Origin: Massilia sp. H6
GTDB taxonomy: Bacteria > Pseudomonadota > Gammaproteobacteria > Burkholderiales > Burkholderiaceae_D
DNA: 64,000 nt
Assembly (NCBI RefSeq): GCF_024802625.1
Contig: NZ_CP103371.1
Location: 2,046,001-2,110,000, forward strand
Reading direction: 5' to 3'
The notes under the pieces are model-generated. The model was not told the origin of the DNA, made no database searches, and saw only the letters and a list, made by a program, of their open reading frames with translations. Below, one piece after another: positions 1-64,000 of this stretch (position 1 is its first letter; each line of letters starts with the position of its first letter). The translations under genes and the position numbers were made by a program.

Positions 1-40
1 AAAACTGCGCCGCCATGATGGTATAAAACCCACGGTTCAT
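1..40 (-). CDS. lplT: LplT, lysophospholipid transporter (first 13 codons only)
   Basis: The reverse strand from an ATG at 38-40 reads MNRGFYTIMAAQF before the window ends. This is the characteristic start of LplT, an MFS-type inner-membrane flippase that returns lysophospholipids to the cytoplasmic face for re-acylation. LplT genes commonly sit divergent to alr-radA in Oxalobacteraceae and relatives, which fits the position here. Only the N-terminus is visible, so the assignment rests on this short motif and on the neighbourhood. Confidence 0.75.
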   Translation of the reverse strand, partial: MNRGFYTIMAAQF

Positions 41-80
41 TCTAAAAGAGTAAAAGCTGGTCCGAGTTGCTTTATACCAT
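18..80. repeat. 10-bp perfect inverted repeat at the lplT/alr divergent region
   Basis: ATGGTATAAA at 18-27 is the exact reverse complement of TTTATACCAT at 71-80, with 43 bases between the arms. One arm lies inside the lplT start region and the other in the divergent intergenic space. It could be a paired operator or a chance match; nothing else in the sequence decides this. Confidence 0.35.
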
Positions 81-209
81 GAATGATCTGCGCTCCAAAA
101 GAAAACCGGCCCTGCTAGTGGCGTCTGGTCCGGCACGTCCCGGCACGCTCCGGTAAAATAGCTGTTTTCCCAACCCTTGATCATCGGTGCACCCACACCG
201 GTATTGACG

Positions 210-1316
210 ATGCCACGCCCGCTCTTCGCCACCATTCATCTCGACTCGATGCAACATAACCTGGCGCAAGCCCGCAGTTGCGCGCCGTACGCCAGGATCT
301 GGGCGGTGGTCAAGGCCAACGCCTACGGACATGGCCTGGAGCGCGCCATGCGCGGCTTTGCCACTGCCGATGGCCTGGCCCTGATCGAAGTCGACTACGC
401 GGTGCGCCTGCGCGAGAGCGGCTGGATCAAGCCGTTGCTGCTGCTGGAAGGGTTCTTCGACGCATCCGACGTGCCGCTGCTGGCCGAGCACAATATTAAT
501 ACCGCGGTCCATTGCATCGAGCAGGTCAAGATGCTCGAGTACACCCAGTTGTACCGCCCGATCGACGTGCACCTGAAGATGAATACCGGAATGAACCGCC
601 TGGGCTTCCAGCCGGGCGAGTATGCGGCGGCCTATGCGCGCCTGCGCGCCATTCCGGGTATTCGCAACATCACCCACATGACCCATTTCGCCAATGCCGA
701 CGAACTGGAGCACCCGCGCCTGACCATCGCCGACCAGGTGCGCCGCTTCCAGCACGGCGCCGACGGACTGCCGGGCGAACGCAGCCTGTCCAATTCCGGC
801 GGCGTGCTGCATCAGTCCGACCTGGGCGATTCCTTGTCGAACGACTGGGTGCGGCCTGGCATCATGCTCTATGGCGGCACCCCGGGCGGGCGTAGCGCCC
901 AGGACTTCGGCCTGCTGCCGACCATGACCCTGCGCTCGGAGATCATTGGCATGCAGGAGATAGTCGCTGGCGACACGGTCGGCTACGGCAGCCGTTTCGA
1001 GGCCAGCGGACCGATGACGGTGGGCGTGGTCGCCTGCGGTTACGCCGATGGCTACCCGCGCCACGCCCCCCATGGCACTCCGGTGGTGGTCGACGGCGTA
1101 CGCACCACGTTGGTGGGACGGGTCTCGATGGACATGATGACGGTTGACCTCACGCCGGTACGCAATGCGCGGGTCGGCAGCAAGGTGACGCTGTGGGGCG
1201 ATGGCCTGCCAATCGACGAGGTAGCCCAAAGCGCCGGCACCATCGGCTATGAACTGATGTGCGCCCTCGCCGGACGGGTGCGGGTGCAAGAAGGGCCGAT
1301 GGGTTCCGATGGCTAA
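210..1316 (+). CDS. alr: Alanine racemase (Alr)
   Basis: PLP-dependent enzyme that interconverts L- and D-alanine to supply D-Ala for peptidoglycan in the cytoplasm. From the ATG at 210 the protein has 368 residues, the usual length. The PLP lysine is visible as K35 in AVVKANAYGHG, and the second catalytic base as the tyrosine of DTVGYGSRF. A TTG at 177 would add 11 residues (IIGAPTPVLT), but the family begins close to RPLFATIHLD, so the ATG is preferred. The gene overlaps radA by 8 bases, so the two are probably co-transcribed and coupled. The upstream gap shows a possible -10 (TAAAAT, 154-159) with no convincing -35. Confidence 0.95.
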   Translation: MPRPLFATIHLDSMQHNLAQARSCAPYARIWAVVKANAYGHGLERAMRGFATADGLALIEVDYAVRLRESGWIKPLLLLEGFFDASDVPLLAEHNINTAVHCIEQVKMLEYTQLYRPIDVHLKMNTGMNRLGFQPGEYAAAYARLRAIPGIRNITHMTHFANADELEHPRLTIADQVRRFQHGADGLPGERSLSNSGGVLHQSDLGDSLSNDWVRPGIMLYGGTPGGRSAQDFGLLPTMTLRSEIIGMQEIVAGDTVGYGSRFEASGPMTVGVVACGYADGYPRHAPHGTPVVVDGVRTTLVGRVSMDMMTVDLTPVRNARVGSKVTLWGDGLPIDEVAQSAGTIGYELMCALAGRVRVQEGPMGSDG

Positions 1317-2685
1317 GTCGCGCACCGCCTTTGTCTGCAGCGAATGCGGCGCCAGCACCAGTCGCTGGGCCGGCCAGTGCCCGGACTGCAAGGCCTGGAA
1401 TACCCTGGTCGAGAGCGTGCTGGAGGCGCCCGGCGTGAACCGCATGTCGCAGACCCAGCACAAGAGCCTGGCCCAGACCGCGCCCGTGCTGTCGCTGAAG
1501 GATATCGACGCGCTCGACGTGCCGCGTTTCGGTACCGGCATCGAAGAATTCGACCGCGTGCTGGGCGGCGGCCTGGTGGCCGGCGGCGTGGTGCTGATCG
1601 GCGGCGACCCGGGCATCGGCAAGTCGACCTTGCTGCTGCAGGCGCTGGCCAACCTGGCCGCCACCCGCAATACCTTGTATGTCAGCGGCGAAGAATCGGG
1701 CTCCCAGATCGCGCTGCGGGCGCGCCGGCTGGCGGTCGATTCGTCCGATCTGAACTTCCAGGCCGAGATTCAGCTGGAAAAAATCCTGGGTACCCTGGCC
1801 GACCTCAAGCCCGAGGTGGCGGTGATCGACTCGATCCAGACCCTGTATTCGGACGCGCTCACTTCGGCGCCCGGGTCGGTGGCCCAGGTGCGCGAATGCG
1901 CGGCCCAGCTCACCCGCATGGCCAAGCAGACCGGTGTGACCATCATCCTGGTCGGCCACGTGACGAAAGAGGGCGCGCTGGCCGGTCCGCGGGTGCTCGA
2001 GCACATCGTCGACACGGTCCTGTATTTCGAGGGCGATACCCAGTCGAGCTTCCGTCTGGTGCGGGCCATCAAGAACCGCTTTGGCGCCGTCAATGAGCTG
2101 GGCGTGTTCGCGATGACCGAAAAGGGCCTGAAGGGCGTTTCGAATCCATCGGCACTGTTTTTGTCGCAGCACGACAGCCAGGTGCCGGGATCGTGCGTGA
2201 TGGTGACCCAGGAGGGCACGCGCCCGCTGCTGGTCGAGATCCAGGCGCTGGTCGACGCCAGCCACCTGCCCAATGCGCGCCGGCTGTCGGTCGGCCTGGA
2301 ACAGAATCGGCTGGCGATGCTGCTGGCAGTGCTGCACCGGCATGCGGGCATCGCTGCGTTTGACCAGGATGTATTCATCAATGCGGTCGGCGGCGTCAAG
2401 ATCGCTGAACCGGCGGCCGACCTGGCCGTGCTACTGGCGATTAACTCCTCGATGCGCAACAAACCTTTGCCACGTGGCCTGGTGGTGTTCGGCGAAGTCG
2501 GCCTGGCTGGCGAGATTCGCCCCGCGCCGCGCGGCCAGGAGCGCTTGAAAGAGGCGGCCAAGCTCGGCTTTTCGATTGCAATGATCCCGAAAGCCAACGT
2601 GCCCAAGCAAAAAATCGAAGGGATGACCATCGTTGCCGTCGAACGGATCGACGAGGCTTTCACCAAGCTGCGCGAGCTCGACTAA
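1309..2685 (+). CDS. radA: DNA repair protein RadA
   Basis: RecA-related ATPase that drives branch migration of recombination intermediates. The 458-residue protein has the full RadA architecture. An N-terminal four-cysteine zinc finger (C10, C13, C24, C27; CSECG then CPDC) is followed by a RecA-like core with Walker A GGDPGIGKST near residue 100, the RadA-specific KNRFG motif near residue 250, and a C-terminal Lon-like domain (GGVKIAEPAADLA onward). The start codon lies inside the end of alr (8-base overlap). No frameshift or missing motif is seen. Confidence 0.96.
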   Translation: MAKSRTAFVCSECGASTSRWAGQCPDCKAWNTLVESVLEAPGVNRMSQTQHKSLAQTAPVLSLKDIDALDVPRFGTGIEEFDRVLGGGLVAGGVVLIGGDPGIGKSTLLLQALANLAATRNTLYVSGEESGSQIALRARRLAVDSSDLNFQAEIQLEKILGTLADLKPEVAVIDSIQTLYSDALTSAPGSVAQVRECAAQLTRMAKQTGVTIILVGHVTKEGALAGPRVLEHIVDTVLYFEGDTQSSFRLVRAIKNRFGAVNELGVFAMTEKGLKGVSNPSALFLSQHDSQVPGSCVMVTQEGTRPLLVEIQALVDASHLPNARRLSVGLEQNRLAMLLAVLHRHAGIAAFDQDVFINAVGGVKIAEPAADLAVLLAINSSMRNKPLPRGLVVFGEVGLAGEIRPAPRGQERLKEAAKLGFSIAMIPKANVPKQKIEGMTIVAVERIDEAFTKLRELD

Positions 2686-2747
2686 TCCGGGCCGCGTCAC
2701 CCTCGGATTCACCTCACCTCACCTCACTTCACTAAAATTGGTACAAC

Positions 2748-3065
2748 GTGACAGAACAAAGAAAGTCTGAACGCAAACTGCTACGCACCCGAGCACGGGT
2801 CGTCATGGAGGGGGCCGCTCCCATGAGTGGTCGTACCAACGACCTTGGTGCCAATGGCATCAGCATCAACCTGCCCGATCCACTGACCAACGGCCAGACC
2901 GGCCAGATCAGCTTCGACCTGCTGGTCGACGGCAAGCTGGTGCCGGTCAGCGTACAAGCCAGGGCGCTGTACTGCATTTTCAGTAGTGGCGAATACAAGA
3001 CCGGTTTCCAGTTCATGAACCTGGAACTGGCGGCGATGAAGGTTGTGGCGCGCTATTTGCGTTAG
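2748..3065 (+). CDS. PilZ domain protein
   Basis: Small (105 residues) cytoplasmic protein that is almost entirely a PilZ domain, the c-di-GMP receptor fold. An N-terminal basic stretch (EQRKSERKLLRTRARV) carries the RxxxR-type c-di-GMP contact, and a DLGANGISI segment matches the D/N-x-S-x-x-G motif in a variant form (A-N-G instead of S-x-x-G). The start is GTG at 2748 and no strong ribosome-binding site is visible. The gap after radA carries short CACCT repeats. What it regulates cannot be told from the context; the variant motif makes actual c-di-GMP binding uncertain. Confidence 0.8.
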   Translation: MTEQRKSERKLLRTRARVVMEGAAPMSGRTNDLGANGISINLPDPLTNGQTGQISFDLLVDGKLVPVSVQARALYCIFSSGEYKTGFQFMNLELAAMKVVARYLR

Positions 3066-3080
3066 TGGGCCGGCGCGATG

Positions 3081-3111
3081 CAAAACGGCGAGCGCCCATG
3101 GGGCCTCGCCG
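3081..3111 (-). terminator. Probable intrinsic terminator of the small minus-strand gene
   Basis: CGGCGAG (3086-3092) pairs with CTCGCCG (3105-3111), with further pairing inside the loop (GCGCCC/GGGGC). Read on the minus strand the hairpin is followed by TTTTG. It lies between the convergent PilZ gene and the 38-residue gene and could serve the latter. Confidence 0.5.
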
Positions 3112-3131
3112 CTGTGTCGTCGCAAGACATT

Positions 3132-3148
3132 GATCCGGTAACCGGATC
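3132..3148. repeat. 17-base palindrome
   Basis: GATCCGGT-A-ACCGGATC is a perfect 8-1-8 palindrome directly downstream of the stop codon of the small minus-strand gene. It has no T-run on either side, so it is not an obvious intrinsic terminator; RNA 3'-end stabilisation or protein binding are possible. Confidence 0.5.
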
Positions 3149-3152
3149 CACA

Positions 3153-3269
3153 CTATCCGTGATAGTGATCGCTCAGGCTTCGTTTGCTGCCTTTGACTTC
3201 CTGGTAGATTTCAAAGGCCACGAGTCCGGCTAACCCGCTGAGAATACCAAACACCATGAGACTGAACAT
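3153..3269 (-). CDS. Small single-pass membrane protein, 38 residues
   Basis: A minus-strand frame from ATG (3267-3269) to TAG (3153-3155) encodes 38 residues beginning MFSLMVFGILSGLAGL. A hydrophobic segment (about residues 2-19) with a GxxxG-like SGLAG stretch is followed by a charged tail rich in K, R, S and H. The layout is that of a small inner-membrane protein with one helix. Upstream on the same strand are AAAGG (about 12 bases before ATG) and a stronger AAGGAGGAGG further away. It lies alone between the PilZ gene and the pst promoter. No family is recognised; the clean composition and the downstream hairpin argue that it is real. Confidence 0.55.
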   Translation of the reverse strand: MFSLMVFGILSGLAGLVAFEIYQEVKGSKRSLSDHYHG

Positions 3270-3493
3270 ATATTTCGACGCCTTTCAGCGCCTCCTCCTT
3301 GTCAAGAGCCTGTCTTCAGGTTAGCAGAAGGCGATGTATTTACAAGGCGGACGGGTGGGGCGCCACCGGATTATTTTCCTGTCGGCTGGGGCCGCTCCCA
3401 GCGCACCAATGCCAGTGTCCAATCGCGTGCGCCGATCGCGAAAATTGCGCCAAGATACTGCCGCGGCGCCGCGTTTTTTCCCGATTATTACAG

Positions 3494-3527
3494 CTGTCAC
3501 GAACTTGTCATAATCGTGCGCTAGACT
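3494..3527 (+). promoter_or_regulatory. Pho box and -10 element of the pst-pho operon
   Basis: CTGTCACGAACTTGTCAT (3494-3511) has the two 7-base half-sites (CTGTCAC and TTGTCAT) separated by 4 bases that PhoB recognises. It is followed after 10 bases by TAGACT (3522-3527), a good -10 hexamer. This is the standard geometry in which the Pho box replaces the -35 element. It lies 54 bases before the pstS start, so PhoB-P activation of pstS under phosphate limitation is expected, with autoregulation of the downstream phoB. Confidence 0.88.
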
Positions 3528-3580
3528 TCGTATTGTCGTTGAACGGGATCCGTCCCAGTCCTCTTTCACAAGGAACCATC

Positions 3581-4618
3581 ATGCGCATGAAGCACCTGAT
3601 CATCTCCGTCGCCATCGCTGCCTCGACCTTCGCAGCGAACGCCCACGCCGCCAACATCACCGGCGCCGGCGCGACCTTCCCGTACCCGATCTATGCAAAA
3701 TGGGCCGAGATGTACAAGGCGGCGTCTGGCAATGGCTTGAACTACCAATCGGTGGGCTCGGGAGCTGGCATCAAGCAGATCAAGGCCAGGACCGTCGATT
3801 TCGGTGCCTCGGACATGCCGTTGCCGGCCAAGGAGCTCGACGCGGCTGGCCTGTTCCAGTTCCCGGCGATCATCGGCGGCGTGGTGCCGATCGTGAACCT
3901 GGCAGGCTTCGCCCCTGGCCAGCTCAAGCTGACCGGGGCCGTGCTGGCCGATATCTACATGGGCAAGATCACCAAGTGGAATGCGCCCCAGATCGCAGCG
4001 CTCAACCCGGGCATCAAGCTGCCGGGCGACGACATCACCGTCGTGCGCCGTGCCGACAGCTCGGGTACCACCTTCTTGTGGACCGACTTCCTGTCGCAGG
4101 TCAGCCCCGACTGGAAAGCCAAGGTCGGCGCCGGCACCGCGGTGAAATGGGCCGTGGGTGTGGGCGGCAAGGGCAACGAGGGCGTCGCTGCCAACGTCCA
4201 GCGCATCAAGGGATCGATTGGCTACGTCGAGTGGGCCTACGCCAAGAAGAACCGCATGCAGCACACCCAGCTGCAGAACCGCGACGGCGTCTTCTTGCAA
4301 CCAGCCGACGAGGCCTTCATGGCTGCCGCCGCAGGCGCCAACTGGAAAAGCACGCCTGGTTATGCCATCGTGCTGACCAACCAGGCAGGCAAGGCAAGCT
4401 GGCCGATTACCGGCGCTTCCTATATCCTGATGCACAAGACGCAGGCTGACGCGGCAAAAGGCAAAGAAGTACTGAAGTTCTTCGACTGGGCCTACAAGAA
4501 TGGCGATGCCGCCGCCGCCGCGCTCGACTATGTGCCGATGCCGGACGCCGTGACCAAGTTGGTGGAGGGGGCGTGGCGCGCCAACCTGAAGGACGCAGCC
4601 GGCAAGGCGATCTGGTAA
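3581..4618 (+). CDS. pstS: Phosphate ABC transporter substrate-binding protein PstS
   Basis: Periplasmic phosphate-binding protein that feeds the PstCAB importer. The ATG at 3581 has a good ribosome-binding site (AAGGAACC). The first 23 residues form a signal peptide (MRMKHLIISVAIAASTF..., cleavage after NAHA). The mature part shows the PstS hallmarks ITGAGATFPYPIY, SVGSGAGIKQI and RRADSSGTTF, which line the phosphate site. At 345 residues it is of normal length. A longer upstream open frame exists but would bury the signal peptide and the Pho box, so it is rejected. Confidence 0.97.
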   Translation: MRMKHLIISVAIAASTFAANAHAANITGAGATFPYPIYAKWAEMYKAASGNGLNYQSVGSGAGIKQIKARTVDFGASDMPLPAKELDAAGLFQFPAIIGGVVPIVNLAGFAPGQLKLTGAVLADIYMGKITKWNAPQIAALNPGIKLPGDDITVVRRADSSGTTFLWTDFLSQVSPDWKAKVGAGTAVKWAVGVGGKGNEGVAANVQRIKGSIGYVEWAYAKKNRMQHTQLQNRDGVFLQPADEAFMAAAAGANWKSTPGYAIVLTNQAGKASWPITGASYILMHKTQADAAKGKEVLKFFDWAYKNGDAAAAALDYVPMPDAVTKLVEGAWRANLKDAAGKAIW

Positions 4619-4640
4619 TTTTCCTCCACGGCAAGTAAGG

Positions 4641-4660
4641 GGGCCGGAACGTTCCGGCCC
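4641..4660 (+). terminator. pstS-pstC intercistronic hairpin (probable partial terminator/attenuator)
   Basis: GGGCCGGAACGTTCCGGCCC is a perfect 20-base palindrome 22 bases after the pstS stop, followed by TTTCGTT. The weak T-run suggests partial termination or mRNA 3' protection. This would give the high PstS-to-PstC ratio usual for binding-protein operons. Confidence 0.65.
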
Positions 4661-4691
4661 TTTCGTTCGCCAGTAAGATTGATAAAAAGTT

Positions 4692-5714
4692 ATGAGCGCA
4701 CACAATTCCGCCACCCTGCCTGATACTGCCGCCCAGTCAGGCGATGTCGACGGCTTCTACTCCGCCGCTCTGCGCAAGACCATGCGTAACCAGCGCATGC
4801 AAGACTTCGTCTTCCACAAGGTCACCCTGTTATTCGCCGCGTCCGTGCTGCTGGTGCTGGTGGGCATCATTGTGTCGCTGATCTATGGCGCTGCGCCGGC
4901 CTTCCGCGAATTCGGCCCGGGCTTCATCACGCGCATCGAATGGGATCCCGTGAACGACCAGTTCGGCGCCATGATCGCGATCTGGGGCACCCTGGCGACG
5001 TCGATCATTGCGCTGGCGGTGGCTTTCCCGATCAGCTTCGGCATTGCCCTGTTCCTCACCGAGATTTGCCCGGCCTGGCTGCGGCGCCCGATGGGAACCG
5101 CGGTCGAGCTGCTGGCCGGCGTGCCGTCGATTATCTACGGCATGTGGGGCCTGTTCGTGTTTGCGCCCTTGTTTGCCGACCATGTCCAGCCGCTGCTCAA
5201 GGAAACTATCGGCCATCTGCCGGTCTTCGGCTTGCTGTTCCAGGGCCCGATCATGGGCATCGGCATTCTGACCGCTGGCCTGATCCTGGCGATCATGATC
5301 ATTCCATTCATTGCCTCGGTCATGCGCGACGTCTTTGAAGTGGTGCCGACCGTATTGAAAGAGTCTGCTTATGGCCTTGGTTGCACCAAGTGGGAAGTGG
5401 TGCGCAAGGTGGTGCTGCCGTATACCCGCAACGGCGTGGTCGGTGGGGTGATGCTTGGCCTCGGGCGCGCCCTGGGCGAGACCATGGCGGTCACGTTCGT
5501 GATCGGTAACGCCCACGACCTGTCGGCTTCGTTGTTTTCGGCAGGTAATTCGATTTCCTCGACCCTGGCAAACGAATTCGCGGAAGCCGCGACGCCGCTG
5601 CACGTGTCTTCGCTGTTCGCGCTCGCCCTGATCCTGTTCGCCATCACCTTTATCGTGTTGTCGGCGGCCAAACTGATGCTGGCGGGAATGGCCCGCAACG
5701 AAGGGACCAAATAA
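4692..5714 (+). CDS. pstC: Phosphate ABC transporter permease PstC
   Basis: Inner-membrane permease subunit of the high-affinity phosphate importer. The 340 residues hold a soluble N-terminus of about 45 residues and then six hydrophobic segments. The EAA-loop region of the MetI-like fold is visible as [19 protein letters not shown], ahead of [12 protein letters not shown]. The start ATG at 4692 lacks a strong Shine-Dalgarno sequence. It overlaps pstA by one base (TAATG), so the two permeases are translationally coupled. Confidence 0.96.
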
Positions 5715-6574
5715 TGAAAACTGTCGCGACCAACCCGGTCTACCGCAAACGGCTGCTGGCGCATCGCATTGGCATCGCCCTGTCCATCTTCGCGATGGGC
5801 ATTGGCCTGGCCTTCCTGGCCTGGATCCTGGTCACGCTCCTGATCAAGGGCTTCGGCGGACTGTCGCCGCTATTGTTCACGGCCGATACGCCGGCGCCGG
5901 GCAGCGAAGGCGGTGGCCTGCGCAACGCCATCTGGGGCAGCCTGATGATGGTTGGCCTGTCGACGCTGGTGAGCACCCCGATCGGCATCCTGGCCGGCAT
6001 CTACCTGGCCGAATACGGCCAGGAAAGCAAGTTCGCTTCTGTTACCCGCTTCGTCACCGACATCATGCTGTCGGCACCGTCGATCGTGATCGGCCTGTTC
6101 GTCTACGCGATCTATGTCGCTAAAGTTCAGCATTTTTCTGGTTATGCCGGCAGCATTGCGCTATCCCTGATCGCAGTGCCGGTCGTGGTGCGTACCACGG
6201 ACAACATGCTGCGCCTGGTGCCGAACAGCTTGCTCGAAGCGGCCTTCGCCCTCGGCGCGCCGCGCTGGAAGGTCGCGACCCTGGTGCGCCTGCGCGCAGT
6301 CAAGGCTGGCGTCGTCACCGGCGTACTGCTGGCGCTGGCACGCATTTCGGGCGAGACCGCGCCGCTGCTGTTCACGGCGCTGAACAACCAGTTCTTCAGC
6401 AGCGACATGAATGCGCCGCTGGCCAACCTGCCGGTGGTGATTTTCCAGTTTGCCATGAGCCCGTATGACGACTGGCGTTCGCTGGCATGGGCCGGTGCCT
6501 TGCTGGTAACTTTCACTGTGCTGATGCTCAATATTCTGTCGCGGACCCTGTTCCGCCAGAAGACTCCGCGTTAA
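5714..6574 (+). CDS. pstA: Phosphate ABC transporter permease PstA
   Basis: Second membrane subunit of the Pst importer, forming the heterodimeric channel with PstC. At 286 residues it is a normal PstA, with six predicted membrane segments and the EAA-type loop EAAFALGAPRWKVATLV followed by ARISGETAPLLFTAL. The start codon overlaps the pstC stop codon. pstB begins about 20 bases downstream. Confidence 0.96.
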   Translation: MKTVATNPVYRKRLLAHRIGIALSIFAMGIGLAFLAWILVTLLIKGFGGLSPLLFTADTPAPGSEGGGLRNAIWGSLMMVGLSTLVSTPIGILAGIYLAEYGQESKFASVTRFVTDIMLSAPSIVIGLFVYAIYVAKVQHFSGYAGSIALSLIAVPVVVRTTDNMLRLVPNSLLEAAFALGAPRWKVATLVRLRAVKAGVVTGVLLALARISGETAPLLFTALNNQFFSSDMNAPLANLPVVIFQFAMSPYDDWRSLAWAGALLVTFTVLMLNILSRTLFRQKTPR

Positions 6575-6593
6575 TTTTATTTAGATAAAAGTG

Positions 6594-7388
6594 ATGACCC
6601 AAACTATGCCAAACCCGGCGCCTGCCGCTGACCAGGGCAAGACGATCGAAATCTCAGGCCTGAACTTCTTCTACGGTAAGACGCAGAGCCTGAACAACGT
6701 CAATCTCGATATCCATGCGAAGCGGGTGACGGCCTTCATCGGCCCATCCGGCTGCGGCAAGTCGACGCTGCTGCGCACCCTGAACCGCATGTACGATCTG
6801 TATCCTGGCCAGCGCGCCGAAGGCTCGATCATCTACCGCGGCCGCAATATCCTGGAGCCTGGCGTCGATGTCAACATGCTGCGCGCCAAGATCGGCATGG
6901 TGTTCCAGAAGCCGACGCCATTCCCGATGTCCATCTACGACAATATCGCCTTCGGCGTGCGCCTGTACGAAAACCTGTCCAAGGGTGAGATGGACGAGCG
7001 GGTGGAATGGGCGCTGAAGAAGGCGGCCCTGTGGGAAGAAGCCAAGGATAAGCTCAGCAAGAGCGGCCTGTCGCTGTCGGGCGGCCAACAGCAGCGCCTG
7101 TGCATCGCGCGCGGCGTCGCGGTCAAGCCGGACGTATTGCTGCTCGACGAGCCGACTTCGGCGCTGGACCCGATCTCGACCGCGAAGATCGAGGAACTGA
7201 TCAGCGAGCTCAAGAAAGACTACACGATCACCATCGTCACCCACAACATGCAGCAGGCCGCGCGTTGCTCCGACTATACCGCCTACATGTATCTTGGCGA
7301 GCTGGTCGAGTTCGGCGAAACCGACCAGCTTTTCATGAATCCCGCGCGCAAAGAAACCCAGGATTACATCACCGGTCGTTTTGGCTGA
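6594..7388 (+). CDS. pstB: Phosphate ABC transporter ATPase PstB
   Basis: ATP-binding subunit that powers phosphate import and, with PhoU, signals phosphate status to PhoR. It has Walker [10 protein letters not shown], the ABC signature [14 protein letters not shown], Walker [14 protein letters not shown] and the switch histidine in [11 protein letters not shown]. The start may be the ATG at 6594 or the GTG at 6591 immediately before it; the ATG is chosen here. Length is about 264 residues, standard for PstB. Confidence 0.97.
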
Positions 7389-7445
7389 TGTGTCCGTCGA
7401 ATCCACAAGACTAACAGGGCCAAGGTCCCAGCACAGGAGAGCAGT

Positions 7446-8147
7446 ATGACAGGCGAACACTCATCGAAACAGTACGACCAGGAACTCGAAGCGATTCGTT
7501 CCAAGGTCTTGCTGATGGGCGGCATGGTGGAAACACAGTTCGAATCGGCGATGGAGTGCTTCCGCGCAGGTGATCCGGAGCGTGCCGAGCGCGTGATGGC
7601 CGAAGACCAGGCCGTCAACCAGCTCGAGGTGCAGCTCGACGATGCCTGCAGCCACCTGATCGTGCGGCGCCAGCCGACCGCGAACGACCTGCGTACCGTC
7701 ATGGCCAGCATCAAGGTCATTACCGACCTCGAACGCATCGGCGACGAAGCATCCAAAATTGCGCGTACGTCCAAAAGTCTGTTCGAGCGCGGCAACATCA
7801 ATTTTGCGCATTACGACATGGTCCGTTCGATCGCGAAAGCCACGGGCGAGCTGCTGCATGATGCGCTCGATGCGTTCGCGCGCCTGGACGGCAAGCAGGC
7901 GCTCGAGCTGATCGCGGCCGACGAAAGCATCGACCACGAATTCCGCACGATTCTGCGCAATTTGATTACCTTCATGATGGAAGACCCGCGCACCATTTCG
8001 TCGGCGCTCGACACGCTGTGGGTGGCCAAGGCGATCGAACGCATTGGCGACCATGCCAAGAACATCGCCGAATACGTGATCTATGTGGTCGAGGGCCGCG
8101 ACATTCGCCACAGCAAGCCGATGGCGATCGAGCAGCCAGCGACCTGA
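7446..8147 (+). CDS. phoU: Phosphate signalling complex protein PhoU
   Basis: Cytoplasmic metal-binding helical protein that bridges PstB and PhoR and represses the Pho regulon when phosphate is plentiful. The 233 residues contain the two repeated three-helix PhoU domains. Each carries a metal-ligand motif of the DLERIGDEASKIA and AIERIGDHAKNIAEY type. A strong AGGAGAG ribosome-binding site precedes the ATG. phoB starts two bases after its stop. Confidence 0.97.
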   Translation: MTGEHSSKQYDQELEAIRSKVLLMGGMVETQFESAMECFRAGDPERAERVMAEDQAVNQLEVQLDDACSHLIVRRQPTANDLRTVMASIKVITDLERIGDEASKIARTSKSLFERGNINFAHYDMVRSIAKATGELLHDALDAFARLDGKQALELIAADESIDHEFRTILRNLITFMMEDPRTISSALDTLWVAKAIERIGDHAKNIAEYVIYVVEGRDIRHSKPMAIEQPAT

Positions 8148-8148
8148 T

Positions 8149-8835
8149 ATGGCCGACAATACGCGCGTGCTGGTGGTGGAAGACGAGCCGGCGATTGTCG
8201 AGCTGGTGAAGTATTCACTGCGCGAGGCGGGCTGGGAGATCGGCACCGCCGATACCTCTAGCGCCGCCTGGGACAGCATCACCCACGGCAAGCCCGACCT
8301 GCTGCTGCTGGACTGGATGCTGCCCGACCAGAGCGGCCTGCGCCTGCTGGCACGCCTGCGTGGCGACCGCGACTTCCAGGACATTCCGGTGATCATGCTG
8401 ACCGCCAAGAGCATGGAAGAAGACAAGCTCGCCGGCCTGAACTCGGGCGCCGACGACTACATCACCAAGCCGTTCTCGCCGCGCGAGCTGCTGGCCAGGT
8501 CACGCGCCCTGTTGCGCCGTAAGAGTCCGCACCTGGCCGAGGCGCCGCTGCGCGCCGGCGCCGTGGTGCTCGATCCGGGCAGCTGCACGGTGACGGTCGA
8601 AGACGCACCGGTCGACATCGGTAATGCCGAATACAAGCTGCTCAAATTCCTGATGGCGCACCGCGAACGGGTGTTCTCGCGCGCCCAATTGCTCGACAAG
8701 GTATGGGGCGACCACGCCGTGATCGAGGAGCGCACGGTCGACGTGCACGTGCTGCGGCTGCGCAAGGCGCTCAAGGGCGCCGATGGCCTGATCCGCACGG
8801 TGCGCAGCGTCGGCTACATGCTGTCCGAGAAGTGA
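8149..8835 (+). CDS. phoB: Phosphate regulon response regulator PhoB
   Basis: OmpR-class transcription activator. The receiver domain (residues 1-120) has the acidic pocket E11/D12, the phospho-acceptor D55 in LLLLDWMLPD, and the conserved lysine in DDYITKPFSPREL. The C-terminal winged helix (about 130-228) includes RAQLLDKVWGDHAVIEERTVDVHVLRLRKAL, cited here only as the recognition region. The start at 8149 directly follows the phoU stop; an upstream extension would overlap phoU heavily. It should bind the Pho box at 3494-3511. Confidence 0.96.
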   Translation: MADNTRVLVVEDEPAIVELVKYSLREAGWEIGTADTSSAAWDSITHGKPDLLLLDWMLPDQSGLRLLARLRGDRDFQDIPVIMLTAKSMEEDKLAGLNSGADDYITKPFSPRELLARSRALLRRKSPHLAEAPLRAGAVVLDPGSCTVTVEDAPVDIGNAEYKLLKFLMAHRERVFSRAQLLDKVWGDHAVIEERTVDVHVLRLRKALKGADGLIRTVRSVGYMLSEK

Positions 8836-8848
8836 CTCACTGCTAACA

Positions 8849-10150
8849 ATGCGCTCGATGAATCCAAAATTGCTGTTCTGGGTGCCGGCCGTGCTGCGCC
8901 TGTCCCTGGTGTTCCTGGCGGCGCTGGTGGTCTGGTGGCTGGCCGATCTGGTGCAGGCGCTCGCGCTGGCGCTGGCAGCCGTGGTCGTGGCGCTCTTCGT
9001 CCAGCTGCGCTACCTGAACGAACTGGGAGAGTGGCTGAACAATCCGCACAGCAGCCGCCTGCCGGACGGCTGGGGCGCCTGGACCGACGTGTTCGCGCGC
9101 CTGTACCGCCTGCGGCGCGAGGACGAACGCCACCAGGCCGAGATGGCCGAATGGCTGGCGCGCTTTCGCGAAGCGATGCAGCTGCTGCCGGAAGGCGTGG
9201 CCATCATGGACGACGTGTTGTTCCTGGAATGGTGCAACGAGGCGGCCGAGCGCCACCTTGGTCTGACCATGGCGCGCGACAAGGGCCTGCGCGTGACCAA
9301 CCTGGTACGCCATCCCGAGTTCATCGACTACGTCATCCTGGGTCGCTACGAGCAGCCGTTGACCCTGTCGTTCCGCGGCCGCAAGCTCGAATGCCGCATC
9401 ATCCCGTTCGAGAACCGGCGCCAGATCCTGGTGACCCACGACGCCACCGATACCGAGCGCATCGAAGCGATGCGGCGCGACTTTATCGCCAATGCGTCGC
9501 ACGAACTGCGCACGCCGCTGACGGTGATCGTTGGTTTCCTGGAAATCGCAATGTCCGACCCCGGCCTGGACGTGGCCACGCGTACTTCGCACCTGGCCTT
9601 GATGACCGAACAGGCGCAGCGCATGCAGCGGCTGATCGGCGACATGCTGACCCTGTCGCGTCTTGAGTCGGACGAGTTTCCGTTCCGGCGCGAGCGGGTC
9701 GACGTGCGGGCGCTGGTGGAATCGGTGGCGCAGGAAGCGACCGCCTTGTCGGGCGGGCGCCACCGCATCGACGTGCAGATCGATGGGCCGGACGTGATGG
9801 GCAGCCAGGAAGAACTGCGCAGCGCCTTCGCCAACCTGGCCTCGAACGCGGTGCGCTATTCGCCCCAGGGCGGCGCGATCTGCCTGGCCTGGCAGCGCGG
9901 TGCCAACGACTTGCGCTTCTCGGTCACCGATAGCGGCATCGGCATCGATCCGATCCACATTCCCCGCCTGACCGAGCGCTTCTACCGGGTCGACAAGAGC
10001 CGCTCGCGCGACACCCAGGGCACCGGGCTGGGGCTGGCGATTGTCAAGCATGTGCTGCTGCGCCACGGCGGGCGCCTGGTGATCAGTTCGGTGCCGGGGC
10101 AGGGCAGCACTTTTGCCGCGGTATTGCCGAACACCTCATTGCCGGGCTAA
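8849..10150 (+). CDS. phoR: Phosphate regulon sensor histidine kinase PhoR
   Basis: Membrane sensor kinase that phosphorylates PhoB. The 433-residue protein has two closely spaced N-terminal hydrophobic segments (about residues 8-50), a PAS-like region (MQLLPEGVAIMDD...), the H box DFIANASHELRTPL, and the N, G1 and G2 boxes of the ATPase domain (FANLASNAVRYSP, DSGIGIDP, TQGTGLGLAIVKH). The start is ATG 8849, with ATG 8858 as an alternative. The stop overlaps by 4 bases the stop of the convergent gene. Confidence 0.95.
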   Translation: MRSMNPKLLFWVPAVLRLSLVFLAALVVWWLADLVQALALALAAVVVALFVQLRYLNELGEWLNNPHSSRLPDGWGAWTDVFARLYRLRREDERHQAEMAEWLARFREAMQLLPEGVAIMDDVLFLEWCNEAAERHLGLTMARDKGLRVTNLVRHPEFIDYVILGRYEQPLTLSFRGRKLECRIIPFENRRQILVTHDATDTERIEAMRRDFIANASHELRTPLTVIVGFLEIAMSDPGLDVATRTSHLALMTEQAQRMQRLIGDMLTLSRLESDEFPFRRERVDVRALVESVAQEATALSGGRHRIDVQIDGPDVMGSQEELRSAFANLASNAVRYSPQGGAICLAWQRGANDLRFSVTDSGIGIDPIHIPRLTERFYRVDKSRSRDTQGTGLGLAIVKHVLLRHGGRLVISSVPGQGSTFAAVLPNTSLPG

Positions 10151-10407
10151 CGCCATCCCAACACGGCAAACACCTCGGCAACGATCCGGTCGCGCTCGGA
10201 CGGTTGCTCGTCAAGGGTCTGCAAATCGTCCAGCTCGTCGTAGCTCAGCAAGCCCTGCTCGACCATCCAGGCGAGCTGAAGGGCAGGGCTAGCTTGCCGG
10301 GCCATGTCGGCCCAGGCCGGATGGGCCAGGGCCGCTGCCTGGTGCGCAAGGCTGACGAGCGTCAGCGCAGCAGGAAGCGGGTCTGCTGCGGTGCAGGTAC
10401 TGGTCAT
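10147..10407 (-). CDS. Small protein of unknown function, 86 residues
   Basis: A minus-strand gene with a strong ribosome-binding site (GGAGG, 5 bases before the ATG at 10405-10407). The product is a soluble, alanine- and leucine-rich helical protein with an acidic middle (SYDELDDLQTLDEQPSERDRI) and no membrane segment or signal peptide. It is convergent with phoR, sharing 4 bases at the stop codons, and divergent from the patatin gene. No family is recognised. Confidence 0.65.
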   Translation of the reverse strand: MTSTCTAADPLPAALTLVSLAHQAAALAHPAWADMARQASPALQLAWMVEQGLLSYDELDDLQTLDEQPSERDRIVAEVFAVLGWR

Positions 10408-10561
10408 GCGGGCCTCCGAGTCGCCGATCGAAGCGCTATGCTATCGACAAACCTTTCTGTCCAACAAGCGCTGGCGCAAACAGCGAGACCGGTTCCAGCG
10501 TACTGGGCAATTGGGGAAAGAGTCGGGGTACAATCATGGCTCGTTCTCTTTGGCTTCTTCC

Positions 10562-11479
10562 ATGCTCTCTCGCCGTAGCTCCCTCATTGCCTGTACCGCG
10601 TTGTTCCTGTCCGCCTGCGGCAGCACCCCACCCCCGCCTCCGGTCGCGCCCCTTGCCCAGAAAGCGACACCACCCGCGCCGGTGCGCAAGGTCCGCATCG
10701 GACTAGCCCTGGGGGGCGGCGCCGCACGCGGCTTTGCCCATATCGGTGTGATCAAGGCGCTCGAAGCGCAGGGCATCGTGCCCGAGATTATCGTGGGCAC
10801 CAGTGCCGGTTCGGTGGTGGGCGCCCTGTACGCTTCCGGCCTGAACGGATTTGCGTTGCAGAAGACGGCCATGGCGATGGACGAGGCCACGATTTCCGAC
10901 TGGGCCATGCCGCTGTTCGGCAAGTCGACGGGCCTACTCAAGGGAGAAGCGCTGCAAACTTATGTCAACAAGGCGGTCAACAACCAGCCAATGGAACGCC
11001 TGAAGATTCGCTTTGGCGCGGTCGCCACCGATTTGCGCAGTGGCCAGCCGATCCTGTTTAATAAAGGCAATACCGGCATGGCGGTGCGCGCGTCTTCCAG
11101 CGTCCCGAGCGTGTTCCAGCCGGTGAAGATCGGCGCCAACTCCTATGTCGACGGCGGCCTGGTGGCGCCGGTGCCGGTAAAGTTCGTCAAGGAAATGGGC
11201 GCAGATTTCATCATCGCCGTGAACATCTCCAGCGCAACCGAGGGTGCGGCCACGGCCAGTTCGCTTGACGTGCTGATGCAGACCTTCAGTATCATGGGCC
11301 AGCGCCTGAATCATTTCGAACTGAAAGAAGCCGACGTCGTCATTACCCCGGCGCTGGGCAACATGGGTAGCAGCGACTTTGGCAACCGCAACCTGGCCAT
11401 CCTCGCCGGCGAGCAGGCTGCCGCCGCCGTGATGCCACAGATCAAGGCAAAGCTGAAAGCCAGGCAACAAGCGCGCTGA
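10562..11479 (+). CDS. Patatin-like phospholipase lipoprotein (RssA-like)
   Basis: Predicted serine lipid acyl hydrolase anchored in the envelope. The ATG at 10562 starts a lipoprotein signal peptide (SSLIACTALFLSAC, lipobox LSAC) followed by a proline-rich linker. The patatin core then shows the oxyanion loop GGGAARG, the nucleophile elbow GTSAG and the catalytic aspartate in DGG. The 305-residue length fits the RssA/YchK-like family. An in-frame extension back to about 10304 would destroy the signal peptide. The substrate cannot be told from the sequence. Confidence 0.9.
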   Translation: MLSRRSSLIACTALFLSACGSTPPPPPVAPLAQKATPPAPVRKVRIGLALGGGAARGFAHIGVIKALEAQGIVPEIIVGTSAGSVVGALYASGLNGFALQKTAMAMDEATISDWAMPLFGKSTGLLKGEALQTYVNKAVNNQPMERLKIRFGAVATDLRSGQPILFNKGNTGMAVRASSSVPSVFQPVKIGANSYVDGGLVAPVPVKFVKEMGADFIIAVNISSATEGAATASSLDVLMQTFSIMGQRLNHFELKEADVVITPALGNMGSSDFGNRNLAILAGEQAAAAVMPQIKAKLKARQQAR

Positions 11480-11510
11480 GGCGCATCAATCAACTTTTAC
11501 GGGAACCGCT

Positions 11511-11921
11511 ATGCAATCGAAGCCTTACCTTACGCTCGAGGACGTCAAGAAAATCGCTGTGGCGGCTGAAGCCGAAGCAGTACGCAACAACTGGGCGGTG
11601 TCCATTGCCATTGTCGACGATGGCGGCCACCAGCTCTGGTTCCAACGCCTTGATGGCGCCGCGCCGGTGTCGTCGCATATCGCGCCAGCCAAGGCGAAAA
11701 CGGCGGCACTGGGCCGCCGCGAATCGAAAGTGTACGAAGACCTGATCAACAACGGCCGCACCTCGTTCCTGTCGGCGCCGGCCATCGAAGGCATGCTTGA
11801 AGGCGGCGTACCCGTGGTGGTCGATGGCCACGTCATTGGTGCGGTCGGCGTCTCGGGTGTGAAGTCGACCGAGGACGTGCAAATCGCCAGGGCCGGTATC
11901 GCCGCCTTGACCGACGGCTGA
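11511..11921 (+). CDS. GlcG/HbpS-family (DUF336) protein
   Basis: Compact 136-residue alpha/beta protein of the GlcG/HbpS family, members of which bind haem or cobalamin-related cofactors or act as accessory proteins. Typical family segments are seen: VSIAIVDDGGHQLWF, AKAKTAAL, and GGVPVVVDGHVIGAVGVSG near the C-terminus. There is no signal peptide, so it is cytoplasmic. It lies 31 bases after the patatin gene and is probably co-transcribed. The specific function is unknown. Confidence 0.85.
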   Translation: MQSKPYLTLEDVKKIAVAAEAEAVRNNWAVSIAIVDDGGHQLWFQRLDGAAPVSSHIAPAKAKTAALGRRESKVYEDLINNGRTSFLSAPAIEGMLEGGVPVVVDGHVIGAVGVSGVKSTEDVQIARAGIAALTDG

Positions 11922-12045
11922 GTTGGCTGGGTTGGCTGGGGCGGCAGGCCCGAGGGCGCCTGCCTGGCGCCAGCATGCGGGTGTTTCCGCGCCGACTTCC
12001 CGTATGTTTCAGCAAAAATGGCGGCACTTCTATAGAATTGCTGCA

Positions 12046-12075
12046 TTGCCGAATAGGGCGCTTTTGCGCTATAAT
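12046..12075 (+). promoter_or_regulatory. Sigma-70 type promoter of carAB
   Basis: TTGCCG (12046-12051), an 18-base spacer and a consensus TATAAT (12070-12075) lie about 155 bases before the carA start. The 307-base gap 11922-12228 holds, besides this promoter, a GC-rich hairpin (GGCAGGC 11943-11949 / GCCTGCC 11958-11964) without a T-run and the leader described next. Confidence 0.7.
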
Positions 12076-12205
12076 TTGGAAGTTTAGCCATTCACACATC
12101 AGCCGTAGCGCCTACCCATCATCCCTCATTCAACTTGATATCCATTCCTGGCGCGCACTAGTTTGCCCGGGCACTTTGGATGTCGGTCTGACGTGGCGCA
12201 GCTAC

Positions 12206-12227
12206 GGTAACTTTATTGGGAGTTACC
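12206..12227 (+). promoter_or_regulatory. Hairpin sequestering the carA ribosome-binding site
   Basis: GGTAACT (12206-12212) pairs perfectly with AGTTACC (12221-12227) around the loop TTATTGGG. The Shine-Dalgarno GGGAG (12218-12222) straddles loop and stem, and the TTG start begins two bases later. Folding would hide the ribosome-binding site, so translational control of carA is possible. The hairpin is seen; the function is inferred. Confidence 0.5.
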
Positions 12228-12228
12228 C

Positions 12229-13416
12229 TTGCCGCCATTTTTTTCTGGCCCAGCCGTCCCGGCCATCCTGGCCCTCGCAGACGGAACGATTTTCAGAGGA
12301 CATTCCATTGGCGCTGCCGGCCATACGACCGGCGAGGTGGTGTTCAATACCTCGATGACCGGCTATCAGGAAATCCTCACCGATCCCAGTTATTCACGTC
12401 AGATCGTTACGCTGACCTACCCGCACATCGGTAACTACGGCGTCAATCCGGCCGACGTCGAGGCCTCCAAGGTTCACGCTGCCGGTCTGATCATTCGTGA
12501 TCTGCCGCTGCTGGCATCGAACTTCCGCTCGACCATGTCGCTTGCGGACTACCTGAAGGCCGAGAACGTGGTCGCGATCGCGGGTATCGATACCCGCAAG
12601 CTGACCCGTATCCTGCGCGAGAAGGGCGCCCAGGGCGGCGCCATCCTTACTGGCATTCAGGGCAACCAGCCGCTCGAGGCACAGGCGCTGGAACTGGCGC
12701 GTTCGTTCCCGGGCCTGACAGGCATGGACCTGGCCAAGGTGGTGTCGGTGAGCGAATCCTATGTTTTCACTGAAACGGAGTGGAAACTGGGCGAGGGTTA
12801 CGGCAAGCAGGAGAACCCGCAATACCACGTGGTCGCCTTTGACTATGGCGTCAAGCGCAACATCCTGCGCATGCTCGCCGAGCGCGGCTGCAAGGTCACC
12901 GTGCTGCCGGCGCAGGCCACTGCGGCCGATGCGCTGGCCCTGAACCCGGACGGGATCTTCCTGGCCAACGGTCCGGGCGATCCGGAACCGTGCGATTACG
13001 CGATCAAGGCCAGTGCCGAGCTGATCGAAAAAGGGATCCCGACCTTCGGTATCTGCCTCGGGCACCAGATCATGGCGCTGGCCTCCGGCGCCAAGACCAT
13101 GAAGATGAAGTTCGGCCACCACGGCGCCAACCACCCGGTGCAGGACCTGGATACGAAAAAGGTGCTCATTACCTCGCAGAACCACGGTTTCGCGGTCGAT
13201 CCCGAGACCCTGCCGGCCAATTGCCGCGTCACCCACGTGTCGCTGTTCGACGGTTCGCTGCAGGGCTTCGAGCGCATCGATAAGCCGGCCTTCTGCTTCC
13301 AGGGCCACCCGGAAGCCTCGCCCGGCCCGACCGACGTCGCCTACCTGTTTGACCGCTTCATCGCACTGATGCAAGCGGCGGAAAAAAAAGAACAAGCTGG
13401 AGAAATGAATGCCTAA
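12229..13416 (+). CDS. carA: Carbamoyl-phosphate synthase small subunit CarA
   Basis: Glutamine amidotransferase subunit that releases ammonia for carbamoyl phosphate, feeding arginine and pyrimidine synthesis. The catalytic Cys is in [12 protein letters not shown], with the His/Glu pair in GHPEASPGP. The start is a TTG (12229) just after GGGAG, giving 395 residues. No in-frame ATG precedes the conserved [12 protein letters not shown], so the TTG is well supported. It overlaps carB by 8 bases. Confidence 0.95.
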
Positions 13417-16400
13417 GCGTAGTGATATCAAAAGCATCCTGATCATCGGGGCTGGTCCGATCGTCATCGGCCAGGCGGTCGAATTCGACTATTCGGGCGC
13501 CCAGGCCTGCAAGGCCCTGCGCGAAGAGGGTTACAAGGTGATCCTGGTCAACTCGAACCCGGCGACCATCATGACCGACCCGGAAACCGCGGACGTCACC
13601 TACATCGAGCCGATTACCTGGAAGGTGGTCGAGACCATCATCGCCAAGGAGCGTCCGGACGCGATCCTGCCGACCATGGGCGGCCAGACCGCGCTGAACT
13701 GCGCACTCGACCTGCACCACAATGGCGTGCTGGAGAAGTACAACGTGGAGCTGATCGGCGCCACGCCAGAAGCCATCGACAAGGCCGAGGACCGCTCCAA
13801 GTTCAAGGATGCGATGACCAAGATCGGCCTGGGTTCGGCACGTTCGGGCGTGGCGCATTCGATGGAAGAGGCATGGGTCGTGCAGCGCGAAATGGGCTTT
13901 CCGACCATTATCCGTCCATCGTTCACGATGGGCGGCAGCGGCGGCGGCATCGCCTACAACGAAGAAGAATTCGAGGCGATCTGCAAGCGCGGCCTGGAAG
14001 CGTCGCCAACCAACGAGCTCCTGATCGAAGAATCTCTGCTTGGCTGGAAAGAGTACGAGATGGAGGTGGTTCGCGACAAGAACGACAACTGCATCATCAT
14101 CTGCTCGATCGAAAACCTGGACCCGATGGGCGTGCACACTGGCGACTCGATCACGGTCGCGCCGGCACAGACGCTGACCGACAAGGAATACCAGATCATG
14201 CGTAACGCCTCGATCGACGTGCTGCGCGAGATCGGCGTCGATACCGGCGGCTCGAACGTGCAGTTCGCGATCAATCCGCAGGACGGCCGCATGATCGTCA
14301 TCGAGATGAATCCGCGCGTGTCGCGTTCATCGGCGCTGGCATCGAAGGCCACCGGCTTCCCGATCGCAAAAGTGGCGGCCAAGCTGGCTGTCGGTTTCAC
14401 TCTGGACGAGCTGCGCAACGAGATCACCGGCGGCGCCACCCCGGCGTCGTTCGAGCCGTCGATCGACTATGTCGTCGTCAAGATTCCGCGCTTTACCTTC
14501 GAAAAATTCCCGACCGCCGACAAGCACCTGACCACGCAGATGAAATCGGTGGGCGAGGTAATGGCGATGGGCCGCACCTTCCAGGAATCGTTCCAGAAGG
14601 CCTTGCGCGGCCTGGAAGTGGGTGTGGATGGCCTGAACGAAAAGACCCGCGACCGCGAGAAGATCGAAGAAGAACTCGGCGAGCCTGGTCCTGACCGCAT
14701 CTGGTACGTGGGCGACGCCTTTGCCCAGGGCTTCACGCTCGACGAGGTGCACAACCTGACCAAGATCGACCCGTGGTTCTTGGTGCAGATCAAGGAAATC
14801 GTCGACATCGAACTGTGGCTCGATCACCAGAAGCTCGATAGCCTCGACAAGCCGACCTTCTACAAGCTGAAACAGAAGGGCTTCTCCGACCGTCGCCTGG
14901 CCTTCCTGATGCAGACCACGCCGGAAGAGGTGCGCAAGCAGCGCCATGCGCTGGGCATCCGCCCGGTGTACAAGCGGGTCGATACCTGCGCGGCCGAGTT
15001 TTCGACCGACACCGCCTACATGTATTCCACCTACGACGAAGAGTGCGAGGCCAGGCCGACCGACAAGAAGAAGATCATGGTGCTGGGCGGTGGCCCGAAC
15101 CGTATCGGCCAGGGTATCGAGTTCGACTATTGCTGCGTGCACGCAGCGCTCGCGATGCGCGAAGACGGCTACGAGACCATCATGGTCAACTGCAATCCAG
15201 AGACCGTATCGACCGACTACGATACCTCGGATCGCCTTTACTTCGAGTCGCTGACACTGGAAGACGTGCTGGAAATCGTCGACCTGGAAAAGCCGGTGGG
15301 CGTGATTGTGCAGTACGGCGGTCAGACTCCACTCAAGCTCGCGCTCGACCTGGAAGCCAACGGCGTGCCGATCATTGGCACCTCGCCGGACATGATCGAT
15401 GCTGCCGAAGACCGCGAGCGCTTCCAGCAACTGCTGCAAAAACTTGGCCTGCGCCAGCCGCCGAACCGCACTGCGCGTACGGAGAGCCAGGCACTCGAAT
15501 TGGCCCAGGAAATCGGCTACCCGCTGGTGGTGCGCCCATCTTATGTGCTGGGCGGCCGCGCGATGGAAATCGTGCACGAGCAGCGTGACCTCGAGCGCTA
15601 CATGCGCGAAGCGGTCAAGGTGTCGCACGATTCGCCGGTGCTGCTCGACCGCTTCCTGAACGACGCCATCGAAGTCGACGTCGACTGCATCTCGGATGGC
15701 GAAGCCACCTTTATCGGCGGCGTGATGGAACACATCGAGCAGGCCGGCGTGCACTCGGGCGACTCCGCCTGCTCGCTGCCGCCTTATTCGCTGTCGGAAG
15801 AGACCATCGCGGAACTCAAGCACCAGACTTCGTTGATGGCGAAAGCGCTGAACGTGGTTGGCCTGATGAACGTGCAGTTCGCGATCCAGCAATCGGAAGT
15901 GGACGGCAAGACGGTCGATACGGTGTTCGTCCTGGAAGTGAACCCGCGCGCCTCGCGCACGGTGCCTTTCGTGTCGAAGGCCACCGGACTGCAGCTGGCG
16001 AAGATCGCAGCGCGCTGCATGGTGGGCCAGAGCCTGGCCAGCCAGGGCATCACGAAAGAAATCGTCCCGCCGTTCTACAGCGTCAAGGAAGTGGTATTCC
16101 CGTTCGTGAAATTCCCGGGTGTGGATACCATTCTCGGCCCGGAAATGAAATCGACCGGTGAAGTCATGGGTGTGGGCATGACCTTCGGCGAAGCCTTCGT
16201 GAAGTCCCAGCTGGCGGCCGGCATCGTGCTGCCCACCAAGGGCGCCGTGTTCCTGTCGGTGAAGGCTTCCGACAAGCCGCGCGCGGTCGGCGTGGCGCGC
16301 GAGCTGGTGGCGCTGGGCTTCTCGCTGGTGGCGACCAAGGGTACCGCTGCCGTGATCGCGGCCGCCGGCATGTCGGTGCGCGCCGTGAACAAGGTCATGG

Positions 16401-16639
16401 AAGGGCGCCCGCACGTGGTCGACATGATCAAGAACCGCGAGATCGTCATGGTCGTCAACACGGTCGAGGAAAAGCGCTCGGCGGTGACCGATTCGCGCAC
16501 CATCCGTACCTCGGCGCTGCAGTCGCGCGTAGTCACCTACACGACCATCGCGGGCGCGGAAGCGGCGATCGAAGGAATGCGTCATATCGACGAACTCCAG
16601 GTGTACGATTTACAAGGCCTTCATAACACCTTAAACTAG
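13409..16639 (+). CDS. carB: Carbamoyl-phosphate synthase large subunit CarB
   Basis: Synthetase subunit that makes carbamoyl phosphate from bicarbonate, ammonia and two ATP. The 1076 residues contain the two homologous ATP-grasp halves. The first begins [20 protein letters not shown] and the second [20 protein letters not shown], each with an RPSF/YVLGG loop. An oligomerisation region lies between them, and a C-terminal allosteric MGS-like domain begins about residue 940 ([15 protein letters not shown]). Length is normal. Confidence 0.97.
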
Positions 16640-16682
16640 GCGTGAAAGCAGCGATGCAGTAAGCTGGAAGCAGTACCCCGTC

Positions 16683-16729
16683 AAACCACAGAGCTCGTGC
16701 GCCCTAGGGCGCGCGTCCTCTGTGGTTTT
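16683..16729 (+). terminator. Intrinsic terminator after carAB
   Basis: AAACCACAGAG (16683-16693) pairs with CTCTGTGGTTT (16718-16728), with a second stem GCGCCCTAGGGCGC nested inside (16700-16713). The descending arm runs into TTTTC. It ends the carAB transcript 44 bases after the stop. Confidence 0.85.
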
Positions 16730-16766
16730 CACTTGGTACGTCGACAAACGAACACCATAGACAGAC

Positions 16767-17246
16767 ATGAACAATACCGTCCCATTGACCAAATACGGCG
16801 CGCAACTCCTGAAGGACGAGCTGCACCAGCTCAAGACCAAGGAGCGCCGTATCGTGATCGACGCGATCGCCGAGGCGCGCTCGCATGGCGACCTGTCGGA
16901 GAATGCCGAATACGATGCCGCGAAAGAGCGCCAGGCCTTCGTGGAAGGCCGCATCGCCGAACTGGAAAGCAAGCTCAGCGCCGCGCAGGTCATCGACCCG
17001 ACCACCCTTGATGCCGAGGGCCGCGTGGTCTTTGCCGCCACCGTCGACCTCGAAGACCTCGACAGCGGCCAGAAGGTCACCTACCAGATCGTCGGCATGG
17101 ATGAAGCCGACCTGAAACTGAACAAGGTATCGGTCACCTCGCCGATCGCCCGCGCCCTGATCGGCAAGTATGCCGGCGACGTCGTCGAAGTGCAGGCGCC
17201 GTCGGGCCCGCGCGAATACGAAATCCTGGAAGTACGCTACATCTGA
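16767..17246 (+). CDS. greA: Transcription elongation factor GreA
   Basis: Factor that enters the RNA polymerase secondary channel and stimulates cleavage of backtracked RNA. The 159-residue protein has the N-terminal coiled coil with the catalytic acidic tip (ARSHGDLSENAEYDAAKE) and the C-terminal FKBP-like domain (VTSPIARALIGKYAGDVVEV). The ATG at 16767 follows the carAB terminator. Its stop overlaps the next gene (TGATG). Confidence 0.97.
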   Translation: MNNTVPLTKYGAQLLKDELHQLKTKERRIVIDAIAEARSHGDLSENAEYDAAKERQAFVEGRIAELESKLSAAQVIDPTTLDAEGRVVFAATVDLEDLDSGQKVTYQIVGMDEADLKLNKVSVTSPIARALIGKYAGDVVEVQAPSGPREYEILEVRYI

Positions 17247-17737
17247 TGGGTGCTCGCGCCGCAGCCGGACCCATGGCGCTGTCACCCCTGGCAGCGCGCC
17301 TGGCCGGTGCGCGCCTGCTGGTTGCGGTGCTGTGGGCGGGCGCCTTGTGGGCGCTGGGCTATATTGCGGCGCCGGCAGTATTTGCGGCGGTGCCCAGCGT
17401 GCAGGCCGGCGATGTCGTCGCCGTCATGCTGGCGCGCCTGGCCTGGGTATCGTTCGGCTGCGCCGCGCTGCTGCTGGCGCTGGTGCGGATGTCATCCGAC
17501 CTCGATCCGGCGCGGCGTCGCTCCCTTTATTTGTTAGTGCTGGCGATGCTGGCATGCGCGCTGGTGATGTTCGTCGGCCTGCAGCCGGCCATGGCCCAGA
17601 TCCGCGAGCTGGCGGGGCAGGGCGGGCTCAAGGCGTCGCCGTACTGGACGCAGTTCGCGGTCATGCACGGGGTATCGCAACTGTTTCACGTGATCGAGAG
17701 CGTGCTGGCGGCTTGGCTGGTACTTAAAAGCCGCTGA
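17246..17737 (+). CDS. DUF4149 membrane protein
   Basis: Integral membrane protein of 163 residues with four hydrophobic segments (about residues 22-45, 60-80, 92-112 and 138-160). It matches the DUF4149/TMEM205-like pattern (LWAGALWALGYIAAPAVF, FHVIESVLAAWLVL). Function is unknown. It is translationally coupled to greA by the TGATG overlap; an internal ATG at 17273 is an alternative start. Members of this family often sit beside greA/yhbY in betaproteobacteria. Confidence 0.85.
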   Translation: MGARAAAGPMALSPLAARLAGARLLVAVLWAGALWALGYIAAPAVFAAVPSVQAGDVVAVMLARLAWVSFGCAALLLALVRMSSDLDPARRRSLYLLVLAMLACALVMFVGLQPAMAQIRELAGQGGLKASPYWTQFAVMHGVSQLFHVIESVLAAWLVLKSR

Positions 17738-17739
17738 GC

Positions 17740-17765
17740 AAAAAAAAACCGGGTCACCCCGGTTT
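17740..17765 (-). terminator. Bidirectional intrinsic terminator, stronger for yhbY
   Basis: AAACCGGG (17746-17753) pairs with CCCGGTTT (17758-17765) around TCAC. On the minus strand the stem is followed by eight or more T (the A-run at 17740-17748), a classic terminator just after yhbY. On the plus strand the tail is weak but it may also stop greA-DUF4149 transcription. Confidence 0.85.
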
Positions 17766-17768
17766 GCA

Positions 17769-18239
17769 TTACTTGTTCAGCGAATTCTTCTTGGTGCTGG
17801 CCTGGCGCGGCTTGGCGCGCTTGATGTTGCCACCGGCGGTGACGCGCTCGTTCCCCTTGATCATGACCTTGGTGACGCTCGGCTTCTTGGTGCCGCTGGC
17901 GCTGGCCTTGACGATGGTGACTTCGCGCATGCCCTTGCCGGATTTGCTGCTACGTTCCTTGACCACTTCTTTTTTCGGGCGGTAGATCACCAGCAGCTTG
18001 CCGATGTGCTGGACCGGAGCGCATTCGAGTTCGGTGCAGATCTTCTCGTACATGGCGATACGGGCTTCGCGGTCGTCGCCGAACACGCGGACCTTGATCA
18101 GGCCGTGCGAATCGAGGCTGGCAGCAACCTCTTTCATGACGGATTCGGTCAGGCCGGATTCGCCAATCATGACAACGGGATTCAGTCCGTGGGCTTCAGC
18201 GCGCAGTGCGCTGCGCTCGGCCGGGGTGAGTTTAAGCAT
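17769..18239 (-). CDS. yhbY: YhbY-family (CRS1-YhbY/CRM domain) RNA-binding protein
   Basis: Ribosome-assembly-associated RNA-binding protein. From the ATG at 18237-18239 the first 95 residues form the CRM domain, opening MLKLTPAERSALRAEAHGL, with the GLTESVMKEV helix and the KVRVFGDDREAR strand-loop. A lysine- and serine-rich basic tail of about 60 residues (PKKEVVKERSSKSG to KKNSLNK) follows. E. coli YhbY is only 97 residues, so this tail is an extension common in betaproteobacteria. A longer frame upstream would cross the divergent rlmE promoter and is rejected. It is divergent from rlmE with a 42-base gap. Confidence 0.93.
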   Translation of the reverse strand: MLKLTPAERSALRAEAHGLNPVVMIGESGLTESVMKEVAASLDSHGLIKVRVFGDDREARIAMYEKICTELECAPVQHIGKLLVIYRPKKEVVKERSSKSGKGMREVTIVKASASGTKKPSVTKVMIKGNERVTAGGNIKRAKPRQASTKKNSLNK

Positions 18240-18281
18240 AATAATATTTAGATGTACCTTTAAAAGCAGTATTCTACGCGA

Positions 18282-18929
18282 ATGGCCAAGAACAAATCCA
18301 ACCAAAACTGGTTACACGACCATATTAACGATCCATATGTCAAACTGGCCCAGAAAGAGGGCTACCGCGCCCGTGCCGCGTTCAAGCTCAAGGAAATCGA
18401 CGAAAGCGAAAAGCTGATCAAGCCGGGGCAGGTTATTGTCGACCTCGGCTGTACACCGGGCAGCTGGGCGCAGTACACCCGGCGTAAGCTGGCCGGCAAG
18501 GATGGCGGCGGCATCCATGGCACCATCATCGGGCTCGACATGCTGCCGATGGAGCCGATCGCCGACGTACTATTCATCCAGGGCGATTTTCGCGAAGAAG
18601 AAGTGCTGGACCAGCTGGCAGTTGTGTTGCATGGCCGGCAAGTCGACCTGGTGCTGTCCGACATGGCGCCCAACCTGTCAGGCATTCCGACCGCCGATGC
18701 GGCGCGAATGGAACATTTGATCGACCTGGCACTGGAGTTTTCTCAACATCATTTGAAACCGACCGGCGGATTACTGGTGAAATGCTTCAAGGATATGGGG
18801 TTCACCCAGATACTGGAACAATTCAAGCAGGAGTTCAAGACGGTCAAGCAGGTCAAGCCCAAGGCCAGCCGCGACAAATCGTCGGAAATTTTCTTGCTCG
18901 GGCGGGGTCTGAAGAACCCTGCGGCGTAA
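18282..18929 (+). CDS. rlmE: 23S rRNA 2'-O-methyltransferase RlmE (FtsJ/RrmJ)
   Basis: SAM-dependent enzyme that methylates the 2'-O of U2552 in the 23S A-loop. The 215 residues contain the SAM motif [15 protein letters not shown], the K-D-K catalytic set (K in [11 protein letters not shown] in [13 protein letters not shown] in [10 protein letters not shown]) and the terminal [10 protein letters not shown]. It is divergent from yhbY and is followed, after a 217-base gap in which I see no gene, by ftsH. Confidence 0.96.
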
Positions 18930-19146
18930 AAATCGACGCATGACGCCGTTTTGACCCTTGATATTCGGCGTAGCAACCGCACATCTGCCGCGTGAGGTTG
19001 GTTGTGCAAACGCTTGCGCAGCCTGTCGAGCAGGGAAATTGGTTGTTTTGGCATGAATGCGGACGTTGCGTGGCAGCGTCGGCTTATTGCGGGTAAAATC
19101 GCGATACTGATATCGGTAGAGATGCAAGCGCATCGGAGGAGTTTTC

Positions 19147-21033
<1,887 letters not shown>

Positions 21034-21051
21034 TCACCTGAGTCACCTTTG

Positions 21052-21079
21052 CAAAAGGCATCCCTGCGGATGCCTTTTG
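21052..21079 (+). terminator. Intrinsic terminator after ftsH
   Basis: CAAAAGGCATCC (21052-21063) and GGATGCCTTTTG (21068-21079) form a perfect 12-bp stem with loop CTGC. The T-run lies inside the descending arm. It separates ftsH from folP. Confidence 0.8.
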
Positions 21080-21105
21080 TTCGTTAACGCTTCCCGTATC
21101 GCCCC

Positions 21106-21954
21106 ATGCCCAAGAACTTGCAATGTGGTCAGTTCAGCTTCGCGCTGGACGGCCCTGCCTCTACCCACCCGGTCGTGATGGGAATCCTTAACCTGACTCC
21201 CGACTCGTTTTCGGATGGTGGCCGTTACCAGGGCCTGGAGTTCGCGCTTACGCATGCCGAGACCATGATGCTCGAAGGCGCTACCATGATCGATATCGGC
21301 GGCGAATCAACCCGGCCCGGCTCGGTCAGCGTGCCGCTGGCCGAGGAACTGCAGCGGGTGATGCCGGCTTTGTACGCCTTGCGGACGCTCGACGTTGCGC
21401 TGTCGGTCGATACATCCAAGCCCCAAGTCATGAAAGAGGCGCTCATTGCCGGCGCCGACATGATCAACGATATCAACGGCTTTCGCGCCCCTGGAGCGCT
21501 CGCAGCGGTACAGGACAGCGATTGCGGGCTATGCGTGATGCATATGCATGCTACGCCGCAGACGATGCAGCAGGCGCCGGGCTACGTCGATGTGGTGGGG
21601 GAGGTGATCGGCTTCCTGGCTGGACGGGTCGACGCCATGGTGCGCGAAGGCATCGCACGCGAGCGGATCTGCGTCGATCCGGGCTTTGGTTTTGGCAAGA
21701 CCGTCGAACATAATTTTGCATTGCTGCGCGGACTGAAGCGCATCGGTGACGAACTGGGCCTGCCCCTGCTGGCTGGCCTGTCGCGCAAGTCGATGATCGG
21801 CGCCGTCACCGGACGTCCGGTCGAGCAGCGCGCCGCGGGCAGCGTGGGCGGGGCATTGGCTGCGGTAGCGCATGGCGCTAAAATTGTGCGTGTGCATGAT
21901 GTTGCGGATACTGTCGATGCGCTCAAGGTATGGCACGCGGGCAACTACGAATGA
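21106..21954 (+). CDS. folP: Dihydropteroate synthase FolP
   Basis: Condenses p-aminobenzoate with hydroxymethyl-dihydropterin diphosphate in folate synthesis; the sulfonamide target. The 282-residue TIM barrel shows the two pterin/PABA signatures [15 protein letters not shown] and [13 protein letters not shown], as well as DINGF and DPGFGFGKT. The start ATG at 21106 follows the ftsH terminator. glmM begins 73 bases downstream. Confidence 0.97.
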
Positions 21955-22027
21955 CTCGGCAATTGTCGACAGCGAAGTAATCAAGAGCAATCAAGCGAAT
22001 AATCACGGAAGAAAGAAGAGAACAAGC

Positions 22028-23368
22028 ATGGCACGTAAATATTTTGGTACGGATGGCATTCGCGGTTTGGTCGGCACTGCGCCAATTACTCCAGACTTCG
22101 TCATGCGCCTCGGCTACGCCGCCGGCACGGTGCTGGCAAAGGGTGGAAAATCGACCAGCGGCCGTCCGGTTGTACTGATCGGCAAGGACACCCGAATCTC
22201 GGGCTATATGCTGGAAGCCGCGCTGGAAGCCGGCTTTTCGGCGGCCGGCGTGGACGTCATGCTGGCCGGCCCGATGCCGACTCCGGCCATTGCCTACCTG
22301 ACCCGCGCCTTGCGCCTGCAGGCTGGCGTCGTGATCTCGGCCTCGCATAATCCGTTCCAGGACAACGGCATCAAATTTTTCTCGGGACATGGTACCAAGT
22401 TGCCGGATGCGGTCGAACTCGAGATCGAGGAGGCGATTGACCAGCCAATGGGCTGCGTAGCGTCCGACAAGCTCGGTCGGGCCAGCCGCCTGCGCGACGC
22501 ACAGGGACGCTACATTGAGTTCTGCAAGAGTACCTTCCCGAACGAACTGGACTTGCGTGGACTGAAGATCGTGGTCGACAGCGCCCATGGCGCGGCCTAC
22601 AACATCGCCTCGCACGTGTTCCACGAACTCGGCGCTGAAGTCATTTCGATTGGCGCCCAGCCGGACGGATTCAACATCAACGCCGGCTTTGGCGCCACCG
22701 CGCCCAAGGCATTGTCCGAGGCCGTGGTGGCCAACAAGGCCGACCTCGGTATCGCGCTCGATGGTGATGCCGACCGCCTGATCATGGTCGACGCCACCGG
22801 TCGCGTCTATAACGGCGACGAATTGCTGTACCTGATGGTACGCGATCGCATGGCGACCGGCCCGGTGGCCGGCGCGGTTGGCACCTTGATGACCAATATG
22901 GCGCTGGAAGTGGCTTTCAGAGAACTCGGCATCGGCTTCGCGCGCGCCAAAGTGGGCGACCGCTACGTGCTGGAAGTGATGCAAGAGCGTGGCTGGCTGT
23001 TCGGTGGCGAAAGCTCGGGGCACTTGCTGGCCCTCGACAAGCATTCGACCGGCGACGGAATTGTGTCAGCGCTGCAAGTGCTTTCGGCGCTCAAGCGCAG
23101 CAACCGGTCGCTGGCCGAATGCTGCAGCGAACTTACGCTCTATCCGCAAACGCTGATCAACAAGAAGGTAACACCAGGATTCGACTGGACCAGCAACAGT
23201 GCCGTTGTCGCCGAGAAAGAAGCCGTGGAGCGCGAGCTTGGCGATTCCGGCCGCGTACTGATCCGCGCTTCTGGTACCGAACCCTTGATCCGCGTCATGG
23301 TCGAGGCCAAGGAAGCCGCTTTGGCCGACAGCATGGCACGCCGTATCGCGGACAAGCTGGCTGCCTAG
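22028..23368 (+). CDS. glmM: Phosphoglucosamine mutase GlmM
   Basis: Converts glucosamine-6-phosphate to glucosamine-1-phosphate for UDP-GlcNAc, supplying peptidoglycan, LPS and the amino sugars of the polysaccharide region downstream. The ATG at 22028 opens [12 protein letters not shown]. The phosphoserine loop is [13 protein letters not shown], the metal loop DGDADR, and the sugar-phosphate loop [12 protein letters not shown]. The 446 residues match the family. A longer frame back to 21872 would overlap folP and is rejected. Confidence 0.96.
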
Positions 23369-23457
23369 GCTGCGGCTGAGGGCGCTGCCCGCACGGGCAC
23401 GCGGCGCAACACACCGATTTGACGTAGCCCGGCCGGGCGAGTATCATGCGTCTTATT

Positions 23458-23534
23458 CGGAGTGTAGCGCAGCCCGGTAGCGCACCTGGTTTGGGACCAG
23501 GGGGTCCAAGGTTCGAATCCTTGTACTCCGACCA
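23458..23534 (+). tRNA. tRNA-Pro (anticodon UGG)
   Basis: Full cloverleaf with acceptor CGGAGTG/TACTCCG (one G-U pair), anticodon stem CCTGG/CCAGG around TTTGGGA (anticodon TGG), T-arm CAAGGTTCGAATCCTTG and encoded CCA. It is 77 bases long. Confidence 0.96.
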
Positions 23535-23546
23535 CAGTTTTCCCTG

Positions 23547-23577
23547 CGGGCTGTCTTTTGACAGCCCGTTTTATTTT
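23547..23577 (+). terminator. Intrinsic terminator between the two tRNA genes
   Basis: CGGGCTGTC (23547-23555) and GACAGCCCG (23560-23568) form a 9-bp stem with a TTTT loop, followed by TTTTATTTT. The two tRNAs are therefore probably separate transcripts. Confidence 0.85.
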
Positions 23578-23603
23578 CGGCGCGCCTTTCGGTGCACCAA
23601 TTA

Positions 23604-23680
<77 letters not shown>

Positions 23681-23804
23681 TTGACGTCTAGCCGTTTTGG
23701 CAATGGCAACCGCTTGCGGCTTCGCGATTGATCCCCTATGCAGTAAGATCAGGTTCCTGCACCCGGTACTGCTGCCCTCGCTCATCCCAACAGTTAACGA
23801 TCTC

Positions 23805-24137
23805 ATGCTCCTCCTGACAGTTCCCTACGCCGAAAAGGACCAAGCCAAGGCACTCGGTGCCCGCTGGAATCCTGCCAAGCGCCGCTGGTACGTTCCAGAC
23901 GGCGTCGCCACTGCTGGTTTCGAAAAATGGGTCGCGGATGCAGGCGCCAGCGCCTCGCCCACAAGCAGCGGGCGGGTCGACAGCTACCAAGGAAAGACCG
24001 TGGTCGGCGCGAACTATGTCGCGCTGGGCCATGACTGCAATCCGTTCGAGCCTTGCGCCCAGTGCGGTGCTGCGCTTCTGCTTACTCCGTGGGAAACAGC
24101 GCGCCAGCATCTCGTGCAAGTCGTTGCCAGGCTCTAA
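23805..24137 (+). CDS. DUF5710-domain small protein
   Basis: A 110-residue protein. The first 40 residues form a DUF5710-type module (LTVPYAEKDQAKALGARWNP then KRRWYVPDG), a short domain often found in conjugative and DNA-processing proteins. The C-terminal part has two CxxC-like pairs (HDCNPFEPCAQCGA) that might bind zinc. The ATG at 23805 is preferred over a longer frame from 23697 that would begin right at the tRNA-Arg end. Function is unknown. It is the first gene after the tRNA pair. The 210-base gap to the next gene shows no clear element. Confidence 0.65.
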   Translation: MLLLTVPYAEKDQAKALGARWNPAKRRWYVPDGVATAGFEKWVADAGASASPTSSGRVDSYQGKTVVGANYVALGHDCNPFEPCAQCGAALLLTPWETARQHLVQVVARL

Positions 24138-24347
24138 ATTGCACTGATCGGCAGGCAGGAATGCGGCAGCTGCGTTATGACCTGCTGTGATCACTTTCTT
24201 TATGGATGAGCCATGTCGATCCTGCTACCAGTATCAAGCCGGGCTGCCAAGGCCTGACTTTTGATGCGTTGCAAGGCCATGCCCGATGGACCCCGTACGC
24301 TGAGCTGAACGGCTCAAGTGATGGTCCATTTTTGATAGGCAACAATC

Positions 24348-25472
24348 ATGGCTTTGTTTTATTCGAGTGGAATACGCGCATGCTGCTCGGCTGCGCTGGC
24401 GCTGGCCCTTGCCGGTTGTGCGACGGGGCTCGGTTTCGAGTCGCCCTTGCGGGCGGAAACGGAAAACGGCAGCGCTGCGCCGCCTACCGAGCTTATAACT
24501 GACACGCTGATCGCGACCGAGCGCGAAGCGTCCGCCAGAAATGCACGCCAGGACCTTACGCCGCTGTTCGTGGCGAAGCCACCCCCTTATACGATAGGCC
24601 GCGGCGACATCCTGTCGATCGTGGTTTGGGACCACCCCGAGCTGGCCGCAGGGGGCATGAATGCCGCCACGGTCATGAACCCGAGCGGTACGGTGCCGCC
24701 CAACGTTGTCTCGCCCGGTTTCGCCGTCGACCATCTCGGACGCATTCAGTTTCCGCTGATCGGGCTGCTGACGGTGGATGGGCTCACCGAAGAACAGGCG
24801 CGCGCGTTGCTAGCCAAGAAGCTGGCACGCTACATCGCCCAACCCAATATTACGCTGCGCGTGCAGTCCTACCGCAGCAGGCGCGTCTATGTCGACGGCG
24901 AAGTGCGTACGCCGGGCCTGCAGGCGATCGACGACATTCCCATGACGCTGGTCGAAGCACTCAACCGTGCCGGCGGCATGGGGCCGGGTGCCGACCAGAG
25001 CCGGATCGTTCTCGAGCGCGGCGAGCGGCGCTACATCGTCAACTTGCGCGAGCTGGTCATGAAGGGTGTCAATCCCGGCAGCATTCTGCTTGCGCACGGC
25101 GACGTCGTGCGGGTGCATTCTCGTGACGAGAGCAAGGTATTCGTGTCGGGCGAAGTCATCACGCCGAAGGCGCTCACCATGCACAACGGTCGCCTGACGC
25201 TCAGCGAGGCACTGGGCGAGACCGGCGGCATCAGTCCCCTGAGCGGCGACGCCCGCCAGGTCTATGTCGTGCGCAAGACGCCGGAGCGTACACGCGTGTT
25301 CCGCCTGGATGCCCGCGGCAGTGGAGCGCTCGGCATGGCCGAAGCGTTCGAGTTGCGGCCGAAAGACGTGGTCTACGTCGCTGCGTCGCCGCTGGCGAAC
25401 TGGAACCGACACCTGAGCCTGCTGTTCCCGGGTGCGCTGACCTCGGCCGTCGGCGTCACCACCAGGCCTTGA
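24348..25472 (+). CDS. Polysaccharide export outer-membrane lipoprotein (Wza/GumB-like)
   Basis: Outer-membrane export channel for capsule or exopolysaccharide. The 374 residues start with a lipoprotein signal (CCSAALALALAGC, lipobox LAGC, C24). A Poly_export domain follows (PYTIGRGDILSIVVWDHPEL), then two SLBB-type repeats (RVYVDGEVRTPGLQAI and KVFVSGEVITPKAL). The C-terminus (NWNRHLSLLFPGALTSA) is the amphipathic helix that forms the outer-membrane pore in Wza. It is followed after 16 bases by the Wzc-like gene, its expected partner. Confidence 0.92.
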   Translation: MALFYSSGIRACCSAALALALAGCATGLGFESPLRAETENGSAAPPTELITDTLIATEREASARNARQDLTPLFVAKPPPYTIGRGDILSIVVWDHPELAAGGMNAATVMNPSGTVPPNVVSPGFAVDHLGRIQFPLIGLLTVDGLTEEQARALLAKKLARYIAQPNITLRVQSYRSRRVYVDGEVRTPGLQAIDDIPMTLVEALNRAGGMGPGADQSRIVLERGERRYIVNLRELVMKGVNPGSILLAHGDVVRVHSRDESKVFVSGEVITPKALTMHNGRLTLSEALGETGGISPLSGDARQVYVVRKTPERTRVFRLDARGSGALGMAEAFELRPKDVVYVAASPLANWNRHLSLLFPGALTSAVGVTTRP

Positions 25473-25488
25473 CCGGAGAGCTCCCGCC

Positions 25489-27783
25489 ATGACGACCCCG
25501 CACGACCAGCATCCGCACCCGCTCAGCCCCGTGTACCACAGCCCGCCGGTGCTGTCGGTACCGTTCGATCCACGCCCGTCCGAGCCGCACTCGGAAGAAC
25601 CCGCCGTCGATTTCAAGAGCTGCCTCAACACCCTGTACGACAGCCGCTGGCTGATCGGTACCGTGACCGGGATCATCACGGTGGTCGCCGTGCTGTACGC
25701 GCTGCTGGCCAAGCCCGTGTTCGAAGCCAACCTCATGATCCACGTCGAGGAAGAGAGCCCAACTGCATCGAAGAATATCCTGAGCGAAGCCTCGTCCCTG
25801 TTCGAGACCAAGAAGGCGGCGATTGCTGAAATGGAACTACTACGCTCGCGCATGGTGGTATCGCGTGCGGTCGACAACCTGCAGCTGTATGTCCAGGTGC
25901 GGCCCGTATACTTCCCGGCCCTGGGCTCCTGGTTCGCCAACCAGAATGGCAATACGCTATCGGTGCCTGGCCTGTTTGGCCAGGGCGGATTTGTCTGGGG
26001 CGGAGAAAAGGCCGAGGTATCTGTGTTCGAAGTGCCTGAAAGTTGGTTGAAACGCGAATTCACCATCACCGCGCGCGAGGGCAATCGCTACCGCTTTTCC
26101 GGCGGTGGGCAGCCGATCGCCTTCGATGCCACGGTCGGGCAGCGCTACCGGGTGCCGACGCCCAGCGGCCTGGTCGAAATCAAGGTTGATCGCCTCTATG
26201 CGAATCCTGGCGCGCGCTTCCGGCTCAAGCGCAACTCGCGCCTGGGCACGATTCAGTCGATTCAAAACGCCATGGTGATCATGGAGAAGGGCAAGCAATC
26301 GGGTGTCATCGAAGTCAAGCTGCAGGGTGAGAATGCGGAAGCCATCCACGGCCTGCTCAGCGAAATCGGGCGCGAATACATGCGCCAGAACCTTGCGCGC
26401 AAGACCGAAGAAGCGGAAAAATCGCTGGCCTTCCTCAACCAGCAATTGCCTATCCTGAAGCGCCAGCTCGAGCAGTCCGAAGACCGCTACAACCAGTTCC
26501 GCAATGCCCATGGCACGGTCGACTTGCGCGAGGAAGCCCGCATGAGTCTGACCCAGGTGGCTTCCGCGCGCGCGCGGCGCATGGAGCTGGTCCAGAAACG
26601 GACGGAGCTGCTGGCACGCTTCACTGACGACCATCCTGTCATGGCAGCGATCAATCGTCAGCGCAAGGAAGTCGACACCGAGATCGAGGCTATCAATACG
26701 CGTATCCGTACGCTGCCCGTCATGGAGCAGGATGAAGCACGCCTGACACGTGACATCAAGGTCAAGACCGACCTGTACACCGCGCTGTCGAACACTGCAC
26801 AGCAATTGCGCCTGATCTCGGTCGGTCGGGTCAGCAACGTGCGGCTGGTGGACGCGCCAATTGCCCCCGAACGGCCCATCAAGCCCAACCGTCCGCTGAT
26901 CGTGTCGCTGGCCGTGCTCACCGGATTATTCCTCGGCACGCTCATCGCCTTCACGCGCAAGGCCATGCGCGGCGGTATCGACGATCCTGCCAAGATCGAG
27001 CGCCTGCTGCGTGCCAAGGTGGTCTACGCGTCCATTCCGCACAGCGTGAACGAAGACAAGCTCATGCGCAAGGTGAAAGGAGAGGGCGAAGGCATATTGC
27101 CACTTCTTGCGCAGATATTGCCGGAAGATCCTGCCGTGGAAAGCCTGCGCAGTTTTCGCGCAGCACTGCAATTCTCGATGCCCCATTTCAGGAACAATGT
27201 CGTGATGTTCGCGGGTCCTACCCATGGGGTGGGAAAATCCTTTGTCACCATTAATTTTGCCGCAGTAATGGCAGCCAGCGGCAGGAGGGTGCTGCTAATC
27301 GATGCAGACATGCGCACCGGGCGCCTGCACAGGTATTTTGGCCTTAGCCGCGATCATGGCCTGTCCGATGCCATCACTGGATCCGAACCGATGGAGGACG
27401 TGATTCACCGCGACGTGATCGAGAACCTGGACTTTATCGCCACCGGCTCGCTTCCGGCAAACCGGTCCGACTTCCTGTTGCATCTGAATTTCAGCACCTT
27501 GCTCGATACGCTCAGCCCCAAGTACGACCTGGTGCTGATCGACACACCGCCCCTCTTGCTCGCCGCCGACGCGCTGGTGATCGGTGCACGGGCCGGTGCG
27601 GTTTTCCTGGTTGCACGCGCGCATGTAACCACTGACGGCGAGATCACCGAGTCGGTCAAACGACTGAACCATGCGGGCCTGTCTCCACAGGGCGTATTGT
27701 TTAATAATTCGAGTTATCGACTCGGTCGATCCCACGCGCCATTCCAGACTGGCCCAATTGGACAGCTGAAATATTCAGAGTAA
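25489..27783 (+). CDS. Wzc-like polysaccharide co-polymerase with tyrosine-kinase domain
   Basis: Inner-membrane protein that controls chain length and couples to the Wza-like channel. The 764 residues contain an N-terminal Wzz segment (TM about 50-72), a long periplasmic coiled-coil region (about 290-420), a second TM (about 468-488), and a cytoplasmic BY-kinase domain with Walker A PTHGVGKS (near 585), Walker A' LLIDADMRTG (near 605) and Walker B VLIDTPPLL. The C-terminal tail holds only two tyrosines (SSYRLG and LKYSE), not the usual tyrosine cluster. No Wzb-type phosphatase gene is seen. Confidence 0.92.
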   Translation: MTTPHDQHPHPLSPVYHSPPVLSVPFDPRPSEPHSEEPAVDFKSCLNTLYDSRWLIGTVTGIITVVAVLYALLAKPVFEANLMIHVEEESPTASKNILSEASSLFETKKAAIAEMELLRSRMVVSRAVDNLQLYVQVRPVYFPALGSWFANQNGNTLSVPGLFGQGGFVWGGEKAEVSVFEVPESWLKREFTITAREGNRYRFSGGGQPIAFDATVGQRYRVPTPSGLVEIKVDRLYANPGARFRLKRNSRLGTIQSIQNAMVIMEKGKQSGVIEVKLQGENAEAIHGLLSEIGREYMRQNLARKTEEAEKSLAFLNQQLPILKRQLEQSEDRYNQFRNAHGTVDLREEARMSLTQVASARARRMELVQKRTELLARFTDDHPVMAAINRQRKEVDTEIEAINTRIRTLPVMEQDEARLTRDIKVKTDLYTALSNTAQQLRLISVGRVSNVRLVDAPIAPERPIKPNRPLIVSLAVLTGLFLGTLIAFTRKAMRGGIDDPAKIERLLRAKVVYASIPHSVNEDKLMRKVKGEGEGILPLLAQILPEDPAVESLRSFRAALQFSMPHFRNNVVMFAGPTHGVGKSFVTINFAAVMAASGRRVLLIDADMRTGRLHRYFGLSRDHGLSDAITGSEPMEDVIHRDVIENLDFIATGSLPANRSDFLLHLNFSTLLDTLSPKYDLVLIDTPPLLLAADALVIGARAGAVFLVARAHVTTDGEITESVKRLNHAGLSPQGVLFNNSSYRLGRSHAPFQTGPIGQLKYSE

Positions 27784-27876
27784 GCGAACGGGCAGACATG
27801 CTGCCGAGTTGGTTCTCGTGCCAGCCGCTGTGGCGACGATCATTCGCGGCAATACCACCGCACGGTAATTTGCACG

Positions 27877-27918
27877 AAAAAGCCCCGAACAGCCGGAGCA
27901 AGCTCCGCCTGTTCGGGG
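27877..27918 (-). terminator. Intrinsic terminator of beta-helix gene copy A
   Basis: CCCCGAACAG (27883-27892) pairs with CTGTTCGGGG (27909-27918), with an inner stem CGGAGC/GCTCCG. On the minus strand it is followed by GCTTTTTC. The same terminator is found after copy B. Confidence 0.85.
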
Positions 27919-27952
27919 CAGTCTCCCGGCTCGGCCGGGGATCGGGTAAGTC

Positions 27953-29224
27953 TTAGAACTCGTAGGCGCCGATGTCGATGGCACCGCCGCGAGGACGCGC
28001 CACGCCAGCGATGTCAGTGGCCGGTGCGCGGGTCGCAGTGCCCTTGTTGATGGCAGGCGAGGTCCTCTTGAGGCGGTAGTTGCCGGTACCGCTGGCCTGG
28101 TAGTCGACGAACTGCGGCTCGGCAGCCACGGTGCCGGTGACGGTGCCCTTGACGAGCCAGCTGCGGCCGGTATTGAACACCAGGTTGTTCGGATAACGGT
28201 TATTGGTGCCGACCTTGCCCATCTCGGTAATGCCGTAGGCGTTACGGTAGACCAGGTTGTTGGCCACGTAGTTGTTGCTGGTGCCGGCAGAGGTCGCTCC
28301 GCTGTCACCATGGCCGATCACGATGCCCATCTTCGAATTGAAGATCGTATTGTTGACGATCGTGGAAGCCGTCGCACCATGCCAGCTGTTGATGCCCACT
28401 GCCGCCACGCCCGAAATTATGTTGTTCGAGATCCGGTTGTTCTGGTTGGTGACATAGATGCCCTGCACGGTGTTGCAGGTGCGGCCGGCGACCCATTGCA
28501 GGCCGATATTGCGCACTACGTTCGAATCGATGACCGCGCCGCCGCCCGGACCCCAGGCATCAATCGCCGCGCCGCCGCCGCCATTGCAGCCGCCGGTGAC
28601 GGTCAGGTCGTGGATGAAGTTGCGGGTGATGTTTTCCTTGCCGCCCTCGGCCAGGATGCCGATACGGCCGGTACCGGAAATATCGAAACCGTCGATGTCG
28701 ACGTAGGCACCTTTCGAATTCCAGGCCATGCCCTTGCCCGAGAAGACGATCTTGGCGCCCCATTTCACGTCCGAGACGAATTTGATGCGGGCGCTGGCGG
28801 TGCCGCTCTTGACGGTGCGGATACCGACGCTGCCGGTCGACGGCGCAGCAACCCTGTAAATGCCGGGCGCGACGTGGATGGTATAGCCGGCACTGGCCAG
28901 TGCATCGGCGCGGGCAATGGTCTTGAGCGGACGGGCCTGGGTGCCAGGATTCGAATCCGAACCAGTGGTGGCGACGTACAGGTGGCGGCCGGTGCTGACG
29001 GCTGCAGGGCGCACGGCCGCTGCGGCCGTGGTAGCGGCGGCAGCGGCGGCTTCAGCCATGTCAGCGGCAGCCATTGCGCTCGACTTGGTAATCTGGGCCG
29101 GGGAATCATAGGCTGGCTCGACGGTGGTGCCGGCGGCGACGTTGCCGCCTGCGGCGAGCAATGCCGCAATGCACAGCAGTTGGTTGGTGCGAACATTCGA
29201 GACTACGGAAGCGATTTTTTTCAT
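27953..29224 (-). CDS. Secreted right-handed beta-helix protein, copy A
   Basis: A 423-residue exported protein. The signal peptide (about residues 1-32, LLCIAALLAAGGNVAAG) is followed by an Ala-rich low-complexity linker (residues about 45-75). A pectate-lyase-like parallel beta-helix then opens RHLYVATTGSDSNPGT, has repeated N-rich coils (NNRISNNIISGV, STIVNNTIFNSKMGIV, NNYVANNLVYRN) and ends with GAIDIGAYEF, a common ending of secreted beta-helix proteins. The fold is used by polysaccharide lyases, epimerases and adhesins. I do not see an unambiguous catalytic set, so activity on the locus polysaccharide is inferred from location. Copy B is about 96% identical. Confidence 0.88.
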   Translation of the reverse strand: MKKIASVVSNVRTNQLLCIAALLAAGGNVAAGTTVEPAYDSPAQITKSSAMAAADMAEAAAAAATTAAAAVRPAAVSTGRHLYVATTGSDSNPGTQARPLKTIARADALASAGYTIHVAPGIYRVAAPSTGSVGIRTVKSGTASARIKFVSDVKWGAKIVFSGKGMAWNSKGAYVDIDGFDISGTGRIGILAEGGKENITRNFIHDLTVTGGCNGGGGAAIDAWGPGGGAVIDSNVVRNIGLQWVAGRTCNTVQGIYVTNQNNRISNNIISGVAAVGINSWHGATASTIVNNTIFNSKMGIVIGHGDSGATSAGTSNNYVANNLVYRNAYGITEMGKVGTNNRYPNNLVFNTGRSWLVKGTVTGTVAAEPQFVDYQASGTGNYRLKRTSPAINKGTATRAPATDIAGVARPRGGAIDIGAYEF

Positions 29225-29234
29225 CTGAATTACC

Positions 29235-29283
29235 CTACCTTAACAACGTGAATGAGTAAGCTTTGAGGGTAGGAAACTTCCTA
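29235..29283 (-). promoter_or_regulatory. Conserved leader of copy A with palindrome and 5'-UTR hairpin
   Basis: TAGGAA-AC-TTCCTA (29270-29283) is a perfect 6-2-6 palindrome about 50 bases before the start codon. Just inside it, CCTACC and GGTAGG (on the plus strand near 29235-29240 and 29268-29273) can pair. On the minus-strand mRNA this would fold the region with the likely ribosome-binding site AAGGTAGGG. The same elements occur before copy B. The role is inferred. Confidence 0.45.
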
Positions 29284-29401
29284 AGTTCAATGTTTTTGAG
29301 AAAGAATTTCTTTGCTTTATCAATGCACTAAGGAATCTTTCTTCTAGGAATTTAGATTGCTATTATCGTTATTCGTCTGTTTTGTCGTTCTATAAGGCAT
29401 G

Positions 29402-29443
29402 AAAAAGCCCCGAACAGTCGGAGCAAGCTCCGCCTGTTCGGGG
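29402..29443 (-). terminator. Intrinsic terminator of beta-helix gene copy B
   Basis: CCCCGAACAG (29408-29417) pairs with CTGTTCGGGG (29434-29443). The stem is followed on the minus strand by GCTTTTTC. It has one base change from the copy A terminator, in the inner stem. Confidence 0.85.
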
Positions 29444-29477
29444 CAGTCTCCCGGCTCTGCCGGGGATCGGGTAAGTC

Positions 29478-30749
29478 TTAGAACTCGTAGGCGCCGATGT
29501 CGATGGCACCGCCGCGAGGACGCGCCACGCCAGCGATGTCAGTGGCCGGTGCGCGGGTCGCAGTGCCCTTGTTGATTGCAGGCGAGTTGCTCTTGAGTCG
29601 GTAGTTGCCGGTACCGCTGGCCTGGTAATTAACGAACTGCGGCTCGGCAGCCACGGTGCCGGTGACGGTACCCTTGACGAGCCAGCTGCGGCCGGTATTG
29701 AACACCAGGTTGTTCGGATAACGGTTATTGGTGCCGACCTTGCCCATCTCGGTAATGCCGTAGGCGTTACGGTAGACCAGGTTGTTGGCCACGAAGTTGT
29801 TGCTGGTGCCGGCAGAGGTCGCACCGCTGTCGCCATGGCCGATCACGATGCCCATCTTCGAATTGAAGACCGTATTGTTGACGATCGTGGAAGCCGTCGC
29901 ACCATGCCAGCTGTTGATGCCCACTGCCGCCACGCCCGAAATTATGTTGTTCGAGATCCGGTTGTTCTGGTTGGTGACATAGATGCCCTGCACGGTGTTG
30001 CAGGTGCGGCCGGCGACCCATTGCAGGCCGATATTGCGCACTACGTTCGAATCGATGACCGCGCCGCCGCCCGGACCCCAGGCATCAATCGCCGCGCCGC
30101 CGCCGCCATTGCAGCCGCCGGTGACGGTCAGGTCGTGGATGAAGTTGCGGGTGATGTTTTCCTTGCCGCCTTCGGCCAGGATGCCGATACGGCCGGTGCC
30201 GGAAATATCGAAACCGTCGATGTCGACGTAGGCACCTTTCGAGTTCCAGGCCATGCCCTTGCCCGAGAAGACGATCTTGGCGCCCCATTTCACGTCCGAG
30301 ACGAACTTGATGCGGGCGCTGGCGGTGCCGCTCTTGACGGTGCGGATGCCGACGCTGCCGGTCGACGGCGCAGCAACCCTGTAGATGCCTGGCGCGACGT
30401 GGATGGTATAGCCGGCGCGGGCCAGTGCATCGGCGCGGGCAATGGTCTTGAGCGGACGGGCCTGGGTGCCAGGGTTCGAATCCGAACCGGTGGTAGCGAC
30501 GTACAGGTGGCGGCCGGTGCTGACGGCTGCAGGGCGCACGGCCGCTGCGGCCGCAGTCGCGGTGGCGGACGCAGCTTCTGCCATGTCGGCGGCAGCCTGC
30601 GCGCTCGACTTGGTGATCTGGGCCGGGGAATCGTAAGCTGGCTCGACGGTGGTGCCGGCGACGACGTTGCCGCCTGCGGCGAGCAATGCCGCGAGGCACA
30701 GCAGTTGGTTGGTGCGAACATTCGAGACTACGGAAACGAATTTTTTCAT
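29478..30749 (-). CDS. Secreted right-handed beta-helix protein, copy B
   Basis: Same length (423) and layout as copy A: signal peptide, Ala-rich linker, parallel beta-helix and GAIDIGAYEF end. Roughly 15-18 residues differ. Most lie in the signal peptide and linker (for example SSAQAAADMAEAASATATAA here against SSAMAAADMAEAAAAAATTA in copy A). A few lie in the C-terminal coil region (NYQASG for DYQASG, KSNSP for KRTSP). The N-rich coil core is nearly unchanged, which suggests recent duplication or gene conversion. It has its own leader and terminator, so it is an independent transcription unit. Confidence 0.88.
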   Translation of the reverse strand: MKKFVSVVSNVRTNQLLCLAALLAAGGNVVAGTTVEPAYDSPAQITKSSAQAAADMAEAASATATAAAAAVRPAAVSTGRHLYVATTGSDSNPGTQARPLKTIARADALARAGYTIHVAPGIYRVAAPSTGSVGIRTVKSGTASARIKFVSDVKWGAKIVFSGKGMAWNSKGAYVDIDGFDISGTGRIGILAEGGKENITRNFIHDLTVTGGCNGGGGAAIDAWGPGGGAVIDSNVVRNIGLQWVAGRTCNTVQGIYVTNQNNRISNNIISGVAAVGINSWHGATASTIVNNTVFNSKMGIVIGHGDSGATSAGTSNNFVANNLVYRNAYGITEMGKVGTNNRYPNNLVFNTGRSWLVKGTVTGTVAAEPQFVNYQASGTGNYRLKSNSPAINKGTATRAPATDIAGVARPRGGAIDIGAYEF

Positions 30750-30795
30750 CTGAACTTACCCTACCTTTACAACGTGAATGAGTAAGCTTTGAGGG

Positions 30796-30809
30796 TAGGA
30801 AACTTCCTA
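30796..30809 (-). promoter_or_regulatory. Leader palindrome of copy B
   Basis: TAGGAA-AC-TTCCTA at the same distance from the start codon as in copy A, with the flanking CCTACC/GGTAGG arms also kept. The surrounding leader has several substitutions while this element has none. Confidence 0.45.
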
Positions 30810-30881
30810 AGTTCAATGTTTTTGGAGGAAAATTTCTCAGGTTTATCAATGCGTTAAGGAATGTTTCTTTCGATACGCCAA

Positions 30882-30942
30882 GTCACGATGCGGCCCCCCG
30901 CATTTCCATTTGCCATCTTGGAAATGCGGGGGATGTCGTGAT
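30882..30942. repeat. Long inverted repeat (two nested stems)
   Basis: TCACGA (30882-30887) pairs with TCGTGA (30936-30941). Inside, CCCCCGCATTTCC (30895-30907) pairs perfectly with GGAAATGCGGGGG (30920-30932) around a 12-base loop. There is no T-run, so it is not a standard terminator. Confidence 0.6.
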
Positions 30943-31190
30943 AACCAGGAAGGCAGAGACAGCCAGCGAGACCCCTTGGACCAGGCAAGGGTGTCTTCCG
31001 AGCACCGGGTTTCCGGGCATGGGTCATGCGGGCTATTGATTTGCTACGCGCGAGAACGCTATGAGCTTTTGGGAAGCCAGGTGCAGTAAACCCGCAATCG
31101 ACAGCGCCAAGCAGTGTCGGTCAAGGCGTGAAGGGGCGAGGTAAGCTGACGCGAGAGCTCGGGTGATGGGCCCAGCAAGCAGCCGCTTGA
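30943..31190. other. Intergenic region without a recognisable gene
   Basis: From copy B's leader end (about 30871) to the SDR stop (31191) about 320 bases hold only the long inverted repeat described separately. I see no credible coding frame, promoter pair or RNA gene in 30943-31190. Confidence 0.5.
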
Positions 31191-32075
31191 TCAGCGGAGT
31201 TGGCCATGCGCTTTCAAGTCGTGCACCAGGTACTCGATGCCGTGCTCGAAATCGTGAGGCACGTAGTTGAAGTCGGTGATGAAGGCTTTGAGGTCGATGT
31301 GTTTGTCTTCCTGGAAACGCTGCACCTGTTCCCTTGAGATGGGGCTCAAACCGATCACCGACAGCAAGGCTACGCCGCAGCGTACAAGCGCTGCAGGAAG
31401 TGGTACCAGCCTGGCCCGCCGGCCCAGGCTGGCGGCAGCGCATGCGATCAGCTCGCGATTCGAATAAGCCTTGCTACCGCCAATGTTGTACGACTTGTTA
31501 TAGCACCTGGCGTTGAACAACGCTGTGCCATATGCCTTGACGAGGTCGTGGATCAGGACTGGCTGGATAAGGTTGCTCCCAGAACCGATCAAGGGCATCA
31601 GCGGATAGCGTGCAACTGCCTGTACCAGCCTCGAGATATTACGGTCATCTTTATGGCCGTAGATCATCGTTGGCCGAATGATCGTCCAGGGAAAGCGGTA
31701 GTGTTCTTGAATGAATGCCTCGGCCCTGAGTTTGCGATCGGCGCTTGGCGAAGGCAGGCGGGTAAAAATTCCGGTCGACCCAGTGAACACGATATGGCGA
31801 ACCTGCGCCTGGCTTTCAAGAACCGCCTTGTGTATGAATTCGGCGAACCAGATGTAGCCTGTATTCACAATTGCATCGCAGCCAACGAGCGACAATGCCA
31901 GATCCTCGACCTTCGATATGTCGGCCACGTAGCGAACTTCCACGTCGGGATAACAGCTGAAATCGCGCTTGCCCAGGTTGCGCACGATAGCGACGATACG
32001 GTAGGACGAATGCAGGGCCTGAACCAGTCTGAATCCAACTTCGCCCGTTGCTCCGATTACTGCAATGGTATTCAT
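31191..32075 (-). CDS. Atypical NAD(P)-binding SDR (sugar epimerase/reductase-like)
   Basis: A 294-residue Rossmann protein from the ATG at 32073-32075, which has an AGGAG site 8 bases upstream; an ATG at 32093 lacks one. The nucleotide motif is IAVIGATGEVGFRLV. Family segments HIVFTGSTGIF, TIIRPTMIYG and SYNIGGSKAYSNREL place it with NDP-sugar epimerase/reductase-like SDRs such as the C4-reductases that follow WbpM-type dehydratases. The usual YxxxK motif is not intact: serine stands four before the lysine (PSADRKLRAE). It may therefore be a non-canonical enzyme or a binding protein. Confidence 0.75.
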   Translation of the reverse strand: MNTIAVIGATGEVGFRLVQALHSSYRIVAIVRNLGKRDFSCYPDVEVRYVADISKVEDLALSLVGCDAIVNTGYIWFAEFIHKAVLESQAQVRHIVFTGSTGIFTRLPSPSADRKLRAEAFIQEHYRFPWTIIRPTMIYGHKDDRNISRLVQAVARYPLMPLIGSGSNLIQPVLIHDLVKAYGTALFNARCYNKSYNIGGSKAYSNRELIACAAASLGRRARLVPLPAALVRCGVALLSVIGLSPISREQVQRFQEDKHIDLKAFITDFNYVPHDFEHGIEYLVHDLKAHGQLR

Positions 32076-32206
32076 GAATTCTCCTGTCGACATGATGAGT
32101 TGCGTCGCTATGACCGCGACGCTTGGACGGAACGAACAGTTGCACTGAACGACGCCGCTGCGTGCTGGTACGTTTCCAGTGGCTGAGGAGCCTTCTGCCG
32201 ATCTAG

Positions 32207-33412
32207 CTAGCGCTTGGCCGACGCCGCGGCCGCTCCAGCGGGACGTGCAGCGGGGCGGCGCTGAACCACCGCTTTAATGATGTGTCGCATGCGATAGGTC
32301 TGCGATTCGAAGAGCAGATAAGACAGGTAAGATCCGACCAGTAAGACAGCCAACATCCCCAGATATAGCAGGAAGTGCATTGGTTCGGCGGGAGAGAGCT
32401 GTTGCAGACCAAATTGCGTGCCCGCCACGTGTTTGAGCAAGAAGATGAGCGGCAGGTGCAATACGTACAGGCTGAACGAAAAGTTAGCGAAGAAGGTTCC
32501 GACCCTGGCCAGGGGGCGCGCGAGTTTCGATGTCGGCGCAGCGCGAAACTGCAGGCTGGACAACAACGGCAGAAACATCAGGCTGAGCAAAATGTCCATC
32601 CCCAGCGTTACTTGATCGAACCTATCGTTGTCGGCGGTCAAACGGAAATAGGAACATGCCGCAGCGAGAGGCAGCAACCATGCGCAACGCAGGGCAGTGC
32701 TGCACTCGATTCTCACGCGCGAAAAGGCTACGCCGAGCAGCCAGATCGAGAAATACAGGAGGATGGGAAGCGGCAACAGCGTTGCCAACAGCGCCAACAT
32801 CGCACCGCTGGCCAGGCGCGAGCGTGCGCGGCGGGCGGTAAAAAGCACGACCAGTAGTGGGAACAGCACGTAATACCAGGTCTCGTTAGCCAGGCTCCAT
32901 AGAGCGTAGTTGCCGCCGAAGTTGGTCAGGACAACGCCCTGGAGGCCGAACAGGTTGCCCGCGAATGACAGCGCCGAAAATTCGTTGGCGCCCGAGAAAT
33001 CGATGCTGCCCGGGACAAGAACGCCGGTACCCAGGCCCAACAGCAGCGTCAAACCGAAGGTTGGCACCAGTACTGTCCACAAACGCGAAGCACGATCGAT
33101 CGCATAATTGGTCAACACGCCCGGCTGTCCGATTTTGCTCAGCAGACTGCCGCCCACCAGCCAGCCGCTAATCAGGAAAAACACCAGCACTGCCTGGTGC
33201 GCAAAGCCTGTGACGAAAGCAAAGCCCTGGAACCACAGGGATGGATCGGTGACCGTACGCAAGCCTGGGTACATTTCTGCGCGCAGGTGCGCAGCAGCCA
33301 CAACGAATGCCGCAAGGCCGCGCAGGACGGAGATAAGAATGGAGTGCCAGTAATCGTCACCGATCTGGCCTTGCGACTGGAATGTCAGCTTCGGCATGGT
33401 AAGGCTGCGCAT
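32207..33412 (-). CDS. Acyltransferase 3 family membrane protein (OafA-like)
   Basis: Integral membrane acyltransferase of 401 residues with about ten hydrophobic segments. The N-terminal segment (SVLRGLAAFVVAAAHLR) contains the R/H pair typical of the family: the conserved LRGLAA motif followed by a histidine in AAAHLR. Members O-acetylate or acylate sugars of O-antigen, capsule or exopolysaccharide, taking the acyl group from the cytoplasm. The ATG at 33412 has AGGA 8 bases upstream; MPKLTF (33397) is an alternative. It is separated by about 130 bases from the SDR gene on the same strand. Confidence 0.88.
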   Translation of the reverse strand: MRSLTMPKLTFQSQGQIGDDYWHSILISVLRGLAAFVVAAAHLRAEMYPGLRTVTDPSLWFQGFAFVTGFAHQAVLVFFLISGWLVGGSLLSKIGQPGVLTNYAIDRASRLWTVLVPTFGLTLLLGLGTGVLVPGSIDFSGANEFSALSFAGNLFGLQGVVLTNFGGNYALWSLANETWYYVLFPLLVVLFTARRARSRLASGAMLALLATLLPLPILLYFSIWLLGVAFSRVRIECSTALRCAWLLPLAAACSYFRLTADNDRFDQVTLGMDILLSLMFLPLLSSLQFRAAPTSKLARPLARVGTFFANFSFSLYVLHLPLIFLLKHVAGTQFGLQQLSPAEPMHFLLYLGMLAVLLVGSYLSYLLFESQTYRMRHIIKAVVQRRPAARPAGAAAASAKR

Positions 33413-34089
33413 GGTAAGTCCTCATGTGGGTTCGTCGCGCTATGCAGTCGGGCATGGCGGCGCCGACACTGGATGGGAAGCGTGAGTTAAAGAACGTGGT
33501 GCAGCTTGCGAATTCGCAAGTGACTCGATTGGCAAAGATCATCTGTTCGTGAGGCCCGAAGCGACGGGCTGGAAATGGCCTTGCCAAGGGCCGCTTTGAT
33601 GCCAGGTGATTGATACGCGATGCACTAAGCCATTGTGTTGATCGTCCATCCCGTGTCCACAGTGGAGCCGGTCGACTCAGCTTGTTCCTGGCAATTCGAT
33701 GCCCCCGACAATATCAACTCGACACGCTCGACGCATTGAAATCACTCAAACTAGCCACCCATCCACATGGAATGTCGTTACAAGGTAAGCATTAACATTT
33801 TTTCCGAAAATCCATGTCGCCTTGCGTAATAAACTGGCGCGCCTATCACGAAGAATTGGTTCTCGCCCGTGCTTCGCACATCAACGGCAGATACGCCCAC
33901 CTCCAACTACCTGCAGGCGGTTCGGACGCAAATCCCTGGCACGGGTGACAACTGATACCCGTCAATCCGAGAATCTTCAATCACCAGACAATCAAAGCTG
34001 ATTGCTGATTTTTTTGGCCTGTGTGACGCGGTCCGAGACGTCGTCGGGAAAGCTGCCAGGGTTTTTCGGAAACTTCTTTAAGAGTGACC
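33413..34089. other. 677-base intergenic region between divergent genes
   Basis: This gap separates the minus-strand acyltransferase from the plus-strand flippase. Short open frames here have no good start sites and no family character. I see no tRNA, clear palindrome or JUMPstart/ops-like element. Promoters for both directions must lie here but none is convincing by eye. The base composition drops toward AT near 33780-33830. Confidence 0.4.
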
Positions 34090-35373
34090 ATGCTCGCAAC
34101 TTTGCCAGCCTTCTGGAAACATGCCGCCACCGTTCTCACTGGCACTGTCGCCGCGCAGGCACTCCCCTTGTTAGTTGCGCCATTGATTACGCGCTTGTGT
34201 ACGCCGGGCGACATGGGTGCATTTAGTATCTGGCTAGGGGTCATTGCCATCGCGTCCACCGTCGCGACCCTGCGGCTGGAGGCGGCAATGATCCTCGACC
34301 ATGAGAAAAGTGCCCAGCAAACCTGTTTTAGCGTCGTAGCCTATTTCTCGACATTGCTGGCAATAATTATTACGCTGTGCGCAGTACTTGCGCGTGAATG
34401 GGGTCTCCCGCAAGCGCAAGCCATGTCCTGGTTTGGCTTGCTAACAATTGGCGTCGGCACCTGGATAACAGCGTATAACCATACGGCCAGTGCCTATGCA
34501 ACTTCATATCGTGCTTTCGGTAAAGCAGCTTTGGTGAAAGTTTATGGTGCTGGGACAATTGCAATTAGCCAAGTGCTGTTGTTATCGCTTGGGGTAGGCG
34601 GGATGGGCCTACTGGCTGGACATATTATTGGCTTAGCGGTAGGTATGACAGCCGCGATCCTGCTGTTGTCGCCGCCACTCCCGCGCATTGCGCTAACGCC
34701 TACGAGCACACAACGCCAGTTTCTCAAAAAACATCAATCCTTCTGGCAGTATTCCCTGCCTGCCGGCCTACTCAATGTTGCGGCTGGAAAATTTCCGCTG
34801 TTTTTGATCGGTGCGAAGTATGGCCTGTTTGCTGCGGGCCTGTTCGCTTTGACGGAAAGGATCCTGACCGCACCGATCTCTCTACTTGCCGCATCCGTGC
34901 TGGAAGTATTCAAACGCGAAGCGGTACATGAATTCCAAACGTTAGGAAACTGCAAGAACGCCTATCGCCGCACATTCAAGGCGCTGGTCTTACTCGGCAG
35001 TGGACCGGCAATAATAATTTTCATTTTTGCCCCCGATTTCTGTGCTTGGATTTTTGGCGAGCCATGGCGTGGGGCCGGAGAGTTCGCTCGGATCCTGGCA
35101 CCTCTGTACTTCCTCAACTTCGTTGCCAGTCCGCTGAGTTACGTGTTCTTTGTTGCAGGTAAGCAGAAGGTAGAGTTTGTCTGGCAGATTGCATTATTCA
35201 TCACGACCATCACGGTATTCCTCGCTCCGCTACCGCTTACGCAAATCCTCTGGAACTACACGATTAGTTACTCTTTGCTGTATATCGTCTATTTATATAT
35301 GTCCCATCGATTTTCTCAAAATGCAAGCCTGGGTCGCAGTCGTTCCGCACCGGCGGCCTCGGGCGAGCTATAG
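34090..35373 (+). CDS. Wzx-type oligosaccharide flippase
   Basis: Polytopic inner-membrane protein of the MOP/MATE-like flippase superfamily that moves undecaprenyl-PP-linked repeat units to the periplasmic face. The 428 residues have about 12 hydrophobic segments, opening with GTVAAQALPLLVAPLITRL, the N-terminal signature of the family, and carry FWQYSLPAGLLNVAA mid-protein. The start is ATG 34090, with GTG 34084 as an alternative. Codon use is richer in A/T third positions than the flanking housekeeping genes. The Wzy-like gene follows after 32 bases. Confidence 0.88.
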   Translation: MLATLPAFWKHAATVLTGTVAAQALPLLVAPLITRLCTPGDMGAFSIWLGVIAIASTVATLRLEAAMILDHEKSAQQTCFSVVAYFSTLLAIIITLCAVLAREWGLPQAQAMSWFGLLTIGVGTWITAYNHTASAYATSYRAFGKAALVKVYGAGTIAISQVLLLSLGVGGMGLLAGHIIGLAVGMTAAILLLSPPLPRIALTPTSTQRQFLKKHQSFWQYSLPAGLLNVAAGKFPLFLIGAKYGLFAAGLFALTERILTAPISLLAASVLEVFKREAVHEFQTLGNCKNAYRRTFKALVLLGSGPAIIIFIFAPDFCAWIFGEPWRGAGEFARILAPLYFLNFVASPLSYVFFVAGKQKVEFVWQIALFITTITVFLAPLPLTQILWNYTISYSLLYIVYLYMSHRFSQNASLGRSRSAPAASGEL

Positions 35374-35405
35374 CTGACTAGACAACACGAGGCCGTCAGG
35401 ATTGA

Positions 35406-36656
35406 ATGATGAATACAAGTGAGGTCCGCTCGAGCCGTTTATTATCTTCGAGCACTGAAAAATTCGCCATATACATGGCATTCCTTCTCTTGTTTCCGGG
35501 ATTTTTCTTTTATCACACTCTACTAGGATTGGGAATCATTCCTGCGCTGCTGGGCGGTTATTTTTCGCCGGTCGCACTGTTATTTACTTTGCCTATTATA
35601 GGAATGTATTTTATCGCTGCTAGAAAGAAGAGAAATTTCTTTCTTGAGGCGGATCTGTTTTTTATGTTGTTCGTCGCTTATTACGCCCTGGTGTTAATGG
35701 CAAACTTTGCAGCTGGAACCAACTCTGCAATTGTGCAAAAACACATGTTCAGCATGATATTTTGCGTTGATGTATATATCGTGTTCAGGATGATCGACTT
35801 AAGTGACAGGAAATTCATTGCCATGGCCGCCGCATCGCTGGCCTTCATGTCAGCCATCACCATTTACTTTTCCATCGACGGGTTTTTTTATCTCCGTTCT
35901 CTGGATGAGGCCAGTAACCCTGAAAGTCTCGCGACCTATCAGGGTTTTGCGCGGTCATACATCTACACCTTTTTGATAGTTATCGCCGTCGTTAAGTCAA
36001 TTGGAGTCAGATTCCTGCTCTACGGGCTAGCTGCCTGCAGTCTGTTCCTGAACGGTGCGCGCAGCGAATTTTCCGCAGTATTGTTTGTGGTTCCAATCAT
36101 CGAATTTTACTACGCAAAAAGCAAGGTGTACTCGATGAATCTGGTGTTCTTTCTGTTTATCTGGATTGGCGCCAATGCCGACTCGATCGTCGGAGCGTTG
36201 CCGGATAATCGAATATTGCAACTATTCGATCTTTCGCATTCGAGCTCGAATGTGGCTCGCGAGCAGTTGTCAAAAGATGCCTGGCGTACGATCACGGAGA
36301 ATCCGATTTTTGGCGATTTCGGAAGCTACGCAGACGGTCATTATGCGCACAATATACTGTGTGCCTGGGTGGATTTTGGGTTGATTGGGTTTTTGATTCT
36401 AGGTGGAATGTTAGTGTGGTCAGCGTCGCGACTGTTCATGGATGGATATTTTTTGCGCAAAAAATCGCCTGATTTTATCCTGGCCTGCTGTTTCGTATGC
36501 ATTTCAATTCTGTGGGCGCTGACAGCTAAGTCGGTTCCCGATATGAGCGTCGGCGCTGCACTCGGCGCATTCGCCAAGTATCGTTACACGAGAAGGAATG
36601 AGACGCGCTTGCCGCATCACATGACGTCGTCGCCTCAGCCAATTGGCGCGATGTGA
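35406..36656 (+). CDS. Wzy-type O-antigen/exopolysaccharide polymerase
   Basis: Polytopic membrane protein of 416 residues with about 11 hydrophobic segments. It is assigned as a repeat-unit polymerase/ligase-like protein because of its place beside Wzx, the FLNGARSEFSA segment (arginine region of the Wzy_C/O-antigen ligase fold) and the large periplasmic loop with YADGHYAHNILCAWVDFGLI, whose histidine precedes a hydrophobic helix as in the WaaL/Wzy family. The ATG at 35406 follows AGGA. Base composition is clearly lower in GC than the window average. Confidence 0.8.
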   Translation: MMNTSEVRSSRLLSSSTEKFAIYMAFLLLFPGFFFYHTLLGLGIIPALLGGYFSPVALLFTLPIIGMYFIAARKKRNFFLEADLFFMLFVAYYALVLMANFAAGTNSAIVQKHMFSMIFCVDVYIVFRMIDLSDRKFIAMAAASLAFMSAITIYFSIDGFFYLRSLDEASNPESLATYQGFARSYIYTFLIVIAVVKSIGVRFLLYGLAACSLFLNGARSEFSAVLFVVPIIEFYYAKSKVYSMNLVFFLFIWIGANADSIVGALPDNRILQLFDLSHSSSNVAREQLSKDAWRTITENPIFGDFGSYADGHYAHNILCAWVDFGLIGFLILGGMLVWSASRLFMDGYFLRKKSPDFILACCFVCISILWALTAKSVPDMSVGAALGAFAKYRYTRRNETRLPHHMTSSPQPIGAM

Positions 36657-36709
36657 GAGTAGCGGGTGACGTTTGTACCTGGCACCTGCATTGATTGGGA
36701 GAGCAGCAC

Positions 36710-37390
36710 ATGATGTCATGGAAATTGATCATCGACATAGGTCACACTGCATTCGCCCTTCCGATGGCAGCGGCAATCGCCGCATGGCTCATCGTCGGAC
36801 GTTCGTGGAAGCTGGCAATGTATTGGTGCCTGATGTTCGGTGGGGGGTTGGTCCTGGTCGCATTATCAAAGATTGCATTCCTTGGTTGGGCTGTCGAAAT
36901 CCCCGCACTGCAGTTCAACGCGTTAAGTGGCCATGCCCTGTGCGCCTCGGCCGTCGTACCAGTACTATTCTTTGTCGCTTTACAGGGGAGCACAGACACC
37001 TGGCGTTTGGCAGGGGCGCTTGCCGGGGGCGGCGTCAGTGTCGGTCTCGGTGTACTACTGGTGTACTTTAATTTCCACACGGCCTCCGAAGTCATCGCCA
37101 GCCTGGTTCTAGGTACTTGTATCAGCATGGGCTACATACGAATTGCCCGCTCGTTGCCGTCTCCACAGTTAAACCGATGGGCTATTCCACTGAGCATGCT
37201 TGTGTTCGCCCTGGTCTTCAGCCTGAAGCCAGCGACTATTAATCATCGACTCGTTGATGTAGCACTCCACCTATCCGGGAGAGATCGTCCGTTTAAATGG
37301 CCCAAACGAGTGTTATGCGGTGCACCTGGCCAAACAGCCGGCCAAGGGCAGGGCATGATCATGTCCACTGGTGAGTCGATTATTGCCTGA
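36710..37390 (+). CDS. PAP2-like membrane protein (possibly degenerate phosphatase)
   Basis: A 226-residue membrane protein with five or six hydrophobic segments resembling the PAP2 (phosphatidic acid phosphatase type 2) fold. A lysine in LSKIAFLG, NALSGHALCASA (SGH motif) and YFNFHTASEVIASLVLG (third-motif histidine) are in the expected order. The usual RP after the lysine and the R and D of the third motif are not kept, so catalysis is doubtful. The start ATG at 36710 follows GGGAG. It ends the plus-strand Wzx-Wzy group. A role in recycling undecaprenyl pyrophosphate is inference only. Confidence 0.65.
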   Translation: MMSWKLIIDIGHTAFALPMAAAIAAWLIVGRSWKLAMYWCLMFGGGLVLVALSKIAFLGWAVEIPALQFNALSGHALCASAVVPVLFFVALQGSTDTWRLAGALAGGGVSVGLGVLLVYFNFHTASEVIASLVLGTCISMGYIRIARSLPSPQLNRWAIPLSMLVFALVFSLKPATINHRLVDVALHLSGRDRPFKWPKRVLCGAPGQTAGQGQGMIMSTGESIIA

Positions 37391-37721
37391 TCGACTTGCG
37401 TAGGGTAACTTCGCCAGCAGGCTTGTCAAGCTCTGTTAAAGCGGCGACGCCATGCGCCTGGCCCCACCGGAACTCGGGCTTCGGATGTGTCCCAAGAATC
37501 GGGGCGATCCAGCCCTGGGTTGATGAATACTCCCGCCCCGGGCGCGGCAGCCTGCAGCCGAATACAAGCCCCCCTTGGGCGCGACGGGTCGTGCGTGGTC
37601 ATACAATGCCGGCCTGCCCAGCCCAGCGGATGAGCAATTGTTTACCCCGCGAACGGCGTGGCTCGCGCTGATCAGGCGATCATTCAAGGGGGGCATTACC
37701 AATGAACTTTACGGAAAGCTG
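37391..37721. other. 331-base gap between convergent genes
   Basis: Open frames of 60-90 codons exist on both strands but have neither ribosome-binding sites nor family character. The sequence lies between the PAP2-like gene and the end of the 11-gene minus operon. It may be decayed coding DNA. No clear intrinsic terminator is seen for either side. Confidence 0.35.
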
Positions 37722-38420
37722 TTAGTGGGCGATGCCGTCCCTGCGCATTACCTTGAGCACGGTCAGCAGGATGACCTTGAGGTCGAGCGTCAGAGATTGA
37801 TGGCGCAGGTAGTACACGTCGAGCTCGACCTTTTCAGGAATTGGTAACTCGTCTCGTCCATTAATTTGCGCCCAACCTGTCAAGCCCGGGCGAATCGTAT
37901 GCACACCTTCGACGGTTCGCAACTGGATCAGATTCTCCTGGTTAAATAGCGCCGGGCGCGGGCCAACGATACTCATGTCGCCGCACAGGATACTCCAGAG
38001 CTGAGGCAATTCATCCAGGCTGGATTTGCGCAGGAATCCGCCGATCGGAGTCAGGCAATCATTGGGATTCTGCAGCAGATGGGTTGCCACTACCTGAGTG
38101 CCCACCCGCATGGTTCGTAATTTCGGCATCGAGAAAATCGCGTTATGTCGTCCGACTCGATGTGACCAGTATAGAGCCGGCCCCTTCGACGTCAGTTTCA
38201 CCAATAATGCAACGACCAGTAAGGGAATGATAAAAACAAGCAAAGCCGCCATTGCCAGGAACACGTCGAATGAGCGTTTTGACAGTTCTCGTGCCCTGCG
38301 ACGTGCGCACATCCGGGGCCCCCTCACGGGCAAGTGGCCATTGAATATTTTGCTCCACAATGACTGTGAGGCGGGCTTGGGAGCAGGGGGGGACGATCGC
38401 TTTGTCATCGCGTTACGCAA
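37722..38420 (-). CDS. Initiating sugar transferase (WcaJ/WbaP-type phosphoglycosyltransferase)
   Basis: Monotopic membrane enzyme that transfers a sugar-1-phosphate from a UDP-sugar to undecaprenyl phosphate, starting each repeat unit. The 232 residues show the bacterial sugar transferase domain: RSFDVFLAMAALLVFIIPLL (re-entrant membrane helix), KLRTMRVG, LRKSSLDELPQLW (catalytic D-E pair), GDMSIVGPRP and RPGLTGWAQINGR. It lacks the four-TM N-terminal part of long WbaP forms. It overlaps the preceding glycosyltransferase gene by 16 bases and is the last gene of the operon. Confidence 0.92.
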   Translation of the reverse strand: MRNAMTKRSSPPAPKPASQSLWSKIFNGHLPVRGPRMCARRRARELSKRSFDVFLAMAALLVFIIPLLVVALLVKLTSKGPALYWSHRVGRHNAIFSMPKLRTMRVGTQVVATHLLQNPNDCLTPIGGFLRKSSLDELPQLWSILCGDMSIVGPRPALFNQENLIQLRTVEGVHTIRPGLTGWAQINGRDELPIPEKVELDVYYLRHQSLTLDLKVILLTVLKVMRRDGIAH

Positions 38421-39640
38421 GCGTCAAGGAATCGCTGGCCCAGCACAGGGTAGGTAAGATTCTCGAGTACAAATGCCTTGCCTCTAAGTCCCATGGCACG
38501 GCGCTCGTCGGGGGAAAGAGCGAGTAAAGCCTGAATGCCTTCCACAACCGCCCGGGGATTGTCTGGCTCGACGGTCATGCCGCAGCCTGCTTCTTGCACC
38601 GGGTCGTTTCCAGCGGCCACTGCATGCAAGATTGGGCGAGCTGCCATCATGTAGTCCATCAACTTATTTGGGGCAATGCCGAAGCGATATAGAGGATGGC
38701 GATGCCAGCCAATGTAGGCGATGTCGAAGCACTGCAGCAATGATGGAATTCGAATTTTCTCTACAGGATCGAGAAAATACACGTTGTCCAGACCTTCGCG
38801 CGCGGCACGTTGTTGCAGACTGGCCTTGCTGGGCCCGCCGCCAACGAACACGAATGCAACCTTCTCGCCCAGCATTAATTTTGCCGCATCCAAGGTATTG
38901 TCCAGCGCGTTCGATACGCCATGGGTTCCTGCATACCCCACGATGGCTACTCCCTGTTCGCGCAGCCCGGCAAGCATCTTGCTGGCAGCTTCAGGCAGCC
39001 CGGGGCAGTTCGCCTGCCATTCTGCCGGATCGATCCCATTTGGCACAACGTGCAGCTTTTCCGGAAGCATCCCACGTGACTGCATGTACTCGCGTACCTT
39101 GGGTAGCATCGACACCACACTGTCGGCATGGCGGTAGGCATAGTCTTCGGCCATCTGCACTAGCATGATGAATGGATGCCACTTTGACATTCCTCCAAGT
39201 TCCATCGGCGATAGCGGCCACAGGTCATGTACTTCGAACAGCAATTTTGCCTTGGCTAAGCGCGCCATGCGGCTCGCGGGCCAGATATCCATTGGGTAAG
39301 TGCTCGATGCGATCACCAAGTCCGGCGCGAACTCCCGTGCCATTCGTTTGCTGTCTCGATACAGGGCAGTGACGAAGGCTGCCATGTTTCTGACGCGACC
39401 GACACCATTGCCTTGGTAGGCTGGCGTGCGATACCAGGTGTATTCCACGCCATCGATGGTGTCGTGGAGGCACGCCGCGCCCGCTAATTCTGGCTGCCAG
39501 GCGCGGATGTGCGAGTTGTCTGCTGCGAGTATGCGGACGCGGTGTCCCATACGGACCCATTCTCGAGCTAAATAATAGGGTCGATAGGCCATACCGTGCC
39601 TGGGCGAACCGGCATAGTGATTGATCAGGAGAATATTCAT
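38405..39640 (-). CDS. Glycosyltransferase family 4 (WbuB-like)
   Basis: GT-B fold transferase of 411 residues. The N-terminal domain has the motif LLINHYAGSPRHGMAYRPYY typical of the WbuB/GT4 subgroup. The C-terminal donor domain has VPNGIDPAEW, VGYAGTHGVSNALD and the EX7E-like region around PNKLMDYMMAARPILHAV. The ATG at 39638-39640 is chosen; a TTG at 39652 would add four residues. Members of this subgroup commonly add N-acetylated amino sugars such as FucNAc, which would fit the WbpM-type dehydratase here. Donor and acceptor remain unknown. Confidence 0.88.
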   Translation of the reverse strand: MNILLINHYAGSPRHGMAYRPYYLAREWVRMGHRVRILAADNSHIRAWQPELAGAACLHDTIDGVEYTWYRTPAYQGNGVGRVRNMAAFVTALYRDSKRMAREFAPDLVIASSTYPMDIWPASRMARLAKAKLLFEVHDLWPLSPMELGGMSKWHPFIMLVQMAEDYAYRHADSVVSMLPKVREYMQSRGMLPEKLHVVPNGIDPAEWQANCPGLPEAASKMLAGLREQGVAIVGYAGTHGVSNALDNTLDAAKLMLGEKVAFVFVGGGPSKASLQQRAAREGLDNVYFLDPVEKIRIPSLLQCFDIAYIGWHRHPLYRFGIAPNKLMDYMMAARPILHAVAAGNDPVQEAGCGMTVEPDNPRAVVEGIQALLALSPDERRAMGLRGKAFVLENLTYPVLGQRFLDACVTR

Positions 39641-39727
39641 TCGCGCGCTCAATGCAAGAATAAGGCTGATTTATCAAAAAGGATCCATCTGCGCCCCGAT
39701 GCCTTTACTAGCCCGTACCCAGGCTAT

Positions 39728-41050
39728 TCATCTTTCGTCCACAGAGATAGGTGCCTGCGCCCCGAACGGCGCTCCGGTCCGGGCGTCCGCAGCATCCATT
39801 CTTAGATGAATGTTTGCGCCGAGACCGGTCGCGGGCGACATTGTGTGAAGGCGATAGTCCCCAGTGCCATCGTTTCTAAAATTTAAAAACATTGGATCGG
39901 CGGAAATTGTGCCAATGACCTGGCCCATCACGCGCCAATTGTTATTGTTGGAATGAACCAGATTGTTCACATACCGGTTGTTCCCGCCCACCTTGCCCAT
40001 CTCAGTGATGCCATGCCCGTTCCCAAAAACAATATTATTGGCTACGTAGTTGTTGCTGGTGCCTGCTGCGGTCGCGCCGCTGTCACCGTGCCCAATCACG
40101 ATTCCCATCTTCGAATTGAGGATCGTGTTGTTCACGATCGTGGAGGCCGTCCCGCCATGCCAGCTGTTGATGCCGACCGACGCCACGCCTGAAATCACGT
40201 TGTTCAATATCCGGTTGTTGGCATTGGCAACGTAGATGCCCTGTACCGTGTTGCAGGTCCGGCCTGCAAGCCATTGCAGGCCGATGTTACGAACGACGTT
40301 CGAATCGATGACGGCGCCGCCAACCGGACCCCAGGTATTGATCGCCGCGCCGCCGCGTCCGTTGCAGCCGCCGCTTACAGTCAAGTCGTGGACGAAGTTG
40401 CGCGTGATGTGCTCGTTGCCACCCTTGGCCAGGATGCCGATGCGGCCGGTACCGGAAATATCGAAACCGTCAATGTCGACGAAAGCGCCTTCCGAGTTCC
40501 ATGCGATGCCAGTCCCAGAGAAGACGATTTTGGCCCCCCATTTGCGGTCCGAGACAAACCTGATGCGGTCGTTCGCCGTACCGCTCTTGACGGTGTGGAT
40601 GCCGGCGCTGCCCGGTGACGGCGCCGCTACCCGGTAGATGCCTGGGGCCACGTGAATGGTAAATCCTGGTGCCGCGCGTGAGTCTGCATGCGAGATCGTC
40701 GCGAACGGGGCCTCTTTTGTACCTGGGTTGGTATCACTGCCCGAGGGCGCCACGTACAGATGTTTGCCGCCGCTGCAGGCAGCGAGCAGGATGCCAAGAA
40801 TTGCACACGAGGCGGCGGGGAGGGTCTTGCATGCCCACGCCGACGGGCTGCAGTCATTCGGGACAGCCAGAGGGGATTGCGCGCTGCCAGGAAAGACTAA
40901 TTGTCGCTGCGCGTCGCCCCTGGCCGTGACAGCGGAGCGGGCGCCATTCTGGATGATGCGGGTAATCAGGCCCGCGATCTGGAGAATCGGTATCGGTGTC
41001 ATGGCGCGTTTTCCGGCTGGATCGGGGTGGCGGAACCGGGTGTTTTTCAC
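39728..41050 (-). CDS. Beta-helix protein, third paralogue, probable lipoprotein
   Basis: This protein shares the whole beta-helix core with copies A and B (RIGILAKGGNEHITRNFVHD, NSKMGIVIGHGDSGATAAGT), but is much more diverged and lacks the GAIDIGAYEF end, finishing VDER instead. A lipobox-type signal (AILGILLAACSGGKHLYV) stands directly before the core. The frame from the GTG at 41050 adds about 85 residues before it, so the true start may be further in, for instance a GTG at VPNDCS. The gene lies inside the polysaccharide operon, coupled to the deacetylase gene by overlap. Confidence 0.8.
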   Translation of the reverse strand: MKNTRFRHPDPAGKRAMTPIPILQIAGLITRIIQNGARSAVTARGDAQRQLVFPGSAQSPLAVPNDCSPSAWACKTLPAASCAILGILLAACSGGKHLYVAPSGSDTNPGTKEAPFATISHADSRAAPGFTIHVAPGIYRVAAPSPGSAGIHTVKSGTANDRIRFVSDRKWGAKIVFSGTGIAWNSEGAFVDIDGFDISGTGRIGILAKGGNEHITRNFVHDLTVSGGCNGRGGAAINTWGPVGGAVIDSNVVRNIGLQWLAGRTCNTVQGIYVANANNRILNNVISGVASVGINSWHGGTASTIVNNTILNSKMGIVIGHGDSGATAAGTSNNYVANNIVFGNGHGITEMGKVGGNNRYVNNLVHSNNNNWRVMGQVIGTISADPMFLNFRNDGTGDYRLHTMSPATGLGANIHLRMDAADARTGAPFGAQAPISVDER

Positions 41051-41829
41051 TACCAGATCAGTCCCTCATAAAAGCGGAAAATATTGTCTTTCGTATTCTC
41101 TGCCCAATTTGTTTCAACCTGGCGAGGATGCGTTACCAGGCATATCCTGCGGTGTTCGCGGATTGCTTGGGTGGGCGATGTCGGATGATAATACTGTGGA
41201 GCAGGGCGATCCGAAATGTAGATATCAATATGATCCAGCAGCGCACGATCATAGGTCTCGCAGGCGATCCCACATTCTTTGCGCAATTGCGGATCGTCAA
41301 GGATTTCGGTGTTGGTGATCTTTAATCGCCTGTTGACAAAATCGCCGTGGCTTGCCACCGTGCGTAGCTTCTTTTTCAGCCTTTCCTCGATATACAGAAA
41401 ATTCGCGAGGAAGTTCGCGCGGATTTCAGGCATCCGCGCGCGTAAAGTTGCCGGGTCCTTGATCCGGTATTTCTTGGCGAAGGCGGCTAGCTCTTCGTAA
41501 TGGTAACTGGCTTCGCTCCCATATTCTTCGATATCCCGCATCAGGCCAAAGTCAAGGGTAGAAAGCCTGAAATAAAAACTCGATCTGATCCCGTGCTTTT
41601 TCTCGATGTCGAACAACTTTCTGGTGGTGCGCAGATCGGTATCGATGTCATGGCGGTGTACGAGAAATTTCCCTGGGACGCAAGCTCCATCGCGTACGCG
41701 CTCGACATAATCGCGCACCGATAATTGCTCATAGCATGCTTCTTGAGCCCGATGCACGACTTCTTCGTAGGCGGCCAGTTGAGAAGGCATCAGGTAATCA
41801 CAATACAAGCGACCGAGCATGGTAGTCAT
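41050..41829 (-). CDS. Polysaccharide deacetylase-like protein
   Basis: A 259-residue soluble protein related to the NodB/carbohydrate esterase 4-like fold. HRHDIDTDLRTTRKLF contains the catalytic Asp and metal Asp of the HDxD type seen in distant members. SASYHYEELA-like (EASYHYEEL) supplies a histidine, and VASHGDFVN and CLVTHPRQ later histidines. It may de-N-acetylate a lipid-linked or nucleotide-linked sugar, since no signal peptide is present. The start overlaps the acetyltransferase stop (ATGA). Function is inferred from fold and context. Confidence 0.75.
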   Translation of the reverse strand: MTTMLGRLYCDYLMPSQLAAYEEVVHRAQEACYEQLSVRDYVERVRDGACVPGKFLVHRHDIDTDLRTTRKLFDIEKKHGIRSSFYFRLSTLDFGLMRDIEEYGSEASYHYEELAAFAKKYRIKDPATLRARMPEIRANFLANFLYIEERLKKKLRTVASHGDFVNRRLKITNTEILDDPQLRKECGIACETYDRALLDHIDIYISDRPAPQYYHPTSPTQAIREHRRICLVTHPRQVETNWAENTKDNIFRFYEGLIW

Positions 41830-42521
41830 AGGAGAGAGTATTTTGCGCGATAAGGTTCGAATCCAAACATTTTCTTGAATGTCTTCAAACCGGGACTTGC
41901 ACCGAAATAGGTGTCATACATCAGGTAGTCGAATTTTCCGGTCTCGATAACCTGAGAAATGATTTCCGCGACCATCAAGTGCATGATGCCGTCATTGTTG
42001 CGAATGCCGATCACCCGATTAAAGGCAGCGAAATTACCCAGGTATGCAACTTCGCAGTAAGCCATCAACTGTCCATGTTGACTGAGCACGCCGTAGTACC
42101 TGAAATTGACTTCGGACTGGTAGCTGGTTTTTTTGTCTCTATAAGCGGGATCCATTGGCCGGCCCTGGCGAATCTCAACGGAATTATTGATTTCGTGGAT
42201 ATCGTCAACGAAATCGTTCCTGTCGATCTCCATTACCGCGTAACCCTTGGACCTGGCTTTCTTGACGTGGCGCTCTGCTTCCTTGCGGCGCTTGAGTTCC
42301 TGGGCGTAGTCATCGCGGCTACGGAACCTGGTCAGGTCTACCAGCGCAGCCCCCACCGCCTTGTTGGGGAATATCTTGTATTTCGGATGCGGCTTGGTGT
42401 AGTACCGGTAGCTCTTTTCGACATTTTCAGGGTTCAGGACCAGATGAAATTGCAGCCGCACCACGGGCAATCTGGCAACGGCGACAACCTGGTCAAACAG
42501 TTGCGATAGCTTGTTTAGCAT
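41826..42521 (-). CDS. GNAT/FemAB-like acetyltransferase
   Basis: A soluble protein of about 231 residues with GNAT-type character. A central strand and loop YAVMEIDRNDFVDDI precede RYYGVLSQHGQLMAYCEVA (acyl-CoA-binding core) and the C-terminal segment DYLMYDTYFGASPGLKTFKK, reminiscent of FemAB-like proteins. The start is placed at the ATG 42521; an ATG at 42536 would add five residues and enlarge the overlap with the upstream gene. It is coupled to the deacetylase gene by ATGA, suggesting successive modification of one sugar. Confidence 0.7.
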   Translation of the reverse strand: MLNKLSQLFDQVVAVARLPVVRLQFHLVLNPENVEKSYRYYTKPHPKYKIFPNKAVGAALVDLTRFRSRDDYAQELKRRKEAERHVKKARSKGYAVMEIDRNDFVDDIHEINNSVEIRQGRPMDPAYRDKKTSYQSEVNFRYYGVLSQHGQLMAYCEVAYLGNFAAFNRVIGIRNNDGIMHLMVAEIISQVIETGKFDYLMYDTYFGASPGLKTFKKMFGFEPYRAKYSLL

Positions 42522-43623
42522 TTGAACGCGCCCCATAGAAATCGGTCAGTCTCGTGGCCTCGACGTCCCAGTTGTACCTTTCCATTACTGCCCGCCTTCC
42601 GCGCTCCCCCATTGATTTGGCGATGTCCGGGTTGCAGACCAGATAGTCGATCGCGGTGGCGATTGCTTGAGGATCAAGAGGATCGACGCAGATGCCACAT
42701 TCGTTTCCTTCGACGATCTCGCGCCATAGCTTGAAGTTAGACGCGATCACTGGAATACCCGAAGACATGTACTCAAACATCTTGGTGGGCAAGGAATCGA
42801 CATGGTTTGGAAGGGGGAGCAGCGTTACCAAGCCGGCGACCGAGCGTGCCATCACGTCGCGCACGCCTGCGCGATCCAGTAAACCAAGGTCGGCGACACG
42901 CCCCCAGCCGGGATGGGCTCTGACTTGCGCCTCGCTTACCGGGTCGAAGAAGCGGCCGGCCAGGTTCAGGCGCGCTCCCGACTGCAACAGGCTCGCGGCC
43001 CTGACCATCTGGCGAATGCCGCGGATGCCGCTAATGGCGCCGACGTAGCACACCTCGTCCTTCTTCAGGTTCCATGGTGTCGCGGTGCTGAATTCGCCGA
43101 CGATGGGGAAATTATTGATGTCTACCGTGACCGGATTGATTTTCAGGAAAAGATCGCGAATACAGGGAGTTGCTGCGATGACGCCGTCGAAGCGGGAACA
43201 GGCAAAACGTTCGTATGCTGCGAACATGGCCGGCAGCACGCGCCGCGAGAGGGGGTCAAGGTAAGGTTTGCCGACCAGCTGGCTGGCGGTATCCTCGTGC
43301 GAGTCGAAGATCACGGTCTTGCCCAGCCGTTTGAGCTTGAGCCCTGCAGGAAGCAATTCAGGGTCGTGGAACTGGTAGATATCCGCGTCCAGTGCAACAG
43401 CCTTGTCGAACACTCGTTTCGTTACCTTGAAAATGCGGTTCAGCCGGCCTGGCAGGCGGCCGACATCGGCGATCGTGACGCCATCGACATGCGCGTCGCC
43501 CTTGCCATCTGCAACTACCAGCGTCACGTCATAGCCGTGAGCTGCAAGCGTTCGGCACTGTTTAATGAAGATCCTGATGTCGTTGCGTGGATGCGCGGAC
43601 GTGAGGTGAACGATCTTGCACAT
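42493..43623 (-). CDS. Glycosyltransferase family 4
   Basis: GT-B transferase of 376 residues. The start at 43621-43623 (MCKIVHLTSAHPRNDIR) has AGGGA 9 bases upstream; a 20-residue longer frame without a ribosome-binding site is rejected. Motifs are DADIYQFHDPELLPAG (N-domain), CYVGAISGIRGI, and the donor-binding SLPTKMFEYMSSGIPVIASN with EX7E-like spacing. This subgroup is often encoded with WbpD/E-type genes, so a diacetamido-uronic acid donor is plausible. The last 29 bases overlap the acetyltransferase gene. Confidence 0.88.
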   Translation of the reverse strand: MCKIVHLTSAHPRNDIRIFIKQCRTLAAHGYDVTLVVADGKGDAHVDGVTIADVGRLPGRLNRIFKVTKRVFDKAVALDADIYQFHDPELLPAGLKLKRLGKTVIFDSHEDTASQLVGKPYLDPLSRRVLPAMFAAYERFACSRFDGVIAATPCIRDLFLKINPVTVDINNFPIVGEFSTATPWNLKKDEVCYVGAISGIRGIRQMVRAASLLQSGARLNLAGRFFDPVSEAQVRAHPGWGRVADLGLLDRAGVRDVMARSVAGLVTLLPLPNHVDSLPTKMFEYMSSGIPVIASNFKLWREIVEGNECGICVDPLDPQAIATAIDYLVCNPDIAKSMGERGRRAVMERYNWDVEATRLTDFYGARSNAKQAIATV

Positions 43624-43731
43624 GAGCGAAAATCCCTGGATGAGCTTGCAAGCATGGGGCATGCGAAACGGGTGAACATTCAAGCTGCATATCGCTAAAT
43701 TTGAACGGCCGCCGCCTGTTTCGCTCGCATA

Positions 43732-44862
43732 TCACACCGATAGTTCGACCGTCTCCACGCGGCCAGGCTGGGTCAGGTTTGTAGCGCGCAGCAAACTGCT
43801 GGCCACGTGGCGCGCATCGGAGGCGGACAGATAGGGGCCCATTGGCAGGCTGAGCACGCGTGCGGCCATGTCTTCGGATACTGGATAGCGCTCCCCGGCA
43901 GCCAGGTGAGCGTAGGCGGGCTGCTGGTGGATTGGCAGCGGGTAATGGACCGCAGTCGGGATTCCGGCAGCATCGAGCTCGCTGCGTAGCTGATCGCGCT
44001 GCTCGACCAGCACCGTGTATTGTGCATAGACGCTGGTGCGGTCAGGCTGGCAGGCAATCACCGGCAGGTGCGGATGCAGCAGCGCGTCATATGCGGCCGC
44101 GGCGCGCCGGCGTTGCCGGATCTCCCAGTCGAAGCGCTCCAGTTTCGCCAGCACGATGGCGCATTGCAGCGTATCCATGCGCCCGCCGACGCCGAGGCGC
44201 GTATGTACGTAACGGCGGGACTGGCCGTGCACCCGAATTTCTCGCATTGCGGTCGCGAGGGCGTCGTCGCTGGTAAACAATGCGCCGCCGTCGCCATAGC
44301 AGCCGAGCGGTTTACTTGGGAAGAAGCTGGTGCAGCCGATGGTGGATAAGCCGCCGCTCTGGCGACCGCGGTAGGTGGCGCCGAAGCTTTGTGCGCCGTC
44401 TTCGATCACCGCCAGGCCATGGCGCGACGCCACCAGATTGATGGCGTCCATGTCGGCCGTCTGTCCGTACAGCGATACCGGGATGATGGCACGGGTGGCC
44501 GCCGTGATTTTTTGTTCGATCAGCTGAGGATCAATATTGCAACTGGCGCGCTCGATGTCGACGAACACGGGCTTGGCGCCGACCAGCAGCACGGCTTCGG
44601 CCGTGGCGATGAAAGAAAATGGCGTGGTGATGACTTCGTCGCCTGGACCCACGCCCAGTGCCATGAGGGCAATGATCAGCGCTTCGGTCCCTGAGGAAAC
44701 CGTGATGCAGTGCCTTGCGCCGGTATAGTCGGCCAGGCGCTGTTCGAGCTCGGCCACTTCAGGACCCATGATGTACTGGCCATGGTCGAGGACAGCCTGG
44801 ATTCGGCTATTGATCAGGTCGCGCGAGTCTTCGTATTGCGATTTGAGGTCGATGAATTGCAT
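43732..44862 (-). CDS. wbpE: WbpE-like PLP aminotransferase (DegT/DnrJ/EryC1 family)
   Basis: Sugar aminotransferase of 376 residues. The PLP lysine stands in SFFPSKPLGCYGDGGA. Other family motifs are VSSGTEALIIALMALGVGPG, TTPFSFIATAEAV, VIEDGAQSFGA and HYPLPIHQQPAY. In Pseudomonas and Bordetella the WbpE/WlbC type installs the 3-amino group on the UDP-3-keto-GlcNAcA made by WbpB/WlbA. Here its neighbours are exactly WbpD-, WbpB- and WbpA-like genes, so this substrate is likely. The start ATG is at 44860-44862. Confidence 0.9.
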   Translation of the reverse strand: MQFIDLKSQYEDSRDLINSRIQAVLDHGQYIMGPEVAELEQRLADYTGARHCITVSSGTEALIIALMALGVGPGDEVITTPFSFIATAEAVLLVGAKPVFVDIERASCNIDPQLIEQKITAATRAIIPVSLYGQTADMDAINLVASRHGLAVIEDGAQSFGATYRGRQSGGLSTIGCTSFFPSKPLGCYGDGGALFTSDDALATAMREIRVHGQSRRYVHTRLGVGGRMDTLQCAIVLAKLERFDWEIRQRRRAAAAYDALLHPHLPVIACQPDRTSVYAQYTVLVEQRDQLRSELDAAGIPTAVHYPLPIHQQPAYAHLAAGERYPVSEDMAARVLSLPMGPYLSASDARHVASSLLRATNLTQPGRVETVELSV

Positions 44863-44910
44863 GGCTTTTCCTTATTCGGAGCGAATGGCAAGATCGTGGA
44901 TGACAGGGCG

Positions 44911-45495
44911 TCAGTGGTCACGGGCGGGCGCGCAGACACCGTCGCGCAAGACGTACACTTCACCGGTTTCAGGACAACGCGCTTCGCCTTCGCCCGCCAG
45001 GGGCAGCGCGAGCCGTCCGCCATTGCGGCTGATCCAGCCGATCTGGCGTGCCGGTACGCCAGCGACCAGCGCGAACGGGGAGACGTCGCGGTTCACCACG
45101 GCCCCGGCGGCGACGAAGGCACACGCGCCGATCGTCACGCCGCATACGATGGTGGCGTTGGCGCCAATGGTGGCGCCACGCCGCACCAGGGTGCGCCGGT
45201 ACTCGTGCTTGCGTACCACTGCGGCGCGCGGATTGTAGACATTGGTGAAGACCATGCTCGGTCCGCAGAACACATCGTCTTCGAGCGTCACGGCATCGTA
45301 GATTGAAACATTGTTCTGGACCTTGACGCCGTCGCCAATCAGTACGTCATTGCCGACGTAGACGTTTTGTCCGAGCGAGCAGTCGGTGCCGATACGCGCA
45401 CCGGCCGAGACATGGGCGAAATGCCATACCCTGGTGCCGTCGCCGAGAACCGCGCCTTGGTCGACAATGGCGCTGGAATGGATGACGATCGCCAT
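44911..45495 (-). CDS. wbpD: WbpD-like N-acetyltransferase (left-handed beta-helix)
   Basis: A trimeric LbH (hexapeptide repeat) acetyltransferase of 194 residues. Hexapeptide coils run from [20 protein letters not shown] to [17 protein letters not shown]. Typical WbpD/WlbB segments [33 protein letters not shown] and GVPARQIGW are present. It should acetylate the 3-amino group of UDP-GlcNAc(3NH2)A. The start ATG at 45495 is nearly contiguous with the wbpB stop. A short C-terminal tail with [10 protein letters not shown] is also typical of this family. Confidence 0.9.
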
Positions 45496-45497
45496 GA

Positions 45498-46559
45498 TCA
45501 ATACTCCAGCGGCAGCGCGATACGCTTGCCGTCGCGCGCCGAGCGGTAGGCTGCTACCAGCACCTCGAGCGATTTGAGCCCTTCGCGGCCGTCGGTTTCG
45601 GGTTCGGCTTCGCCGCGCAGGACTTTGATGACATTGTCGTAGTAGAGCGGGTGGCCGAAACCATAGACCGAGGTGGTCTGGTAACTGGCGTGCCCGACCC
45701 CTTCATCGTCCGGGTCGGGCGAGGCGAATTCCCACTGCTGCACTTCATTGACTGCCACGCCGCCTATGCGCACCGTGCCGTGTTCGCCAAGGACGGTGAT
45801 CGAGCCTTCCAGGTTGCGCGGGTAGGTCAGCATGGTGACGTTCATCGACCCGAGCGCACCATTGCGCCAGCGCACACTGATGACACCGGTGTCCTCGACC
45901 TCGATGTCGCGCGCCAGCGTGGCAGTGTAGGCTTGCAAGCTTTCCACCGGTCCGATGATCCAGTCGATCAGATCGATGTAGTGACTGGCCTGGTTCATGA
46001 ACGCGCCGCCGTCGAACTCCCAGGTGCCGCGCCATTTGGCGCTGTTGTAATACTCTTCAGGACGGGTCCAGAACACGTTCAGGTTGACCATGTAGATTCG
46101 ACCGAAACGCTTTTTCTCGACTGCGCTCTTGAGTAGTTGCAGTGTCGCGTTGCGGCGATTCTGCTTGACGACGAACAGGCGCACCCCGGCCGCGTCGGCG
46201 GCCGCCACCATCGCCTTGCCGTCTTCCCAGCGTGTAGCCATCGGCTTTTCGGTGATGACATGGCGGCCTGCGCGGGAGATCTGGATCGACTGTTGCGGAT
46301 GCAGCCCGGAAGGCGTGGCGAGCACGAAGGCGTCGGCATCGCATTCGCGCAGCATCTGGTCCAGACTGCGGTAGGGGCGGGCGCCGGTGCCGGCGGCGGC
46401 TTCCTCGAGCGCGCGTGGGTTGACGTCGCACACGCCGACCAGTTCGCAGCGATCGTGGTGCTCTCGGATCGCATTCATGTGATTCTTTGCAATGCGGCCG
46501 CAACCGACCAGGGCGAAGCGGATCTTGCGGTCGAGTATGGCAGGAGGATAGGTACGCAT
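45498..46559 (-). CDS. wbpB: WbpB-like UDP-GlcNAc-uronate 3-dehydrogenase (Gfo/Idh/MocA)
   Basis: NAD-dependent C3 oxidase of UDP-GlcNAcA. The 353 residues have the Rossmann motif [14 protein letters not shown], the catalytic lysine in [15 protein letters not shown], the second active-site segment [20 protein letters not shown] and a C-terminal [13 protein letters not shown]. The start ATG 46557-46559 has GGAGA 6 bases upstream; a 21-residue longer frame would run into wbpA. It works as a pair with WbpE, recycling NAD+ through 2-oxoglutarate in characterised homologues. Confidence 0.9.
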
Positions 46560-46578
46560 GGTGGTCTCCGGACTGGGC

Positions 46579-47907
46579 TCAGGCTTTGACGACGTTCGGC
46601 AGGCGCTCGGCATAGACGCCACGGGTATCGACGATCAGGTTGGCGTACTGGCGCACCAGCTCGTAGTCGACGCTGCTGTGGGCGGTAGCGATCAGCACCA
46701 CGTCGTAGGATGCGATCGCGTTCGGTGTCAGTGCCACGCTCGACAGCTCGAAGCGGTGCTCGCGCATGCGCGGGAACACCGGCACGTGGGGGTCGGAATA
46801 GTCGACGCCGGCACCCTTGCGGCGCAGGATTTCCATCAGCGCGACCGAAGGCGACTCGCGCATGTCCTCGACGTCTTTCTTGTAAGCGATGCCCAGCACC
46901 AGCACCCGGCTGCCCATGACCGAGCGCCCGCGTTCGTTGAGTGCGTCCGCCACCTTGCTGATCACCCACTGAGGCATGTCGCTGTTGATCTCGCCGGCCA
47001 GTTCGATGAACCGGGTGTGCAGGCCGTATTCGCGTGCCTTCCAGGTGAGGTAGAACGGATCGATCGGGATGCAGTGGCCACCCAGGCCTGGTCCGGGGTA
47101 GTAGGGCGTGAAGCCGAAAGGCTTGGTGGCAGCGGCCCGGATCACTTCGTGGATGTCGATCCCCATGCGGTCGGCAATGATTTTCATTTCATTGACCAGG
47201 CCGATGTTGACGGCGCGATGTATGTTCTCAAGCAATTTGGTGAGTTCGGCAGCGCGGGTGGAACTGACCGGAACCACCTGGTCGACCGCCGCGCGATACA
47301 GCGCCAAGCCGGCTTCAAGGCAGGCGGGGGTCGAACCGCCGCATACCTTCGGGATGGTGCGCGTCTGGAAGTGTGGATTGCCCGGATCTTCGCGCTCGGG
47401 CGAGAACAGCAGGAACAGATCGCGCCCGATCGTGAAGCCACGCGATTCTAGGCGTGGGCGCAATTCTTCTTCGGTAGTGCCGGGATAGGTGGTGCTTTCG
47501 AGCGACACCACCTGGCCCTGCCGCACATGGGGCAGCAGGGCGGTCACGGTACCGAGCACGAAGGACAGGTCGGGCTCGCGGTAGGCGTTGAGCGGCGTCG
47601 GCACGCAAATGATCAAGGCATCGGCTTGGGCGGCGCGAGTGAAATCGGCGGTGGCTTCGAAGCCGAGCTCGCGCGCCGCACCGATTGCACGGGCGTCGAT
47701 GTGCTTGATGTAGCTCTCCCCACGGTTCAGGCGTTCGATCTTGTCGTTGTCGATGTCAATGCCGAGCACCTTGAAGCCTTGTGCCGCGTAGCACAGGGTG
47801 AGTGGCAGCCCGACATAGCCGAGGCCGACAATCCCGATGACGGCGGTGCGGTCTTGCAGCTTCGCCAGCAGCTGCTCCAGGTGAGGTGAGGTGTTATCGT
47901 CGCGCAT
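46579..47907 (-). CDS. wbpA: WbpA-like UDP-N-acetylglucosamine 6-dehydrogenase
   Basis: Two-step NAD-dependent oxidation of UDP-GlcNAc to UDP-GlcNAcA. The 442 residues contain the nucleotide motif [28 protein letters not shown], the central helix with [20 protein letters not shown], and the catalytic cysteine in [18 protein letters not shown]-terminal UDP-binding domain follows ([19 protein letters not shown]). The start ATG is 47905-47907. It precedes wbpB with a 19-base gap, in the order of the biochemical pathway. Confidence 0.94.
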
Positions 47908-47960
47908 GTGTTTCCTCGTCGGTCAGTGACAATGGGGAGGACAGGGTTCAGGGGCAGGCA

Positions 47961-49931
47961 TTAAATCCGGAACGGTACGAACTTCTTGATCAGGCTCGGA
48001 CGCGGCTTGTCGGCCACGTCGGCCACCAGCGGCGGCTCCAGGTCGGGCGCGGTCGGCACGTATTCGGCGACGATGGCCTTGACCATCGACTCGATCGTGC
48101 CGCGCTCGTGGGTTTCGCAGGCCATCATCAGGCAGGTAATGCAGGTCTCGAGCACGCTCGGGCGCAGCGCGCTTTCCTTCATCCGCATGATGCGCGGATG
48201 CTCGCTGGGGAAGACGGTGCCGTCGGTAAGCAGTTCTTCGTGCAGCTTCTCGCCCGGGAACAGGCCGACGAACTGGACTTCGATGTCGCCACGCGGATTC
48301 TGGAGGCTGCGTTCGGTAAGGCCGGACATGGCGATCATGGTGCGTGCCAGATCGACGATCTTGACCGGCTCACCCATGTCGAGCACGAATACGTCGCCGC
48401 CCTTGGCCATGGCGCCTGCCTGGATCACCAGTTGCGCCGCTTCGGCGATGAGCATGAAGTAGCGCGACACCTCGGGATGGGTGATGGTCAGCGGTCCGCC
48501 ACGTGTGATCTGGCGCTGGAATAGCGGGATCACCGAACCGGACGAACCGAGCACGTTGCCGAACCGCACCATGCAGAAAGTGGTATGGGCGCCGTGGCGG
48601 ACGGCCGCGGCCTGGAAAATCAGTTCCGCGATGCGCTTGCTGGCGCCCATGATGTTGGTTGGACGCACCGCCTTGTCGCTGGAAATCAGAACGCAGGTCT
48701 GTACCCGGTGTTTGGCGGCAGCACTCGCCACGACCTGGGCGCCCACGACATTGTTGCGCAGGCCTTCGACGATATTGGTCTCGACCAGTGGAACGTGCTT
48801 GTATGCAGCCGCATGGTAAATCGTGTTGATCTTTCCCTCTTGCAATATCCGTTCTATCAGGTCGCTATTGCAGACCGATCCCAGGTGCGCATGGATGGTG
48901 AGCGCAGGGAAGCGCGTGGTCAGTTCTTGGCGCACTGTGTAGAGCGCGTATTCGGAATGGTCGAGCAGGTGCAGTTCGCCGGGGGTGAGCGTGACGATCT
49001 GGCGGCACAGCTCACCGCCGATGGAGCCACCGGCGCCAGTCACGAGTACGTTCTTACCGCGCACGCATCGGGCGAACAGATCGAGCCGGGGCGGCACCGG
49101 TGGCCGGCCGAGCAGGTCTTCGAACTTGAGCTCACGAATCGCGCCGCTTGCCGGTGGGCGGTCGTCGGACAGGTCGACCACGCGGCTCAGGATCTTGGTG
49201 GGTACGCCGCCCTGGCCGAGACGCTGCGTGATATCGCGCAGCCGTTCGGCGGACACCGAGGGCAGGGCGATGACGATGGTGCGGATGCTTTGCGCAGCCA
49301 CGATTTCGGCCAGGCGCGCTGTATTAAACACGCGCAGGCCGGCGATAGTGCGTTCGTTGAGGGCGCGCTTGTCGTCGAAAAAACAGACCGGGCGATATTC
49401 ATCGCTGTGGCGCATCGCCTGTACTAACCGGGCACCGGCATCTCCGGCACCATAGACAGCGACCGCATCGGATTTGCTGCTGCGTCCATCACGGACCCGC
49501 AGCAAATTACGCAGGCCAATGCGCGATGTGACGACGTAGGAGAAAACCACAAACCAGTAAATGGCGAGCGCGCTGCGCGGAAACCGTGGCTCGTCCACTA
49601 AAATTAATACGACGTATACACATAATATGGCGAATGCGAGCGCGGCGCCCGTCAAGCTCAGTAGCCGCTGATCGATAAATCGGATGACGGCGCGATAAAG
49701 ATTGGAGATGGAGAATGCCGCAATGGTAACGACTGCGACCAGTACATACGATGCCGGTCCATAATTCATTGCAAGTTGCAAGTCTCCCCCGCGTAATATC
49801 ATGGCGATTAGAAAACATGCTGGCAATGCCAATAGGTCGGCTGTGACCATCAGGGCAATTTTACTGGTGCGGCTCATCGACACCATTCGGGTGCGCAGCT
49901 GGCTGAAAAGATCTGAGCTTGAATTCGACAT
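47961..49931 (-). CDS. wbpM: WbpM/CapD-like UDP-GlcNAc C4,6-dehydratase
   Basis: Membrane-anchored nucleotide-sugar dehydratase making UDP-4-keto-6-deoxy-sugars for QuiNAc, FucNAc or bacillosamine. The 656 residues have four N-terminal membrane segments (about 25-145), a first Rossmann-like domain (AVAVYGAGDAGARLV, about 160-270) and the catalytic SDR domain (NVLVTGAGGSIGGELCRQ, about 300). The active-site segment SSDKAVRPTNIMGASKR has methionine where SDRs have tyrosine, as in WbpM/PglF. The start ATG at 49929-49931 is the first gene of the minus operon. Confidence 0.94.
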   Translation of the reverse strand: MSNSSSDLFSQLRTRMVSMSRTSKIALMVTADLLALPACFLIAMILRGGDLQLAMNYGPASYVLVAVVTIAAFSISNLYRAVIRFIDQRLLSLTGAALAFAILCVYVVLILVDEPRFPRSALAIYWFVVFSYVVTSRIGLRNLLRVRDGRSSKSDAVAVYGAGDAGARLVQAMRHSDEYRPVCFFDDKRALNERTIAGLRVFNTARLAEIVAAQSIRTIVIALPSVSAERLRDITQRLGQGGVPTKILSRVVDLSDDRPPASGAIRELKFEDLLGRPPVPPRLDLFARCVRGKNVLVTGAGGSIGGELCRQIVTLTPGELHLLDHSEYALYTVRQELTTRFPALTIHAHLGSVCNSDLIERILQEGKINTIYHAAAYKHVPLVETNIVEGLRNNVVGAQVVASAAAKHRVQTCVLISSDKAVRPTNIMGASKRIAELIFQAAAVRHGAHTTFCMVRFGNVLGSSGSVIPLFQRQITRGGPLTITHPEVSRYFMLIAEAAQLVIQAGAMAKGGDVFVLDMGEPVKIVDLARTMIAMSGLTERSLQNPRGDIEVQFVGLFPGEKLHEELLTDGTVFPSEHPRIMRMKESALRPSVLETCITCLMMACETHERGTIESMVKAIVAEYVPTAPDLEPPLVADVADKPRPSLIKKFVPFRI

Positions 49932-50609
49932 GGCGATCCGCTGGTTATTAATAAAGAGAATAAATTGATGCGTGAATCTGCTTGCTGGGGGAAACGATAG
50001 AAGTCGATGAGTGCCGCCTTGAATGCACGTTTATGTATAAATCCGAGGTTTATCCCTGGCTGAGCATTTCGTAAATTTTGTAAATTTATTATCTGGCGTA
50101 CACTACGTGCGGTGTTTGACTTCACTCAACGGCAAAGAGTGAATTAAAAGAAAACACCTGTAATTTCGAATAAGAAATGGAAATCGGAAATAAATCGCTA
50201 ATTCCATTACCAATGGTTATTGATGGGTAGTCGACGATGCTAAGATTGCAGAATCGTTGGGGGGAATTAAGACAAGCAAAAAATTGCGACTGGCCGGTCG
50301 CGGCGTTGGCGTGCCTGAGGCGGCGAGACCCGCTCGATAAGGGCGTCGAAGCTCGATTGGCGTCGCAGTGGTGAAGACAGTACGCACGGGTGCCGGACTA
50401 CCGCGGTGGGTACGAACCACGAACGCGCAACTTCATGCGCCTGGCATAGCCTGCGCGAGGCTCGTGCTGGTACATTCCTCAAAGTAATAGAGCGTCTAAT
50501 ACAAATGATCATCGAGGGAGGCCCTCCGTTATCAACACCCCGACAAAGGCGGCTCTAGCGCCTGCCTCTGCCGGCCCGCGGGCCCGGACCACCTGCGCTC
50601 CCGCGCCGG
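49932..50609. other. Leader and promoter region of the 11-gene minus operon
   Basis: The 678 bases are AT-rich from about 49950 to 50250, in contrast to the flanks, as expected for a promoter. A hairpin CCATT-ACC-AATGG lies near 50204-50216. No single -35/-10 pair stands out by eye, and the JUMPstart/ops motif GGCGGTAGC is not present. From about 50260 to 50520 the sequence is GC-rich, with short frames of no recognisable family. Confidence 0.45.
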
Positions 50610-51168
50610 GTGTGATTACCACGTCCAGCGACGCGATCCAGTATTACGAACGCGCGCCAGAACTACAACATCCTCGGCGCCGGCTACGGTTCGCCGGTCG
50701 GCACCGACGGTATCTGCCAGGTCAACGGCCCGAATCCACGCCTGGAAGCACTCCTGGCCAAGAACCTCGACCCGTCCTGGGCGTGGTATGCCGGGCGCCG
50801 TTCGATAGTGGGCGGGAACCTGTTCTACTCGGACATCATTGGTTATCCGAAGACCGGCGGGGCAGGCCAGGACACGGTGCAGCTACTCGATCCACGCAAC
50901 AACCCCGCGCCGGCACCGAACGCAAATAGCCAGGGTCTGTCGACCATCAACGGCGTGCTGATGCCGGTCGCTCGAATCACATGGCGCACCGGTCACCGTG
51001 CTGGCATCCGATGCCCGCTACAACTTGCGCGAGAACCTCGTGCCGTCGTTTGACGCGACCAACATCACCAATGTCAAGCGCGCCTACTATCGCTACAGCG
51101 AGCACGAGCAGCAGAAGCTGCACGTGGCCGGCCGCACCTTTTACGTGAACCTGAAATACCGCTACTGA
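50610..51168 (+). pseudogene. Remnant of a TonB-dependent receptor (C-terminal part)
   Basis: Three plus-strand frames must be joined to read this. First is ITTSSDAIQYYE near 50610-50650. The frame of about 50660-50985 then reads NYNILGAGYGSPVGTDG, NLDPSWAWYAGRRS and GGNLFYSDIIGYPKTG. After a further frameshift it reads VLASDARYNLRENLV, FDATNITNVKRAYYRYSE and AGRTFYVNLKYRY, then TGA at 51166-51168. The last segment is a typical TonB-receptor C-terminal strand ending in an aromatic residue. The N-terminal plug and most of the barrel are missing. Confidence 0.8.
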
Positions 51169-51419
51169 TCAACGACCAGATTCGCTTGCTGGCGAGCTTT
51201 CCGGGATTGCCATGCGCCTTGTAGGATCGCACCTATCGCGCAGTGTGAGCTAGCTAACGGTCGGTTTGCCAAGTCATCGTTATCATGAAGCTGTGTGAGT
51301 GAGGGGCTGCGCGGCACGTGCGGCGCCAACAGCTCTGCAGGTTAGCCGGTCGCCTCGAGGACCGGCACCAGATCCGGGCCGGCGCGCAGGCGAGGCCCTA
51401 GACAATAGCGGAGGTTGCC

Positions 51420-51581
51420 ATGTTCGAGATCAAGTATCCGCCCAAGCACCTGGTACGTGAATACCTCGAGCGCCGCTCGCGCGATACCGCACCGCCGCCA
51501 ACGCCGGAAGAAATTCGGCGCCAGCTCGGATGGGGCATGTTGATGCCGTCCGATCTCGAACTGGCCAACAACCGCTCTTAG
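51420..51581 (+). CDS. Small protein of unknown function, 53 residues
   Basis: ATG at 51420 preceded by GGAGG (51410-51414, 5-base spacer) and ending TAG at 51579-51581. The product begins MFEIKYPPKHLVREYLERRS and continues with a proline-rich turn (DTAPPPTPEEIRRQLGWGM), without membrane segment or signal peptide. The strong ribosome-binding site and amphipathic composition argue for a real gene. No family is recognised. It lies 251 bases after the receptor remnant, in a gap where I see nothing else, and 75 bases before the next small gene. Confidence 0.6.
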   Translation: MFEIKYPPKHLVREYLERRSRDTAPPPTPEEIRRQLGWGMLMPSDLELANNRS

Positions 51582-51656
51582 CACCGTTTTTATTCCCATA
51601 CCGCGCCAGGACGGCGTGGCCAGCACCAGAAAATGGTGTTCAACCAGGAGACGTTC

Positions 51657-51830
51657 ATGACCCACAAAATTGGCAGCAAACACGAAGCACAACACCGCGG
51701 CAAGCAGGAACGCCTGGAAATTCGCCGCATGAATATCGCGCGCGAAGCCGTCAAAATGGCAGAAGCCCGCGGCAAGTACCGTAACCAGGTCAAGGGTCGT
51801 CCGCAAATGGACCTGTCGGCTTCGGCCTGA
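51657..51830 (+). CDS. Small highly basic protein, 57 residues
   Basis: ATG at 51657 with AGGAG 5-6 bases upstream, product beginning MTHKIGSKHEAQHRGKQERL. It is rich in K, R, H and E, helical and without a membrane segment, so a nucleic-acid or ribosome-associated role is conceivable but not shown. An in-frame ATG at 51633 would add eight residues but lacks a ribosome-binding site. A strong terminator follows 20 bases after the stop. Confidence 0.65.
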   Translation: MTHKIGSKHEAQHRGKQERLEIRRMNIAREAVKMAEARGKYRNQVKGRPQMDLSASA

Positions 51831-51850
51831 TTTGCTCCTTGCCCTGCCAG

Positions 51851-51878
51851 CCCGCCCCTGAAAAGGCGGGTTTTTTTT
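51851..51878 (+). terminator. Intrinsic terminator after the small basic-protein gene
   Basis: CCCGCC (51851-51856) and GGCGGG (51865-51870) form a stem followed by eight T (51871-51878), a textbook terminator. Confidence 0.9.
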
Positions 51879-52023
51879 CGTCCATGCACCTGGCCGGCGC
51901 GCCATTGGCCGAATCGCACGCCGTTCGCCGACCCGGCACCGCCGTTGACCGATAAGCGCTTTCCCCGCCAGCTCCGGCTGCGGTATCGTGTGTCCATTCC
52001 GATTACACACGAGGAGCCGCATC

Positions 52024-52401
52024 ATGAACAACCAACAGTCTTATCGCTGGCGCAAACAGGTGGTTGGGGGCCTGCTCCTGATCGCTGTCGGCGCGCTCTT
52101 CCTGCTCGACCGTCTTTACTATATCGACGCCGGACCCATATGGCATTACTGGCCGCTGCTGCTGGTTGCAATCGGCATCAACCAGAGCATCGGTTCCCCG
52201 AGCGCGCGCGAATTCGGCAACGGTCTCTGGACCGTCTTCATCGGGCTGTGGCTGTTTGCCTGTCTCGAGCACCTGGCCGGGCTTACCTTCCGCAACAGCT
52301 GGCCGTTATTCATCCTGGCCTGGGGTGTCAAGATGGTGGCCGAACCGTTCGTCACACGGCGCCTTGCACATCACCATCCGGAGAACCAGCATGCAAAATA
52401 A
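52024..52401 (+). CDS. DUF5668/LiaI-like membrane protein
   Basis: A 125-residue membrane protein with four hydrophobic segments, including QVVGGLLLIAVGALFLLDRL and WHYWPLLLVAIGI, the repeated unit of the DUF5668 (LiaI/LiaF N-terminal) module. The start ATG at 52024 has GAGGAG upstream. It overlaps the following LiaF-like gene by 11 bases and begins a four-gene operon with a LytS/LytTR pair. Function is unknown; homologous modules report cell-envelope stress. Confidence 0.82.
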   Translation: MNNQQSYRWRKQVVGGLLLIAVGALFLLDRLYYIDAGPIWHYWPLLLVAIGINQSIGSPSAREFGNGLWTVFIGLWLFACLEHLAGLTFRNSWPLFILAWGVKMVAEPFVTRRLAHHHPENQHAK

Positions 52402-53104
52402 ACTGCGCGCGAAAGGCGTGACCAGCCAGGTAGTACTCGGCCTGCTGGTGATCCTGGTGGGCTTGCTGTTTTTGCTCGATAACCTCGATATCATCGACAC
52501 CCGTAGCGCCATATCGTTCTGGCCGATGTTGTTCCTGATCGTCGGCACCGTCAAGCTGTGCGACACCCAGACCCTTGGCGGGCAGCTGACGGGAACAGGC
52601 TTGATCGCACTAGGCGTGATCCTGATGCTGGACCGGATGAACATCATCGACTTCAACTGGCGCGTGCTGTGGCCGCTGTTATTCATCGGCTTTGGCGTCT
52701 ATACGCTGTTCAAGGCACACATCGGGCGCCGCCAGCTATCGCTGGCCGAGGTCAAGGACCAGACCGACGCCGGCGGGGAAAGCGTGGTGGACGTCACCGC
52801 CATCCTGGGCGCCTTCGAGCGGCGGGTCGTCACGCCGAACTTTCGCGGCGGCGAAATTACCGCAGTGATGGGAGGCTGCGCTCTCGACCTGCGCCATTCG
52901 TCGATCCAGGGTGAGGCGGTAGTCAATGTGTTTGCTGTCTGGGGCGGCGTTACTCTGAAGGTTCCGCCCGACTGGACAGTGATCCTGGACGGCACGCCGA
53001 TCATGGGGGGCTTCGAGGAAAAGACCATCGCGCCACCCGACAACAGCAAGCGCCTGCTGGTGCGCGGCTACGCCATCATGGGCGGCGTGGAAGTACGCAA
53101 CTGA
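52391..53104 (+). CDS. LiaF-like membrane protein (DUF5668 + DUF2154-like)
   Basis: A 237-residue protein. Four membrane segments (about 12-115, e.g. VVLGLLVILVGLLFLLDNL) are followed by a cytoplasmic or periplasmic beta-rich domain (about 145-237) with repeating GG turns (ILGAFERRV, AVMGGCALDLRHSSI, GVTLKVPPDWTV, PIMGGFEEKT), as in the cell-wall-active-antibiotic response domain of LiaF. In Firmicutes LiaF inhibits a LiaS-type kinase. Here the next genes encode a LytS-type kinase and its regulator, so control of that kinase is a reasonable inference. Confidence 0.85.
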   Translation: MQNKLRAKGVTSQVVLGLLVILVGLLFLLDNLDIIDTRSAISFWPMLFLIVGTVKLCDTQTLGGQLTGTGLIALGVILMLDRMNIIDFNWRVLWPLLFIGFGVYTLFKAHIGRRQLSLAEVKDQTDAGGESVVDVTAILGAFERRVVTPNFRGGEITAVMGGCALDLRHSSIQGEAVVNVFAVWGGVTLKVPPDWTVILDGTPIMGGFEEKTIAPPDNSKRLLVRGYAIMGGVEVRN

Positions 53105-53117
53105 CGGTGCGCATGCG

Positions 53118-54191
53118 ATGAACGGTACATCCTGGGCCCGGCGCAGCGTCGCGCTTTACCTGCTGGCCTGGCTGATGCTGGGTCTGCTGCTGGCCGGCCT
53201 GGTCAACGCCGGCACCGGCGTAGCACCCGGCCCCAGCCTGGCCTTTGCCCTGCCGCTGACGCTGCTGTATGCGGTCGCCTGCGGTTTTTCCGCCTACTAC
53301 CTGTGTCGCGCTTATCCACTGACCCAGCGCAGGCTGGGTGCGGTGTTGTCGGTCTTTTTCTTCAGTGCCTCTACAGCCGCCGTGTTGTGGTGCGTCGCGG
53401 CCAGTGCCTGGGCATCGCTGTGCAACTTGGTGCTGGCCGACGCGGTGCGGTTCGAGCGTCCCCTGGTCGCAATCATGTTCTGCCTGGGCGTGTTGCTGTA
53501 CTCGATGACGGCGGTGGCCCACTACCTGGCGCTGGAATTCGAACGGGCGCGCAGCGCCGAGAACCGCGAGCTGGAATCGCGCCTGCTGGCGCAGGATGCC
53601 GAACTGCGCATGCTGCGCACCCAGATCGACCCGCACTTTCTGTTCAACAGCCTGAACTCGATCAGCGCGCTTACCAGCATCGATGCCGGCCGGGCGCGCG
53701 ACATGACCTTGCAGCTGGCCGGCTTCTTTCGCCAGACGCTCGGTCTGGAGGCTCACCGCAAGGTCGCCTTGCATCAGGAACTGGCGCTGCTCGAACGCTT
53801 CCTGGCGATCGAGCAGGTGCGCTTCGGTCCACGGTTGCGCTTTGAGTGCCGGGTTGGCGAGGGCGCCAGCGACTGCATGCTGCCGCCCATGCTGCTGCAG
53901 CCGCTGGTGGAGAATGCGGTCAAACACGGGATTGGCCAACGGCTCGAGGGCGGCAGCATCGCACTCAGTGCCGAACGTACCGGTTCGCTGCTGCGCATCC
54001 GGATCGAAAACGACGCCGATCCGTGCCCGGCCGGTTCACCCGTCGCCGGCGATGGAATCGGCCTGGTCAATGTACGCCAGCGGCTGGCGGCGGCCTATGG
54101 CAAGGAAGCTGCCCTGCACTGGACTGGCGAAGACGGCAAGTTCATCGTAGTGCTGGTACTGCCCGCACAGGACCAAATAAACGAACCATGA
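53118..54191 (+). CDS. LytS/YehU-type sensor histidine kinase
   Basis: Membrane histidine kinase of 357 residues. Four or five hydrophobic segments (about 10-140) precede a coiled coil (about 145-165) and the His_kinase domain, with the phospho-acceptor H173 in RTQIDPHFLFNSLNSI. The N box is in LLQPLVENAVKHGI and the G box in GDGIGLVNVRQRL. It lacks any separate sensor domain, so it may sense through its membrane part or through the LiaF-like partner. The LytTR regulator starts 10 bases after its stop. Confidence 0.92.
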   Translation: MNGTSWARRSVALYLLAWLMLGLLLAGLVNAGTGVAPGPSLAFALPLTLLYAVACGFSAYYLCRAYPLTQRRLGAVLSVFFFSASTAAVLWCVAASAWASLCNLVLADAVRFERPLVAIMFCLGVLLYSMTAVAHYLALEFERARSAENRELESRLLAQDAELRMLRTQIDPHFLFNSLNSISALTSIDAGRARDMTLQLAGFFRQTLGLEAHRKVALHQELALLERFLAIEQVRFGPRLRFECRVGEGASDCMLPPMLLQPLVENAVKHGIGQRLEGGSIALSAERTGSLLRIRIENDADPCPAGSPVAGDGIGLVNVRQRLAAAYGKEAALHWTGEDGKFIVVLVLPAQDQINEP

Positions 54192-54201
54192 AGAGGAACC
54201 G

Positions 54202-54930
54202 ATGCGCGTACTGATCGTCGACGATGAACACCTGGCCCGCGCACTGTTGCGCGAGTTTCTCGGGGCCCATCCCGAGCTCGAGATTGTCGGCGAATGCGCC
54301 AACGGTTTCGAGGCCGTCAAGGCCATCGCCGAACTCGATCCCGAGCTCGTGTTCCTGGATATCCAGATGCCCAAGCTCGACGGCTTCGAAGTGGTCGAAC
54401 TGGCCGGTAGCAAGCCGCACTACATTTTTGCCACCGCTTATGACGGGTTCGCGCTGCGCGCCTTCGAGGTGCATGCGATCGATTACCTGCTCAAGCCCTT
54501 CAGTCGCGAGCGGCTCGCCCAGGCGTTGGGCCATGCGCGCAGCCGCGCCCGTCCGCAGGCGCAGATCGCGCACCTGGTGGCCGAAGCGGCCCAGCGCCAC
54601 GGCTATCTGGAGCGTGTGCTGATCAAGGATGGACCGCGCGTGCATGTGGTGCCGGCAGCCAGTATCGACTACATCGAGGCGCAGGACGATTACGTCCAGA
54701 TCAGCGCGGCCGGCAAGTCCTGGCTAAAAAATCAGCGCATGTCCGCACTCGAGACGCAGCTCGATCCGCAGATGTTCATCCGCATCCACCGCTCGTACAT
54801 CGTCAACGTCGGTTCGATCGCACGCATCGAACCTAGCAGCAAGGACAATTACTGCGCGGTGCTGAAAGAAGGCGTCACACTGCCGATCAGCCGCAGCGGC
54901 TACCAGAAGGTTCGCGAACTGATGCGCTAG
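54202..54930 (+). CDS. LytTR-family response regulator
   Basis: A 242-residue AlgR/LytR-type transcription factor. The receiver (1-120) has the acidic pair D8/D9 and the phospho-acceptor aspartate in LVFLDIQMPKLDGF (about residue 53), with lysine in DYLLKPFSRERL. The LytTR DNA-binding domain (about 138-240) has IDYIEAQDDYVQI, MFIRIHRSYIVNV and the end VTLPISRSGYQKV. It is paired with the LytS-type kinase. Its stop overlaps that of the convergent helicase gene by 4 bases. Confidence 0.93.
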   Translation: MRVLIVDDEHLARALLREFLGAHPELEIVGECANGFEAVKAIAELDPELVFLDIQMPKLDGFEVVELAGSKPHYIFATAYDGFALRAFEVHAIDYLLKPFSRERLAQALGHARSRARPQAQIAHLVAEAAQRHGYLERVLIKDGPRVHVVPAASIDYIEAQDDYVQISAAGKSWLKNQRMSALETQLDPQMFIRIHRSYIVNVGSIARIEPSSKDNYCAVLKEGVTLPISRSGYQKVRELMR

Positions 54931-57203
54931 GCCTGCAAGCAGGAAGGGCCATCGATGTCCCACCATGCCGGCAGCAGCGCGCGCACATCCGGCTTGCCGA
55001 AACGGTCATCGATCAGCCAGACCACCCCATGGTCCTGTTCGGTGCGGATCACGCGCCCGGCCGCCTGCACCACTTTCTGCATGCCGGGGTAGAGGTAGGT
55101 ATAGTCGTAGCCGGAGCCGAACATCGTCCCCATCCGCTGGCGCAGTTGCTCGTTTACCGGGTTCACCTGCGGCAGGCCGAGCGTGGCCACGAAGGCACCG
55201 ATCAAACGCGTGCCAGGCAAGTCGATGCCTTCGCCGAACGACCCGCCCAGTACTGCGAAGCCGACCCCGCGCCCCTCCAGCGTGAAGCGATCGAGGAAGC
55301 CGGCGCGTTCGGGCTCGCTCATGCGCCGCTCCTGGCGCCAGGCTGGCACACCCGGATGGCGCAGCGCGAGCTGCGTCAGCACTCCTTCCAGGTAGTCGAA
55401 GCTGCTGAAGAAGGCCAGGTAGTTGCCCGGCCTGGATGCGTACTGGCGCGCCACCAGGTCGGCGATCGGGGCGAGCGAGGCGGCGCGGTGCTGGTAGCGC
55501 GTCGAGATGCCGCCGGCAACGCGCACCTCCAGCTGGCAGGCGCGAAAGGGCGAGGCAACATCGGCCCAGGCGGTATTCGCAGGCATGCCGAGCAGGTCGC
55601 AGAAATAATGCCAGGGACTGAGCGTCGCCGAAAACAGCGTGATCGAATGCGCCAACGCGAAACGCGGTTTCAGGAAGGGCGCCGGCACCACGTTGCGAAT
55701 GCAGATCATCGAGTCGCGGGTGCCCGAGCGTGCCAGGTCGCACAGCGAATGCTCGCCGAAGGATTCTGCCAATCGCAGGAAACCCAGCGCGTCGAAATGG
55801 AAACGCTGCAGCTCGGGGTCGAGCGGTGCGGGCGCCTCGGCCAGGAAATCGTTGATGGCGCTGGTCGCGTTGTGCAGCGCGTCGATCAGCTTGGGAGGCA
55901 CTTCGCCCAGCACCTGGTAGGGGGCCGGGGCCTGCTTGTCGACGCCGGTCCAGGCGCGTCCGACGCGCTCCAGCGCCTTTTTCACGATCTCGGGAGCGTG
56001 CGCACGCGCAGCGCGCAAGCTGGCGCGATCCAGCTCGGCACTGTACATCGAGCGCGTACGCGACACCATGTTGTGGGCTTCATCGACCAGCACGCTGGTA
56101 CGCCAGCCGTTGTTCAGGGCAAGCGCGTACAGCATCGCGCCGCCGTCGAAATAATAGTTGTAGTCGCCTACCACCACGTCGGCCCAGCGCGCCATTTCGC
56201 TGCCCAGGTAATAGGGACAGACATCGTGCGCCAGCGCCACGCTGCGCAGCGCCTCGCGGTCGAGCAGCGCAAGCTGTGCGGCGCTAGTACGGGCAGCCGG
56301 CAGGCGGTCATAGAAACCCTTCGCGAGCGGGCAGGCGTCGCCGTGGCAAGCCTTGTCGGGATGCTCGCAAGCCTTGTCGCGCGCGGTCAGTTCCAGGACG
56401 CGCAGCGCAACTCCTGTCGCGCGCGTGAGGCTGGCGGTGGCATCGAGCGCAAGCCGCCGACCCGGCGTTTTCGCGGCCAGGAACAACACCTTGTCGAGGC
56501 GGTGCAGCGGCATCGCCTTCAGTGCCGGGAACAGGCTGCCGATCGTCTTGCCAATGCCGGTCGGCGCCTGGGCCAGCAGGCAGCGGCCACTGGTGTTGGC
56601 GCGATAGACGTTCTCTGCCAGCTCGCGCTGTCCGGGCCGGAAATGCGCGTGCGGGAAGGGCATCGCGGCCAGGCCGGCGTCGCGCGCCACCCGGTGCGCC
56701 GCTTCCATGGCAGCCCAGCGCGAGAACGCTTCGCACAACTGCGCGAACAGCGCGGCCAGGTCGGTCGCCGCCTGCGTCTCGCGCAGGACGGTTTCGTGGC
56801 CGCTGCCGATGTCGTAGTAGACCAGCGCCAGGTGTATCTGCGCCAGGCCCTGCTGCTGGCACAGCAGGTGGCCGTAGACCCGTAGCTGGGCCCAGTGCAG
56901 GTGGCGGTGGTTGTCGGGGATGGCGCTGAATTTGCCACGGTGGGTCTTGATTTCTTCGATCAGGTTCTGGTCCGGATCGTAGCCGTCGGCACGGCCGCGC
57001 ACGTGCAGGTTGCCCCAGTCGCCGCACAGCGATACTTCGGCTCGGTAGCTGCCGCCGCGCCGGCCTTGCACGACCGTGTGCCCTGCGATGCCCTCCTGGG
57101 CGGTGGGCGAAGGCGTAAAGCGCAGGTCGAGGTCGCCCGCCTTGGCGGTAAATTCGCATAGCGCCCGCACCGCCACGCTGTATTTCAGGCCAAGGTCGCT
57201 CAA
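54927..57203 (-). CDS. PD-(D/E)XK nuclease - XPD/DinG-like Fe-S helicase fusion
   Basis: A 758-residue DNA repair enzyme. The N-terminal 150 residues resemble a Cas4-like PD-(D/E)XK nuclease (HVRGRADGYD supplies the Asp, LIEEIKTHRG the E-x-K). The superfamily 2 helicase follows: Walker A QAPTGIGKTIGSLFPAL (about 217), four Fe-S-type cysteines (ACEHPDKACHGDACPLA and VCPYYLG), VLVDEAHNM (about 374), and a C-terminal QAAGRVIRTEQD. The start is the TTG at 57201-57203, overlapping the FAN1 stop as TTGA. A longer upstream frame carries no homology. The homologous pair occurs in Pseudomonas. Confidence 0.85.
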   Translation of the reverse strand: MSDLGLKYSVAVRALCEFTAKAGDLDLRFTPSPTAQEGIAGHTVVQGRRGGSYRAEVSLCGDWGNLHVRGRADGYDPDQNLIEEIKTHRGKFSAIPDNHRHLHWAQLRVYGHLLCQQQGLAQIHLALVYYDIGSGHETVLRETQAATDLAALFAQLCEAFSRWAAMEAAHRVARDAGLAAMPFPHAHFRPGQRELAENVYRANTSGRCLLAQAPTGIGKTIGSLFPALKAMPLHRLDKVLFLAAKTPGRRLALDATASLTRATGVALRVLELTARDKACEHPDKACHGDACPLAKGFYDRLPAARTSAAQLALLDREALRSVALAHDVCPYYLGSEMARWADVVVGDYNYYFDGGAMLYALALNNGWRTSVLVDEAHNMVSRTRSMYSAELDRASLRAARAHAPEIVKKALERVGRAWTGVDKQAPAPYQVLGEVPPKLIDALHNATSAINDFLAEAPAPLDPELQRFHFDALGFLRLAESFGEHSLCDLARSGTRDSMICIRNVVPAPFLKPRFALAHSITLFSATLSPWHYFCDLLGMPANTAWADVASPFRACQLEVRVAGGISTRYQHRAASLAPIADLVARQYASRPGNYLAFFSSFDYLEGVLTQLALRHPGVPAWRQERRMSEPERAGFLDRFTLEGRGVGFAVLGGSFGEGIDLPGTRLIGAFVATLGLPQVNPVNEQLRQRMGTMFGSGYDYTYLYPGMQKVVQAAGRVIRTEQDHGVVWLIDDRFGKPDVRALLPAWWDIDGPSCLQA

Positions 57204-58846
57204 GCAGCTTCTTGCCACTGCAAATAGCAGACCGACACCGGCATCTGGTGCGCGGCGCAGTAATCGATCCAGCGCACCTGGTTGTCCTGCAGGCGGTCGC
57301 CGGGACCTTTCACCTCGATCATGGTGTAGCGCTTTTCGGCAGGCCAGAACTGGATCAGGTCGGGGAAGCCGCACCGGTTGGCCTTGATGTCGGCCAGGAT
57401 GCGCTCGCACCACTTGCGCAGGTGCGCGGCCGGAATGCACTCCAGTGCCAGTTCGAGCAGGGCTGGGCTCAGCAGATCCCAGTGCACGAAAGGCGAGGCG
57501 ATGCCGGCCTTTTCGAGCAGGTGGCGGCGGATGATGTCGCGATAGCTGCCGTCGTCCAGCGCGCCCAGGCATTGCGCGAACTGCGCTGCGCGGCGCTGGT
57601 GGAAGTCAAGGCTGTACAAGTCGGCCGGTCCGCGGTGGAAGGGATGGAAAAAGGCGCCGGGAATGGGGGCGAAGATCGCGCGCCAGCACAGCAGGCCGAA
57701 CAGCGAATTGGCCAGCGCGTTCTCGACATAGAACACCGGCGCGTCTTCGGTGGCCAGGTGGTCGCGCACGACGCCTTCGACCCACCGTTCCCCGGCGGGC
57801 ATCGGCAAGCACAGTTCAAGGCGGCTGGCGGGGGCGTTGCGTTGCGGCGCCGGCTTCGCATGCCCCAGGCGGCGGGCCAGGCGCGGCGCGATGCGTAGCA
57901 GGTGCTGGCGTTCAGCCTCGTTTTCCGGTGCATCCTGCGCCTCGGTCAGCAAGGCGAAGGCTTGCGCGAAGCGCTCGTGCTTTTCCAGCACCCGGATCGC
58001 ACGCCCGCGGGCGCCGGGGAAGCGGCAGCGCGTATAGACCACGTGGGCATTGTCCCAGTCCCTGGCTTTTTCGTACTGCTGGCCGATCTGGAACAGCAGC
58101 TTTTCGCGGCGGCTTTCCAGCCAATCGTTGTCGAACACATGCGAGGGCAGGTCGCGCACGACCTCGTCGAGCGCCTCGCCGGCGTAGAAGCGTTCCTTGC
58201 AAGCGTGCAGGACAATGTACTGGTCGATGTCGCCGCGCGAGCGCAAGCCGCGCGAGGCATGGGAAATCTCGACCTGCTCGTAGCGGAACATGCCGAGGTC
58301 GGATAGCACGAATTCGGTCCAGTCCTGGCGCAAGTTGCCGAAAAAGATCAGGCGCAGCCGGTCGCACAGCGGTTTGACCCGGATGCGTAGCGCCGTGTCG
58401 GGACAATCGCGGTACCAGTCGGCGAACGGACGAGGGCCGGCAAACGTGGGGCTGAGCGCTTCGAGCAAGGCACTCTTGCGCGCATTTTTCTGGGGCAGGT
58501 GCGCGTGGAAGGCGGCGCCGATTTCGGGCTTGGACAACAGGTCGAACAGTTCCTCGAGCGAGAGACTGGGATTGGCCTCGACCCAGCCGGTGCCCAGCAA
58601 GGGGCGGGACGCCTCAAGCGGGCAGCCGATTTCGGCATAGGCGAGCTTGCTCGCGCGGAACAGGCTTCCCTTGCGCATGACCATGCGGACGAACAGCGCG
58701 CGCGCACTGCGGGGCAGTGCAGGAAATGCGGCCAGGAAGGCGAGCTCGTCGTCGCCGAGCAGATCGCGATAGCGTTCACCAATCCATTCCAGGACACGCT
58801 CGAAATTATCCAGATAGTAAAACTCGTTTTCCAGAACCCTGATCAT
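57200..58846 (-). CDS. FAN1-like VRR-NUC endonuclease
   Basis: A 548-residue structure-specific nuclease of the bacterial FAN1 type. The N-terminal and central helical regions (SAP-like and TPR-like, about 1-450) are followed by the VRR-NUC domain (about 490-548) with catalytic GFPDLIQFWP and IEVKGPGDRLQDNQ, i.e. the D and E-x-K of the PD-(D/E)XK set. FAN1 cuts 5' flaps and unhooks DNA interstrand crosslinks. The ATG at 58844-58846 lies just after a perfect SOS box. Its stop overlaps the helicase start, so the two proteins are coupled. Confidence 0.9.
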   Translation of the reverse strand: MIRVLENEFYYLDNFERVLEWIGERYRDLLGDDELAFLAAFPALPRSARALFVRMVMRKGSLFRASKLAYAEIGCPLEASRPLLGTGWVEANPSLSLEELFDLLSKPEIGAAFHAHLPQKNARKSALLEALSPTFAGPRPFADWYRDCPDTALRIRVKPLCDRLRLIFFGNLRQDWTEFVLSDLGMFRYEQVEISHASRGLRSRGDIDQYIVLHACKERFYAGEALDEVVRDLPSHVFDNDWLESRREKLLFQIGQQYEKARDWDNAHVVYTRCRFPGARGRAIRVLEKHERFAQAFALLTEAQDAPENEAERQHLLRIAPRLARRLGHAKPAPQRNAPASRLELCLPMPAGERWVEGVVRDHLATEDAPVFYVENALANSLFGLLCWRAIFAPIPGAFFHPFHRGPADLYSLDFHQRRAAQFAQCLGALDDGSYRDIIRRHLLEKAGIASPFVHWDLLSPALLELALECIPAAHLRKWCERILADIKANRCGFPDLIQFWPAEKRYTMIEVKGPGDRLQDNQVRWIDYCAAHQMPVSVCYLQWQEAA

Positions 58847-58858
58847 CTCATGTTGCCA

Positions 58859-58878
58859 TACTGTGCTTATGTACAGTA
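58859..58878. promoter_or_regulatory. LexA (SOS) box of the FAN1-helicase operon
   Basis: TACTGTGCTTATGTACAGTA has both conserved half-sites TACTGT and ACAGTA with the standard 8-base spacer, 12 bases upstream of the FAN1 start. A TATACT -10-like hexamer (minus strand, about 58877-58882) overlaps it, so LexA binding would block transcription. Confidence 0.88.
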
Positions 58879-58948
58879 TAGCCTCTCGAGGCGTCCGGCA
58901 TCCAGCACTATCCCGGTATTTCGCTGCCAGTGGTGGGTTTTCGCCACG

Positions 58949-59707
58949 TTAGTGCCGCGCTGGTTTCTCTTTGCAGCCATCATTCGGACATATCAGCTCC
59001 GTCATCTGCGAGCCCGTGGGAGCATGACCGTTGGCATGCACGATGACGGCGGAAATCAAGGCGACATCGGCGTCGACGTGGGTGTCGGTGGCCTTGCCCG
59101 GGGCGGGAGTGCGCTGCGCCTTGCCCTGGCCAGGGCGGGCGCTGTTGCGCGCGGCGGCAAGCGCCCGCGGCCGCTCGACGGGGCGCGCCTCGGTGGTGGC
59201 CGCAGTAGCGCGCCGCGCAGGTCTTGCCGGCACCGCCACCGGTACCGGTACCGGTAGCCGGATCGTGGACGGCGCGGGCTTGAGTAATCGCAGCGGCACC
59301 ACGTTGTTGCCGGGATCTTGATCGACGATGGATGCCGCGTTGGTTGCCATGGCAACCTGGCGTACTACGGCAAACGGCTTGGGCGCGTCGATGGAAGGGG
59401 CATGACGGCCGGTGGAGCCAGGAGAAGAGCCGGAGCTCGCCAATATTGCATGATCAAGCGCCAGCGCGACCCCGTCTGCCTGCCGTCCATCGTTGGCTGC
59501 TGCCAGCCACACCAGTACACCGGTCAGGACCACGGCCATGGCTGCGCTGGCGCCATACCATGCAAGCCGTGCGCCGCTACCCTGGTCGCGCTTGCGGGCC
59601 GGATCGCGCTCGAGCATCGCCAGGATGCTGTCCTCGCCGCTGCTGCGGCGTGGCGACATCAGGTTCGGACGCAGGGACGGGGATTGATTTTCGTCTGTAG
59701 GCCGCAC
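58949..59707 (-). CDS. Unknown single-pass membrane protein at the T6SS edge
   Basis: A 252-residue protein. The GTG at 59705-59707 is chosen because AGGAGT lies about 6 bases upstream; the frame further upstream is the antisense of the M15 peptidase gene. Residues about 1-50 are polar, then one hydrophobic segment (ARLAWYGASAAMAVVLTGVL) and a long Pro/Ala/Val/Arg-rich tail (IRLPVPVPVAVPARPARRAT) ending with two cysteines in LICPNDGCKEK. No family is recognised. It is divergent from the TagX-like gene, sharing its promoter gap. Confidence 0.7.
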   Translation of the reverse strand: MRPTDENQSPSLRPNLMSPRRSSGEDSILAMLERDPARKRDQGSGARLAWYGASAAMAVVLTGVLVWLAAANDGRQADGVALALDHAILASSGSSPGSTGRHAPSIDAPKPFAVVRQVAMATNAASIVDQDPGNNVVPLRLLKPAPSTIRLPVPVPVAVPARPARRATAATTEARPVERPRALAAARNSARPGQGKAQRTPAPGKATDTHVDADVALISAVIVHANGHAPTGSQMTELICPNDGCKEKPARH

Positions 59708-59719
59708 GGCATTACTCCT

Positions 59720-59756
59720 AAGATTGGTTCTTCCAGTTCCGATTAGAAACAATCTT
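59720..59756. promoter_or_regulatory. 12-bp inverted repeat in the T6SS divergent promoter gap
   Basis: AAGATTGGTTCT (59720-59731) and AGAAACAATCTT (59745-59756) are reverse complements except for one base, separated by 13 bases. The repeat fills most of the 59-base gap between the two divergent start codons and reaches both ribosome-binding sites, the position of a shared operator. Confidence 0.55.
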
Positions 59757-59766
59757 GGGGGAAGCG

Positions 59767-60609
59767 ATGCTGATTTTTCTCGCCCTTCTGTACTTTTGTC
59801 TCGCATCCGCTGCGATCTGGCTGGTCCTGTTTCCGGCCAGGCGTGCGCTGCTCGTGCGAAGCCTGTTTGCCCTGCGTCAGCGCCTGTCGCAACGCGCGCT
59901 CGGCTGGCAGATTGCGGGCAGCCGCTACGCCGGCCATGTGCGCGATGGCGTACCGGGCGATATCCGCGCCAGTGCGCTGCGCTTTGTGCGGCGCCACCGG
60001 ATCGGCTGCGCCATCGGCGTACCCGCAGTGCTGATTCCATCGCTGCTGGCGCTGGCCCTGAGCAGTCCGTCGATGCTGCCGGTGTACGAGGGCGGCAACG
60101 CCGTCCCCGATGTTCAGGTGGCGGCCCTGCTGCAAGGAGAACGGCTGGTGCCGCCGCTGGCCCCGCCGCCGGTGGCGTTCACTACTGCGGAAGTGGAGCT
60201 GGTCCGGCCGCTCCTGGTAAGCGCCAGCCGCAACTGGGGCCTCATGCATCCGGACTTCAGTCAGCGGCTGCTGCTGGCATTCAAGATCATGAAGGAACAA
60301 CATGGCTATGAAATGGCATTGCTGGAGGGCTATCGCAGCCCGGCGCGCCAGGATGAGCTCGCGAATGCCGGCAGTCATGTAACCAACGCCCGCGCCTTCC
60401 AGAGCTGGCACCAGTACGGCTTGGCCGCTGATTGTGCCTTTTTGCGCAATGGCAAGCTGGTGATCTCGGAAAAAGATCCCTGGGCCATGCGCGGTTACCA
60501 GCTGTATGGCGAAGTGGCCGAGTCGCTGGGCCTGACCTGGGGCGGGCGCTGGAAAATGATGGATCTTGGCCACAGCGAGCTGCGCCTGCGCGGCGTGATG
60601 CGGCGCTGA
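59767..60609 (+). CDS. TagX-like M15 metallopeptidase (T6SS-associated)
   Basis: Membrane-anchored peptidoglycan peptidase of 280 residues. Two N-terminal membrane segments (about 2-22 and 76-97) leave the catalytic part in the periplasm. The M15 (VanY/L-Ala-D-Glu or D-Ala-D-Ala peptidase) domain shows EGYRSPARQDEL, the zinc histidine and aspartate in QSWHQYGLAADCAF and the second histidine in MDLGHSEL. TagX in Acinetobacter, a homologous layout, opens peptidoglycan for T6SS assembly. The neighbour is tssM. The ATG at 59767 has GGGGGAA upstream. Confidence 0.85.
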   Translation: MLIFLALLYFCLASAAIWLVLFPARRALLVRSLFALRQRLSQRALGWQIAGSRYAGHVRDGVPGDIRASALRFVRRHRIGCAIGVPAVLIPSLLALALSSPSMLPVYEGGNAVPDVQVAALLQGERLVPPLAPPPVAFTTAEVELVRPLLVSASRNWGLMHPDFSQRLLLAFKIMKEQHGYEMALLEGYRSPARQDELANAGSHVTNARAFQSWHQYGLAADCAFLRNGKLVISEKDPWAMRGYQLYGEVAESLGLTWGGRWKMMDLGHSELRLRGVMRR

Positions 60610-60713
60610 GGGAGCCTGCCGGGCAACTATTGAGCGGTCGCAAAAGTTGACTGGCTTTGCCGTGCGAGCATTTCCTTTAGAACACTCCTTCAACCTCCCT
60701 ATCCTGGTCCCCC

Positions 60714-63700
60714 ATGGCACGAATCTGGCAGTTACTGACCGACAGCCGCGTGCTGGTCGCGATCGGCATCGCCGCGCTGGCGGCTTGCCTTCTCATCGGC
60801 GCCGACTTGCTCGGCATCGACCTGGTATGGGCCCTGATCGCAGCACTGGCCCTGCTGGCCTGCTGGGGAATTGGCTGGGCGATCAGGCGCCATCTGCGGG
60901 CCCGCGCCGCGCAGCAGCTGGGCGAGGCGATCATTCCTGGCGACGACAACGGTGGGGCCGGCGGCAGCGAAATGGCGATCCTGCGCAAGAACATGCTGGA
61001 GGCGGTGTCCACCATCAAGACCTCCAAGCTCGGGCTGACGCGCGGCGCGGCGGCGCTGTACGAGCTGCCGTGGTACATGATCATCGGTAACCCTGCGGCG
61101 GGCAAGAGCAGCGCCATCGCGCGTTCCGGGCTCAGCTTTCCGATTCCCGGCAACAAGGCGCTGCAGGGCGTGGGTGGCACCCGCAATTGCGACTGGTTCT
61201 TCACCACCGACGGCATCCTGCTCGACACCGCCGGCCGCTATTCGGTCGAAGACGAAGATCGCCAGGAGTGGTTCAGCTTTCTCGACCTGCTCAAGCGCCA
61301 CCGCAGCAAGGCGCCGATCAACGGTATCCTGATTGCGGTCAGCGTGGCCGAACTGGTGGCGGGACCGACCAGTGCCTCGCACGAACTGGCCAAGAGCCTG
61401 CGCACCCGGGTGCAGGAGCTGACCGAGCGTCTCGGTGTGCACGCTCCGGTATACGTGGTGTTCACCAAGGCCGACCTGGTTGCCGGCTTCTCTGATTTTT
61501 TTGCCGGCACCGAGCGTCTCGAGCGTGACCGCATCTGGGGCGCTACGCTGCGCTACAACCGCCGCAGCGCGCCGCAGGACGTGCTGGGCTTTTTCGACGA
61601 GCATTTCGACGAGCTCTACGACGGTCTCAAGGAAATGAGCCTGGCCAACATGGGCGCCAACCGCAGCACCCAGATGCGCCCGGGGGTGTTTACCTTTCCG
61701 CTGGAGTTCGCGGCAATCAAGACGCCGCTGCGGGCCTTCCTCTCGACCCTGTTCGAGGAAAACACCTACCAGTTCAAGCCGGTGTTCCGCGGGTTTTACT
61801 TCACCAGCGCGCTGCAGGAAGGCACCGTGCAAGACCTGTCGAGCAAGCGCGTAGCCAGCCGCTTCGACCTGGCGCTGCGCGAGCAGCACGCTACAGAAGT
61901 CGAGGAACAATCGGGCTTCTTCTTGCTCGACCTGTTTCGCAAGGTGATCTTCGCCGACCGTGAGCTGGTCAAGCGCTATACCAACCCGTCCAGCGCGCGC
62001 TGGAAAATGGCGGCTTTTTTCGGCGCGACCATCCTGCTCGGCTGTGCGCTGGGCGGCTGGAGCTGGTCCTATATGGGTAATCGCCAGCTAATCGCCAATG
62101 TCGAGCAGGACCTGGCCAGGGTCGCCAAGCTGCAGGCGGGCCGTATCGACCTGCAATCGCGCCTTGAGGCGCTCGACATCCTGCAGGACCGCATCGAGCA
62201 GCTCGACGGCTATCGCGAGGAAAAGCCGTGGGCGCTGGCCTTCGGCCTGTACCAGGGCGAGACGCTGGCGCGCAAGTTGCGCGACGAGTACTTTGCCGGC
62301 GTGCGCGCCGTGATGGTCGAGCCGGTGACAACTGCGCTGGAAACCATGCTTGCCGAAGTCAACGCCAATGCCGCCCAGCTGGTACCGGTGGCGCAGCTGG
62401 CGCAAACGTCGGCGGAGCCGGCCGACTCCGGCGGCGCGCCCGCGCAACCCGGCGCGGCGGCTGGCCAGCCCTACCAGGGCGTGTCGGCCACCAGCGTGGC
62501 CGACGCCTACAACGCGCTCAAGACCTACCTCATGTTGGGCGACAAGCGCCATGCCGAGCCAGGCCACCTGAACGACCAGCTGACCCGCTACTGGCGCACC
62601 TGGCTCGACAACAACCGCGGCAACATGCCGCGCGAGCAGATGATCCGCAGCGCCGAGCGCCTCCTGAGCTTTTACCTGGCGCAGATCAAGGACCCGGCCT
62701 GGCCGCAAATGACGCTCAAACTCGGCCTGCTCGACAACACCCGCGAGCACCTGCGCCGGGTGGTCCGTGGCACCCCGGCGCGCGAGCGCGTCTACAACGA
62801 CATCAAGACTCGGGCTGCCACGCGCTACCCGGCGGTCACGGTGGCGCGCATCGTCGGCGAGCAAGACCACGCCCTGGTGGCCGGCAGCCACGCGGTGTCG
62901 GGCGCCTTTACCCGCCAGGCCTGGAAAGAATTCGTGCTCGGCGCGATTCGCGACGCCTCCAACAGCGAAGCGTCCAGCGCCGATTGGGTGCTCAAGACTG
63001 TGTCCAAGGACGACCTGACGCTCGAAGGCAGCCCGGAACAGATCCAGAAGGCGCTGGTCGAGCTGTACAAGGCCGACTATGCACGCGAGTGGCTGCGCTT
63101 CGTGCAGGGCGTGGCAGTTGCCGACCTGAAGGGCTTCGACGCCAGCGTGCAGGCAATGAACCGGCTGGGCGATCCGCACACCTCGCCGATCGCCAAGCTG
63201 CTGCGCACCATTTACGACGAAACCGTCTGGGACAACCCGGGCGCCACCAGCGCTGGACTGGGCAAGACCGAGCGCGGCCTTGCCGACTGGTTCAAGGAGA
63301 AGGTCTTGCGGCGCGCACCGTCCGATGCGCGCACGCTGGCCAATGCGGTCGATCCGGCGGCGCTGCTGGGTCAGCAGCAGGCCGCCGGCCCGATCGGGCG
63401 CGAGTTCGCCGGGGTCGCGCGCCTGGTCGGGCTCAAGGAAAAGGACGCGTCGCTGATGACCGGCTACCTCGACGCCCTGTCGAAACTGCGCACCCGACTC
63501 AATGCGCTGAAGAACCAGGGCGACCCCGGCCCCGGCGCCAAACAGTTCATGCAGCAGACCCTGGAAGGCAGCGGCTCCGAGCTGGCCGACGCGCTGCGCT
63601 ATGTCGACGAGCAAATGCTGACCGGGATGAGCGATTCGCAAAAGCAGGCCCTGCGCCCGCTGCTGGTACGCCCGCTGATGCAGACCTTCGCCATGATCGT

Positions 63701-64000
63701 GCTGCCGTCCGAGGCCGAGATCAACAAGACCTGGCAGGTGCAGGTGGTCGAGCCCTTCCAGCGCACGCTGGCGGGCAAATACCCGTTCGCCGCGGGCGCG
63801 AGCGTCGAGGCTACGCCGGACGAGATCGGTCAAATCTTCGGTCCCCAGGGCGAGGTGGCGAAATTCGTCAATACCGCGATGGGGCCGCTGGTGGTGCGGC
63901 GCGGCGACATGCTGGCGGCCCGCACCTGGGCCGACATCGGGATCACGCTGGCGCCGCAGGCCGTCTCCGGTTTCCCGGGCTGGGTAGCGCCGCTGTCGTC
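60714..64000 (+). CDS. tssM: Type VI secretion system membrane subunit TssM (IcmF), 3' end outside the window
   Basis: Inner-membrane component of the T6SS TssJLM complex. The open frame from ATG 60714 continues to the window end without a stop (about 1095 residues seen; the family usually has 1100-1300). Two N-terminal membrane segments (about 14-60) precede the NTP-binding domain with Walker A GNPAAGKSSAI (about 125) and WFFTTDGILLDTAGRYS. A third membrane segment (about 432-455) leads to the periplasmic IcmF-related domain. The gap 60610-60713 has no recognisable element. Confidence 0.95.
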   Translation, partial: MARIWQLLTDSRVLVAIGIAALAACLLIGADLLGIDLVWALIAALALLACWGIGWAIRRHLRARAAQQLGEAIIPGDDNGGAGGSEMAILRKNMLEAVSTIKTSKLGLTRGAAALYELPWYMIIGNPAAGKSSAIARSGLSFPIPGNKALQGVGGTRNCDWFFTTDGILLDTAGRYSVEDEDRQEWFSFLDLLKRHRSKAPINGILIAVSVAELVAGPTSASHELAKSLRTRVQELTERLGVHAPVYVVFTKADLVAGFSDFFAGTERLERDRIWGATLRYNRRSAPQDVLGFFDEHFDELYDGLKEMSLANMGANRSTQMRPGVFTFPLEFAAIKTPLRAFLSTLFEENTYQFKPVFRGFYFTSALQEGTVQDLSSKRVASRFDLALREQHATEVEEQSGFFLLDLFRKVIFADRELVKRYTNPSSARWKMAAFFGATILLGCALGGWSWSYMGNRQLIANVEQDLARVAKLQAGRIDLQSRLEALDILQDRIEQLDGYREEKPWALAFGLYQGETLARKLRDEYFAGVRAVMVEPVTTALETMLAEVNANAAQLVPVAQLAQTSAEPADSGGAPAQPGAAAGQPYQGVSATSVADAYNALKTYLMLGDKRHAEPGHLNDQLTRYWRTWLDNNRGNMPREQMIRSAERLLSFYLAQIKDPAWPQMTLKLGLLDNTREHLRRVVRGTPARERVYNDIKTRAATRYPAVTVARIVGEQDHALVAGSHAVSGAFTRQAWKEFVLGAIRDASNSEASSADWVLKTVSKDDLTLEGSPEQIQKALVELYKADYAREWLRFVQGVAVADLKGFDASVQAMNRLGDPHTSPIAKLLRTIYDETVWDNPGATSAGLGKTERGLADWFKEKVLRRAPSDARTLANAVDPAALLGQQQAAGPIGREFAGVARLVGLKEKDASLMTGYLDALSKLRTRLNALKNQGDPGPGAKQFMQQTLEGSGSELADALRYVDEQMLTGMSDSQKQALRPLLVRPLMQTFAMIVLPSEAEINKTWQVQVVEPFQRTLAGKYPFAAGASVEATPDEIGQIFGPQGEVAKFVNTAMGPLVVRRGDMLAARTWADIGITLAPQAVSGFPGWVAPLS

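Follow-up and report, generated by a model that had tools for sequence, protein, structure and literature searches.

The locus described here raises the question of whether two overlapping genes, one for a nuclease and one for a helicase, form a single damage-inducible repair unit, and what such a unit may act on. It lies in a 64,000-nucleotide stretch of the Massilia sp. H6 genome (the window), and an earlier note on this DNA had read it as an SOS-controlled module comparable in function to eukaryotic FAN1 acting with a FANCJ/XPD-like helicase.

Identification of the FAN1 gene

Both genes are on the minus strand, with a FAN1 nuclease gene first, an XPD/DinG-family helicase gene second, and a 4-base overlap between them. 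The FAN1 gene (57200..58846, ATG start) encodes 548 amino acids, and the Pfam families FAN1_HTH, FANC_SAP and VRR_NUC are matched in that order, all above the curated cut-offs (E = 4e-36, 9e-17 and 2e-34). Residues 5-545 match the structures of Pseudomonas aeruginosa FAN1 (PaFAN1, PA1865; PDB 4r89 and 5y7g) with E = 3e-201, and the window protein shares 59% identity with a homologue whose own identity to the PaFAN1 chain is 93%. In the VRR_NUC catalytic domain (residues 432-542; 57221..57553, minus strand), D496, E511 and K513 align with the PaFAN1 catalytic residues, named as D507, E522 and K524 in PMC9635880. The assignment of the first gene as a VRR-NUC (FAN1-like) nuclease is thus borne out by a full FAN1 architecture and by the catalytic D, E and K. 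For PaFAN1, the same paper gives cleavage of 5' flaps and a 5'-3' exonuclease activity.

The nuclease-helicase fusion

The second gene (54927..57203, minus strand, TTG start) encodes a 758-residue protein that structure and Pfam matches, together with an AlphaFold2 model (pLDDT 86.8), indicate to be an EndoDinG-type nuclease-helicase fusion. DEAD_2 and Helicase_C_2 domains are present, and the closest solved relative is bacterial, the Finegoldia magna DinG (PDB 9kqh), which is matched from end to end, nuclease domain included, with E = 5e-108. The helicase motifs from Walker A (PTGIGKT, K219) to the DEAH box (374-377) span 56073..56564 on the minus strand, and the predicted 4Fe-4S ligands C279, C286, C291 and C329 span 56217..56369 on the same strand; K219, the DEAH box and the four cysteines are invariant in alignments of 12 and 46 sequences, the window's own included.

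The description of this helicase as FANCJ/XPD-like holds in its second half: it belongs to the XPD family, but archaeal XPD (2e-32) and human XPD (4e-25) both rank ahead of FANCJ (3e-22) in profile E-value, and a specifically FANCJ-like helicase was rejected. With four NCBIfam DinG/YoaA models, whose cut-offs are 548-789 bits, the protein reaches 50-71 bits, and with the rad3 model it reaches 130 where the cut-off is 247. The helicase is consistent with the published EndoDinG subgroup. In the profile comparison with XPD and FANCJ, the chain labelled CHL1 (8rev) is, according to its entry title, XPD stalled at a crosslinked fork. The search of this genome with the helicase returned two matches, the second of them weak.

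The domain search proposed earlier for the helicase N-terminus gave no Pfam match in the first 180 residues, even with E values up to 1 allowed, but fold prediction gives a PD-(D/E)XK nuclease of the RecB/Cas4 type in residues 1-180 (56664..57203, minus strand). H42, E56, D73, E84 and K86 are invariant in alignments of 12, 46 and 37 sequences, again including the window's own, as are Q106 and Y110 in the sequences aligned. The predicted fold, these putative active-site residues and the four cysteines agree with the earlier description of a PD-(D/E)XK-like nuclease fused to an XPD/DinG-like Fe-S helicase. Endonuclease data for the Bdellovibrio EndoDinG are cited as unpublished in a review that covers EndoDinG and ExoDinG.

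The start/stop overlap

The overlap reads TTGA (57200..57203, minus strand), with the FAN1 stop codon TGA sharing bases with the helicase start codon TTG; coordinates, overlap and box position agree with the earlier note. Of a set of 55 loci, seven were left out because the N-terminal motif was not scorable; an in-frame helicase start is found at the identical offset in 46 of the 48 that were scored (including the window's own), and every FAN1 stop codon printed for these 48 is TGA. An NTGA overlap is likewise found in 67 of 72 FAN1-helicase pairs in a separate 80-locus set. The database version of the same helicase protein (P0003) starts five residues later at a CTG codon. Because the NTGA overlap is conserved, the TTG is favoured as the probable start.

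A LexA-type box upstream of FAN1

The perfect LexA-type (SOS) box reported 12 bases before the FAN1 ATG is present exactly so, at 58859..58878, and reads TACTGT-GCTTATGT-ACAGTA on the plus strand. It is one of six perfect copies of TACTGT-N8-ACAGTA in the genome (4.53 Mb), where the reversed control pattern occurs once, and these copies are not due to chance. When only the window is counted, the shorter CTGT-N8-ACAG core shows no significant enrichment (two against 0.54 expected, equalled in 9 of 100 shuffles). Others of the perfect copies in the genome precede dinB-, dnaE2- and imuA-like ORFs, and among the matches listed, lexA is preceded by a box with one mismatch and recA by boxes with one and two mismatches (all of these genes identified by eye). 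The FAN1 box is therefore of the same type as the host genome's own SOS boxes, including those of recA and the dinB- and imuA/dnaE2-like genes.

The box is also conserved in relatives. A CTGT-N8-[AC]CAG box precedes FAN1 in 65 of the 72 pairs of the 80-locus set (200 shuffles gave a mean of 0.305 and a maximum of 3), and a LexA-type box does so in 24/30 loci (window's own included) and 18/27 loci of two further sets. It is absent from 7/72, 6/30 and 9/27 loci, respectively, although two of the seven (L229 and L252) have FAN1 cut off by a contig end and were scored as misses. LexA would be expected to bind and repress at this candidate box. A possible -10 element, TATACT (58875..58880, minus strand), overlaps the box; it was picked out by eye, has no convincing -35 and is unproven, and a promoter-hexamer scan did not list it, giving a sole match within the beginning of the coding region.

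Damage induction in Pseudomonas aeruginosa

Published transcriptomes record PA1865, the P. aeruginosa FAN1 gene, as upregulated with UV-C and with ciprofloxacin, and one published transcriptome places it among eight genes that rise together with recA, lexA, sulA and recN. In a 2026 study, PA1865 is described as responding to UV-C without belonging to any of the three known damage regulons, the LexA regulon among them. In the genome that encodes the homologue with 93% identity to the PaFAN1 chain, a CTGT-N8-ACAG lies 32 bases upstream of FAN1 and EndoDinG is the next gene, and such a box is present at all 12 FAN1 loci read in the same genus. A LexA-type box before FAN1 offers an explanation for damage induction outside the known regulons.

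Conservation of the gene pair

Among 80 loci with the helicase, the best out of at least 591, FAN1 stands directly upstream in 72; two of the eight misses (L196 and L207) are loci that end before the FAN1 position. This set shares species with two genome samples, so that the counts are not independent. The family sample of 97 genomes contains FAN1 in 37 and a strong EndoDinG match in 56, with both in 37; the two genes are adjacent in 36 of these, and the 37th is split at contig ends. In the phylum sample (349 genomes), 43 have FAN1, 35 have EndoDinG, 30 have both and 29 have them adjacent; Fisher's test for co-occurrence gives p = 5e-28, a value that ignores relatedness. Pair, overlap and box recur together in many beta- and gammaproteobacteria. 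The combination described earlier for this locus, one Fe-S helicase together with two nuclease domains, is kept across both groups, and the conservation of overlap and box adds evidence that the earlier note did not have.

Proposed mechanism and alternatives

On balance, we favour the reading that this two-gene unit is likely LexA-repressed and damage-induced, and that FAN1 and EndoDinG act sequentially on interstrand crosslinks or similarly blocked forks, a prediction that we hold to be probable but well short of secure. DNA damage would lead to LexA cleavage and free the box, and the stop/start overlap would couple production of the two proteins. The EndoDinG motor, of the XPD family (expected to move 5'-3') and with a predicted iron-sulfur cluster, would then open the duplex beside the lesion while its own nuclease domain trims single strands. 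FAN1 would thereby receive a 5' flap or a recessed 5' end and, by cutting beyond the crosslink, would unhook it, leaving a gap or break for recombination and translesion synthesis. We infer from sequence that the pair may cooperate on crosslinks and may be in physical contact. Several observations count against the favoured reading: EndoDinG in genomes that lack FAN1, distant FAN1s that lack EndoDinG, one genome with the two genes apart, loci with no LexA-type box, and the published placing of PA1865 outside the known LexA regulon of P. aeruginosa. A broader claim, that the pair forms two halves of a directly LexA-controlled bacterial crosslink-unhooking machine, conserved along with its fixed 4-base overlap across beta- and gammaproteobacteria, and that it supplies the regulon of PA1865 (and probably PA1866), is put forward tentatively, with slightly less than even confidence.

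A LexA-controlled repair operon could instead process forks and flaps in general, for instance at stalled forks or in end resection, following damage of many kinds and with no dedicated crosslink machine. This is the strongest competitor, though we consider it unlikely. UV-C and ciprofloxacin, the inducers in P. aeruginosa, are not classical crosslinkers, and fold comparison likens the N-terminal domain to the resection and end-processing enzymes RecE, AddA, EXO5, MGME1 and Cas4. EndoDinG also occurs in many genomes that lack FAN1 (19/56 in the family sample and 5/35 in the phylum sample), and relatives of 29-38% identity are found in Listeria, Enterococcus and Legionella records without FAN1; EndoDinG therefore has a role of its own. 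However, SOS induction is not damage-specific, and the inducers therefore cannot tell substrates apart, while PaFAN1 is credited with crosslink unhooking in PMC12796719.

It is somewhat less likely still that FAN1 and EndoDinG share only a promoter and a history, each acting alone and paired for operon convenience. Genomes with EndoDinG alone speak for this, as do the 13 of 43 FAN1 genomes in the phylum sample in which a distant FAN1 (at most 38% identity) occurs without EndoDinG; the eight of these 13 loci that were read have no EndoDinG-related neighbour. One genome (G344) carries both genes unlinked. By contrast, EndoDinG accompanies FAN1 in every one of the 37 family-sample genomes with FAN1, and it accompanies all 30 phylum-sample FAN1s of at least 45% identity; the 4-base overlap is also retained in beta- and gammaproteobacteria. 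No shared neighbour of FAN1-less EndoDinG was seen by eye in 15 of the 19 family loci (L090 was too short and three others were left out) or in six further loci. A LexA-type box precedes EndoDinG itself in two of those 15 (L093, with one mismatch, and L085, with two) and in one of the six (L240, 111 bases away).

An anti-phage or type IV CRISPR-associated DinG system, for which PADLOC PDLC01439 (typeIV_DinG) provides a match at 6e-115, is very improbable and was set aside, given that the match is confined to the helicase part (residues 174-747), that FAN1 has no PADLOC match, that the five flanking ORFs scanned show histidine kinase, LytTR regulator, peptidase or LiaF-like domains or nothing, and no Cas domain, and that the vestigial Fe-S domain of CasDinG (no or one cysteine, according to the review) differs from the four invariant cysteines found here.

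Collections of mobile elements were also searched, and their matches make no case for a mobile origin of the pair. EndoDinG relatives occur in 13 plasmid records, seven of which are large Burkholderia, Cupriavidus or Caballeronia replicons, and in the four Burkholderia replicons FAN1 directly adjoins EndoDinG. Phage matches number 16 records, with at most 37.7% identity among the ten listed.

Comparison with known systems

The window FAN1 resembles PaFAN1 in its HTH, SAP and VRR-NUC domains, its whole-length match and its catalytic residues; the downstream EndoDinG and the LexA box go unmentioned in the passages of published work covered. The helicase shares its layout with the Bdellovibrio type of the review and with the Finegoldia magna DinG, but here it follows FAN1 as the second gene of an operon that carries a LexA-type box, and the terms FAN1 and VRR have no occurrences in that review.

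An XPD-family helicase core is shared with DinG of the E. coli type and with ExoDinG, but the window helicase falls far below the DinG/YoaA cut-offs. DinG itself is damage-inducible. ExoDinG carries a different exonuclease domain, according to the review. The T1p21 VRR-NUC subfamily has a gene upstream of a helicase gene (PMC9635880, referring to Iyer et al. 2006), as in the FAN1-EndoDinG pair, but is placed there apart from the FAN1 (KIAA1018) group. Eukaryotic FAN1 with FANCJ or XPD likewise combines a nuclease with an XPD-family helicase; unlike that combination, the window helicase has no specific FANCJ relation and has its own fused nuclease domain, and the UBZ domain of human FAN1 is missing from the Pfam matches of the window FAN1.

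In the literature covered, which took in few subscription papers, neither a FAN1-EndoDinG operon nor a LexA box preceding a bacterial FAN1 was found described. The enzymes are known, and what appears to be new, within that literature, is their conserved SOS-type pairing. The human crosslink-repair nuclease has a structural model in bacterial FAN1, whose regulation and partnership become directly testable through the conserved LexA-type box and the constant helicase-nuclease neighbour. The little-studied EndoDinG group, in turn, gains a genomic partner in FAN1.

The FAN1-EndoDinG gene pair

In the window, a FAN1 gene (57200-58846, minus strand, 548 amino acids) is followed by a downstream helicase gene on the same strand (54927-57203, 758 amino acids counted from TTG) of the EndoDinG type, in which an XPD/DinG-family motor carries a predicted N-terminal PD-(D/E)XK nuclease domain. 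The FAN1 stop codon and the helicase start codon overlap by four bases, TTGA. At 12 bases 5' of the FAN1 ATG there is a perfect palindrome, TACTGT-N8-ACAGTA (58859-58878). The earlier note had described both genes, this overlap and this LexA-type box, and all are borne out. A database version of the helicase (P0003) begins five residues past the TTG, at a CTG codon (57186-57203), and because an NTGA overlap is kept in relatives, sequence comparison suggests that this annotation is too short.

The SOS box in the Massilia sp. H6 genome

Across the 4.53 Mb and three contigs scanned, the strict pattern occurs six times, versus once for a reversed control. Perfect copies precede dinB-like, dnaE2-like and imuA-like genes (named from neighbouring ORFs read by eye), lexA is preceded by a one-mismatch copy, and recA by two copies, one carrying a single mismatch and the other two. 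By these copies and near-copies, the window box matches in sequence the SOS boxes of this genome. The core motif by itself is not significant in a scan of the window alone (2 found versus 0.54 expected).

Another perfect box (C1:2505707-2505726, L267) stands directly 5' of a tyrosine recombinase/integrase-like gene, which is possibly SOS-controlled. A further one (C1:3883379-3883398, L004/L013) has a glutamine-amidotransferase-like gene and, in addition, a response-regulator-like ORF in its vicinity, with no obvious repair gene, and a one-mismatch box (C2:114759-114778, L020) lies beside a short ORF on the 173-kb second contig.

Conservation and its limits

Named genomes contain at least 591 EndoDinG loci, of which the best 80 were compared; they come from Massilia, Herbaspirillum, Janthinobacterium, Duganella, Noviherbaspirillum, Collimonas, Pseudomonas, Stutzerimonas, Halomonas and other genera. 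Of these 80, 72 have a same-strand FAN1 directly 5' of EndoDinG; the other eight include two (L196, L207) in which the contig ends before the FAN1 position. Within these 72 loci, 65 carry CTGT-N8-[AC]CAG in the interval from -150 to +15 around the start of FAN1 (mean 0.305, maximum 3, in 200 dinucleotide shuffles), and 67 carry the NTGA overlap.

In the family sample (97 genomes, Massilia sp. H6 included), FAN1 is present in 37 and a strong EndoDinG match in 56, and all 37 FAN1 genomes have EndoDinG (Fisher p 5e-13, kinship ignored). The pair is adjacent by coordinates in 36 of the 37 (29 of these within one locus survey), the last being split by contig ends. The phylum sample (349 genomes) has FAN1 in 43, EndoDinG in 35 and both in 30 (p 5e-28, kinship ignored), as neighbours in 29 of the 30. 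A box precedes FAN1 in 24/30 family loci, counting the window's own (shuffle mean 0.095), and in 18/27 further phylum loci (shuffle mean 0.06); EndoDinG starts at -4 relative to the FAN1 end in 46 of 48 scorable loci. Adjacent pairs are also found on four Burkholderia replicons filed as plasmids. Four loci of family f17 (L116, L119, L121, L122) have in common a differing upstream stretch close to where the box would lie, such as CAATGGATAAATGAACAGTG; it may be a variant LexA motif particular to this family.

EndoDinG often occurs without FAN1 (19/56 in the family sample, 5/35 in the phylum sample), and Listeria, Enterococcus and Legionella records contain distant relatives. A box stands 5' of such EndoDinG genes in 2 of 15 loci read (of the 19) and in 1 of 6 loci from named genomes. 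L093, from a genome (G059) in which no FAN1 was found, has a one-mismatch box 135 bases 5' of EndoDinG, as if FAN1 had been deleted beneath a retained promoter. The FAN1s of at most 38% identity (13/43, phylum sample) have no EndoDinG in the same genome at E 1e-30, nor any related helicase nearby in the eight loci read, and in one genome (G344) the two genes lie apart, a two-mismatch box standing 5' of FAN1. Given these exceptions, the partnership is confined, as judged from the genomes compared, to one FAN1 clade.

Expression in Pseudomonas aeruginosa

The Pseudomonas aeruginosa FAN1 is PA1865. In PAO1, PA1865 and PA1866 are among 18 UV-C-induced genes outside the known LexA, Prt and Alp regulons, and PA1865 also rises under ciprofloxacin and is repressed under hydrogen peroxide; those authors conclude that more regulatory layers are still to be found (PMC12796719). 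In PA14 exposed to ciprofloxacin at half its inhibitory dose, eight genes are up, including PA1865, recA, recX, sulA, lexA and recN (another group's data, cited in PMC8526614). A close relative, whose FAN1 is 93% identical to the PA1865 chain, has ATCTGTATGCATGAACAGTA 32 bases 5' of the aligned FAN1 start. The neighbouring EndoDinG shows 62% identity over the 490 residues present in the locus, and the overlap differs because C precedes the FAN1 TGA. We infer that PA1866 is EndoDinG. In the genus of this relative, FAN1 is present in 25/25 genomes, with a box at most 160 bases 5' in 12/12 loci read and the NTGA overlap and EndoDinG N-terminus in 11/12.

Known systems and proposed function

The components are each already known; no description of the conserved, overlapping, LexA-boxed pairing was found in the open-licence papers searched. 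The EndoDinG review mentions neither FAN1 nor VRR, and helicase, operon and SOS are all absent from the main text of a FAN1/VRR-NUC paper (PMC4103454). A looser precedent is T1p21, another VRR-NUC subfamily, whose genes are reported to lie 5' of helicases (PMC9635880, citing Iyer et al. 2006). The PADLOC profile PDLC01439 ('typeIV_DinG') matches residues 174-747 of the chromosomal window helicase (P0001) at 6e-115, and automated defence annotation may therefore call EndoDinG-type helicases CRISPR-associated.

At the level of sequence, the architecture, residues, box, overlap and conservation are established. XPD-family helicases move 5' to 3'. FAN1 has 5' flap cutting and 5'-3' exonuclease activities (PMC9635880), and the Bdellovibrio EndoDinG is an endonuclease according to unpublished data in the EndoDinG review. 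The strongest rival to crosslink unhooking is general fork processing by the two proteins with no crosslink specificity, and the known inducers fit either reading. PDB entry 8rev, whose title describes XPD stalled at a Y-fork that contains an interstrand crosslink, has a chain with the molecule field CHL1; it would represent an XPD-family helicase stopped by the type of lesion whose unhooking would fall to FAN1. In crosslink unhooking, LexA cleavage would cause both FAN1 and EndoDinG to be made, EndoDinG would open the duplex and trim, and FAN1 would incise past the lesion.
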